Shown here one piece after another: positions 1-40,857 of a stretch of 40,857 nucleotides of DNA. The notes beneath the pieces were generated by a model. That model ran no database searches. It saw only the letters and a list, made by a program, of their open reading frames with translations, and was not told the origin of the DNA. Location of the stretch: positions 32,231 to 73,087 of the forward strand of contig JAHECS010000008.1 of the NCBI GenBank assembly GCA_024641635.1. Reading direction: 5' to 3'. A program made the translations under genes and the position numbers. This DNA is from Actinomycetes bacterium (GTDB taxonomy: Bacteria; Actinomycetota; Actinomycetes; S36-B12). The stretch's first letter is position 1. Every line of letters starts with the position of its first letter.

Positions 1-177
1 CGCCGCGCAGCGGCGCCCCCGGGTTTGGGAGACGCCGCAGGCGTCGGTTCCCTCCCTCGCCGCGCAGCGGCGCCCCCGGGTTTGGGAGACGCCGCAGGCG
101 TCGGTTCCCTCCCTCGCCGCGCAGCGGCGCCCCCGGGTTTGGGAGACGCCGCAGGCGTCGGTTCCCTCCCTCGCCGC
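1..177. repeat. 57-bp tandem repeat array with paired hairpins (3 copies plus 6-nt remnant)
   Basis: Three identical 57-bp units lie at 1-57, 58-114 and 115-171, then the first bases of a fourth unit up to the GTG at 178. Each unit is 15+15+15+12 nt: a hairpin (CGCCGC, loop GCA, GCGGCG), a spacer, a second hairpin (GACGCC, loop GCA, GGCGTC), and a second spacer. The spacers contain GGGTTTGGGA and TCCCTCCCT, which can pair in part, so either hairpin can be extended. The unit is 19 codons long and open in the frame of the downstream gene. The window starts inside the array, so the copy number is unknown. It resembles a REP-type intergenic element (inference). Confidence 0.9.
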
Positions 178-651
178 GTGACCGTGCAGGTGTGGCTTGT
201 TGCCGTCGACATCGTCGTTGTCGTGACGCTGTCGATCGGTCTCGGGGCGACGGCGCCACGCTGGCCGGACCGGTGGCTCGACAGTGATCCGTTCCCCCTG
301 CGTCGGCTGCCGTGGGAGTCTGCCGGATTCTTCCGCCGACTGCGCGTGGGCAGGCTCGCGCGGCGGCTCCCCGAACTCGGCGCCACGTTCGGCGGTCAGG
401 CGAAGTCCGCGCTTCCCGGCAGCTCACGGAGTCATCTGGCTGACTACCTGATCGAGGTTCGGCGTGCCGAGTGGGTGCATTGGCTGTCCGTCGTCAGCCC
501 CCTGCCGCTGTTCCTGTTCAACCCCTGGTGGCTGGCGCTGACCTTTCTGCTGGCGGTATCTGCCGGCAACCTCCCCTTCCTGCTCGTCCTGCGGAACAAT
601 CGGTTCCGGATCCAGCGCATCATCAATCACGAGGAGGGTGCACCGACATGA
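178..651 (+). CDS. CrtO-like (glycosyl-4,4'-diaponeurosporenoate acyltransferase family) membrane protein
   Basis: The protein is about 157 residues from GTG 178. The pattern W-E-S-A-G-F-F, LPELGATFGGQAKS, a conserved RAEWVHW and a C-terminal NxxRIQRI resembles the actinobacterial relatives of staphylococcal CrtO, a membrane acyltransferase acting on glycosylated carotenoids. A hydrophobic N-terminal segment and two further membrane segments (SPLPLFLFNPWW and the ALTFLLAVSAG region) are visible. No carotenoid genes occur in this window, so the substrate is unknown. The frame stays open upstream through the 57-bp repeats from a TTG at 25, but the family alignment begins after 178. GTG codons at 184 and 190 are alternatives and no Shine-Dalgarno sequence is evident. 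The stop overlaps the next gene by 4 nt (ATGA). Confidence 0.68.
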   Translation: MTVQVWLVAVDIVVVVTLSIGLGATAPRWPDRWLDSDPFPLRRLPWESAGFFRRLRVGRLARRLPELGATFGGQAKSALPGSSRSHLADYLIEVRRAEWVHWLSVVSPLPLFLFNPWWLALTFLLAVSAGNLPFLLVLRNNRFRIQRIINHEEGAPT

Positions 652-1511
652 CGACGGCCCCAGACCAGGCGTACGGCGTGCGATCCATGGTGGCCCCGCT
701 GAGGCGTGTCGCCGTCCGTCCACCGTCTCGTCGCGGGGACTACCCCGCGGCCCACTGGGCGGAGCCCCTCGACCTCGATCTCCTCGAGCGCCAGCACGCG
801 TCGTTCGTCCGACTCCTCGGGACGCTGGGCTGCGCGGTGGAGGTCCTCGCCCCTGCCGACGACATGCCCGACGCCATCTTCACCTACGACCCGGCATTCG
901 TCATTCCCACCGGCGTGATCGAGTTCCGAGGCGCCAAGGTCGCGCGGCAAGGTGAGCCACCACTTCTGTCGACCCAGCTGCAGGACCTCGGAGTCCCCTT
1001 GGTGGGGCGGCTCACCGCACCAGCGACAGCGGATGGCGGGGACATGTTCTGGCTCGACGACGCGACGCTGGCGGTGGGGCGCACGTACCGCACGAACCAG
1101 GCCGCGCACGACCAGCTGCGGGCGATCCTCGCGCCCATCGGCGTGCGCGTCGAGTCGTTCGACATGCCGCACGACCTCGGGCCGGAGTTCTGCCTTCACC
1201 TGATGTCGGTGGTGTCACCCGTGCGGGAGAACCTGGCGGTGGTCTTCGAGCGACTTGCGCCCGTCGCCCTCATCCAGGCCCTTGCCGAACGCGGCATCGA
1301 GATCGTTCCGGTTCCGGAGGAGGACTACCTGTCCCTCGGCTGCAACGTGCTCGCGGTGTCGCCCGGCGTTGTGGTGATAGCGGCCGGCAACGACGCGACG
1401 GCGAAGGCGTTGCGTGACCACGGCGTGGAGGTCCATGTCTACGAGGCCAGCGAGATCAACAAGGGCGAGGGTGGTCCTACATGCCTGACCAGACCGATCC
1501 TGAGGGCCTGA
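648..1511 (+). CDS. Dimethylarginine dimethylaminohydrolase (DDAH)-family amidinohydrolase
   Basis: The 287-residue protein belongs to the guanidino-group modifying superfamily. DDAH enzymes hydrolyse N-methylated arginines to citrulline and a methylamine, and relatives hydrolyse arginine or other guanidines. Visible landmarks are the acidic TADGGDMFW segment, the catalytic His region GPEFCLHL, the SLGCNVLAV segment, and the C-terminal nucleophile in GGPTCLTRPIL, where Cys is expected to form the covalent intermediate. ATG 648 was chosen because GAGGAGGG lies about 9 nt upstream and the family N-terminus matches. The open frame to 471 is only overlap with the preceding gene. It is coupled by ATGA overlap to the CrtO-like gene and overlaps the YihY-type gene by 31 nt. 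The exact substrate is not shown by the sequence. Confidence 0.87.
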   Translation: MTTAPDQAYGVRSMVAPLRRVAVRPPSRRGDYPAAHWAEPLDLDLLERQHASFVRLLGTLGCAVEVLAPADDMPDAIFTYDPAFVIPTGVIEFRGAKVARQGEPPLLSTQLQDLGVPLVGRLTAPATADGGDMFWLDDATLAVGRTYRTNQAAHDQLRAILAPIGVRVESFDMPHDLGPEFCLHLMSVVSPVRENLAVVFERLAPVALIQALAERGIEIVPVPEEDYLSLGCNVLAVSPGVVVIAAGNDATAKALRDHGVEVHVYEASEINKGEGGPTCLTRPILRA

Positions 1512-2311
1512 TCGGCCGGGCCCGAGTCTGGGTCGAGGCCAGTTATCCGTTTGCGGTCGTCAGGCGATTCGTCGAACTCGAGCTCCTTGAACGGTCTGTC
1601 GCCCTGTCGGCGCAGGCGTTCGTCGCGATGCTTCCGCTGATCATCCTCGTGGTCTCGGTCTTCGTTTCCGATGTCGGCACCACCGTCTCGGATCAGGTGG
1701 CCGATCGTTTCGGCCTGGACAACCTGACCAAGTCGACGATCCGGGCACTGTTCGCCGATGGACTCGGTGTCCGGACGGTCTCCTGGCTGGCCGTCGTCAT
1801 GGTGCTCATCTCCGCCTTCTCGCTGGCGAGGAGGCTGGCCCGCGTCTACGCGAGTGTCTTCGGCCTGCCCCCGTTGGCGCGCAAGCAGAACTGGCGGGGA
1901 CTGGTCTGGATCGCCCTGCAGGTGACCATGGCCGTCCTCGCGTCGATGTTGCGCACTGTCAGGGATGACGGCGGCTGGCTGCTCCTGGTGGCGGCGATCG
2001 CCCTGCTCCTCCTCGTGTGGTTCGGCGCCGACGCCGCGTCGCTGCGGCTCCTCGTACCAAGGCTGGCCAATCGACTCGTCGTGGGATCGGCGATCGTGTC
2101 GACCATCGGTCGGCTGGGACTGGGGGCCTGGGCTGCGGTGTACTTCGCGCGCAGCCTGTCGGAGCAGGCAGAGCAGTACGGACCCATCGGCGTGACGTTC
2201 GCCCTCTACACGTATCTCCTGGTGGCCGTGCTCGTGTACGTGGGCTCTCCCCTGCTGGTGTCGACGTGGGTGCTGTGGCGCGCCGACCGACCGGCCCCCG
2301 TGCTCAGCTAG
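1481..2311 (+). CDS. YihY/BrkB-family integral membrane protein
   Basis: The 276-residue protein has about six hydrophobic segments. Its N-terminal pattern (ERSVALSAQAFVAMLPLII followed by polar residues and further membrane segments) fits the YihY/virulence factor BrkB family (UPF0761). Members are inner-membrane proteins of uncertain biochemical role. They were once called ribonuclease BN by mistake, so no nuclease role should be assumed. ATG 1481 has a GAGGGTGG sequence just upstream, inside the end of the DDAH-family gene, which suggests translational coupling. The 3' end overlaps the convergent alcohol dehydrogenase gene by 8 bp. Confidence 0.85.
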   Translation: MPDQTDPEGLIGRARVWVEASYPFAVVRRFVELELLERSVALSAQAFVAMLPLIILVVSVFVSDVGTTVSDQVADRFGLDNLTKSTIRALFADGLGVRTVSWLAVVMVLISAFSLARRLARVYASVFGLPPLARKQNWRGLVWIALQVTMAVLASMLRTVRDDGGWLLLVAAIALLLLVWFGADAASLRLLVPRLANRLVVGSAIVSTIGRLGLGAWAAVYFARSLSEQAEQYGPIGVTFALYTYLLVAVLVYVGSPLLVSTWVLWRADRPAPVLS

Positions 2312-3350
2312 TCAGGGTGGCCGTGTCCAGCACGAAGCGGTACTTCACGTCGCTCGCGACCACCCGATCCCAGGCCTCGTTGACGTAGTCGAACGGGATG
2401 ACCTCGACGTCCGACCCGAAGCCGTGCTCGCCGCAGAAGTCGAGCATCTCCTGCGTCTGCGGGATGCCGCCGTTGTTGGTGCCAGTAAGCCTGCGGCGCT
2501 GCCCGGTCAGCGTGAAGGCGCTGACCGTGACGTCGTTCTCGGGCAGCCCGACGAGGGCCATGGTGCCGTCGAAGTCGAGCAGCCGCATGTACGGGTCCAG
2601 CTTCGTGAGCGAGCTGGCCGTGTTGATGATGAGGTCGAGTGAGCTCTTCGCCCCCTTCATCGCGGCCTTGTCGCTGGAGAGCAGGAAGCGGCTCGCGCCG
2701 AGACGATATCCGTCCTCCTCCTTGTGCGGGGAGTGGCTGATGAGGGTGACCTCCGCCCCCATCGCAGCGGCGAGCTTGACGCCCATGTGCCCGAGCCCGC
2801 CGAGTCCGACGACCCCCACCCGCACCCCCGGGCCGGCCTTGAACTCGGCGAGCGGCTGGTAGCAGGTGATGCCGGCGCACAGCAGGGGGGCCGCAGCGTC
2901 GAGGCCGATGCTGTCCGGGATCCGGAAGACCCAGTCCTCGGTCACGATGATGTGGGTGGAGTAGCCGCCGTAGGTCGGGGTCGTCCGGTCCATCTCGTAG
3001 CCGTTGTACGTGGCGGCCACGTGCACGGTGCAGTAGGACTGCTCGCCCCGGCGGCAGTTCGCGCAGTCACCGCAGGTGCCGACATTGCAGCCGACTCCGA
3101 CGCGGTCGCCTACCTGGTAGCGGGTCACCTCGGAGCCCACCGTCGTCACGACTCCGGCGATCTCGTGACCCGGGACCATCGGGAAGATCGACGTGAACCA
3201 CTCCTCCCGTGCCTGGTGGATGTCCGAGTGGCAGATGCCGGAGTACGCGATGTCGATGCCGATGTCCCGCGGGCCGGGCTCCCGTCGCGGGACGCTGAAC
3301 GGCTCAAGGGGCGCATTCGCGGTGGGGGCGGCGTAGCCAGGAACGTGCAT
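2304..3350 (-). CDS. Zinc-dependent alcohol dehydrogenase, cinnamyl-alcohol/AdhC type
   Basis: The 348-residue medium-chain dehydrogenase should oxidise primary alcohols or reduce aldehydes with NAD(P)H in the cytoplasm. Catalytic zinc ligands are visible at Cys40 (GICHSDIH) and His62-Glu63 (PGHEIAG). The structural zinc loop has Cys93, Cys96, Cys99 and Cys107. The nucleotide fold carries GLGGLGHMG. This layout matches the YahK/AdhC/cinnamyl-alcohol dehydrogenase group, which commonly prefers NADPH. ATG 3350 is preceded by GGAGG with 5-nt spacing, so the longer open frame is not used. The gene lies 55 nt downstream of the AroE-like gene on the same strand, so the two probably share a transcript. 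The physiological substrate is unknown. Confidence 0.92.
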   Translation of the reverse strand: MHVPGYAAPTANAPLEPFSVPRREPGPRDIGIDIAYSGICHSDIHQAREEWFTSIFPMVPGHEIAGVVTTVGSEVTRYQVGDRVGVGCNVGTCGDCANCRRGEQSYCTVHVAATYNGYEMDRTTPTYGGYSTHIIVTEDWVFRIPDSIGLDAAAPLLCAGITCYQPLAEFKAGPGVRVGVVGLGGLGHMGVKLAAAMGAEVTLISHSPHKEEDGYRLGASRFLLSSDKAAMKGAKSSLDLIINTASSLTKLDPYMRLLDFDGTMALVGLPENDVTVSAFTLTGQRRRLTGTNNGGIPQTQEMLDFCGEHGFGSDVEVIPFDYVNEAWDRVVASDVKYRFVLDTATLTS

Positions 3351-3405
3351 GGGAACCTCCGTGCGGGCTGGGTGTCCCTGCCATCCAATCAGACGGGGGC
3401 CGACG

Positions 3406-4266
3406 TCACCCGCCGAAGGATTCCTCGAGGACGCGCCGCATGACATCGCCGTCCAGGTCTCGCCCGGTCCACAGGCGGGCATTGGTGAGAGCCTGGTTCA
3501 CCAGCATGCCGAGGCCGTCGAGGGTGACCGCTCCGCGTTCGGCGGCGGCACCCAGGAACCGGGTGGTGGGCGGATTGGCGACCACGTCGGCGACGATCGT
3601 GCCCGGCTCGACCGTGTCCATGTCCACGTCCGGCATGTCGGACTCGTTGGGGTGGAAGCCGATCGACGTGGCGTTGATCAGAACGCCCGTGCCGTGGGGG
3701 ACGTGGAGGTGCTCGGTCCAGGGGAGGAAGCGGCTGGCAGCGGGTGTGCGGGTATCGACGAGGTCGGCCAGTGCCAGCCCCTTCTCGGGAGTGCGGTTGA
3801 CGATCGTGACGCTGGCCGCGCCGGCGAGGGCCGTCTCGACAGCGATTGCGCGAGCGGCGCCGCCGGCACCGAGGACCACGACATGGTGACCTGCGGGATC
3901 GATGACCGTTCGCAGCGATCCCACGAACCCTTGGCCGTCGGTGTTCTCGCCGATCAGTCGGTCGGGGTCGCGCTGGATAGTCACGGTGTTGACAGCCCCG
4001 ATGATCGCCGCCGACGGCGCCAGTTCGTCGAGGAGCTCGATGATCGCCAACTTGTGGGGAATCGAGCAGTTGAAGCCGAGCCAGCCCTGTCCGACGGCTC
4101 CGCGAACCGCGTCCGTGAGGCGCTCGGCCGGCACCTCGCAGTTGATGTATCGAATGTCGAGGCCCGCGGCGGCGTATGCAGCCTCCATGATCGCCACGGT
4201 CGGGTTCTGGGCAGCCGACGTCGAGAACGAGCCCGTCAGGCCGCTGAGGAAGTTCGCCTCCGTCAT
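3406..4266 (-). CDS. Shikimate dehydrogenase-like oxidoreductase (divergent AroE family)
   Basis: The 286-residue protein has the AroE fold signatures: FNCSIPHK with the catalytic lysine, IGAVNTV, GENTDGQGF with the catalytic aspartate, the Rossmann turn VLGAGGAARA, and the C-terminal GLGMLVNQA. The N-terminal substrate loop is unusual. Canonical enzymes have a SLSP-type motif that contacts shikimate, whereas here the position reads GSFSTSAAQNPT. Together with its placement beside an inositol-dehydrogenase-like gene and a sugar ABC importer, this argues for a catabolic or paralogous role rather than the biosynthetic shikimate step. ATG 4266 follows AAGGAG with a 4-nt spacer. It is divergent from the Gfo/Idh gene and probably co-transcribed with the alcohol dehydrogenase. 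The family is secure; the substrate is not. Confidence 0.85.
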   Translation of the reverse strand: MTEANFLSGLTGSFSTSAAQNPTVAIMEAAYAAAGLDIRYINCEVPAERLTDAVRGAVGQGWLGFNCSIPHKLAIIELLDELAPSAAIIGAVNTVTIQRDPDRLIGENTDGQGFVGSLRTVIDPAGHHVVVLGAGGAARAIAVETALAGAASVTIVNRTPEKGLALADLVDTRTPAASRFLPWTEHLHVPHGTGVLINATSIGFHPNESDMPDVDMDTVEPGTIVADVVANPPTTRFLGAAAERGAVTLDGLGMLVNQALTNARLWTGRDLDGDVMRRVLEESFGG

Positions 4267-4282
4267 GAGTCTCCTTGGGTCG

Positions 4283-4311
4283 TTGACGAGCCTAGCCACC
4301 ATCGGGATACG
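4283..4311 (+). promoter_or_regulatory. Sigma-70-like promoter of the inositol-dehydrogenase-like gene
   Basis: TTGACG (4283-4288) and GATACG (4306-4311) are separated by exactly 17 bp in the 73-bp divergent intergenic region, and lead to the ATG at 4340. This rests on motif reading only. Confidence 0.5.
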
Positions 4312-4339
4312 GACGTGGGTCGTGCAGCAGAATGTCCAC

Positions 4340-5350
4340 ATGACCATTCGCGTGGGTGTGATCGGCGCCGGCAACATCGGCACGTCGCACGCCCGGAATC
4401 TTGCCTCCCTGGTGTCGGGCTCGACAGTGACGACGCTCTACGACTTCGATGGCGTGCGCGCTGCAGAGGTTGCAGCTGAGCTCGGGGCGGTGGCAGTGCC
4501 GACGTATGCGGAGCTCATCGCCTCGGATGATGTCGACGCGGTGCTGATCGCGTCACCCGACCCATTTCATGCGGAGCAGGCCCTCGCGTGCCTGGCGGCG
4601 GGAAAGCCCGCGCTGTGCGAGAAGCCGCTGTCGCCGGACGAGGCGGACGCGAAGGCCGTGGTCGACGCGGAGGTGGCGCTGGGACGGCGCCTGATCATGA
4701 TGGGGTTCATGCGCCGGTTCGACCCCGGCTACCTGGAGCTCAAGGGCCTCATCGGCCCTGCGGGAATCGGCGATCCCCTCATCGTCCGCAACTGCCACCG
4801 CAATGAAGTGGCGCCCTATGGCCTGGACAGTGCCCTGAGCATCACCAATGCGGCGATCCACGAGATCGACATCAACCGGTGGCTGGTCGGGGAGGAGTAC
4901 GCCTGGGTGGAGGTGCTCACCGGTCGGTCAGGGCCGCTGACCCCGTCCGGGCAGCATGACCCGTTGTTCATCCTCATGCAGACGACGGGCGGGGTGATCG
5001 TCGAGGTCGAGATGTTCGTCCAGTCGCAGCTGGGCTACGAGGTGACCTGCCACGTCACTGGGGGTCTCGGTGTGGCCGAGATGGGTGACGGCTCGTATGT
5101 CACGACCGCGAAGGCGCTGCACCGGGGACACGATCTTCCCCCGCAGTGGCTCAGCCGGTTCCAGGACGCCTATCGAAATCAGCTGCAGGGGTGGATCACC
5201 CATCTGGACACGGGGTCGCCGATGGCCGGTGCGAGTACCTGGGACGGGTACGTGGGCTCGATCGTGGCCAACCGCGCGGTGGAATCCCTCCGCTCGGGCG
5301 CCCGGGTGGCGATCGAGCTTCCTGAGCGCCCGGCCCTCTACGCTCCCTGA
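4340..5350 (+). CDS. Gfo/Idh/MocA oxidoreductase, inositol 2-dehydrogenase-like
   Basis: The 336-residue NAD(P)-dependent sugar or cyclitol dehydrogenase begins with the Rossmann motif GVIGAGNIG (residues 6-14). It has the family EKP motif at residues 94-96, whose lysine is catalytic, and an AIHEIDINRWLVGEE segment around residues 172-186 carrying the conserved Asp/His pair. MGFMRRFDPGYLELK, followed by a CHRN segment, strongly resembles actinobacterial myo-/scyllo-inositol 2-dehydrogenases (IolG). IolG oxidises the C2 hydroxyl of inositol to an inosose. ATG 4340 fits the Rossmann start, and the longer upstream frame is overlap with the divergent AroE-like gene. No strong Shine-Dalgarno sequence is visible. 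The neighbouring ribose-type importer and LacI gene support uptake and oxidation of a cyclitol or sugar. No iolB, iolC, iolD or iolE is present here. Confidence 0.85.
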   Translation: MTIRVGVIGAGNIGTSHARNLASLVSGSTVTTLYDFDGVRAAEVAAELGAVAVPTYAELIASDDVDAVLIASPDPFHAEQALACLAAGKPALCEKPLSPDEADAKAVVDAEVALGRRLIMMGFMRRFDPGYLELKGLIGPAGIGDPLIVRNCHRNEVAPYGLDSALSITNAAIHEIDINRWLVGEEYAWVEVLTGRSGPLTPSGQHDPLFILMQTTGGVIVEVEMFVQSQLGYEVTCHVTGGLGVAEMGDGSYVTTAKALHRGHDLPPQWLSRFQDAYRNQLQGWITHLDTGSPMAGASTWDGYVGSIVANRAVESLRSGARVAIELPERPALYAP

Positions 5351-5358
5351 CACAGACA

Positions 5359-5401
5359 GGCCCGGGGCTCACTCCCGAAGGTGGAGTGGCGCCGCCGGGC
5401 C
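5359..5401. terminator. Bidirectional hairpin between convergent genes
   Basis: GGCCCGG (5359-5365) pairs with CCGGGCC (5395-5401). An inner CACTCC/GGAGTG stem sits inside it. It lies between the stops of the inositol-dehydrogenase-like gene and the ABC ATPase. No clear T-run is present. Confidence 0.6.
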
Positions 5402-5414
5402 AGTCAGCGGTTCG

Positions 5415-6224
5415 CTAGGTCACCGGGGTGAGCTGCTGCTCCTCCACCGGCACCGTCATGGCGCCAGTCATGATGGCCACCACGTCGTTCATCGAGTGCG
5501 ACTGGGGGGTGACGACCGCTGCGCGCTTGCCAAGCCGTGCGACGTGGATGCGGTTGGCCACCTCGAACACCTGGGGCATGTTGTGCGAGATGAGGATGAC
5601 GGGCATCCCTCGCTCGCGGAGGTCCTGGATCATCTTCAGGACGCGAGCCGACTCGTTGACCCCGAGCGCCGCGGTCGGCTCGTCGAGGATGATGACTTCG
5701 CTGCCGAAGGCCGCGGCCCGTGCCACGGCGACGGCCTGACGCTGGCCGCCAGAGAGTGTTTCTACCGCCTGCGTGATGTTCTGCAGGGTGCTGATGCCCA
5801 GGTTCTTCAGGTGGGCGCTGGCCTCCTGACGCATCGCCTTCTTGTCGAGCATCCGGAAGACTGAGCCGACGAAGCCGGCCTTGCGCAGTTCTCGACCGAG
5901 GTAGAGGTTGCTGGCGATGTCAAGGGCGGGTGCGACGGCGAGCGTCTGGAAGACGGTCTCGACGCCTCCTTCGCGAGCCTCGTGCGTGCTCTTGAACTCG
6001 ACCTTCTTGCCGTTCAGGTACATCTCGCCGCGATCGGGGGTGTGCGCCCCGGAGAAGCACTTGATCAGGCTCGACTTCCCAGCGCCGTTGTCGCCGACAA
6101 CGGCGAGTACTTCGCCGGGGAACAGCTCAAGGTCGGCGCCGTTGAGGGCGACGACCCGGCCGAAGGTCTTGACGAGGTTGACGCCCTGGATGACCGGGGT
6201 GACGGTTGCGGTGGGCGCAGTCAT
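5415..6224 (-). CDS. Sugar ABC transporter ATP-binding protein (single nucleotide-binding domain)
   Basis: The 269-residue cytoplasmic ATPase powers the importer encoded just upstream. Walker A GDNGAGKSS is at residues 44-52, the Q-loop glutamine at about 93, signature LSGGQ at 157-161, Walker B EVIILDEP at 176-183, and the switch histidine in LISHN at about 214. RbsA-type ATPases of ribose-family importers are usually about 500 residues with two ATPase halves. This one has a single half, as in the FrcA-type minority, so it probably acts as a homodimer. ATG 6224 overlaps the permease stop by 4 nt (ATGA), which favours it over the start seven codons upstream. It is the last gene of the SBP-permease-ATPase operon. 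Confidence 0.93.
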   Translation of the reverse strand: MTAPTATVTPVIQGVNLVKTFGRVVALNGADLELFPGEVLAVVGDNGAGKSSLIKCFSGAHTPDRGEMYLNGKKVEFKSTHEAREGGVETVFQTLAVAPALDIASNLYLGRELRKAGFVGSVFRMLDKKAMRQEASAHLKNLGISTLQNITQAVETLSGGQRQAVAVARAAAFGSEVIILDEPTAALGVNESARVLKMIQDLRERGMPVILISHNMPQVFEVANRIHVARLGKRAAVVTPQSHSMNDVVAIMTGAMTVPVEEQQLTPVT

Positions 6225-7276
6225 GCTTTCACCTTCCTGATCCATTGGTCGATGGCGACTGCCGCGATGACGAGGATGCCGATCGCGAGAACCCGGTAGG
6301 CCTGATCGAGTCCCGCGAGAGACAAGCCGTTCTGCACGACGGTGATGATGAGGGCACCGATCAAGGTGCCGATGAGGGTGCCGCGACCGCCGAAGAGGGA
6401 CGTGCCACCGATCACGACGGCGGTGATCGTGTCGAGGTTCAGGAGTGGATCGGGGTTGGGGCTGGCCGAGCCGACGCGGCCGATGGTCACCCAGGCTGCG
6501 ATCCCGATCACCAGTCCGGCGACGACGTAGACGCTGAAGATGACGCGCTTGGTGGAGATACCGGAGAGCTCGGCGGCGTTGGGGTCATCGCCCACGGCGT
6601 AGATGTGCAGTCCCCACGCCGTGTTCCGGAGGATGTATCCGAAGATCGCGTACATGACCAGCATGAGGATGACGCCGTAGAGCAGCTGGAAGTCCCCGAT
6701 CTTGAACGTGTTCCCCAGCCACTTCATCTGGTCGGGCATTTCGGCGTTCTGAATGGTTCGGGCCTTGAAGAAGATCAACGTCAGGGCCGTGAAGATCGAC
6801 AGAGTGCCGAGCGTGACGATGAAGGGTGGCAGGTTGAATCGAACGATGAGGAAGCCGTTGAGTGCACCGGAGGCGACGCCGGCGAGGATTCCGACGGTGA
6901 TGGCGAGATAGGGGTTCTGGCCGGCGACAGGGAGGATGTTCGACGCTGTCGCGAACACGGCCAGGTTGGCCATGGTCATCTGCGCGAAGGTCATGACCGC
7001 GCCGATGCTGAGATCGATTCCGGCGGTCAGGATGATGAGGGTCTGAGCGATAGCCAGAGTCCCGACGACCACCGTCTGCTGGGTCACGAACGAGAGGTTC
7101 TGTGGAAGCAGGAATCGACTGTTCAGCAGGTAGAAGATGATGACTGCGACCAGCAGGACGATCAGCGGACTCAGGTACGGATACTTGTGAAGCACGCCCT
7201 GGATTCGCTGCAGGGTTGTACGACGTTCCATGAATTCATCGGCCAGGTCCGCAGGCCCCGCGGATGCACTGCTCAC
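6221..7276 (-). CDS. Ribose/inositol-type ABC transporter permease (RbsC family)
   Basis: The 351-residue polytopic membrane protein has about eight to ten hydrophobic segments. The family-typical AGIDLSIGAVM segment, the NGFLIVRFNLPPFIVTLGTL region and the GGTSLFGGRGTLIGTLIGAL stretch identify the BPD_transp_2 fold of sugar importers. It would form the membrane channel for the solute delivered by the lipoprotein encoded upstream. GTG 7276 is preceded by GGGAGG with 8-nt spacing. It follows the binding-protein gene after 117 bp that contain a strong hairpin, and it is translationally coupled to the ATPase. The substrate is probably a monosaccharide or inositol, judged from context. Confidence 0.93.
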   Translation of the reverse strand: MSSASAGPADLADEFMERRTTLQRIQGVLHKYPYLSPLIVLLVAVIIFYLLNSRFLLPQNLSFVTQQTVVVGTLAIAQTLIILTAGIDLSIGAVMTFAQMTMANLAVFATASNILPVAGQNPYLAITVGILAGVASGALNGFLIVRFNLPPFIVTLGTLSIFTALTLIFFKARTIQNAEMPDQMKWLGNTFKIGDFQLLYGVILMLVMYAIFGYILRNTAWGLHIYAVGDDPNAAELSGISTKRVIFSVYVVAGLVIGIAAWVTIGRVGSASPNPDPLLNLDTITAVVIGGTSLFGGRGTLIGTLIGALIITVVQNGLSLAGLDQAYRVLAIGILVIAAVAIDQWIRKVKA

Positions 7277-7333
7277 TTCAGTTGCCTCCCGACGCTTGTC
7301 AATGTGAGGGTGACGCTATTCCAATGAAGACCA

Positions 7334-7369
7334 ACGCGGGGCGGCAATCCGATGATTGCCGCCCCGCGT
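7334..7369 (-). terminator. Perfect 15-bp hairpin between binding-protein and permease genes
   Basis: The left arm 7334-7348 and right arm 7355-7369 are fully complementary over 15 bp with a 6-nt loop. It sits immediately after the binding-protein stop and inside the importer operon. A position like this usually marks partial termination or 3'-end mRNA stabilisation, giving more binding protein than permease. No long T-run follows, so a stabiliser or attenuator is more likely than a full stop. Confidence 0.8.
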
Positions 7370-7393
7370 CAGCGATAGCTCAACGCAGGAGGC

Positions 7394-8563
7394 TTAGCCC
7401 CAGGCGTTGTCGATGCAGTACTGCGCCGACTCCTGCGGAGCGGCGGTCACCGTGTCCTGCGGATCCTCGGTGCAGAGGGTCACGCCGGTGTCGAAGAACT
7501 GGCCGTTGGCCGAGGTGTTCTCCGGGGCCGCGCCGCCATCAGCGATCGTCTTGATCGCCTCGACGCCGAGGGAAGCCATCCGCAGCGGGTACTGCTGCGA
7601 CGTGGCCTGAATCTGACCAGCCTGCACGCCCTGGACGCCGGCGAGACCGCCGTCGACCGACACGACATAGACGTCCGTGCCGATGGTCTTGCCGGCAGCC
7701 TCGAGGGCCGAGATGGCACCGAAGGCGGTGGGCTCATTGATCGTGTAGACGACATTGATGTCGGGGTTCTTGGCGAGACAGTTCTCCATGCCAGTCTTGC
7801 CGCCGGCCTCGTTGGCGCCAGTCGCCTCGAGGCAAACGATCTCGTAGTCGCCGCCCGCGCCGGTGCTGTAGGTGCCGGTCGCAGCCGGGCTGCTCATGTC
7901 CTCGAGGGTCGGGACGTCGATGCCCATGCCCTGGAGGAAGCCGTTGGCGCGGCAGTAGTCCACGGACACGACGCGATCGTTGAAGATGACCAGCTCAGCG
8001 ATGGTGGCCTTCTCGCCGCCCAGCTTGCCTGCCGCCCACTGGCCGATGGCCTCGCCGGCCAGGCAGTTGTCCGTCGCGAAGGTGATGTCGACGACGTCCG
8101 GCGGATCGGTCGGGGTGTCGAGTGCGATGACGTAGAGGCCGGCCTCGCGAGCCTTCGCGATGGAGTCGTTGACGTTGACGGACATCGGAGTGATGAGGAT
8201 GCCGGCCTGACCCTGTGCGATCGCGTTCTCGATGAGTTCGATCTGGCCTGCGTCGTCGCCCTCTTCCTTGCCAGAGCCGACGGTGAGGTCGACGCCATTG
8301 GCGTCGGCCGCCTCCTTCGCGCCCTTCTGCATGGCCACGAAGAACGGGTTGGTCGAGTCCTTGGTGATGAGCGAGACGGCAACGGCGCCGCCCTCTGGGG
8401 CCGCCTCGGACGCTGCGGGGGCCTCGGACGCTGCCGGAGCCTCGGAAGCCGCGGACGACTCCTCAGACGACGTGCCCGAACTGCAGGCCGCGAGCGTGAC
8501 GGATGCGACCCCGGCCACCGCAATAGCGGTGAGGGTTCGACCGCGTGTCAAGCGGTTGATCAT
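7394..8563 (-). CDS. Sugar ABC transporter substrate-binding lipoprotein (Peripla_BP_4)
   Basis: The 389-residue protein begins with a lipoprotein signal peptide: a basic start, a hydrophobic core, and the lipobox LAAC with Cys27. A low-complexity Ser/Ala/Glu/Pro linker follows at about residues 28-58. The mature domain has the type I periplasmic binding fold of ribose and inositol binders (ISLITKDSTNPFF-like opening, ALDTPTDPP, and SVDGG near the C-terminal hinge). It should be anchored outside the membrane and pass solute to the permease. ATG 8563 was chosen because it starts the signal peptide and follows AAGGGA. It is the first gene of the importer operon, under the operator-containing promoter at 8755-8783 with a leader of roughly 185 nt. 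The ligand is not determined by sequence. Confidence 0.93.
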   Translation of the reverse strand: MINRLTRGRTLTAIAVAGVASVTLAACSSGTSSEESSAASEAPAASEAPAASEAAPEGGAVAVSLITKDSTNPFFVAMQKGAKEAADANGVDLTVGSGKEEGDDAGQIELIENAIAQGQAGILITPMSVNVNDSIAKAREAGLYVIALDTPTDPPDVVDITFATDNCLAGEAIGQWAAGKLGGEKATIAELVIFNDRVVSVDYCRANGFLQGMGIDVPTLEDMSSPAATGTYSTGAGGDYEIVCLEATGANEAGGKTGMENCLAKNPDINVVYTINEPTAFGAISALEAAGKTIGTDVYVVSVDGGLAGVQGVQAGQIQATSQQYPLRMASLGVEAIKTIADGGAAPENTSANGQFFDTGVTLCTEDPQDTVTAAPQESAQYCIDNAWG

Positions 8564-8738
8564 TTGGTGTCCCTTCGAAGGGTGGGTGGGTGGCGGCCCG
8601 AGGGCCACCGGTCATGTCTATTCCTGCGGCCGCCGCTCGGGCTACCGGGAGACGGCCTTGATACCGAACCGTTACGGTCGCAAGACCCCAACGGCGACTT
8701 ACGCCGTCGTCAGGGCGACGGCCTTTGCGCACCGCCCT

Positions 8739-8750
8739 GACAACGTTGTC
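8739..8750. promoter_or_regulatory. LacI-family operator, copy 1
   Basis: GACAACGTTGTC is a perfect 12-bp palindrome with the central CG typical of LacI/PurR operators. It covers the predicted transcription start of the importer operon and lies 64 bp from the divergent lacI-type gene. Confidence 0.7.
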
Positions 8751-8754
8751 TCCG

Positions 8755-8783
8755 TTTCTAGTGGCGCCGGGTCTTACCGTCAA
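8755..8783 (-). promoter_or_regulatory. Sigma-70-like promoter of the sugar importer operon
   Basis: Reading the minus strand, TTGACG (8783-8778) and TAGAAA (8760-8755) are separated by exactly 17 bp. The predicted start falls near 8748, inside the palindromic operator at 8739-8750, so regulator binding should block initiation. Confidence 0.65.
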
Positions 8784-8795
8784 GAGCAAATGCTG

Positions 8796-8802
8796 TAATA
8801 CT
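8796..8802 (+). promoter_or_regulatory. Putative -10 element of the lacI-type gene
   Basis: TAATACT follows a TG dinucleotide, as in an extended -10 element. Initiation would fall near 8808, leaving a leader of only about 5 nt before ATG 8814. No good -35 hexamer is seen. Confidence 0.45.
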
Positions 8803-8813
8803 CCCGCTTCGTA

Positions 8814-9866
8814 ATGACAACGTTATCTAGCCCGTTCGACGCCGGAGGCGGAGCGCGTTCCCGCGCCACCATGCGGGACGTCGCCTCGCTCGCCGGAGTG
8901 AGCCTCAAGACGGTCTCCCGGGTGATCAATCGTGAGCCCGGGGTGAGCGAGGAGCTCGCGGCACGGGTCACCCGCGCCGCGGACCAGCTCGACTACCGCC
9001 CGAACCTGACCGCCAGCAACCTGCGCCGGGCAGACCAGCGGACCTCCACGATCGGGCTGCTCATCGAGGACGTCGCCAACCCCTTCTTCGCCGACATCCA
9101 GAGGGGCGTCGAGGATGTGGCACGCCGTCGAGGCGTGGCCGTGATGGCGGCGAGTCTGGATCGGGCACCCGAAACCGAGCGCGACCTCGTGTCGGCCTTC
9201 GCGTCGCGTCGGGTCGACGGACTGATCCTGGGACCGACGGCTCGGGAGCAGGGGTATCTCGCGACGGAACTGCGCAGCGGGTGGCCGATCGTGTGCATCG
9301 ACCGCCAGCCCCGCGGCGTCGAGGTGGATTCCGTCGTCACGAACAACCGTGAGGCGACGGCGCAGGGAGTCGAGCACCTTGTCGCCCGCGGTCACCGCAG
9401 GATCGCGTTCATCGGTGGCAACTCGGGACTGTCGACCGCGCACGAGCGGCATGCCGGCTACCTCGACGCCATGGCCGCAGCGGGGGCAGCGGTGCGACCC
9501 GAGTGGGTCACGTTCGACGCCCTGTCGACAGAGGACGGGATGGACGTCACCCGGGCGATGCTGGCACTCGAGGATCGGCCGACGGCGTTCTTCACAGCCC
9601 AGAACCTCATCACCATGGGCTCGGTACGGGCGCTGCGGCAGGCCGGCTTGCATCATCGGGTCGCGCTCGTGGGCTACGACGACTTCTCGCTGGCGGACCT
9701 GCTCGAGCCGGCGGTGACCGTGGTGGCCCAGGACTCACGGGAGATGGGACACCTCGCGGCGGAGATCCTGTTCCGGCGCATGGACGATTCGTCTGAGCCG
9801 GTGTCGACTCACGTCATCACGTCGCGGATCATCACTCGCGGATCTGGGGAAATTCCCCCGGAGTGA
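8814..9866 (+). CDS. LacI/PurR-family transcriptional regulator of the importer operon
   Basis: The 350-residue regulator has an N-terminal helix-turn-helix at about residues 20-45 (MRDVASLAGVSLKTVSRVIN), a hinge, and a C-terminal sugar-binding-like domain with IGLLIEDVANPFFADI and the GYDDFSLADLL segment. The family represses until a sugar ligand binds. The divergent importer promoter contains its likely operator. ATG 8814 gives a 19-residue N-terminal extension. It lacks a Shine-Dalgarno sequence but sits just downstream of a -10-like element, so near-leaderless expression is plausible. ATG 8871 also lacks a well-spaced ribosome site. The 3' end overlaps the convergent EamA gene by 35 bp. 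Confidence 0.93.
   Translation: MTTLSSPFDAGGGARSRATMRDVASLAGVSLKTVSRVINREPGVSEELAARVTRAADQLDYRPNLTASNLRRADQRTSTIGLLIEDVANPFFADIQRGVEDVARRRGVAVMAASLDRAPETERDLVSAFASRRVDGLILGPTAREQGYLATELRSGWPIVCIDRQPRGVEVDSVVTNNREATAQGVEHLVARGHRRIAFIGGNSGLSTAHERHAGYLDAMAAAGAAVRPEWVTFDALSTEDGMDVTRAMLALEDRPTAFFTAQNLITMGSVRALRQAGLHHRVALVGYDDFSLADLLEPAVTVVAQDSREMGHLAAEILFRRMDDSSEPVSTHVITSRIITRGSGEIPPE
8816..8827. promoter_or_regulatory. LacI-family operator, copy 2 (inside the lacI-type start)
   Basis: GACAACGTTATC matches copy 1 at 11 of 12 positions and lies 77 bp from it, centre to centre. It overlaps codons 1-5 of the regulator gene, which suggests autorepression. Confidence 0.62.
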
Positions 9867-10827
9867 CGGAAACACCGGAGCGTCGCGAAGTCTCAGCGAC
9901 GACGACGCCGGCGAGGACGATGAGACCCCCGAGCAGCTGGGCGCCCGCGAACGTTTCGCCGAGCAGCAGGAACCCTATGAGACCGGCCCAGAGGGGCTCC
10001 GTCGTTCCGACGATTCCGGCGCGCTGAGCACCGATGCGGCGAAGTGAGCCGAGGACGAGGAGGAACGGCGCGATCGTCCCCATGAGCACGCCCCAGCTCA
10101 TCAGGGCCCATACCGGAAGGTTGGGGATTCCGGGCCACAGCGATTCGGTCGGCACGCTCAATGTGAGCCACGGGAAGGTCCACCAGGGCGCGATGACCGC
10201 CCATGCTCCGGAGGCGAAGATGAAGCCCCACATCGTGAGAGAGACAGCGTCGCGGTGCTGCTGCCCCGACTCTCCGAGCAGCCAGTAGACCGCGAGGGCG
10301 ACCGCGCAGAGGAAACCGGCGACGATGCCGACCGGGTCGAGCGTCACGCCAGCCCACACCTCGGCCACGAGCATCAGGCCTACGACCGTGAGGCCGATCG
10401 CCAGCCAGATCCGGTCGCTGACCTCCTGTTGTCGTCCGAAGCGCATCCACAGCGCGACGAGCACCGGCGCGAGAAACGCCAGCAGCGTGCCGATGCCGAC
10501 ATTCAGGTGGGAGATGGTCAGGAAGTACAGGTACTGCACGAGAGTGAACGCGATCACGCCGTAGGCGACGAGGAAGGGGAGCTCGGACCGCGAGACGCGG
10601 AAACGGGAGGGGTGGCGGACCGCCACGAACGCGGCGAGGACGACCATGGCACCTGCATTCCGCAGTTGCGTCAGGTGCATGGGATCGAAGCCCGCGTTGA
10701 GGGCCGCCTTGGCGACGACGCCGTTCAAGGCGAACAGGAATGCGGCGACGAGGTACATGACGACGCCCACGACGTCCCCGCTTCGTGCGCGACCGGGCAC
10801 TGCTGGGACCGCGCTGACTTCCTCCAC
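9832..10827 (-). CDS. EamA/DMT-superfamily transporter
   Basis: The 331-residue protein has about ten hydrophobic segments arranged as two EamA repeats. The first begins near VVMYLVAAFLFALNGVVAK; the second lies around VGIVAGFLCAVALAVYWLLGE and ends with IGAQRAGIVGTTEPLWAG, a typical EamA signature. Family members export metabolites or amino acids, and the substrate here is unknown. GTG 10827 lies 6 nt after the stop of the ROK kinase gene, so the two form an operon. No clear ribosome site is seen, so a start a few codons downstream is possible. It overlaps the convergent lacI-type gene by 35 bp. Confidence 0.88.
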   Translation of the reverse strand: MEEVSAVPAVPGRARSGDVVGVVMYLVAAFLFALNGVVAKAALNAGFDPMHLTQLRNAGAMVVLAAFVAVRHPSRFRVSRSELPFLVAYGVIAFTLVQYLYFLTISHLNVGIGTLLAFLAPVLVALWMRFGRQQEVSDRIWLAIGLTVVGLMLVAEVWAGVTLDPVGIVAGFLCAVALAVYWLLGESGQQHRDAVSLTMWGFIFASGAWAVIAPWWTFPWLTLSVPTESLWPGIPNLPVWALMSWGVLMGTIAPFLLVLGSLRRIGAQRAGIVGTTEPLWAGLIGFLLLGETFAGAQLLGGLIVLAGVVVAETSRRSGVSVTPGEFPQIRE

Positions 10828-10833
10828 GTGGCG

Positions 10834-11592
10834 TCAGTCGATGAGCAGTTGCCACACGCGAGCGCCGCCGATGAGCGCTGCGGAGTTGGGGACGATGACG
10901 ACGTCGTCGCCCATCTTTGTGAGAACGGTCGGGGTGATGTGTCGGGAGTTTCCGCCGCCGATGTACAGGCGGTCCCACAGGAAGACAGGGCGCAGACCCT
11001 CGACCATGCGTCCCACGCGCCGAGACCACAGCGCGTCACCCAGGCGGCGACGCTCGTGCTCCCCGATGTAGGTGTCGTAGGACAGCCCCCAACGCACCGG
11101 TGCCTGCGACATCTCCATGTGCGGGGCTAGGCGGCTGCCGTCGAAGAGCGCGAAGCCCAGTCCGGTGCCGAGCGTCATCACGAGTTCCAGGCCGGCGCCG
11201 GCGATGACTCCGGCACCGTGCACCTCGGCGTCGTTGAGCACCCGCACCGGCATGCCCAGCGCCTCTGCCATGGTGGTCTGGACGTCGAAGCCCTCCCACT
11301 GCTCGACGAGTTCGGGGAGCACGCGAGTGCGGGGGCCCGACTTGGTGATGTAGTGGGGCGTGCTGACGACGACGCCGTGCCGGAGCATGCCCGGCATCCC
11401 CACGGTTGCCTTCTCCGCCTTGGGCAGCTGGCCGGCCAGGTCGACGAGCGTCTGGACGAACAGGCTCGGCGGCAGGGGGTAAGGAGTGGGCACGCGGATC
11501 GGGTGCGCACGCATCGTGCCGGCCTCGTCGAGCACCGAGCCCTTGATCCCGCCGCCACCGCAGTCGATCGCCAGAGTGGTCATGCGCCGCAT
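10834..11592 (-). CDS. ROK-family sugar kinase, polyphosphate-glucokinase-like
   Basis: The 249-252 residue protein has an N-terminal phosphate-binding loop IDCGGGGIKG, the catalytic-aspartate region VLNDAEVHGAG, a TLGTGLGFALFDG segment and LYIGGGNSRH near the C-terminus. These place it in the ROK/ASKHA fold, with length close to that of actinobacterial polyphosphate glucokinases. Such enzymes phosphorylate glucose with polyphosphate and/or ATP. The usual loop is DIGGTxIKG; here Cys and Gly replace Ile and Thr, so donor preference cannot be assumed. Two ATGs nine bases apart (11592 and 11583) are both possible starts. It forms an operon with the EamA transporter and is divergent from the tRNA-Ser(GCT) gene. 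Confidence 0.82.
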   Translation of the reverse strand: MRRMTTLAIDCGGGGIKGSVLDEAGTMRAHPIRVPTPYPLPPSLFVQTLVDLAGQLPKAEKATVGMPGMLRHGVVVSTPHYITKSGPRTRVLPELVEQWEGFDVQTTMAEALGMPVRVLNDAEVHGAGVIAGAGLELVMTLGTGLGFALFDGSRLAPHMEMSQAPVRWGLSYDTYIGEHERRRLGDALWSRRVGRMVEGLRPVFLWDRLYIGGGNSRHITPTVLTKMGDDVVIVPNSAALIGGARVWQLLID

Positions 11593-11612
11593 TCTGCCGT
11601 GCGGCGACCCGG

Positions 11613-11618
11613 TATCCT
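11613..11618 (+). promoter_or_regulatory. Putative -10 element for tRNA-Ser(GCT)
   Basis: TATCCT lies 31 bp upstream of the mature tRNA 5' end. The expected -35 position is a poor match, so this is a weak call. Confidence 0.35.
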
Positions 11619-11649
11619 TCTCTGGCTGCCCGGGGAGACCCGGGAGCGG

Positions 11650-11742
11650 GGAGGCATCGCCTAGCCCGGTCTATGGCGCCGCACTGCTAATGCGGTTTGG
11701 GTCTCAAGCCCATCGAGGGTTCAAATCCCTCTGCCTCCGCCA
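11650..11742 (+). tRNA. tRNA-Ser (anticodon GCT)
   Basis: Acceptor GGAGGCA (11650-11656) pairs with TGCCTCC (11732-11738), followed by discriminator G and an encoded CCA (11740-11742). The anticodon stem CCGCA/TGCGG encloses loop CTGCTAA with GCT at the anticodon, reading AGC/AGU serine codons. A long variable arm and a GGTTCAAATCC T-loop confirm a class II serine tRNA. Confidence 0.96.
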
Positions 11743-11747
11743 TATCG

Positions 11748-11780
11748 CGTTGGGGCCGTCCCTCAGGGGCGGCCCCAACG
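11748..11780 (+). terminator. Terminator hairpin after tRNA-Ser(GCT)
   Basis: CGTTGGGGCCG (11748-11758) pairs with CGGCCCCAACG (11770-11780) over 11 bp, with further CCC/GGG pairing inside. There is no T-run. It begins 6 nt after the tRNA. Confidence 0.8.
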
Positions 11781-11873
11781 TCGTGTCCGGGGCGCTACCG
11801 GTGATCGTCGGCCGCCGATGCGAGGCCCGGCTCCGGAGCAGAGGCGGGTTTCTCGCTTTCGAGGCCCTGCGGC

Positions 11874-11879
11874 TACACT
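11874..11879 (+). promoter_or_regulatory. Putative -10 element for tRNA-Arg(ACG)
   Basis: TACACT lies 24 bp upstream of the tRNA 5' end in the 122-bp spacer between the two tRNA genes. No convincing -35 hexamer is visible. Confidence 0.4.
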
Positions 11880-11902
11880 CGCCGACGGTCGTTCGCGGCC
11901 AT

Positions 11903-11975
11903 GCGCCCGTAGCTCAACGGATAGAGCATCTGACTACGGATCAGAAGGTTAGGGGTTCGAATCCCTTCGGGCGCG
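11903..11975 (+). tRNA. tRNA-Arg (anticodon ACG)
   Basis: Acceptor GCGCCCG (11903-11909) pairs with CGGGCGC (11968-11974), followed by discriminator G. The TCTGA/TCAGA stem encloses loop CTACGGA with ACG as anticodon. No CCA is encoded. A34 of this tRNA is the known target of TadA, whose gene lies at 28646-29122 here, giving inosine that reads CGU, CGC and CGA. Confidence 0.96.
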
Positions 11976-11986
11976 CTCCTTGGACG

Positions 11987-12017
11987 AGTCCCGGACGCGA
12001 ACACGGCGTCCGGGACT
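11987..12017 (+). terminator. Terminator after tRNA-Arg(ACG)
   Basis: A 12-bp stem (11987-11998 with 12006-12017, core GTCCCGGACGC/GCGTCCGGGAC) has a 7-nt loop and is followed by TCGCCCTTT. It lies between the tRNA and the convergent MFS-cNBD gene and may serve both strands. Confidence 0.85.
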
Positions 12018-12071
12018 TCGCCCTTTCCGGGCAGAGGGGCGAGTCGGTCGAGGACCGTGGCAGCCCGCCCG

Positions 12072-13790
12072 TCAGTAGGTCGGGATGCGCCGCGCGATCA
12101 GGTCGTCGGCGCGCCCGGCCACCTCGCTGTCGCCCGTCACGGCGGCCAGGAAATGGTCGCGTTCGAGGTACAGCAGCACGGACTCCTCGTCGGCCACGAC
12201 CGTGGCCGTTCGCGGAACGTCGCGCAGGAGCGCGATCTCGCCGAACGGATCGCCGGGGCCCTGGGTCGACAGCACCGTGCCCGCATGCGTTGCGGTGGTA
12301 TGCCCGGACTCGACGATGTAGAAGCGATCGCCGACCTCGCCCTCGGTGATGACGGCCTCGCCGGCGGCGACGACGCGGCGGCCCAGCTGCTGGGCCACCA
12401 GCTCCAGGGACTTGGGCTCCAGGGGGGCGAAGAGCGGGACCAGGCGGAGCAGCTCCAGGCCTTCGGGAGCGCCGAGCTTCCCGTCCAGCCGCCTGAGCCG
12501 AAGCATCGCCGGGAGGACGATCGCCGCGATGATCAGGCCAAGAACGGCGAGCGACCAGCGCAGCCCCCACAGTCCGACCATGATCGGCATGGCGATGGAG
12601 CCGAGGGCCATGGACCCGATGAGCGCGGTCTCCAGTGCCCCGAAGACGCGGCCCATGACGGCGTCGTCGGTCAGCCGCTGCACGATGGTCGAGGCGTTGA
12701 CGTCGACGATCGGGTTGGCGAAGCCGATGATGAACAAGGCGAGGAATGCCGCCCACATCTGCGGCCAGACGGCTGCGAGGAGCAGGGGGAGGGCCCAGAA
12801 GATCACGCCCCATCCGAAGTCGGTGGCGAGCTTCCGGGCCGAGGCTCGGCTGATCGCGAAGAGGCCGCCCAGGATGGCGCCGATCCCCAGGACGCTGTCG
12901 AGGTAGCCGACGCCCGACGGCCCGAAGTCGGTCATCTGAACTGCGATATCGACGCCGAAGACGATCGAGGCACCGGCGACGATCGTCTGCGCGCAGTACA
13001 CGAGGCTCACCAGCCGAAGATCCTTGTGGGCCGCAATCGTCCTGAACCCGGCCATCGACTCCCGCAGGAAGCCCTCTCCGACCTCCTCGACGGTTTCCGG
13101 CTCCGGGTCTCCCTCTGTCCCCGCTCCGGTCCCGTCGGCGGGCTCGTCGGGCGCCGCGACGGGCGCCGTGTCAGTGGCTGCCGGAACCCGGATGCGGCTG
13201 ACGAGCAGTGCCGACCACAGGAACGTGAGCGCGTTGAACACGATCACCACGGGCACCGAGGCGACGGTGAGGAGCAGGCCGCCGAGGGCCGGGCCGACGA
13301 AGAACGCGAGGCTCTCGATCGTGCTCGACGCCCCGTTGGCGGCCGTGAGCTCCTCGGGCTTGCTGACGAGCTTGGGCAGCAGCGCCGCGACGGCTGGGCG
13401 GAAGGGTGCCGCGGCGATCGACGCCAGGGTCGCCAGGACGAAGACGAACGCGACGGGCGCCTCCGCCCAGATCAGCAGCGCTGCGGCCAGCACGAGCCCG
13501 CCGCGAACCAGGTCAGCGGTGACCATCACCGCCTTGCGTGAGAACTTGTCGACGATGACCGAGGCGAACGGCGTGGCGACCGCCATGAGGATGAGCCGAA
13601 CGGTTCCCCAGAGCCCGACCGCGGCGACGCCGCCCACCGAGTACGCCCAGACCACGATCGCCGTTGCGTAGGCCCAGTCGCCGATGGCCGATCCCGCGAA
13701 GGCCAGGTTCACCCGCCGAAGGCCCGGGTTTCGGAACACGGTGGCCAGCGAGCTCCTGGTCTCGCCTAGTGCTGCGCCGACTCGCGACAT
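12072..13790 (-). CDS. MFS transporter fused to a C-terminal cyclic-nucleotide-binding domain
   Basis: The 572-residue protein has two parts. Residues of about 20-420 form a 12-segment MFS transporter (opening NLAFAGSAIGDWAYA; central DKFSRKAVMVTADL loop). An acidic, Pro/Thr-rich loop of about 30 residues lies between its halves. From about residue 440 to 560 is a Crp-like cNMP domain: VPLFAPLEPKSLE, a GEAVITEGEVGDRFYIVESG strand pair, and a phosphate-binding cassette FGEIALLRDVPRTATV with the expected Gly, Glu and Arg-Thr residues. This suggests transport gated or modulated by cAMP or another nucleotide. ATG 13790 fits the family start. It is convergent with tRNA-Arg. The transported substrate is unknown. 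Confidence 0.92.
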   Translation of the reverse strand: MSRVGAALGETRSSLATVFRNPGLRRVNLAFAGSAIGDWAYATAIVVWAYSVGGVAAVGLWGTVRLILMAVATPFASVIVDKFSRKAVMVTADLVRGGLVLAAALLIWAEAPVAFVFVLATLASIAAAPFRPAVAALLPKLVSKPEELTAANGASSTIESLAFFVGPALGGLLLTVASVPVVIVFNALTFLWSALLVSRIRVPAATDTAPVAAPDEPADGTGAGTEGDPEPETVEEVGEGFLRESMAGFRTIAAHKDLRLVSLVYCAQTIVAGASIVFGVDIAVQMTDFGPSGVGYLDSVLGIGAILGGLFAISRASARKLATDFGWGVIFWALPLLLAAVWPQMWAAFLALFIIGFANPIVDVNASTIVQRLTDDAVMGRVFGALETALIGSMALGSIAMPIMVGLWGLRWSLAVLGLIIAAIVLPAMLRLRRLDGKLGAPEGLELLRLVPLFAPLEPKSLELVAQQLGRRVVAAGEAVITEGEVGDRFYIVESGHTTATHAGTVLSTQGPGDPFGEIALLRDVPRTATVVADEESVLLYLERDHFLAAVTGDSEVAGRADDLIARRIPTY

Positions 13791-13987
13791 TGCGGCCCCT
13801 CAGTTCGGTCTGTTGGCCGGAACCTAGTCCCGAAGGATCCCGGCTGTCCGCTGGTCGGACGGTTTCGAGCGTCAGCGATTTGCTGCGTGGAGTTGGAACA
13901 TTTGTCGAACGGCACGGGTTCTCGCCGTCATGGCCCCGGGTTCTGTCACCGGAGTCGCCGAAGCCATCCAGGGACGAGGAGACACGC

Positions 13988-14683
13988 ATGCGTATCGCGG
14001 TCATGGGGACGGGAACAGTGGGCCGGACTATCGCTGCGCGACTCGATGAGCTCGGCCACGACGTGACGGTCGGCACGAGGGATGTCGTGGCAGCGCGTGC
14101 GCGCAGATCACCTGATGGATCCGGCGGTGACTTCGGCAGGTGGACGGAGGAGCACCCGGCGATCGGGCTCGCAACCTTCCCCGAAGCGGCGGAGCTGGGT
14201 GAGGTCGTCGTCAACGCAACGTCGGGCGAGGTGTCGCTCGCCGTCCTTGCCGCCGCCGGCACGTCGCGTCTCGCGGGCAAGGTGCTGCTCGACATCTCCA
14301 ACCCGCTCGACTTCTCGGCCGGGTTCCCGCCGACCCTCTTCGTCGCCGACATCGACTCACTCGGCGAGCAGATCCAGCGGGCCTTCCCTGAGGCGAAGGT
14401 GGTCAAGACCTTGAACACGCTCGCGGCGGAGCTCATGGTCCGGCCTGGGCAGCTCGACGAGGGCGATCACACCGTCTTCATGTCAGGCAACGACGCCGAC
14501 GCCAAGGCCCTGGTGAGGGACCTCCTCGTGAGCATGGGCCACACCGACGTCATCGATCTCGGCGACATCAGCACCAGTCGAGGTACCGAGATGTTCCTGC
14601 CGCTCTGGCTTCGCCTGATGTCCTTCCTGGGGACCGGCCTGTTCAACGTGAAGGTCGTGCGCGAGCGTCCGTCGACCGACTGA
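13988..14683 (+). CDS. NADPH-dependent F420 reductase-like (NADP_Rossmann) oxidoreductase
   Basis: The 231-residue protein starts with MGTGTVGRTIAARL, the nucleotide-binding turn of the F420-dependent NADP oxidoreductase family, followed by a GTRD segment that suits NADP. A VVVNATSGE strand, the LLDISNPLDF motif and VVKTLNTL region are typical of this family. Members transfer hydride between F420 and NADP, but many actinobacterial paralogues are uncharacterised and may reduce other compounds. ATG 13988 has GAGGAG 6 nt upstream, which decides the start against the much longer open frame that enters the MFS gene. It is convergent with the zinc-ribbon gene, the stops being only 2 nt apart. Confidence 0.85.
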   Translation: MRIAVMGTGTVGRTIAARLDELGHDVTVGTRDVVAARARRSPDGSGGDFGRWTEEHPAIGLATFPEAAELGEVVVNATSGEVSLAVLAAAGTSRLAGKVLLDISNPLDFSAGFPPTLFVADIDSLGEQIQRAFPEAKVVKTLNTLAAELMVRPGQLDEGDHTVFMSGNDADAKALVRDLLVSMGHTDVIDLGDISTSRGTEMFLPLWLRLMSFLGTGLFNVKVVRERPSTD

Positions 14684-14685
14684 CG

Positions 14686-15402
14686 TCAGGAGTCCGTGAC
14701 GGTGATCGCCACGCGGGATCGCCACAGTCGCGTGCCCTCCGCGTCCTTGGCCACCACCTTGAGCTTGGCGTCTGCCGACGCGGTGTCGATGGCGACCGTG
14801 GCGCCGACGAGCCCGTCGGCGCAGACGGCAGCGTCCGCAGGCACGAGATCCTGGATGGTCTTCTCCCAGGGGACGTCCGCTGATGCCCGAGTCCGGACGA
14901 TCATCGCTGACGTTGCTTCGGGCACGCACACGGCCAGAGTGGCGACGTCCGCGTCAAGGGCGCAGGTCGCCTGCTGGTCCTTCAGCTCGGCCGTGCATCC
15001 TGGCGTCGCCTGGGGTGCCTCGACGACGGTGGCGGCGAGGGGTTCTGCGGCGACGGGCTCCGCGGCGAGGGGTTCTGCGGCGACGGGCTCCGCCGCAACG
15101 GGCTCGTCCGCGACCGCTTGCGGCTGGGCGACCGGCGGCGCCTCAGCGATCACGGGGGACGCGGCCGCGGCGACGACCGTGGGGGCCGAGGCCTGAGTGG
15201 ACAGGGCGACGGCCCCACCCAGGCCGACGCCCACGAGGATGGCGCCCGCACCGAACAGGGGGATCCACACCCGTCTGCGCCGTCGGACACGGGCAGCGAC
15301 GATCGCGGCGTCCTCCGGCTCGACGCGCATCCAGCACACGGTGCAGTAGACGGCGTTCGGCTCGAGGTCATGCCCACGAGGGCACGTGGTCATCGTGGTC
15401 AT
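14686..15402 (-). CDS. Zinc-ribbon membrane-anchored protein with EPxAA repeats and an extracytoplasmic domain
   Basis: I do not recognise this 238-residue protein. Residues 7-23 hold a zinc-ribbon-like set (CPRGH and CTVC). A basic RRRRR stretch precedes one membrane segment at about 46-70. The cytoplasmic ribbon is then linked to the outside by a Pro/Ala/Glu linker with five tandem five-residue units (EPVAA or EPLAA) around 100-125. The C-terminal 110 residues contain four to five cysteines and a beta-rich pattern, probably a small extracytoplasmic fold. ATG 15402 follows GGAGGGG; ATG three codons in is an alternative. No enzyme motif is visible. It may be a surface sensor or scaffold (inference). 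Confidence 0.8.
   Translation of the reverse strand: MTTMTTCPRGHDLEPNAVYCTVCWMRVEPEDAAIVAARVRRRRRVWIPLFGAGAILVGVGLGGAVALSTQASAPTVVAAAASPVIAEAPPVAQPQAVADEPVAAEPVAAEPLAAEPVAAEPLAATVVEAPQATPGCTAELKDQQATCALDADVATLAVCVPEATSAMIVRTRASADVPWEKTIQDLVPADAAVCADGLVGATVAIDTASADAKLKVVAKDAEGTRLWRSRVAITVTDS
15031..15105 (-). repeat. In-gene tandem repeat encoding EP(V/L)AA units
   Basis: Two near-identical 30-bp units (15031-15060 and 15061-15090) and a 15-bp half-unit (15091-15105) encode five consecutive Glu-Pro-Val/Leu-Ala-Ala units. Near-identity at DNA level suggests recent expansion by slippage. Confidence 0.9.
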
Positions 15403-15558
15403 GCCCAGCCCCTCCTGCCGTCGACTCGCCCCGCTTTCGGAGGATAGACCGCGGTTCGCTCATGGCCGGGGAACGACGCGACGTCGAAGCGGGGTGCCAG
15501 GACACGGAAGTCCCGGGCTCGGGTCGCGCGATAGACCTGCGGGCCGCACCATGGAGGG

Positions 15559-16092
15559 GTGTCGAGACGCTGGATGTCCGTGGGAGTGGCGTCGTCGGCC
15601 GTCCTGCTGGCGGCGTGCTCCGTCGTACCGAACCTCGCCGAACCCAGCCCGTCACCAGCCTCGTCGTCATCGCCGGCTCCGATGCCGTCACCGACGGCCA
15701 GTCCGTCTGCCGAGTCGGACAGCGGCTTCCCGGAGTGCGACGACGACGTGGTGTCGGGCGTGGACGCGACCGTGACCGCCCAGTTGGCCGCCTTCGCTGC
15801 CGAGGACTTCCGCACCGCGTTGGGCTACGCCTCAGAGGTCTTCCGGTCGTCGGTGACCCTCAAGTCCTTCCGGGAGATCATCACCCGGGAGTATCCGGAG
15901 GTTGCCGACGCCGCCGAGCACGAGGTCCTCGGCTGCCGAGTCACGGGCATGTCCACGGTGTCGTCGTTGGTGTCGGTGACGAGTGCGAGTGGGTCGACCG
16001 CGGAGATCGACTACCGCCTCGTGCTGGAGCCCGGCGGATGGCGCGTCGACGGCGCGTCGACCATGCGGGTGGTGCTAGGCCAGCGTGCCTGA
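15559..16092 (+). CDS. DUF4864-like secreted lipoprotein
   Basis: The 177-residue protein has a basic start, a hydrophobic segment and a lipobox LAAC with Cys20. A Ser/Pro-rich linker follows at about 22-52. The mature domain starts with a TAQLAAFAAEDFRTALGYAS pattern and continues with FRSSVTLKSFREII and a strand-rich tail. That fits the DUF4864 family, an uncharacterised NTF2-like fold. It would be attached to the outer face of the membrane. GTG 15559 puts GGAGGG directly against the start codon and ATG 15574 leaves 15 nt, so neither is ideal. I keep the GTG because it gives the signal peptide its arginines. The stop is convergent with the FkbM-like gene. Confidence 0.72.
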   Translation: MSRRWMSVGVASSAVLLAACSVVPNLAEPSPSPASSSSPAPMPSPTASPSAESDSGFPECDDDVVSGVDATVTAQLAAFAAEDFRTALGYASEVFRSSVTLKSFREIITREYPEVADAAEHEVLGCRVTGMSTVSSLVSVTSASGSTAEIDYRLVLEPGGWRVDGASTMRVVLGQRA

Positions 16093-16116
16093 GACGGCGT
16101 GCTGGCCGGTCCGCGC

Positions 16117-17166
16117 CTATCCCGGGAAGTCCACGCGCAGGAAGGGGTTCTCCCACAACTGCAGTCCGTCCTGCACGGTGAATCCGGCCAACGTGGGGTG
16201 CGTCATCGTGAACAGCGCTGTGCAGGGGTCGTCGATGGCAAGGCCCCACCCACGGCTGAGGAAGTGCTGCTGCAGCCTGCCCTCCGACAGCCGATCAGAT
16301 GTGCCGATGGCCATCAGCCGGACATTGCTCTGGATGTCGCCACTCGCCGGCTCGACGAGCTCGTACTCGACGCCCTGCACATCGATATGGAGCAGGTCCG
16401 TGGGCGTGGCCGCCTCCAGCAGGTCAGCGAGGGCCACCGCCGGCACGTCGTAGTGCGGGAGGTGCGCGCCTCGATAGTCCACGTCGGTGCCAGGCAGGGT
16501 CCACACCGCACCGCCCATGTCCCCTTCGTCGAGCACGGGGAACTGGAGGGTCGTCCGTGAGTGCCATCCGGCCGCCCGGACAACACGCAGTTCCGTGTCG
16601 CCCCACGGTGCGAGAACGCCCGCGGCGATGGCGTCAGGGGTTCCTGTGATCAGCTCTGCTCGCACACCGTTGTCTGCGGCGTGCTGCAGCGCCCAGCCGC
16701 TGCGCGCTTCGTCAGCCTCGACCGCGATTCCCGTGGCCGCCAGTCCGCGGCGCCGGGCCGCGACGATTCCCGCGACCGACCACGGCGCCCATCCGGCCCC
16801 CACCTCCACGATGCGGAACGTTTCGTGAGCGGTGGCCAATGCCTGGGCGAGGGAGACGTACTCGATGTCCTCGCTGCGGTAGCCGTCGTCGGGAATGGGC
16901 AGTCGAGTGTCGACTCGACCGGCAAGGTCGGGTGGAGCGAACGGGAGCATGGTGACGCGAGTGCGGATGCCGTCCCAGCCGACGTAGAAGTCGGGCTCGG
17001 CCGCCGGCAGCGCGTCGGCTCGGAGGCTCTCCAGGAGGCCGGGGTAGTCGCTCGTGCCGATGGGAGCCGTCAGGCCGTTGCCGAGGCTGGGAACCCGTGG
17101 GATGTCGGAGACGGGGGCAGTCGCCGCGGTCGTGGGGCGGCGTCGACGCAGACGGGGTGGGAGCAC
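16117..17166 (-). CDS. FkbM-like SAM-dependent methyltransferase
   Basis: The 349-residue protein has a methyltransferase core. Motif I, VEVGAGWAPWS, is at residues 120-130. An acidic residue at about 150 ends the second strand, as expected for binding the SAM ribose. LLHIDVQGVEYELV at about 258-271 is the signature usual in FkbM proteins. FkbM members O-methylate sugars or polyketides. Here an N-terminal region of about 100 residues precedes the core and has no recognisable domain, and the C-terminal part after 300 is also unassigned. GTG 17166 is the only evident upstream start and lies 29 bp from the divergent ABC-F gene. No glycan or polyketide genes are adjacent, so the acceptor is unknown. 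Confidence 0.75.
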   Translation of the reverse strand: MLPPRLRRRRPTTAATAPVSDIPRVPSLGNGLTAPIGTSDYPGLLESLRADALPAAEPDFYVGWDGIRTRVTMLPFAPPDLAGRVDTRLPIPDDGYRSEDIEYVSLAQALATAHETFRIVEVGAGWAPWSVAGIVAARRRGLAATGIAVEADEARSGWALQHAADNGVRAELITGTPDAIAAGVLAPWGDTELRVVRAAGWHSRTTLQFPVLDEGDMGGAVWTLPGTDVDYRGAHLPHYDVPAVALADLLEAATPTDLLHIDVQGVEYELVEPASGDIQSNVRLMAIGTSDRLSEGRLQQHFLSRGWGLAIDDPCTALFTMTHPTLAGFTVQDGLQLWENPFLRVDFPG

Positions 17167-17195
17167 CGGGCGACCATACCGGCGACAATGTGCGG

Positions 17196-18962
17196 ATGCC
17201 CCCCGCCCGCAATCTCGTCAACCTGGAGTCGGTGGGCAAGGCCTTCGGTGAGCGGCCGCTCCTGGAGGGCGTGTCCAGCGGGGTCAATGCCGGGGAGCGC
17301 ATCGGCGTCGTCGGTCGCAATGGCGCCGGGAAGAGCACTCTGCTCGCCGTCATCGCGGGGGACGAGCCGGTCGACACAGGGCGCGTGAGCATGACGGCCG
17401 GGACCCACGCGGGGGTCCTGCGCCAGGACCCGTCCTTCGACCCGGAAGCGACGATCCTCGAGGCCGTGGTCGGCTCTCGGGCGACGCATGAGTGGGCGGT
17501 TGAGCCCCGTGTGCGCGAGGTGCTCACCGGACTCCTCGGCGGATTCGACGACGACCTGCTCGGGCGCAGGCTCGGGGCGCTGTCAGGCGGTGAGCGACGT
17601 CGTGTCGAGCTGGCTCGCCTCCTGGTGGCCGATCTCGACCTCCTGCTCCTCGACGAGCCCACGAACCATCTCGACGTGGAGATCGTCGCCTGGTTGGCGG
17701 GGCACCTGAACGAGCGGCAGGGCATGGCGATCGTCGTCGTCACGCACGATCGGTGGTTCCTCGACGAGGTCTGCGGGCGTACCTGGGAGGTGGTCGGTGG
17801 CCGGGTGGAGGAGTACGACGGTGGGTACTCCTCGTACGTCCTGGCCAAGGCCGAGCGCGTCCGTCAGGACGCGGCGTCGGAGGCGCGGCGCAACAACCTG
17901 ATCCGCAAGGAGCTGGCCTGGCTCCGTCGCGGTGCGCCGGCACGCACGTCGAAGCCCAAGTTCCGCGTCGACGCCGCCAACGCGCTGATCACGGCCGAGC
18001 CACCCGCCCGCGACGCCGTGGAGCTGCTGTCCTTTGCCGATGCCCGCCTAGGGAAGACGGTCTACGAGGTGCACGATGCCACGGTCGCGATCGGCGGGCG
18101 GACCCTGATCGAGCGGTTGACGTGGAATGTCGGCCCAGGGCAGCGGATCGGCATCCTGGGTCCGAACGGTGCGGGCAAGACATCCCTCGTCCGCACGCTC
18201 CTGGGCGAGCTGCAGCCGGTTTCCGGTCGCGTGGTGACCGGGTTGACGGTGAAGCCGGCATACCTGTCGCAGCACCTGGAGGAGCTCGAGCCGACGTGGC
18301 GCGTGCTCGAGGCCGTGGAGAACGTGGCCCAGCGGGTCGACCTCGGGAAGGGGCGTGAGCTGACGGCGTCGCAGCTGTGCGAGCGGCTCGGCTTCGGCGC
18401 CGACGGCCAGTGGACTCCCGTCGGGGATCTCTCCGGAGGGGAGCGGCGCCGACTCCAGCTCACGCGCCTCCTCATGGCTGGACCGAACGTCCTCGTCCTC
18501 GACGAGCCCACCAACGACTTCGACGTGGAGACCCTGACGGCGCTCGAGGACCTGCTCGACGGGTTCGCCGGCACCCTGCTGGTCGTCTCCCACGACCGCT
18601 TCTTCCTCGAGCGGGTCTGCGACGACTTCGTGGCCCTGCTGGGAGACGCTCGCGTACGACCGCTGACGGGTGGCGTCGAGGAGTACCTGATGCGGCGTCG
18701 CGCGACCCCCGTCCCCACGCCCTCGGCCGGCGCACCTGCGTCGCCCCAGTCGGCGGCGGCGCAGGATCGGGAGACCCGCAAGACCATGGCCCGTATCGAG
18801 CGCCAGATCGAGCGACTCGAGTCGCGTGAGCGCGACCTGCACGACCAGCTGGCGGAGCATTCGACCGACTTCGAGAAGGTCGGCGTCCTGCATGCGGAGC
18901 TGCGCGGGCTCGAGGCCGAGCGCCAGCAGCTCGAGGAGCAGTGGCTGGAGGTCGCCACCTAG
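17196..18962 (+). CDS. ABC-F family ATPase, Uup-like
   Basis: The 588-residue protein has two ABC ATPase domains and no membrane segments. Domain 1 carries Walker A GRNGAGKST, signature LSGGERRRVE and LLLLDEPTNHLD. Domain 2 carries GPNGAGKTS, LSGGERRRLQ and VLVLDEPTNDFD. Between them is the ABC-F linker with LIRKELAWLRRGAPARTSKPK, which contacts tRNA and ribosome in this family. The C-terminus after about 525 is a Glu/Arg-rich coiled coil, as in Uup. Such proteins act on ribosomes or, for Uup, bind branched DNA or translating ribosomes. ATG 17196 fits the family start; the 33-codon upstream extension is antisense to the FkbM-like gene. Resistance function is possible but not indicated by context. 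Confidence 0.9.
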   Translation: MPPARNLVNLESVGKAFGERPLLEGVSSGVNAGERIGVVGRNGAGKSTLLAVIAGDEPVDTGRVSMTAGTHAGVLRQDPSFDPEATILEAVVGSRATHEWAVEPRVREVLTGLLGGFDDDLLGRRLGALSGGERRRVELARLLVADLDLLLLDEPTNHLDVEIVAWLAGHLNERQGMAIVVVTHDRWFLDEVCGRTWEVVGGRVEEYDGGYSSYVLAKAERVRQDAASEARRNNLIRKELAWLRRGAPARTSKPKFRVDAANALITAEPPARDAVELLSFADARLGKTVYEVHDATVAIGGRTLIERLTWNVGPGQRIGILGPNGAGKTSLVRTLLGELQPVSGRVVTGLTVKPAYLSQHLEELEPTWRVLEAVENVAQRVDLGKGRELTASQLCERLGFGADGQWTPVGDLSGGERRRLQLTRLLMAGPNVLVLDEPTNDFDVETLTALEDLLDGFAGTLLVVSHDRFFLERVCDDFVALLGDARVRPLTGGVEEYLMRRRATPVPTPSAGAPASPQSAAAQDRETRKTMARIERQIERLESRERDLHDQLAEHSTDFEKVGVLHAELRGLEAERQQLEEQWLEVAT

Positions 18963-18991
18963 TCGTGGCGCCTCGTCACTACCATGCCCGG

Positions 18992-19933
18992 ATGGCCCTC
19001 CCCTCGCGCAGGATCGGTGACCTCTCCGTCTCGGCCGTCGGTCTCGGGTGCATGCCGATGTCGTTCGAGGAGGCGATCGACAACCGGGAGCAGTCTCTTC
19101 AGACCATCCACCGTGCCCTCGATCTCGGCGTCACGCTGCTCGACACGGCCAACATCTATGCGCCCTCGTGGGACACGGTCGGCCACAACGAGGAGCTCGT
19201 CGCCGAGGCACTGCGCACGTACACCGGACCGGCCGACCTGACACGTGTGGTGGTGACGACCAAGGGTGGGCTGACCCGGGGTGAGGGCGAGACGTGGGGC
19301 CGTGATTCAAGTCCCCGGGGCCTGCATGCGGCCTGCGAGGACAGCCTTCGACGGCTCGGGGTCGAGGCCATCGATCTCTACCAGCATCATCGGCACGACC
19401 CGGTCTTCTCCTACCTCGACCAGATGCGCGCGCTGGCAGCCCTCAGGGCGGCCGGCCTCGTCCGTCGCGTCGGATTGTCCAACGCCAATCGGGCGGAGCT
19501 CGAGGTCGCGCTCGACGAGCTCGGTGGCCCCGGCGACGGCGGGGTGGTGTCGGTCCAGAACGAGTGGTCTCCGCGGTTCCGCGGCGACGCGGACGTCCTC
19601 GATCGGTGCACGGAACTGGGTATCGCCTTCCTCCCGTGGTCGCCGCTCGGCGGCGCTTCACAGGCCCGCGACGTGGGTTCCCACTACGGGCAGTTCTCCC
19701 TCATCGCAGACGAGATCGACGCCAGCCCGCAGGAGGTGGTGATCGCTTGGCTCCTGGCCTCGACGCCGGTGATGATCCCGATTCCAGGGGCCACCCGTCC
19801 GCGGACGATCGACTCGATCGTCCGGGCGGTGTCGCTGGAGCTCACGCCTGAGCAGCGGGAGCGGCTGGACGCGACGCGACCGGAGATGGCGTCGATGTAC
19901 CCGGACGACTCCCCGCGCAGCCCCCTGTTCTGA
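18992..19933 (+). CDS. Aldo/keto reductase
   Basis: The 313-residue (alpha/beta)8-barrel oxidoreductase reduces carbonyls with NADPH. The catalytic tetrad is visible: Asp and Tyr in LLDTANIY, Lys in VVTTKGGL, and His in the YQHHRHDP segment. The C-terminal cofactor-binding stretch IPIPGATRPRTIDSI is typical of the family. ATG 18992 fits the usual start of the barrel and lies 29 nt after the ABC-F stop; the ABC-F gene and this one may be co-transcribed. The substrate is unknown. Confidence 0.92.
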   Translation: MALPSRRIGDLSVSAVGLGCMPMSFEEAIDNREQSLQTIHRALDLGVTLLDTANIYAPSWDTVGHNEELVAEALRTYTGPADLTRVVVTTKGGLTRGEGETWGRDSSPRGLHAACEDSLRRLGVEAIDLYQHHRHDPVFSYLDQMRALAALRAAGLVRRVGLSNANRAELEVALDELGGPGDGGVVSVQNEWSPRFRGDADVLDRCTELGIAFLPWSPLGGASQARDVGSHYGQFSLIADEIDASPQEVVIAWLLASTPVMIPIPGATRPRTIDSIVRAVSLELTPEQRERLDATRPEMASMYPDDSPRSPLF

Positions 19934-19974
19934 GCTGGGCGATCCCTCGCGGGGCGGCCGCCGGGCCTGACGCG

Positions 19975-20838
19975 TCAGACCGCGGGCGGTTGCGGATCGA
20001 CCGTCGGGGTCGGCTCAGGTGAAGGGACGGGCGCCGGACGGCGCGACGCGACCTCCTTGAGGTACTGCGCGTAGGGGACGAAGCACTGGGCAGAGCGCCT
20101 GCCCTGCTTCCAGCCGACGGACGTCGGCCAGATGGCCCACCAGCCCGGGTACTTCTCCTTGCCGCTCCAGGCCTTTCCCTGCTTCTCGCACAGCTTGCGC
20201 GTCTTGCGCTCGACGGTGTTCGTGCCGGGGAACTTCGAGCCAGGACCGCCGAGCTCCTTGTCGAGCACCTTGATCCAGTTCTTCTTCGGCTTGAGGCAGG
20301 GGTAGGCCGCGGTCGCTCGGGCGTTGGGCTCACGGGGAGTGCAGAAGTTGAACTGGTCGGCGGGCGTGGCGGCCACCAGCGCCGCCGCGGTGCCTACGTA
20401 CGACTTGAGCTGGAGGCCACCCTGGAGCACCACGTCGCAACGCACCCAGCGCTCGCCCGCCTTCCACTGATCATCCGTCGGGAAGAGCACAGCCGTCTGG
20501 AATCGGCTCGGCAGCCGGCGGTCCTGGTCACCGAGGTAGGCGTTCATGGCATCGACCGTGCAGGGACGGCCCGCAGACAGGATCTTGGCCTGCGATGCCT
20601 TGGACGGGAGGCCGAAGGTGCCGGGGAGGGAGCCGACGTAGTACGTCTCAGCCGTGTGGTCCGCGGAGCAGTCCACAGCCCGGGCGGAGGTGGAGACGTC
20701 CTTGAGGACGGCGGACTTGTAGGAGTAGCACGCGCCCACCAGGGGATCGGCCGACGCCGGCGCTGGCGCCACGAGGGAGGCGACCGCGACAGCGGCGGCG
20801 GTAGCGGCGATCGAGAGTCCGGTACGCAGCGACGGCAT
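19975..20838 (-). CDS. Septum_form-family secreted protein
   Basis: The 287-residue exported protein has an N-terminal signal peptide with likely cleavage after ASA at residue 30. The mature part opens with GACYSY followed by VDCSADHTAETYYVG (Cys37, Cys57, His61, Glu64), which matches the Septum_form domain. A W..GERWVRC segment closes the first repeat, and a weaker second copy ends with GWKQGRRSAQC near residue 255. The tail is Pro-rich. The domain occurs in actinobacterial proteins linked by name to septation, but the biochemical role is unproven. ATG 20838 has AGGAG immediately upstream. It lies 81 bp downstream of the transglutaminase gene on the same strand, so it could be the last gene of that operon. 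Confidence 0.82.
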   Translation of the reverse strand: MPSLRTGLSIAATAAAVAVASLVAPAPASADPLVGACYSYKSAVLKDVSTSARAVDCSADHTAETYYVGSLPGTFGLPSKASQAKILSAGRPCTVDAMNAYLGDQDRRLPSRFQTAVLFPTDDQWKAGERWVRCDVVLQGGLQLKSYVGTAAALVAATPADQFNFCTPREPNARATAAYPCLKPKKNWIKVLDKELGGPGSKFPGTNTVERKTRKLCEKQGKAWSGKEKYPGWWAIWPTSVGWKQGRRSAQCFVPYAQYLKEVASRRPAPVPSPEPTPTVDPQPPAV

Positions 20839-20919
20839 GAATCTCCTAGGTCGGGGGTCCAAAGACGATAACCCACGCCGTACGACGTCATCGCCGCCGC
20901 CTGACCGCCCGACCGCTCG

Positions 20920-21765
20920 TCAGAGCTGCGTGATCTCCACGCTGACGCCCAGCCCCTCGCTCTGGCCGCCCGCGAAGATGCCCTTGAGAGGGGGGACGTC
21001 GGCGTAGTCGCGCCCGCGAGCGACGATGACGTGAGCGGAACCCACGGCACGGTCGTTGGTCGGGTCAATGGCGCGCCAGCCGTCGTCCCAGTACTCGACC
21101 CACGCGTGCGACTCGCCGATCGCCGACTGGCCCGGCATCGGCTCCTCGGAGTGGAGGTAGCCGCTGACGTACCGGGCAGGGATGCGTGCGGCGCGCAGGA
21201 GTGCGAGGGTTGCGTGCGAGAAGTCCTGGCAGACCCCGTGCCGGGACTCCCATGCCTGAGCGGACGTCGTCGACACCGTCGTGACACCGGGCGTGTAGCT
21301 GATCCGGTCGCGAACCGCCGCGACGGCCAGCCGCGCCGCGCTTCCCGGATCGGGGCTCTGGCGCATGTCGTCGACGATGGCCGCGCGTGAGTCGTCAGTG
21401 GGGTCGTCGACGAACTCGCTGGGGGACAGCAGCTCCGCGAGCCGGTCTTGGAGGGACGCGTCGAGGATGGTCTGCCAGGTGGTTCCGGCCCACGGCTCGG
21501 GGGCGGGGGGCGTGTCCACCGTGCTGACCGCGACGACCTCCATGAGGTTGTGCGGGACGTGGACGTCGAAGGCCTCGACGTAGGCGCCCCAGTAGTCGCG
21601 ATACGGCTGGATCGTCGCCATCGGAACGATGCTCAGACTGTGGTGGAGCAGGAACTGGCGCTCGCCGCTGAGTGGCGTCATCCGCACTTCGTTGAAGGAC
21701 GCCTCGACGGCCTCGGCATACCGGTAGCCGGTCCGGTGGGTGATGTGCAGGCGGCGGCCGGCCAT
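20920..21765 (-). CDS. Transglutaminase-like protein (BTLCP/alpha-E operon type)
   Basis: The 281-residue protein has an N-terminal beta-rich domain (RRLHITHRTGYRYAE) followed by a transglutaminase-like cysteine domain. The catalytic triad is visible in GVCQDFSHATL (Cys), GESHAWVEY (His) and IDPTND (Asp). Such proteins accompany alpha-E and circularly permuted ATP-grasp proteins in many bacteria and are proposed to cleave or make peptide or isopeptide bonds. ATG 21765 overlaps the alpha-E stop by one base (TGATG), showing translational coupling and ruling out the longer open frame. It is the third gene of the ATP-grasp operon. The true substrate is unproven. Confidence 0.93.
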   Translation of the reverse strand: MAGRRLHITHRTGYRYAEAVEASFNEVRMTPLSGERQFLLHHSLSIVPMATIQPYRDYWGAYVEAFDVHVPHNLMEVVAVSTVDTPPAPEPWAGTTWQTILDASLQDRLAELLSPSEFVDDPTDDSRAAIVDDMRQSPDPGSAARLAVAAVRDRISYTPGVTTVSTTSAQAWESRHGVCQDFSHATLALLRAARIPARYVSGYLHSEEPMPGQSAIGESHAWVEYWDDGWRAIDPTNDRAVGSAHVIVARGRDYADVPPLKGIFAGGQSEGLGVSVEITQL

Positions 21766-22670
21766 CAGTGGCTCCACACGATCGTGCCGTGCTGGCGGAA
21801 GAACGCCCGGTCGATCTCGTCGGAGGCGCGGACCGCCGCCCTGCGAGCGTCGGCCACGAAGTACTCCACCTGATCGGCGGTGGGCGTGTCCGCGTACTCC
21901 AGCTGCGAGCGCAGCATGCCGACCTCTCGCAGGAGGTGGCCGCTCTCGCTGACTCCGAGCCTCTGAAGCCCTCGTACGGCTTCCTCGGCGTCGGCGGCGC
22001 AGCACAGCATGGAGCGCGGGAACGCCGGGTCGAGGACGAGGAAGCGACGGACCTCGTTGGCGGTCATCGGCTGCCCTGTCCTCAGGTAGGCGGAGAGTGC
22101 GCCCGCTGCGCGCAGGGCCGCCGGCGGTCCGGAGGACGGCCACAGCTCGCTCAGCCGGATCCCGAGCAGCCGCCCGACCATGTCGATCCGCTCGAGCTCC
22201 CGGCCGAGGACCATGAAGTGGTATGCCTCGTCGCGGGGCATGGTCCAGTCGACGATGCCGTTCACCACGAGCAGGCGTTCGAGAACGCGGTGGAGGGCCA
22301 CGCCGGGGCTGGCGGTGAACGCGATGCCGCGCGAGAGCGCGAGGTGCGCCGAGTTCAGTGCCTCGAAGGTGTCCTGCGAGAGCGAGTCGCGGATCGCGCG
22401 AGCGTTGAGCCGTGCGGCCGACACCGCGCCCGTGATCGTGGCCGAGTCGAGTTCCCCGCCGACCACAGCGCGCACCAGGGCGTGCGGCGTCTCGACCCCG
22501 GCGGTGGGCATGGACAGCCCGTCCAGCAGGACGCGACAGGCCCACGGCTCAGGCACCGACCGGTCCTCGACCATCAGCTGGTGGTGCTCGGCGAGAAGGC
22601 GCGCCGTGGCCTCGGCCCGCTCGACGTAGCGGCCCAGCCAGAAGAACGACTCGGCGATGCGGCTCAGCAT
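21765..22670 (-). CDS. Alpha-E domain-containing protein
   Basis: The 301-residue alpha-helical protein begins MLSRIAESFFWLGRYVERAEATAR, the family opening. It has a conserved FMVLGRELERIDMVGRLL segment near the middle. Alpha-E proteins have no demonstrated enzyme activity; they occur next to ATP-grasp and transglutaminase-like genes, and may be a partner or scaffold. ATG 22670 overlaps the ATP-grasp stop by 7 nt, and its stop overlaps the transglutaminase start by 1 nt, so the three are coupled. Confidence 0.95.
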   Translation of the reverse strand: MLSRIAESFFWLGRYVERAEATARLLAEHHQLMVEDRSVPEPWACRVLLDGLSMPTAGVETPHALVRAVVGGELDSATITGAVSAARLNARAIRDSLSQDTFEALNSAHLALSRGIAFTASPGVALHRVLERLLVVNGIVDWTMPRDEAYHFMVLGRELERIDMVGRLLGIRLSELWPSSGPPAALRAAGALSAYLRTGQPMTANEVRRFLVLDPAFPRSMLCCAADAEEAVRGLQRLGVSESGHLLREVGMLRSQLEYADTPTADQVEYFVADARRAAVRASDEIDRAFFRQHGTIVWSH

Positions 22671-24250
22671 GGCTGCTCCATGGCGGGCGCAGCCGTCTGC
22701 TGCTGCTGACGCTCCTGCTGGACCATCCGGTCGTCGTGCATCGCCGGCGCATCGTGGCGGCGGCTGACCTCCTCGGGCACCGGCTGCGGTGGCGTCATGA
22801 GGTCGTACTGTGCCGCGTCGGGGAGGTAGCCCAACGGGGTCGTGTCGTCGATGACCCACGTGTCCTTCGACCCGCCGCCCTGGCTCGAGTTCACCACGAG
22901 GCTCCCCTCGGGCAGTGCGACCCTGCTCAGGCCGCCGGGCAGGACGAAGATCTGGGTCCCGTCGTTGATGGCGAAGGGACGCAGGTCGACGTGCCGGGGC
23001 GCCAGGACGCCGCCGTCCACGACGGTGGGGCACGTGGAGAAGGTGACGACAGGCTGGGCGATCCAACCGCGTGGATTGGCCTGGACCTCCTGCGCGACGT
23101 TGGCGAGCTGCTCGTCCGTGGCCGACGGTCCCATCATGAGGCCGTAGCCGCCCGAGGCATCGCTGGGCTTGACCACCATCTGCTCGAGGCGTCCGAGGAC
23201 CCAGGTCCGCTGGTCCGGGTCCGACAGGTCGTAGGTGTCGACATTGGGCAGGATCGGTTCCTCGTTGAGGTAGTAGCGGATGAAGGCGGGCACGAAGGGA
23301 TACACCGCCTTGTCATCGGCGACCCCGTTGCCGATGGCGTTCGCGATCGTGACCTGGCCCGCGCGGGATGCGTTGATGATCCCGGGGACGCCCAGGACGC
23401 TGTCGCCCCTCAGGTGAACGGGATCGAGGAATTCGTCGTCGATGCGCCGGTAGATGACGTGCACCGGCTCCGGGCCCGAGGTCGTCCGCATCCAGACCTG
23501 GTTGTCCCGGCAGTAGAGGTCCCGGCCCTCGACCAGCTCGACGCCCATGTTGCGGGCCAGGAACGCATGCTCGTAGTGCGCCGAGTTGTGCACGCCCGGC
23601 GTGAGCACCACGACGGTGGGGTGGCGGACCTCGGCAGGGGCGGCAGCCCGTAGCGCCTCGAGGAGCCGCTCCGGGTACTCGCTGACCGACCGGACGCGGT
23701 GGTGCGTGAACACCTCGGGCAGCACGTGCGCCAGGGTGCGTCGGTTCTCCAGGACGTAGGAGACCCCGGACGGATTCCGGAGGTTGTCCTCGAGCACCCG
23801 GAAGGCGCCCGCCTCGTCGCGGATGAGGTCGATCCCGGACACGTGGATGCGCACGTTGTTCGGAGTCTCGATGCCCCATGCCTGGCGGTGGAAGTGGCTC
23901 GACGTCGTCACCAGCTTGCGCGGGATCAGCCGGTCGAGCATGACCTGGCCGGGCCCGTAGATGTCGCTGAGGAACGCCTCGAGTGCCCGGAGACGCTGCT
24001 TCACGCCCGCCTCGATGTGCGTCCATTCGTCACTGGTGAGCAGTCGGGGCACGAGGTCCATCGGCAGGGGACGTTCGCGCTCGCCGAGGGTGAAGGTGAT
24101 GCCGTGCCGATCGAGGTAGGCGTCGCGCTGGCGAGCCCGCTCGGAAAGCCCCTCGGAGCCGAGGCCCGTCAGCGTCTCGTACATGCCCTCCTGCGTGGGC
24201 CGCGGCGAGCCGTCGGGGAGCAGCATCTCGTCGAACGGTGTGATCGCCAT
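22664..24250 (-). CDS. Circularly permuted ATP-grasp protein (type 2)
   Basis: The 528-residue protein matches the CP_ATPgrasp_2 family. Recognisable pieces are the N-terminal FDEMLLPDG, FHRQAWGIETPNN, a RIDDEFLDPVHLRGDSVLGVPG stretch, and the nucleotide-site segment VVKPSDASGGYGLMMG, where lysine and glycine-rich loop are expected to bind ATP. ATP-grasp enzymes ligate carboxyl groups to amines; comparative genomics predicts that this group makes or modifies a peptide or peptide-linked metabolite. The C-terminal 40 residues are Gln-rich and disordered-looking. ATG 24250 follows GGAGGAGGGG, and a longer open frame upstream is antisense to pntA. First gene of the coupled ATP-grasp/alpha-E/transglutaminase operon. 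Confidence 0.95.
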   Translation of the reverse strand: MAITPFDEMLLPDGSPRPTQEGMYETLTGLGSEGLSERARQRDAYLDRHGITFTLGERERPLPMDLVPRLLTSDEWTHIEAGVKQRLRALEAFLSDIYGPGQVMLDRLIPRKLVTTSSHFHRQAWGIETPNNVRIHVSGIDLIRDEAGAFRVLEDNLRNPSGVSYVLENRRTLAHVLPEVFTHHRVRSVSEYPERLLEALRAAAPAEVRHPTVVVLTPGVHNSAHYEHAFLARNMGVELVEGRDLYCRDNQVWMRTTSGPEPVHVIYRRIDDEFLDPVHLRGDSVLGVPGIINASRAGQVTIANAIGNGVADDKAVYPFVPAFIRYYLNEEPILPNVDTYDLSDPDQRTWVLGRLEQMVVKPSDASGGYGLMMGPSATDEQLANVAQEVQANPRGWIAQPVVTFSTCPTVVDGGVLAPRHVDLRPFAINDGTQIFVLPGGLSRVALPEGSLVVNSSQGGGSKDTWVIDDTTPLGYLPDAAQYDLMTPPQPVPEEVSRRHDAPAMHDDRMVQQERQQQQTAAPAMEQPC

Positions 24251-24425
24251 CACCCCTCCTCCCGCAGCTCCGTTGACGTGACATTCGGCACACTGGCTTC
24301 CGTTGAGCCTAGGGTCCCCGTGTTTCTGAGAGGTTGCCCGGTCCCGTCTCGCACGCGCGGGGACCTTTGGCCCCGTCTGGACCGGGGACGGCCCCCTAGG
24401 CTGACAGCCGGCACGTGAATACCCC

Positions 24426-24444
24426 CGATCCGGTCGACGGATCG
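24426..24444 (+). other. Short hairpin/palindrome upstream of pntA
   Basis: CGATCCG (24426-24432) and CGGATCG (24438-24444) form a 7-bp stem with a 5-nt loop, ending 12 nt before the TGGAG ribosome site of pntA. It could be a leader hairpin or a regulator site. Elsewhere in the 216-bp gap between the divergent ATP-grasp and pntA genes I found no convincing promoter. Confidence 0.45.
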
Positions 24445-24466
24445 TGGCTAGTGGCTGGAGAACGCC

Positions 24467-25996
24467 TTGCTGATCGGAGTACCTCGAGAGTCGCGCCCGG
24501 GTGAGACACGGGTTGCCGCGACACCGAAGACGGTGGTGCAGCTCATCGGGCTGGGCTACGACGTCGTGATCGAGTCCCATGCCGGCGTGGCGTCGGCCTT
24601 CGCCGACGATTCCTATCGCGAGGCTGGCGCGAGCATCGGCTCGGACGCCGAGGCTTGGGGCGCCGACATCGTCCTCCACGTCAATCCGCCGGATGACAAC
24701 GAGATCGACATGATCAGCGACGGCGCCACACTCGTGAGCCTGATGAGCCCGGCGCTCTCCCCCGACCTGGTGGACAAGCTGGCATCGCGACCGATCACGG
24801 CTATGGCCATGGACGCCGTGCCGCGCATCTCGCGAGCGCAGTCTCTCGACGTGCTGAGCTCGATGGCGAACATCGCCGGCTACCGGGCCGTGATCGAGGC
24901 CGCCAACGTCTTCGGTCGCTTCTTCACCGGTCAGGTCACGGCGGCCGGCAAGGTCCCGCCGGCCAAGGTCCTCGTCGCCGGTGCGGGCGTGGCCGGCCTC
25001 GCGGCCATCGGCGCCGCCGGTTCCCTCGGTGCTGTCGTGAGGGCGACGGACCCGCGGCCGGAGGTGGCCGACCAGGTGAGGTCGATGGGTGGGGAGTACC
25101 TGGCGGTCTCGTCCGGAGATGCTGAAGCCAGCGCGACGGGGTACGCCAAGGAGATGGACGACGACTACCGAGCCCGAGAGACGCAGCTGTACGCCGAGCA
25201 GGCGAGGGACGTCGACATCATCATCACCACGGCGCTGATCCCCGGCCGGCCGGCACCTCGGCTGATCACCGCCGACATGGTGGCATCGATGCACCCCGGC
25301 TCGGTCATCGTCGACCTCGCCGCCCGGAACGGTGGGAACGTGGAGGGCTCCGAGCCCGACGAGGTCGTGGTCACGCCCAACGGGGTGACGATCATCGGGC
25401 ATACCGACCTCGCCGGCCGCCTGCCCGCCCAGGCATCGCAGCTGTACGGCACGAACCTGGTCAACCTGATGAAGCTGATGACTCCCGGCAAGGACGGACA
25501 GCTCGTCCTCGACTGGGATGACGTCGTGCAGCGCTCGATGACGGTCGCGCGGAACCGGGAGAAGACGTGGCCGCCGCCACCTGTGCCGGTGTCGGCCACC
25601 CCGGTGGCCGTGACCCCGGCGACCGTCGCGGTCAAGGAGGCCAAGGCGCCTGCCGGACCAGGGCGCAAGTACGCGATCACCGCGATCGGCGCAGTTCTGC
25701 TCTTCCTCATCACGGCCGCCGCTCCGCCCGAGCTGACAGGGAACATCACGGTCTTCGTGCTGGCGATCGTGATCGGCTACTACGTGATCGGACACGTGCA
25801 CCACGCCCTGCACACCCCGCTGATGTCGATCACCAACGCGATCTCCGGAATCATCATCGTCGGAGCGCTGCTGCAGATCGGGAAGGGTGAGGTGGTCGTC
25901 ACGATCCTGGCGTTCGTCGCCATCCTGCTGGCGAGCATCAACATCTTCGGTGGCTTCGCCGTTACCCGCCGCATGCTGGGGATGTTCCAGCGATGA
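24467..25996 (+). CDS. pntA: Proton-translocating NAD(P) transhydrogenase subunit alpha (fused form)
   Basis: The 509-residue protein combines the soluble NAD(H)-binding domain I and the alpha-type membrane helices. [15 protein letters not shown] at the N-terminus, the [20 protein letters not shown] nucleotide motif, and the RAEQ-type stretch [15 protein letters not shown] are family hallmarks. After a Pro/Ala-rich linker, residues of about 400-509 contain four hydrophobic segments ([30 protein letters not shown] and two more). It partners PntB to couple hydride transfer from NADH to NADP with proton movement. Start TTG 24467 follows TGGAG with 6-nt spacing. Stop overlaps pntB by 4 nt. Many actinobacteria split this subunit into two genes. 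Confidence 0.95.
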
Positions 25997-27417
25997 CCAT
26001 CCACTCCGTCGCCATCGCGGCGTACCTGGTAGCCGCACTCCTCTTCATCATGAGCCTCGCCGGGCTCTCCAAGCACGAGACGGCGAAGCAGGGCATCTGG
26101 TTCGGGATCTGGGGCATGGCTATCGCCCTGGTGGCGACCATCTCCCTCGCCGTGGTGGGCGAGGAGGGTCACGAGGGCATGACCACCCTCGGCATCGCCC
26201 TCATGGCGGTCGCCGTCATCGCGGGCGCGGCCATCGGGCTGTGGCGCGCGCGTGTCGTGCAGATGACGGGCATGCCCGAACTCATCGCGCTCCTGCACAG
26301 CTTCGTCGGCCTTGCCGCCGTGCTGGTGGGCTGGGCGGCCTTCTACACGGTCGAGGCGCAGGGTGACGCGCAGACCGAGATCGCCCCCGACCTGCTCGGG
26401 ATCCACCACGGCGAGGTCATCGTGGGCGTGTTCATCGGCGCGGTGACCTTCACCGGATCGATCGTCGCGTTCCTGAAGCTGTCGGCGCGGATCGACTCCA
26501 AGCCGCTGATGCTGCCCGGCAAGAACGCCCTCAACATCGGCGCGCTCGCCGTCTTCGTGGTGCTCACAGTCCTGTTCGTCATCCAGCCGAACATCGGCTT
26601 CCTCATCGCCGGCACCGTTCTCGCGCTCCTGCTGGGCTGGCACCTCGTCGCCTCCATCGGCGGTGGTGACATGCCGGTCGTCGTGTCGATGCTGAACAGC
26701 TACTCCGGCTGGGCGGCCGCGGCGTCAGGATTCCTGCTGGGCAACAACCTGCTGATCGTCACGGGTGCGCTGGTGGGTTCGTCCGGTGCGTACCTGAGCT
26801 ACATCATGTGCGAGGCGATGAACCGCTCATTCATCTCCGTCATCGCTGGCGGATTCGGCATCGAGGCACCGACCTCCGGAGACACGGACTACGGCGATCA
26901 CCGGGAGATCACGGCCGCCGAGACCGCCGAGCTGCTGAGCGAGGCCTCGTCCGTGATCATCACGCCGGGATACGGCATGGCGGTGGCCCAGGCCCAGTAC
27001 CCGGTCGCCGAGCTGACCCGGCAGCTCCGGGAGAAGGGCGTCAACGTGCGCTTCGGGATCCACCCGGTCGCAGGGCGCCTCCCCGGGCACATGAATGTCC
27101 TGCTGGCCGAGGCGAAGGTGCCGTACGACATCGTCCTGGAGATGGACGAGATCAACGACGACTTCCCGTCGACCGACGTCGTTCTCGTCATCGGCGCGAA
27201 CGACACCGTCAACCCGGCTGCGGAGGACGATCCGACGTCGCCGATCGCGGGCATGCCCGTGCTGCGCGTGTGGGAGGCCAAGGACGTCATCGTCTTCAAG
27301 CGGTCGATGGCGGTCGGCTACGCGGGCGTGCAGAACCCGCTGTTCTTCCGGCCGAACACCGCGATGCTGTTCGGCGACGCCAAGGAGCGGGTCGAGGACA
27401 TCCTGAAGGCCCTCTAG
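25993..27417 (+). CDS. pntB: Proton-translocating NAD(P) transhydrogenase subunit beta
   Basis: The 474-residue protein has about eight or nine N-terminal membrane helices (domain II) and a C-terminal NADP(H)-binding domain III. The latter contains [39 protein letters not shown] and [15 protein letters not shown], all strong PntB signatures. Start ATG 25993 overlaps the pntA stop (ATGA). Its stop faces upp across a hairpin. Confidence 0.96.
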
Positions 27418-27424
27418 CCTCCTC

Positions 27425-27454
27425 GCCGAGTCCAGCGACTGGTGCGGACTCGGC
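27425..27454. terminator. Bidirectional terminator between pntB and upp
   Basis: GCCGAGTCC (27425-27433) and GGACTCGGC (27446-27454) form a 9-bp stem with a 12-nt loop between two convergent genes. No T-run. Confidence 0.75.
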
Positions 27455-27459
27455 AGAGG

Positions 27460-28098
27460 TCAGACGACGCCGTAGAGGCGGTCGCCGGCGTCCCCGAGCC
27501 CGGGGACGATGTAGCCCTTCTCGTTCAGCCGCTCATCAAGCGCGGCCGTGACGACGGTGACCTCTGCGTCCCGGGAGGCGAAGGCCTCCTCCATGTGCTG
27601 AAGCCCCTCCGGGGCGGCCAGGAGGCAGATGGCCGTGACGTCGCGTGCGCCCCGCTCGAGGAGCAGGTCGACAGCGGCGACCAGCGTGCCCCCGGTCGCG
27701 AGCATCGGATCGAGGACGAAGACCTGCCGATCGTGCAGGTCGTGCGGAAGGCGGTCCGCATATGTGGTCGCGAGCAGGGACTCCTCGTCGCGCACCATGC
27801 CCAGGAAGCCGACCTCAGCCGTGGGCATCAGCTTCATCATGCCGTTCAACATGCCCAGGCCCGCCCGAAGGATCGGCACGACGATCGGCCTCGGGTCGGC
27901 CATCTCGACACCGCGCGTCGGGGCGACCGGGGTGGTGATGTCGACGGGCTGGACCCGAAGCGAGTCGGTCGCCTCGTATGCGAGGAGGGTCACCAGCTCC
28001 TCGGCGAGCAGGCGGAACGTGGCAGACGAGGTGTCCGCGCGGCGCAGCCGGGTGAGCTTGTGGGCCACGAGGGGGTGGTCGATGACGAGGGTCCGCAT
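27460..28098 (-). CDS. upp: Uracil phosphoribosyltransferase
   Basis: The 212-residue enzyme converts uracil and PRPP to UMP in pyrimidine salvage. The PRPP-binding segment [19 protein letters not shown], the N-terminal [13 protein letters not shown], and the C-terminal [15 protein letters not shown] uracil-binding region are all present. Length is normal for the family. ATG 28098 fits the family N-terminus. It is divergent from the deaminase-associated gene by 50 bp. Confidence 0.97.
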
Positions 28099-28148
28099 GC
28101 CGCCGAGAGTAGTCGTCTGGGCGACGTGAAGGCACGCTGCATGACACC

Positions 28149-28649
28149 ATGCGGACTGTGAGCACCGAGGAGGTCACCACCGAGGTTGTGGACTTCGCTG
28201 TTGCGGCCTACCGCGAGGAGGGGCGCTGGACCGTCGTGTCGCTCCCACCGCACGCGGTAGTCACCGCCGAGGGGTTCGTGGCCGCGCTGCGACAGCTTCC
28301 AGGGGAGGGCGGCGTGTTCGGCATCGTCTCGGTCGCGGACGAGTTCTTCATCCTGGCGCACACCGTCCGCGATGGCGTGCGGTTGATGATCAGCGACGCT
28401 GCGGCCCTGGCGGACTGGTCGTTGGCACAGGAGGCGGCGGACCTCATCGGCCTCGAGTGGGACGAGGACGACATCGAGGACTTCGAGGCCGCTGGCGATG
28501 TCTCGCTCTGCGTGGACTTCGGTCTCGACGGCGCGGAGCTCGTGATGATCTGCGAGGACGAGGAGATGTACCCGGACGAGCAGGTCCGCGCGATCGCCAA
28601 GCGGCTGGGCTTCGCCCGTGAGCTTGGCTTGGCGCTGCGGGGCCGATGA
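28149..28649 (+). CDS. tRNA adenosine deaminase-associated protein
   Basis: The 166-residue protein matches the actinobacterial family that is encoded directly before tadA (opening [15 protein letters not shown]; acidic middle [17 protein letters not shown]). The fold and role are uncharacterised; the name comes from its constant association with tadA. Start ATG 28149, or GTG 28158. The stop overlaps the tadA start by 4 nt, so the two are translated in step. Confidence 0.9.
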
Positions 28650-29122
28650 CCCTCGCGCTGCACGCCGAGGCGATGGGCCTGGCCATCGAGGAGGCGCGCT
28701 CGGCCGGCCGGGAGGGCGAGGTCCCGATCGGAGCCATCGTCCTCGACGGGGCCGGGGCAGTGGTCGCCCGGGCGCACAACCGACGCGAGGCGTCCTTGGA
28801 CCCGACCGCGCACGCCGAAGTGCTTGCCCTGCGACAGGCGGCGGCGTCACTCGGGCGATGGCGCCTTGACGACTGCACGCTCGTGGTCACGCTCGAGCCC
28901 TGCCCGATGTGTGCCGGAGCCGTCGTCATGGCGCGGGTGCGCCAGCTCGTCTTCGGAGCATGGAACGACGAGTACGGGGCCGCCGGCTCCCGCTGGGATC
29001 TCGTGCGCGACCGACGACTCAACCACCGCGCCGAGGTGATTGGCGGGGTTCGGGCGGACGAGTGTGGTGCGATGGTGACCGAGTTCATGACGGACCAACG
29101 TCCCGCGCCGGAGGAACGATGA
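28646..29122 (+). CDS. tadA: tRNA-specific adenosine deaminase
   Basis: The 158-residue zinc enzyme deaminates A34 to inosine in tRNA-Arg(ACG). The zinc/catalytic motifs are HAE in PTAHAEVLAL and PCPMCAGAV. The N-terminal helix (ALHAEAMGLAIEEARSA) and the EVPIGAIV strand follow the family. Its target tRNA-Arg(ACG) is encoded at 11903-11975. ATGA overlaps link it to the upstream associated protein and the downstream LytR_C gene. Confidence 0.96.
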   Translation: MTLALHAEAMGLAIEEARSAGREGEVPIGAIVLDGAGAVVARAHNRREASLDPTAHAEVLALRQAAASLGRWRLDDCTLVVTLEPCPMCAGAVVMARVRQLVFGAWNDEYGAAGSRWDLVRDRRLNHRAEVIGGVRADECGAMVTEFMTDQRPAPEER

Positions 29123-29724
29123 CGTCCCTGAGGGAGAGCCCGATCAGGAAGCAGCGCCCCCCGCGCCCTTCGTGGCTGCTGCCGCTGCTGGTCGTGGTGG
29201 GGATCGCGGTCGTGGCCGGCATCGGCTACGGCGTGGTCAGTCTGGTGCGCGGCTCCTCGGGATCTGCCGAGGCGGAGTCCGCATCGGCATCGGCTCAAGC
29301 ATGCGCCACGGAACTGGTCCCGGTGAGCGGCCTGCTGCCCAAACCGGCCAAGGTGACGGTCAACGTCTACAACGCGACCACCGTTGCCGGCCTGGCGAGC
29401 AAGACGGCCGTGGACCTGGAGAAGCGCGGGTTCAAGGTGGGCAAGGTCGCCAATGATCCGGCTGGCCGGAAGATCACCGGCGTGGGGCAGATCCGCTTCG
29501 GGCCTAAGGGCGCCGACCAGGCACAGCTGGTCCTCGTGTACGTCCCGGGTGCCGAGCTCGTCGAGCTCGATCGCAAGGGACGAAAGGTCGACCTGGCGAT
29601 GGGGGACGCCTTCACCGCACTGGCTCCGGAGCCCGAGGTGACGGCCGCGCTCGCGTCGACGACGCCGGTCGTCAGCGGGCCGGGCTGCTCGGCAGCACCT
29701 GCGACGACATCGTCCCCGGGATAG
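29119..29724 (+). CDS. LytR C-terminal-domain membrane protein
   Basis: The 201-residue protein has a basic N-terminal cytoplasmic segment, one membrane helix at about 19-43, and an extracellular domain that begins VTVNVYNATTVAGLASKTAVDL, the opening of the LytR_C domain. LytR_C is found alone or at the end of LCP cell-wall ligases; function is unknown. Cys residues flank the domain (near residues 62 and 191) and may form a disulfide. ATG 29119 overlaps the tadA stop (ATGA); the longer frame is overlap with tadA. Confidence 0.88.
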   Translation: MTSLRESPIRKQRPPRPSWLLPLLVVVGIAVVAGIGYGVVSLVRGSSGSAEAESASASAQACATELVPVSGLLPKPAKVTVNVYNATTVAGLASKTAVDLEKRGFKVGKVANDPAGRKITGVGQIRFGPKGADQAQLVLVYVPGAELVELDRKGRKVDLAMGDAFTALAPEPEVTAALASTTPVVSGPGCSAAPATTSSPG

Positions 29725-29826
29725 CCGCCCGGGGATTCGGGTCGCGGCTCAGCGGATTCCGCTGCGGTGGGCACGTGGGCGCGGGAGCATGAGGCCGTCA
29801 GCCGCACCCGTCCACGTGGAGTCCCC

Positions 29827-30480
29827 ATGACGTTCGACAACCAGACCGACATGACCGAGATGTACGCGATCCACGACTGCCTGCGCGCCGAGTTCTCCCG
29901 GCTCCCGGGCCTCGTGGAGGCGGTGGCGCCGGGTGACTCGGCCCGCGCCGGAGTCGTCGGAGGGCACGTCATGGTGATGACATCGGTCCTGCATGCGCAC
30001 CATGAGGGCGAGGACGAGCTGGTCTGGCCCGTCCTGCAGGTCCGTTCGCCCGAGCACGTCCAGCTGGTCGAGGAGATGACCGAGCAGCACGGGCAGATGG
30101 TCACGGCGATCGACCGGGCACAGGAGCAGGCGCAGGCGTGGATGGCTGACGCGGGGGAGGACGGCCGGGCGGCCCTGATGACCACCCTGGCCGGCTTGAA
30201 CGAGGACATGGTGGCCCACCTCGAGATGGAGGAGCGAGAGGTGGTGCCGCTGATATCGCGGGACATGACCCAGGATGAATATGCCGCGGTGGGCGCACAT
30301 TCGCGGGCGTCCCTGTCGCCGGAGCAGCTGGCCGTGGGACTCGGCCTGATCCTGGCGGACACCACTCCCGAGCGGGGCGAGGCGATTCTGGCAGGGATGC
30401 CTGCCGAGGGACGAGCGGCGTTCGAGCAGTTCGGCGTGCCGATCTACGAGGCATACGCCGCGCGCCTCGCCGGTGCCTAG
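29827..30480 (+). CDS. Hemerythrin-domain protein, copy 1
   Basis: The 217-residue cytoplasmic protein has a hemerythrin-like four-helix bundle with likely di-iron ligands: His16 (YAIHD), His56/58/59 with Glu62 (HAHHEGEDE), His88 (EQHGQ) and His131 with Glu135/136 (HLEMEE). Family members bind O2, NO or store iron. A conserved tail of about 45 residues (GLILADTTPERGEAILAGMP onward) follows and is shared with copy 2, so it is probably a dedicated element of this subgroup. ATG 29827 has GGAG 5 nt upstream; the 20-codon upstream extension lacks a ribosome site. The gap before it (29725-29826) shows no other gene. The function is unproven. Confidence 0.88.
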   Translation: MTFDNQTDMTEMYAIHDCLRAEFSRLPGLVEAVAPGDSARAGVVGGHVMVMTSVLHAHHEGEDELVWPVLQVRSPEHVQLVEEMTEQHGQMVTAIDRAQEQAQAWMADAGEDGRAALMTTLAGLNEDMVAHLEMEEREVVPLISRDMTQDEYAAVGAHSRASLSPEQLAVGLGLILADTTPERGEAILAGMPAEGRAAFEQFGVPIYEAYAARLAGA

Positions 30481-30521
30481 GATGGACGGACGCTGATCAG
30501 ACGAGTCCCTGGGGGTCATCC

Positions 30522-31172
30522 ATGGGTGAGCACACCACCGACGTCACCGACATGTACGCGGTGCACGACGCACTGCGGCACGAGTTCGCGAAGCTGCCGA
30601 TAATGGTCAAGGCGGTCGAGGTCGGAAACGGTGATCGCACGGCCGTGGTCGGTCGGCACATCCTCCTGATGACGGCGTTCCTGCATGCCCACCACTCCAG
30701 CGAGGACGACCTGCTGTGGCCCGTGCTGCGCGAGCGGTCACCGGATGCGGCTGAGGTTGTCGAGCTTCTCGAGCATCAGCATGAGGACATGGTGGAGCTG
30801 CTGAATCGTGCCGAGGTGCAGACGTCGGCGTGGATGGAGGTGCCGGGGATCCAGGAGCGGTCGAGCCTGCACACGACGCTCATCGCCCTCGAGCGCAAGA
30901 TCCTCCATCACCTGGCATCGGAGGAGCAGCAGGCGGTCCCGTTGATGCAGCGCGACCTGACGCAGGAGGAGTACGACCGGCTCGGGGAGCACTCGCGCGG
31001 GCTGATGACCCAGGAGCAGCTGACCATCGCGCTGGGGCTCATCCTCGATGACACCTCCGCCAACCGCGCCGAGGCGGTCCTTGCCGGGATGCCGCCCGAG
31101 GGTCGTGCCGGCTTCGAGCAGTTCGGCCGCCCTGCCTATGCGGAGTACAAGGCGAGGCTCGCGGAGTACTAG
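30522..31172 (+). CDS. Hemerythrin-domain protein, copy 2
   Basis: The 216-residue protein is a paralogue of the gene just upstream, similar over its whole length. Likely iron ligands are His15, His55/57/58 with Glu61 (HAHHSSED), His87 (EHQHED) and His129/130 with Glu134/135. It shares the C-terminal tail (GLILDDTSANRAEAVLAGMP onward). ATG 30522 follows GGGGG with 6-nt spacing and lies 41 nt after copy 1. Retention of all ligand positions in both copies suggests that both are functional. They may have different redox or oxygen affinity (inference). Confidence 0.88.
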   Translation: MGEHTTDVTDMYAVHDALRHEFAKLPIMVKAVEVGNGDRTAVVGRHILLMTAFLHAHHSSEDDLLWPVLRERSPDAAEVVELLEHQHEDMVELLNRAEVQTSAWMEVPGIQERSSLHTTLIALERKILHHLASEEQQAVPLMQRDLTQEEYDRLGEHSRGLMTQEQLTIALGLILDDTSANRAEAVLAGMPPEGRAGFEQFGRPAYAEYKARLAEY

Positions 31173-31199
31173 GGCCGCGCAGCATCACGACGACGTGAG

Positions 31200-31231
31200 A
31201 AGGGGCCGCCGGGATCTCCCGGCGGCCCCTT
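31200..31231. terminator. Strong terminator between hemerythrin and peroxiredoxin genes
   Basis: A 14-bp perfect stem (31200-31213 with 31218-31231) has a 4-nt loop (ATCT), A-rich on one side and T-ending on the other. It lies between convergent genes and can serve both. Confidence 0.88.
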
Positions 31232-31245
31232 GCTCGTGTGCGAGG

Positions 31246-31878
31246 TCAGGCGGAGGGAAGCGTGATCCAGCGCAGGTAGGGCTTGACCTCCTCGACCTGG
31301 CCGAAGCGCTCCACGGCCTCCTCGGTCGGCATGCTCGCAGACACGACGACGCGGTCACCGGGACGCCAGTCGGCGGGAGTGGACACGGGGACGGAGTCGG
31401 TGAGCTGCAGGGCGTCGATGACCCTGAGGATCTCGTCGAAATTGCGCCCGACGGACTTCGGGTAGGTGAGGGTGAGTCGCACCTTGTTGCTCGGATCGAT
31501 GATGAACACCGAGCGCACGCTCGACACGTCGTCCTCTCCCGGGTGGAGCATGTCGTACATGATCGACACGGTTCGGTCCGGATCGGCGATGATCGGGAAG
31601 TTCAGGTCGGTGCCGCCGACCTCGCCGATGTCCCCGGCCCAGCCACGGTGGTCCTCGATCGGGTCGACCGAGATCGCGATGGCCTTGACCCCACGCTTGT
31701 CGAACTCGGACTTGAGCTGGGACGTCCGTCCCAGCTCGGTCGTGCACACGGGGGTGTAGTCGGCCGGGTGGCTGAACAGGATCGCCCAGCTGTCCTTCTT
31801 CCAGTCGTGGAAGCCGAACGTGCCGTCGGTGGTCTCGGCGGTGAAGTCGGGGGCCTCATCACCCAGTCGGATGGTCAT
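31246..31878 (-). CDS. 1-Cys peroxiredoxin (Prx6 type)
   Basis: The 210-residue thiol peroxidase reduces hydrogen peroxide and organic peroxides. The peroxidatic Cys45 lies in PVCTTE. No other cysteine is present, so it is a 1-Cys enzyme that needs an external reductant. The HPADYTPVC opening and the long C-terminal domain (DWRPGDRVVV) are typical of the Prx6 group. ATG 31878 has GAGGA 7 nt upstream. Position beside the hemerythrin pair is suggestive of oxygen or peroxide handling, but it is on the opposite strand. Confidence 0.95.
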   Translation of the reverse strand: MTIRLGDEAPDFTAETTDGTFGFHDWKKDSWAILFSHPADYTPVCTTELGRTSQLKSEFDKRGVKAIAISVDPIEDHRGWAGDIGEVGGTDLNFPIIADPDRTVSIMYDMLHPGEDDVSSVRSVFIIDPSNKVRLTLTYPKSVGRNFDEILRVIDALQLTDSVPVSTPADWRPGDRVVVSASMPTEEAVERFGQVEEVKPYLRWITLPSA

Positions 31879-31947
31879 CGTGCTGTCCTCCAGGAAGATG
31901 GATGCGGTCGTTTCGAACGCTAGTCCGTGCTCCGAGGACGTGTCGCG

Positions 31948-34692
31948 TCAGCCGGTGTTGCGCAGTCCGGTGGCGATTCCGTTCACCGTGACGGACAGGG
32001 CCCTGGCCAGTGACTCGTCAGGCTCGCCCTGGCCGGCTCGTGCTCGGCGGAGGCGCTCGAGGAGCGAGACCTGCAGCACGTGCAGCGGCAGCAGGTAGGC
32101 GTCCCGGACCTCGAGGGTTCGCGCGAGGGAGGGGTTGTCGCCCACGAGGCGGTGCTGCCGGGTGACCGCCAATACCTCGCGCACCGTGCGCGCGTGCTCC
32201 TCGCGGATGTCGTCGAGGAACCTGTGCAAGCGCGAGGGGACGAGAGTCTGGACGTACAGGCCCGCCATGTCGAGGTCGGTCTTGGCAAGTGTCATCTCGA
32301 CGTTGGAGATGAAGTTGCGGAAGAAGTGCCAGTCGTCGTACATGTCCTGAAGGTCCTGCCCGTGTCCGGCCTCCCGTGCCGCAGACAGGGCGGTCCCCAC
32401 GCCGAACCAGCCGGGCAGCACCTGACGCGACTGCGTCCAGCCGAAGACCCATGGGATGGCGCGCAGGCCGGAGATGCCCGCGGTTGTGTCGGGCCGGCGT
32501 GACGGGCGTGACCCCAGGTGCATCGCGCCGAACTCGTCGACGGGCGTGGACAGGGCGAAGTAGTCGGGCAGGTCAGGGTCGTCGACGAGGGCCCGGTAAC
32601 GGGCCTGGGCTGCCCGTGACGCGATCTCCATGACGTCGTCCCACGTCGCGAGCTGGGCCGGGTCGTTGCGCGGCGTCTTGTGCAGCAGCGACGCGTCGAC
32701 CACGGCCGCCACCATCTGCTCGAGGTTGTCCCGGGCGAGAGTGGGCAGGAGGTACTTGTCGGAGATCACCTCGCCCTGCTCGGTGACCTTGATCTCCCCG
32801 CTGAGAACGCCCCACGGCTGCGCGAGTATCGCGTCGTAGGTGGGGCCGCCGCCGCGCCCGACGGTGCCGCCACGGCCGTGGAAGAGTCGCAGGCGCACGC
32901 CGTACCGCGACGCGACGTCGCGGAGGCGACGCTGCGCCAGGTGGATCTCCCACTGGGACGTGGTGATGCCGGCGTCCTTGTTGGAGTCGGAGTACCCGAG
33001 CATCACTTCCTGAACGTCGCCGCGCGAGGCCACGAGTGCGCGATACATGGGCACCGACAGGAGGTCCTCGAGGATGCGACCCGCCGCGCGGAGCTCGTCG
33101 ACGGTTTCGAGCAGGGGGACGAAGCCCACTCGTGCGGTTCCGTTCTCGGTGTCGACAAGGCCGGCCTCGCGTCCCATCACGACGGCCGCGAGCAGGTCGT
33201 CGGCGCCCTGGGTCATGGACACGATGCACGACTCGATCGCTCGCGGGCCATAGCGGTCCAGGGCCTCGCGGACGGCCACGTAGGTCAGCCACGTGCGCAT
33301 GCCGTCATCGTCGAGAGGAGGGGGCGTGGGCGCCAGCGGCCGCATCGACTCGAGCTCGGCGGCCAGGACGGCCAGGCGCTCGGCCTTCGTCAGGTCGGTC
33401 CACGGGCCGGGCGCAGCGGAGAGCCGGTCGACGAGCTGGCCGACGGCGTGCTGGTACTTGCCGGCGTGCTCTCGCACGTCGAGAGTGGCGAGCGGAAGGC
33501 CGATCGCCGACACCAGCCGGATCGCTCGGGCGAGGACTCCGCGCGCGGCGAGCTCACCACCGTCGCTGAGCAGCTCGCGGTGAACGAGCAGGAGGTCGTC
33601 GAGGACGTCGAGGGTGGTCTCGTAGTCGCGGCCGGCCTCGTGCGTGCGACCGGTTCCGAGACGGTCGCGGGTCAGCTCCAGGCGCTTGCGGACGATCGTG
33701 AGCTTGAGCCGGATGGGCTCCTCGGCGTTGATGCGCAGGTACCGCGAATCGAGGTCCGGCAGGCGTTCGAGATCACGCCCGATGGACTCGCGGAGCGCAT
33801 CGCTCGTGCCCGTGATGCGCTCGGAGATGGACAGGTCCTCGATGAGGCGGGTGAGGACGGCAAGCAGGTCGGAGAGCCCGTGCTCACGCTGGAAGCGCAG
33901 CACGTCGAGCGTGATCTCCGGCGTGACGAAGGGGTTCCCGTCGCGGTCGCCGCCGATCCAGGAGCCGAAGCTCAGCGGTCGGGACTCCGGGGGAAGCACC
34001 GCCCCCATGTGATCGAAGGCGTCGCCGAGATCCGACAGCACCGCGCCCAGAGGGCCGCGAGTGAGGTCGTCGACGTAGTACAGGGCGTTGCGTGCCTCGT
34101 CGAGAACATGCGGCTGCTCGAGTCGGATCTCGTCGGTCTGCCACAGCAGGTCGACGATCTCGCCGACGCGACGCCAGCGCGTGTCCTCGTCCAGGTCGGC
34201 GTCGAGCATGACATCCGCCATGCGCCGCAGCTTGGTGAGGACCGAGCGTCGAGCCGCCTCCGTCGGGTGCGCCGTGAAGACGGGGCGCACGGACAGGGCT
34301 CCGGCGAGCGCGCGCACGGCCCCTGGATCGATGCCGGCCTGTGTCACGGCGTCGGCGACCCGTCGCAGCGGGCCGCCCGCGTCGCGTCGTGCCGCCGCGA
34401 CGTCCCGTGATCGCTCCACCTGCTCCGCGACGTTGGCGAGGTCGAAGTAGACGGAGAATGCACGGGCCAGGCGGGTCGCGGTGCCGACGTCGACCGAGGT
34501 GAGCCGAGTCGCTGCGTCGTCCGGGGCCTCACGGACCAGCAGCCGGACCTCCTCGACGAGCTCGAGCAGGTCGGTGCCTTCGTGGCGAACGAGCGCCTCC
34601 CCCAGAAGCACCCCCAGCGCATGGATATCGGACCGCAGCCGCGTGTCGGCGGGGGTGGTCTCGGCGCTGCCGCGTTCGTCCATGGCATTCAT
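31948..34692 (-). CDS. ppc: Phosphoenolpyruvate carboxylase
   Basis: The 914-residue enzyme converts PEP and bicarbonate to oxaloacetate, an anaplerotic step. Landmarks are FTAHPTEAARRSVL with the catalytic His, the glycine-rich LRLFHGRGGTVGRGGGP loop, the AIPWVFGWTQSR segment, and the C-terminal NTG that completes the active site. Length is normal. ATG 34692 and ATG 34683 are both possible. It lies 42 nt after the dehydrogenase and 69 nt before the peroxiredoxin gene, all on the minus strand. Confidence 0.97.
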   Translation of the reverse strand: MNAMDERGSAETTPADTRLRSDIHALGVLLGEALVRHEGTDLLELVEEVRLLVREAPDDAATRLTSVDVGTATRLARAFSVYFDLANVAEQVERSRDVAAARRDAGGPLRRVADAVTQAGIDPGAVRALAGALSVRPVFTAHPTEAARRSVLTKLRRMADVMLDADLDEDTRWRRVGEIVDLLWQTDEIRLEQPHVLDEARNALYYVDDLTRGPLGAVLSDLGDAFDHMGAVLPPESRPLSFGSWIGGDRDGNPFVTPEITLDVLRFQREHGLSDLLAVLTRLIEDLSISERITGTSDALRESIGRDLERLPDLDSRYLRINAEEPIRLKLTIVRKRLELTRDRLGTGRTHEAGRDYETTLDVLDDLLLVHRELLSDGGELAARGVLARAIRLVSAIGLPLATLDVREHAGKYQHAVGQLVDRLSAAPGPWTDLTKAERLAVLAAELESMRPLAPTPPPLDDDGMRTWLTYVAVREALDRYGPRAIESCIVSMTQGADDLLAAVVMGREAGLVDTENGTARVGFVPLLETVDELRAAGRILEDLLSVPMYRALVASRGDVQEVMLGYSDSNKDAGITTSQWEIHLAQRRLRDVASRYGVRLRLFHGRGGTVGRGGGPTYDAILAQPWGVLSGEIKVTEQGEVISDKYLLPTLARDNLEQMVAAVVDASLLHKTPRNDPAQLATWDDVMEIASRAAQARYRALVDDPDLPDYFALSTPVDEFGAMHLGSRPSRRPDTTAGISGLRAIPWVFGWTQSRQVLPGWFGVGTALSAAREAGHGQDLQDMYDDWHFFRNFISNVEMTLAKTDLDMAGLYVQTLVPSRLHRFLDDIREEHARTVREVLAVTRQHRLVGDNPSLARTLEVRDAYLLPLHVLQVSLLERLRRARAGQGEPDESLARALSVTVNGIATGLRNTG

Positions 34693-34734
34693 CCAAGCGT
34701 GGTGCGGTCGATTCGGCCAAAACGCCGGGACGCG

Positions 34735-35751
34735 CTACTCGCTGACGTGCACCATCACCTTCATGGCCGCGGGGTTGTCCAGATGGTGCGTGAGTGCCTG
34801 CTCGACCTCGTCCAGGCTGAACACCTTGCTCACCAGCTCATCCAGATTGATGGCGCCTCCGGCGGCCAGGGCGATCGCGGTCGGGTACGTGTTGGCATAC
34901 CGGAACGTCCCGGTCACCCAGAGCTCCCGACCCTGGATGACGTCCACCGGAAGCGGGACCTTGCCGTGTGCGGCCATGCCGACGAGTACGACGGTGCCGG
35001 CCCGTTTGACCGCCCGGATGCCCGCGTCGATGGCGGCAGGACTGCCGCTGCACTCGAGGAGCACGTCGGCTGTGGGGGCGTCGTCGAAGGCGGCCGTGCG
35101 GCTGTCGATCGTCTCGAAGCCGAGGTCGCCGGCCTTGGCCAGCCGATGGGGGTTGATGTCGGCGAGCACGACTCGGCTCGCCCCGGAGGCGCGGGCGACG
35201 AGCGCGGCCATCACTCCGACTGGGCCGGCGCCCGTGACCAGGACCGTGGTGCCGAGCCCGACCTTGGCCTTGGCGCAGGCCCACACGCCGACGGACAGCG
35301 GTTCGAGGAGGGCCGCCGCATCGTCCGAGATCGAATCCGGCACCGGATGGGCGAAGTCCTCGTGGATCGTGACGTGTTCTGTGAACGTCCCGTCGACGGG
35401 AGGTGTGGCGAAGAACGAGACGTCGGGGCACAGGTTGTACCGGCCGACCCGGCACTCAGCGCACGAGCCGCACGGCACTCCGGGCTCGAGGGCCACCCTC
35501 GTGCCGACGTCGTGGCGTCGAGCATCGACCCCCCGGTCGACGATCACTCCCGACGACTCGTGGCCGAGGACGAGCGGCGCCTCGACCACGAAGGACCCGA
35601 TCCGCCCCTCCTGGAAGTAGTGGATGTCGGACCCGCACACCCCGACGGATCGGATGGCGACGAGCACGTCCCTCGGCCCGGGAACGGGCATGGCTCGTTC
35701 CTCGGTGCGGATCTGGAGGTCCGTGCTCAGCACGCTGGCTCGGTTCGGCAT
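34735..35751 (-). CDS. Zinc-dependent sorbitol/L-iditol 2-dehydrogenase-like enzyme
   Basis: The 338-residue medium-chain dehydrogenase has catalytic-zinc ligands at Cys39 (VCGSD) and His64-Glu65 (LGHESSG), a structural zinc loop at Cys94, 97, 100 and 108, LLEPLSVG near 150, and the nucleotide motif VTGAGPVGVM. The HYFQEGRIGSFVVEAPLVLGHE pattern resembles sorbitol, xylitol and related polyol dehydrogenases, oxidising a secondary hydroxyl with NAD. The exact polyol is unknown. ATG 35751 has only a weak GAGAGAG ribosome site. It is upstream of ppc on the same strand. Confidence 0.88.
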   Translation of the reverse strand: MPNRASVLSTDLQIRTEERAMPVPGPRDVLVAIRSVGVCGSDIHYFQEGRIGSFVVEAPLVLGHESSGVIVDRGVDARRHDVGTRVALEPGVPCGSCAECRVGRYNLCPDVSFFATPPVDGTFTEHVTIHEDFAHPVPDSISDDAAALLEPLSVGVWACAKAKVGLGTTVLVTGAGPVGVMAALVARASGASRVVLADINPHRLAKAGDLGFETIDSRTAAFDDAPTADVLLECSGSPAAIDAGIRAVKRAGTVVLVGMAAHGKVPLPVDVIQGRELWVTGTFRYANTYPTAIALAAGGAINLDELVSKVFSLDEVEQALTHHLDNPAAMKVMVHVSE

Positions 35752-35917
35752 GAGCGGCTCTCTCGTCGTCGTTGCGGGCTTCGAACGTACTGCCGAAGGC
35801 GGTCGAGTGCGTCCGCGTTGCCCGGATGGCCGCGCAGTCAGCGTTCGCCATCGAGTCGATGGTGGCGTCCGTCCGGACCCTGAAGCAGGCAGGATCCACG
35901 CCGTCGATGGGAAACGG

Positions 35918-35966
35918 CGAGACTCCCCGCAGAGGCGGCCCTAGGCCCTCCCTGCGGGGAGTCTCG
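35918..35966 (-). terminator. Terminator after tRNA-Ser(CGA)
   Basis: A 15-bp stem (35918-35932 with 35952-35966; core GACTCCCCGCAG/CTGCGGGGAGTC) encloses a 19-nt loop. It lies 34 bp downstream of the tRNA on the minus strand, followed by GCCGTTTCCC. The 249-bp gap 35752-36000 contains this structure and no supported gene. Confidence 0.8.
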
Positions 35967-36000
35967 TGAACCCGATCCCCCCGGTTTCGCGGGGAGCTCG

Positions 36001-36090
36001 TGGCGGTGGCGGTGGGATTTGAACCCACGGTGAGGTTGCCCCCACACGCGCTTTCGAGGCGCGCTCCTTTGGCCGCTCGGACACGCCACC
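36001..36090 (-). tRNA. tRNA-Ser (anticodon CGA)
   Basis: Reading the minus strand, acceptor GGTGGCG (36090-36084) pairs with CGCCACC (36011-36005), followed by discriminator G and encoded CCA (36003-36001). The CGCGC/GCGCG anticodon stem encloses CTCGAAA, giving CGA, which reads UCG. A long variable arm marks a serine tRNA. A T-loop GGTTCAAATCC is present. Confidence 0.96.
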
Positions 36091-36128
36091 GCCGAGAAGG
36101 GTACAAGCCCGACGGTCGTCCCGGCACG

Positions 36129-37298
36129 TCACCCTCGGGCGTAGGAGCGGACCCGGAAGGCGGGGGCGAGGAAGAAGACGGCGAGCAGGATGGGTGCGAG
36201 GAGCGCGAAGGCCCAGCGCAGGGAGGTCGCGTCGGCGACGAGTCCGATCAGGGGGGCGCCGAGCACGAAGCCCACGTAGTTGAAGACGTTGACCCGGGCG
36301 ATGGCGATGCCGCTGCCGAGCCGATCGTGCTGCGCTGCTGCGGTGAAGGCAAGCGGGATCACCGGCGCCGCCCCGGCACCGAGCAGGGCGAAGGCGGCCA
36401 GTCCCCACGCGGGGGACGGAGCCAGCGCGATGGCGACGGCCGCGACGATGGCCACCAGCGACCCGACGCGCACCAGCCGGACGGGGCCACGCGCCATCAC
36501 CCCGCGGTCGACGAAGATCCTGGCAATCAGGGTGGTGAGTGCGTAGCAGGCGTAGGCCAGGGCTGCGATCGCCTCCGACGAGTCCAGAGCCTTTGTGAGG
36601 TACACCGCGCTCCAGTTCGAGGCTGCGGAGTCGGCGATGTAGACGCATGTGAGCGCGATGCCGATGACGATGATGGGCCGCCAGGGAACCGTGGCCCTCG
36701 AGACGCCGCTGCCGTCTCCTCCGGGGAGGTGCTGGGCCTTGCTGCCGCTGATGAGGTGGGGCCCGGCCACGAGCTGCGCCGGGATGATGACGACTGCCAG
36801 GAGCGTGAAGAAGAGGCCGAGCGAGATCGACGTGCCTGCCGCCACCGCCGCGAGTGCCGCTCCGAGGATCCCGGCCAGGCTGAACACGGCGAAGAACGAG
36901 CCCATGAGGCTGCGCCCGTAGGAGACCTCCACCGCGGACGCGTGGGCCGTCATGGCGGCGTCCACGGCACCGAGCGCGAACCCGATGAGGATCAGGGATG
37001 CGACGAGCGCGGGCAGGGAATCGCTGAAGCCCACCGCGACAAGCGCGAGTGGGGTGAGTGGCCCCACGACGCGGAGGACCCGGCCACTGCCGAGTCGAGC
37101 GAGCGCCGAGCCGGCGGCGACACTGCCGACCCCGGCCACGACGGGTACGAGGCCGAGCAGCAGGGCCAGCGCGCCGTCGTCGAGCGCGAACCGTGTCTGG
37201 ATGGTGGGGATGCGAGTGACGAGGGCGGCGAAGCACAACCCCTGGGCGACGTACGCGACTGCTCCGGCCCGCCTGGCCCGGGGGTTGGGGTCGATCAC
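36129..37298 (-). CDS. MFS transporter
   Basis: The 389-residue protein has about 12 hydrophobic segments (YVAQGLCFAALVTRIPTIQ opening, a central cytoplasmic loop, and a second half starting PWRPIIVIGIALTCVYIADS). The pattern is like YbjJ/FucP-related actinobacterial MFS proteins. Substrate unknown. GTG 37298 is the only visible start and has no clear ribosome site. The stop lies 39 bp before tRNA-Ser(CGA) on the same strand. Gap 37299-37378 shows nothing further. Confidence 0.87.
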   Translation of the reverse strand: MIDPNPRARRAGAVAYVAQGLCFAALVTRIPTIQTRFALDDGALALLLGLVPVVAGVGSVAAGSALARLGSGRVLRVVGPLTPLALVAVGFSDSLPALVASLILIGFALGAVDAAMTAHASAVEVSYGRSLMGSFFAVFSLAGILGAALAAVAAGTSISLGLFFTLLAVVIIPAQLVAGPHLISGSKAQHLPGGDGSGVSRATVPWRPIIVIGIALTCVYIADSAASNWSAVYLTKALDSSEAIAALAYACYALTTLIARIFVDRGVMARGPVRLVRVGSLVAIVAAVAIALAPSPAWGLAAFALLGAGAAPVIPLAFTAAAQHDRLGSGIAIARVNVFNYVGFVLGAPLIGLVADATSLRWAFALLAPILLAVFFLAPAFRVRSYARG

Positions 37299-37378
37299 GG
37301 GCCGACTATGGCACTACGACCTCGATCCCGGGGCCGAAGCGGACCGCCGCCATCTCGTCGGCGATCTCACTCCCGCCG

Positions 37379-37882
37379 TCAGGCGTCGGAAGCCCTGCCC
37401 CGGTTCATCAGGAACGCCAGCAGGTGGACCCCCAGTCCGATGGCCCACGGCACGGTCACCCACAAGGCGTAGTCGATGGTGCCGCTGACCAGGACGTTCT
37501 GGATCCACAGGAACGCGTTCACCAGGAGGAAGACGACCGCGTGCACGGCAAGGTCAGCTCCTGGGGACTCCTCGACGGTGATCCCGCGGGTCGCACGGAA
37601 GGCGATCACGGCCGCCACGATGCACACGACTCCCGCGACGAGAAGTCCCCAGCCCCAGAGCGGGTCGATCTCGCTCACCTGCCAGGACATCTCCCCGCCG
37701 ATCCCGATCCATTGGCTCTCGCCGCCAACCAGGATGAACGTTCCGACGAACGCCGAGATACCACCGACGATCGCGAGCACCCACCGGCTGACGAGCAGGG
37801 ACACCGCCAGGCCCGGACGGGACGCCGACTGGGTCGTCGGCGGCTTCGGATGGGTTACGGGTGGGTACTGGATGGTTGACAT
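37379..37882 (-). CDS. 2TM-domain membrane protein
   Basis: The 167-residue protein has four hydrophobic segments. The last two (AVHAVVFLLVNAFLWIQNVL and WVTVPWAIGLGVHLLAFLM) match the 2TM domain, a short region found in small membrane proteins and sensor proteins. The first half contains a VGGISAFVGTFILVGG helix and a second helix near residue 75. Function unknown. ATG 37882 follows GGAGGTGGG with good spacing, so the long upstream frame over the tRNA is rejected. Confidence 0.85.
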   Translation of the reverse strand: MSTIQYPPVTHPKPPTTQSASRPGLAVSLLVSRWVLAIVGGISAFVGTFILVGGESQWIGIGGEMSWQVSEIDPLWGWGLLVAGVVCIVAAVIAFRATRGITVEESPGADLAVHAVVFLLVNAFLWIQNVLVSGTIDYALWVTVPWAIGLGVHLLAFLMNRGRASDA

Positions 37883-37960
37883 GACCCACCTCCTCACTCC
37901 CCTCTTCAAGGGCACGCTCCTGACCCCGCAGCGGGTAGGTGCGAAGGTCCCGGACGTGCG

Positions 37961-37994
37961 AGGGCCCGCTCGGCGTGGTCGCCGGGCGGGCCCT
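37961..37994 (-). terminator. Terminator after tRNA-Ser(GGA)
   Basis: AGGGCCCGC (37961-37969) pairs with GCGGGCCCT (37986-37994), and an inner CGGCG/CGCCG stem with TGGT loop sits inside. It begins 7 nt downstream of the tRNA on the minus strand. Confidence 0.82.
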
Positions 37995-38000
37995 GAAGCG

Positions 38001-38085
38001 CGGAGGATAGGGGATTTGAACCCCTGAGGGATTGCTCCCAACACGCTTTCCAAGCGTGCGCCCTAGGCCACTAGGCGAATCCTCC
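38001..38085 (-). tRNA. tRNA-Ser (anticodon GGA)
   Basis: Reading the minus strand, acceptor GGAGGAT (38085-38079) pairs with ATCCTCC (38008-38002), then discriminator G at 38001. No CCA is encoded. The CACGC/GCGTG stem encloses TTGGAAA, giving GGA, which reads UCC/UCU. It has a long variable arm. Confidence 0.96.
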
Positions 38086-38094
38086 GCGGAGGAG

Positions 38095-38100
38095 GCTATA
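38095..38100 (-). promoter_or_regulatory. Putative -10 element for tRNA-Ser(GGA)
   Basis: TATAGC on the minus strand lies 9 bp upstream of the tRNA 5' end. The -35 is not clear. Confidence 0.4.
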
Positions 38101-38156
38101 CGCACGCCGCGGGCGGAGGGCAGGCCGCCCCGCGAGTGGCCTCCGTCGCGACCGCG

Positions 38157-38162
38157 TATTCT
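38157..38162 (+). promoter_or_regulatory. Putative -10 element for the SRP RNA
   Basis: TATTCT lies 6 bp upstream of the predicted SRP RNA 5' end (38169), the expected spacing. The -35 is weak. Confidence 0.45.
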
Positions 38163-38168
38163 TGTGCC

Positions 38169-38255
38169 GACCCCTCGTGCGGCGTCATCGCGTGAACCTC
38201 CCCAGGGCCGGAAGGCAGCAAGGATAAGCGCGCTCTGGCGGGTGTGCGGGGGGTC
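38169..38255 (+). ncRNA. ffs: Signal recognition particle RNA, small (4.5S) type
   Basis: The conserved core GTGAACCTCCCCAGGGCCGGA then AGGCAGCAAGGATAA, with the matching 3' strand GGGTGTGCGGGGGG, is the small bacterial SRP RNA. GACCCC at the 5' end pairs with GGGGTC at the 3' end. CCCTTCTT after 38255 may end transcription. It lies just upstream of dnaX, a conserved order in many bacteria. Confidence 0.95.
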
Positions 38256-38322
38256 CCTTCTTGGCCGGCCGGGTTGGCGGAGCGCCCCGACGACCGTCCG
38301 GCCGCGGCATTAGGGTGCAGAC

Positions 38323-40257
38323 GTGTCCATGGCCCTGTATCGCACCTACCGACCGGCGCGCCTCGACGACGTCGTCGGGCAGGACCATGTCATCGGCCCA
38401 CTGCGACGGGCCCTGGAGAACGACCGCGTGCACCACGCCTACCTCTTCTCCGGCCCCCGTGGCTGCGGCAAGACGTCGACCGCCCGCATCCTGGCTCGGT
38501 CACTGAACTGCGAGAAGGGGCCGACCCCTGATCCGTGCGGCGAGTGCCAGAGCTGCACGGATCTCGCACCGAACGGCCCGGGATCGCTGGACGTGATCGA
38601 GCTCGACGCGGCCAGCCATGGCGGCGTCGACGACACGCGTGAGCTTCGCGAGCGGGCCATGTTCGCGCCTGCCTCGTCGCGCTACAAGGTCTACATCATC
38701 GACGAGGCGCACATGGTCACCACCCAGGGCTTCAACGCCCTGCTCAAGCTCGTCGAGGAGCCTCCCCCGCACGTGCGCTTCATCTTCGCCACGACGGAGG
38801 CGGAGAAGGTCCTGCCGACCATCAGGTCGCGCACGCACAACTACACGTTCCGGCTCGTGCCGGCGAAGACCCTGCAGCAGCACCTTGCCTACGTGTGCGA
38901 GCAGGAGGGCGTCGCAGCGGAGCCGGCCGCGCTCGCGCTGGTTGCCCGGGCCGGTGCGGGCAGCGTCCGGGACAGCCTGTCGGTCCTCGGTCAGGTCATC
39001 TCCGGCTCCGGTCCGGAGGGCGTCACCTACGCGGAGGCGGTGGCGCAGCTGGGCATGACCGACGCGACTCTGCTCGATGCCGCGGTCGACGCGCTCGCGG
39101 ACCACAACGGGGCGGGGCTGTTCACGGTGATCGACCATGTGATCGAGGCCGGGCATGACCCGCGGCGGTTCGTGACGGACCTGCTGGAGAGGATCCGCGA
39201 CCTCATCGTCCTCCACAACGTCCCCGACGCCGCCGACCTCGGGCTCATCGACGCCCCGGAGGATCAGGTCGCCCGCGAGATCGAGCAGTCCCAGCGATTC
39301 GGGCTCGCCGAGCTCACCCGTGACGCCGAGGTGGCCAGCGGCGCGCTCAGCGAGCTGCGCGGGGCGACGGCGCCCCGCCTGCACCTGGAGCTCATGGCGG
39401 CTCGACTCCTGCTCCCGGCGTCCGACACGGACGAGGCAGCCACGCGCGCCCGGCTGGACCAGCTCGAGCGGCGTATGGCGGCCGCTCCCGTGCACGTGGC
39501 TCCCGTCTCGAGCCCTCCGCCGGCGCCTTCGGCTCCTCCGGTCAAGCCCGCGGCCCCGGCCATGCCCGATCCGCCGGCTCCGTCCGCGACGGCGACTCCC
39601 GCGGAGGAACCGCAGCCCGAGCAGGCACCCGCGCCCGTCCCGCCTCCGCGGCGGCTCTCGGAGGTGGCCCCGTCCACCGCGACCGAGGCGCCGACCGGCA
39701 CGATCCGGCCGAAGCCTCCCGTTCGACCCAGGGAGCGCGTCGAGTCTCCGCCAGCGGTCGCGGCGCCGGCCATGCCCGATCCGCCGCCCGCCAACGATGC
39801 CGCCGCAGCCGAGACCTCGGTGGGCCTCGACCAGTTCGTGTCGATGTGGGCCGCCGTGCTGGAGGCGGTCAAGGCCTACTCCCGCGTCGCATGGACCCTG
39901 TTCAGCACCTCGGCCCCGATCTCGATCAGCAACGGGGAGCTCGCCGTGGCACTCGCCGACGTCGGATCGGTCAAGGGCGTGAAGGCCAGCGGCCACGACG
40001 AGCGACTGCGCCAGGCCATCCTCGACGTCATGCGCGTCGACGTCCGCATCGACGTCGTCCTCGCTCCCGATCGAGCGGCGACGCCGGTCGTGGCAGCAGG
40101 CGGCGGTCCAGCGGGGGAGGCCGCTACGCAGTCCGCTCCGGCCAGCGCTGGCCCGGACGACCCCAGCCTCGACGATCCCGACGTCGACGACTCGACCGGC
40201 GTGGACCTCGCCCTGCGCGCGCTCGGCGCGACGCAGATCGGCGAGATCGAGCACTGA
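38323..40257 (+). CDS. dnaX: DNA polymerase III subunit gamma/tau
   Basis: The 644-residue clamp-loader ATPase has [17 protein letters not shown] at its start, Walker [11 protein letters not shown], a zinc module (Cys in CEKG...CGECQSC), DEAH Walker [20 protein letters not shown] and RDSLSVLGQ sensor motifs. The C-terminal third is a long Pro/Ala-rich linker (about residues 385-505), then a tau-type domain ([21 protein letters not shown]) that contacts the polymerase. A slippery A-run for the gamma form is not seen. GTG 38323 or ATG 38329 may start it. It is followed by recR after 16 nt. Confidence 0.96.
39551..39786 (+). repeat. 26-bp direct repeat inside the dnaX linker
   Basis: 39551-39576 and 39761-39786 differ at one base. 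They are 210 bp (70 codons) apart and in the same frame, both encoding PAMPDPP. Recombination between them would delete part of the linker without shifting frame. Confidence 0.85.
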
Positions 40258-40273
40258 GGGACAGGGAAGCCAT

Positions 40274-40857
40274 ATGTACGAGGGCATCGTTCAGGACCTC
40301 ATCGACGAGCTCGGCCGCCTCCCGGGCATCGGGCCGAAGAGCGCCCAGCGCATCGCCTTCCACATCCTCGCGGCCGAGCCGACCGACGTCCTCCGGCTGG
40401 CCAACCTCCTGCGCGAGGTGAAGGAGAAGGTTCGGTTCTGCACGGTGTGCGGGAACGTCGCCGAGCAGGAGCAGTGCCGCATCTGCCTGGATCCGAGGCG
40501 GGACCTGACCATCCTGTGCGTCGTGGAGGAGCCGAAGGACGTGCTGGCCATCGAGAAGACGCGGGAGTTCCGGGGCCGCTATCACGTGCTCGGCGGCGCG
40601 ATCTCCCCGATCGACGGCATCGGGCCGGACGACCTTCGGATCCGCGAGCTGCTCGCCCGATTGTCGGACGGGACGATCACCGAGGTCATCCTGGCCACCG
40701 ACCCGAACCTCGAGGGCGAGGCCACCGCGACCTACCTCGCCCGCCTCATCGGGCCGCTGGAGATCGCGGTGTCACGGCTCGCCAGCGGCTTGCCTGTCGG
40801 CGGCGACCTCGAGTACGCCGACGAGGTGACCCTGGGGCGGGCCTTCGAGGGCCGCCG
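40274..40857 (+). CDS. recR: Recombination protein RecR (3' end beyond the window)
   Basis: The 194 visible residues lack only the last few of about 200. RecR acts with RecO/RecF to load RecA at gaps. [21 protein letters not shown] is the helix-hairpin-helix region, [16 protein letters not shown] the zinc finger, and [15 protein letters not shown] then [16 protein letters not shown] the Toprim domain. The frame is open to the window edge (GRAFEGRR). ATG 40274 follows GGGAAG with 5-nt spacing. It lies 16 nt after dnaX with no ebfC/ybaB between. Confidence 0.96.

Follow-up and report, generated by a model that had tools for sequence, protein, structure and literature searches.

The locus studied here raises the question of whether two short palindromes at the junction of a LacI-family gene and an RbsB/C/A-type importer oriented divergently from it are operators of that regulator and, if so, what circuit they form and which ligand it answers to. 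In the window, by which we mean the whole stretch of 40,857 nucleotides that was analysed, the elements at the centre of this question are as follows.

8739..8750, no strand: operator O1, GACAACGTTGTC, a perfect palindrome (12/12) over the predicted importer start (P1); exact in 30/32 orthologue loci, with GACAACGGTGTC in the remaining 2
8816..8827, no strand: operator O2, GACAACGTTATC, an 11/12 palindrome over regulator codons 1-5
8814..9866, plus strand: LacI-family regulator, 350 aa, whose start codon overlaps O2

The initial annotation had described two matched LacI-type sites with a centre spacing of 77 bp, the second being an 11/12 copy on the first codons of the regulator. All of this is borne out: a 12/12 and an 11/12 site are found at the positions above, their coordinates reproduce the 77 bp, and O2 overlaps the ATG (8814-8816) of the open reading frame 8814-9866. 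Counting matches within the window adds little. With up to 2 mismatches the palindrome has 5 matches there against 1.64 expected, and since 1 of 100 shuffles reaches 5, the raw count is weak evidence when taken alone. What decides for operators is their conservation at the 32 orthologue loci.

That conservation was assessed in a set of 79 related genomes, 32 of which hold an orthologue of the regulator (a near full-length match of 46-100% identity); matches at 40% identity or below were counted as paralogues, and G004, which has a truncated regulator, was placed among the 47 genomes without an orthologue. The motif TGACAACGTTRTC occurs in 37 of the 79 genomes, namely 32/32 with the orthologue and 5/47 without it (Fisher p=3e-17, where shared ancestry among the genomes means that Fisher values overstate independence), and the backward control pattern occurs in 9 (1/32 and 8/47). 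The initial annotation had let its call depend on the palindromes persisting in orthologous intergenic regions; their absence did not occur, as the motif stands at the regulator locus itself in all 32 orthologue genomes. Among the five motif genomes without an orthologue, the match lies inside called open reading frames in four (G041, G043, G048 and G078) and near a contig end in G068. The palindrome alone (GACAACGTTGTC) gives 30/32 and 7/47. Exact O1/O2 pairs are found in 26 of the 32 orthologue loci, with O1 reading GACAACGGTGTC in two of the 26, and 24 of these have their sites 75-80 bp apart, the other two being spaced 87 and 103 bp. The second site is GACAACGTTATC in 24 pairs and GACAACGTTGTC in 2; it is missing in exact form from six loci, where O1 is the only exact site. 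When the 24 pair loci that remain without those spaced 87 and 103 bp were aligned, majority identity was 0.993 in O1, 1.000 in O2, 0.60 between them, and 0.39 and 0.51 outside; these loci were picked for having the pair, so that the identity of O1 and O2 is partly selection, and the unbiased figure is 26/32.

Genomes that lack parts of the locus suggest what the operators follow. In both G036 and G040 the binding-protein gene is present and the regulator orthologue and the motif are both absent. The G036 contig carries PPGK and EamA alongside the binding protein, and neither permease nor ATPase was detected on it; on the G040 contig PPGK is accompanied by the complete importer (binding protein, permease and ATPase), with EamA and the regulator missing. 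Because these two genomes keep the binding protein without the regulator and without the motif, we read the operators as tracking the regulator, not the importer. Synteny argues that both genomes lost a regulator rather than never having had one, and GACAACATATC near the binding-protein start of G036 might be a decayed operator. In G004, only regulator residues 143-349 are left, and importer and motif are absent.

The regulator itself has the makeup of a LacI-family protein. It carries a LacI helix-turn-helix domain (HTH; PF00356, 65.8 bits) together with a periplasmic-binding-protein-like domain (PF13377, 112.5 bits), both over cut-off. A TVSR recognition helix, which marks a major subgroup, and a palindromic operator with a central CG are LacI-family features described in PMC2978694 and PMC4052901, and both are found here: the recognition helix reads [LFIV]KTVSRV in 32/32 orthologues, and the palindrome has the central CG. 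A shared recognition helix is consistent with one common operator. The chain ends in a short tail, RGSGEI or similar in most orthologues, at window positions ~9830-9866.

From these sequences we infer that the regulator is a dimer that binds and represses, as well as what induces it and precisely where transcription starts, and we propose, with a probability of about 0.85, a local and autoregulated LacI-family repressor circuit. A dimer of the regulator would bind O1, covering the P1 start and blocking the importer promoter, and a dimer would separately bind O2, covering the beginning of the regulator gene with its initial codons and blocking its own promoter. A small ligand taken up by the importer (most likely an inositol or one of its close derivatives) would release the dimer and turn both promoters on. 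The ~77 bp between the operators would be set by the back-to-back promoters that lie between them.

This scheme recalls several known systems. With the LacI regulons covered in the accessible part of Ravcheev et al. 2014 (PMC4052901), where autoregulation is given for 72% of the LacI-family regulators studied, it shares the even palindrome, the central CG, the local target and the predicted autoregulation. The regulator with its exact 12-bp operator was not found in that part of PMC4052901, and a literature search for the 12-mer GACAACGTTGTC gave unrelated work only. RbsR ribose circuits are alike in that no NCBIfam profiles match the regulator better than those of RbsR and the importer belongs to the same transporter class; however, the score of 201 bits is far below the cut-offs of 531 and 382, and the ATPase has one domain in 276 aa against a profile length of 501. 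IpsA of Corynebacteriales (PMC3899939) is likewise of the LacI type, actinobacterial and free of a tetramer tail. Inositol as effector is shown for IpsA and proposed for the present regulator; whereas IpsA is an activator of ino1 and also targets genes of the cell wall, the present regulator is predicted to repress the importer and itself. The kind of circuit is a textbook one, and we regard this regulator-operator pair as a further, well-supported example. An uncultured actinobacterial lineage, in which the named close relatives are environmental assemblies, would gain from it a specific operator-regulator pair, and the circuit points to a candidate inositol importer in that lineage.

The promoters on which the circuit is proposed to act were read as follows.

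8778..8783, minus strand: -35 element TTGACG of importer promoter P1, by direct reading; its CAA columns are kept in at least 80% of the 24 aligned loci
8755..8760, minus strand: -10 element TAGAAA of P1, after a 17-bp spacer; a conserved TTTCTA block in the aligned loci
8794..8802, plus strand: extended -10 element TGT-AATACT of the proposed regulator promoter; consensus cTgcaATacT in the 24-locus alignment

TTGACG-17-TAGAAA is thus present as the initial annotation had claimed, with a predicted start about 7 nt on, near 8748 and inside O1. A scan for consensus promoters reported nothing in this region at its threshold, TAGAAA failing the rule of a T at position 6, and the call of the P1 -10 and -35 elements therefore rests on the columns conserved in relatives. 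On the other strand, the conserved TGnNATACT ends 11 nt before the regulator ATG. Since this predicted extended -10 lies so close to the start codon, the transcript of the regulator may have almost no leader. The description of promoter and circuit as "complete" stands for P1 as read; P1 may not be all, as a GlnR/MtrA-like box (12/27 leaders) and a candidate second promoter, both taken up below, also precede the importer.

Which ligand the circuit would answer to depends on the importer and its neighbours.

7394..8563, minus strand: importer substrate-binding protein, RbsB-like, Peripla_BP_4, by domain match
6221..7276, minus strand: importer permease, BPD_transp_2, by domain match
5415..6245, minus strand: importer ABC ATPase of 276 aa, containing one nucleotide-binding domain, by domain match
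4340..5350, plus strand: convergent Gfo/Idh/MocA dehydrogenase, inositol-dehydrogenase-like, below family cut-offs

Compared with solved structures, the binding protein has generic ribose- or allose-type proteins as its best matches, which are indecisive for the substrate. A relative of the dehydrogenase (at least 49% identity) lies beside the importer in 11 regulator loci, including that of the window. A pointer comes from iolD, which was scored by cut-off only, as weaker profile matches occur in every genome and in 14/14 controls, and which is over cut-off in 33/79 genomes. Within family f1, iolD is found in 26/26 genomes with the regulator-importer pair (24 over cut-off, 2 as fragments) and in 6/21 others (5 over cut-off, 1 as a fragment), an association of p=7e-8, or 2e-6 on the cut-off alone, with counts inflated by shared ancestry. 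In five genomes (G019, G030, G031, G037 and G038) iolD is on the same contig as the regulator, 2-12 kb away; IolG is over cut-off ~1-6 kb from the importer in G019 (L108), G037 (L127) and G038 (L125), and iolB is over cut-off near the importer in G037. In the iolD cluster of the source genome, on contig C63, no transporter was seen among the scanned genes, the gene calls there being incomplete. Two points speak against inositol: the dehydrogenase scores 277 against 540 bits and 172 against 355 at the inositol-dehydrogenase cut-offs, and the 5 f1 genomes just mentioned have iolD over cut-off without the pair. Furthermore, because the iolD clusters of several genomes, the source genome included, carry a LacI paralogue of their own, the inducer here may differ from myo-inositol itself. 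On balance we lean, with some reserve, towards inositol or a close relative as both cargo and inducer. The initial annotation had named myo-inositol among the sugars that might release the regulator, and the iolD and IolG associations speak for it indirectly.

The inducer could instead be a hexose or a ketose of the fructose kind, a reading that we consider unlikely, though with enough behind it to deserve a hearing. The rhizobial fructose importer FrcBCA has a single-domain ATPase, as does the window importer, and synteny near the window locus includes a gene resembling polyphosphate glucokinase, which scores below cut-off. A regulator subclade also bears on this reading. Five genomes (G020, G046, G064, G072 and G076; loci L102-L106) form one clade of the regulator tree, from which G031 is omitted (contig end), with a support of 0.997; they keep the O1/O2 pair, but the importer opposite the regulator has another binding protein. 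In three of the five (G064, G072 and G076; L102-L104) a PfkB kinase gene follows the regulator. In G049, whose binding protein is 58% identical, such a kinase follows the importer ATPase. The two of these kinases that were scanned, those of G064 and G049, match fructokinase best, below cut-off, and none of these six genomes has iolD over cut-off. However, the kinase is tied to the subclade facing a different importer and to the outlier G049, and the window-type pair co-occurs with iolD in every f1 genome that has it, as described above. For the window importer, inositol or a close relative is thus still the ligand that we prefer.

The initial annotation had also suggested that the 77-bp spacing would allow looping. 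In such a loop a tetramer would bridge O1 and O2 in the manner of E. coli LacI. The two strong sites and the 75-80 bp spacing in 24 of the 26 exact-pair loci would suit such a loop, yet we consider it highly improbable. According to PMC3899939, tetramerisation of LacI lies in residues 340-357, and the LacI-type IpsA, which is without these, is a dimer. The alignment of the present regulator to LacI stops at residue 306, its chain ends 29 residues later, ahead of the tetramerisation region, and no C-terminal tetramerisation segment was found in that alignment; nor was a leucine-repeat tail seen in the orthologues. The spacings also argue against a loop, as the 75-80 bp range covers about half a helical turn, the 87 and 103 bp of the other two loci fit no required phasing, and the six loci without an exact O2 offer no second exact site to be bridged. 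Since the LacI-type tetramer tail is missing, we prefer a model in which each site is bound by its own dimer and the DNA is not looped.

With O2 lying on codons, it is also necessary to ask whether its conservation is that of DNA or of protein. In 21 genomes the ATG overlapping O2 shares its reading frame with the HTH and the intervening stretch is stop-free, at 7 different distances that are all multiples of three. Four genomes have the overlapping ATG in another frame, and one has no such ATG; the same 12 bp are found in all five. O2 as a by-product of protein conservation was rejected on this ground, and because the site is identical whether it lies over the first codons or in a non-coding leader, we take O2 to be conserved as a DNA operator. 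That the fixed off-palindrome A of O2 weakens this site is our guess. The further LacI paralogues of the source genome (33-34% identity to the regulator) might lend themselves to a reading in which the palindromes belong to another regulator and O2 conservation merely reflects the first codons of the protein, but this is hardly credible when O2 is equally kept where it is non-coding and the sites are missing from genomes that retain the binding-protein gene but not the regulator.

A local autoregulated circuit should leave few sites elsewhere, and the source genome (G000; 3.06 Mb, 82 contigs) fits this expectation: the strict form GACAACGTTRTC occurs in 3 places, 2 of them at the O1/O2 locus, that is, at the regulator's own promoter and the adjacent operon. 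The genome scan that the initial annotation had proposed, looking upstream of sugar or cyclitol genes, did yield one further strict site only, C63:36079 (L003 1501-1512), but this is flanked by the end of typA on one side and an OppC-like gene on the other and is not beside an evident sugar gene. Loose matching is unspecific in this genome: allowing up to 2 mismatches gives 299 places per strand, where the backward control pattern gives 29. Besides O2 there are 11 one-mismatch places, 9 of them inside open reading frames of at least 150 aa and 2 outside; none was accepted as a target. As such sites exist elsewhere, a wider regulon through weaker one-mismatch sites is possible. Additional exact 12-mers turned up in just four of the 32 genomes with an orthologue, namely G000, G013, G031 and G038. 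The G013 site reads like coding sequence and was rejected as a regulon member. G031 and G038 share an exact palindrome away from the regulator (L137 2244 and L138 2065); the whole shared stretch is 87% identical throughout, so that selection on the site cannot be judged and it was set aside as uninformative for the regulon.

The importer leader contains two further elements.

8660..8675, minus strand: GlnR/MtrA-like box GTAACGGTTCGGTATC, in the importer leader; the only GTAAC-N6-GTATC in the genome
8615..8620, minus strand: possible -10 element TAGACA, 57 nt ahead of the start codon, belonging to P2, a candidate second promoter of the importer

Leaders were taken from 27 genomes, with G008, G049 and the five other-importer genomes left out, and 16 of the 27 were aligned (omitted were G015, G027 and G044 of g3, the short G021, G024 and G042, G025 and G036, and G019, G030 and G037 of g7). 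A GlnR/MtrA-type box, of the GTNAC-N6-GTNAC type, is found in 12/27 leaders, 109-126 nt before the start codon. Eleven of the 12 also carry O1, and the twelfth is that of G040, from which O1 and the regulator are both missing. GTAAC-N6-GTATC fits actinomycete GlnR boxes listed in PMC10704036, according to which GlnR controls carbohydrate ABC importers. The leader box also resembles the MtrA consensus GTAACC-N5-GTAACC given in PMC12323332, and MtrA is present in the source genome with a profile score over cut-off. A TAGACA-like -10 element lies 55-70 nt before the start in 14/16 aligned leaders and is absent in the boxed G012 and G040. It is possibly a second importer promoter, P2, and this candidate could bypass O1.

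These elements allow a broader proposal, which we put forward only tentatively because we judge it somewhat less probable than its opposite as a whole. In it, the operator code would have been kept while the cargo changed (a subclade importer without iolD over cut-off, and in three of five genomes with a sugar kinase beside the regulator, as against the window type with inositol catabolism), the importer would be under double control (a LacI-type regulator at P1, a GlnR/MtrA-type response regulator at P2), and the fixed base of O2 (24/26) would be tuned for weaker self-repression. Two importers under one conserved operator would then be a natural case of cargo exchange without a change of the DNA code.

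Some features of the leader may be recorded on their own account. No Rfam family reaches its gathering score in 8400-8900. Over the importer ribosome site, CCCTTCGAAGGG at window positions 8571-8582 is near-invariant in the 16 aligned leaders, and a paired stretch immediately upstream of it may be a leader hairpin. The leader from P1 (8560-8745, minus strand) folds better than shuffles (z=-3.2), and its long stem adjoins O1.
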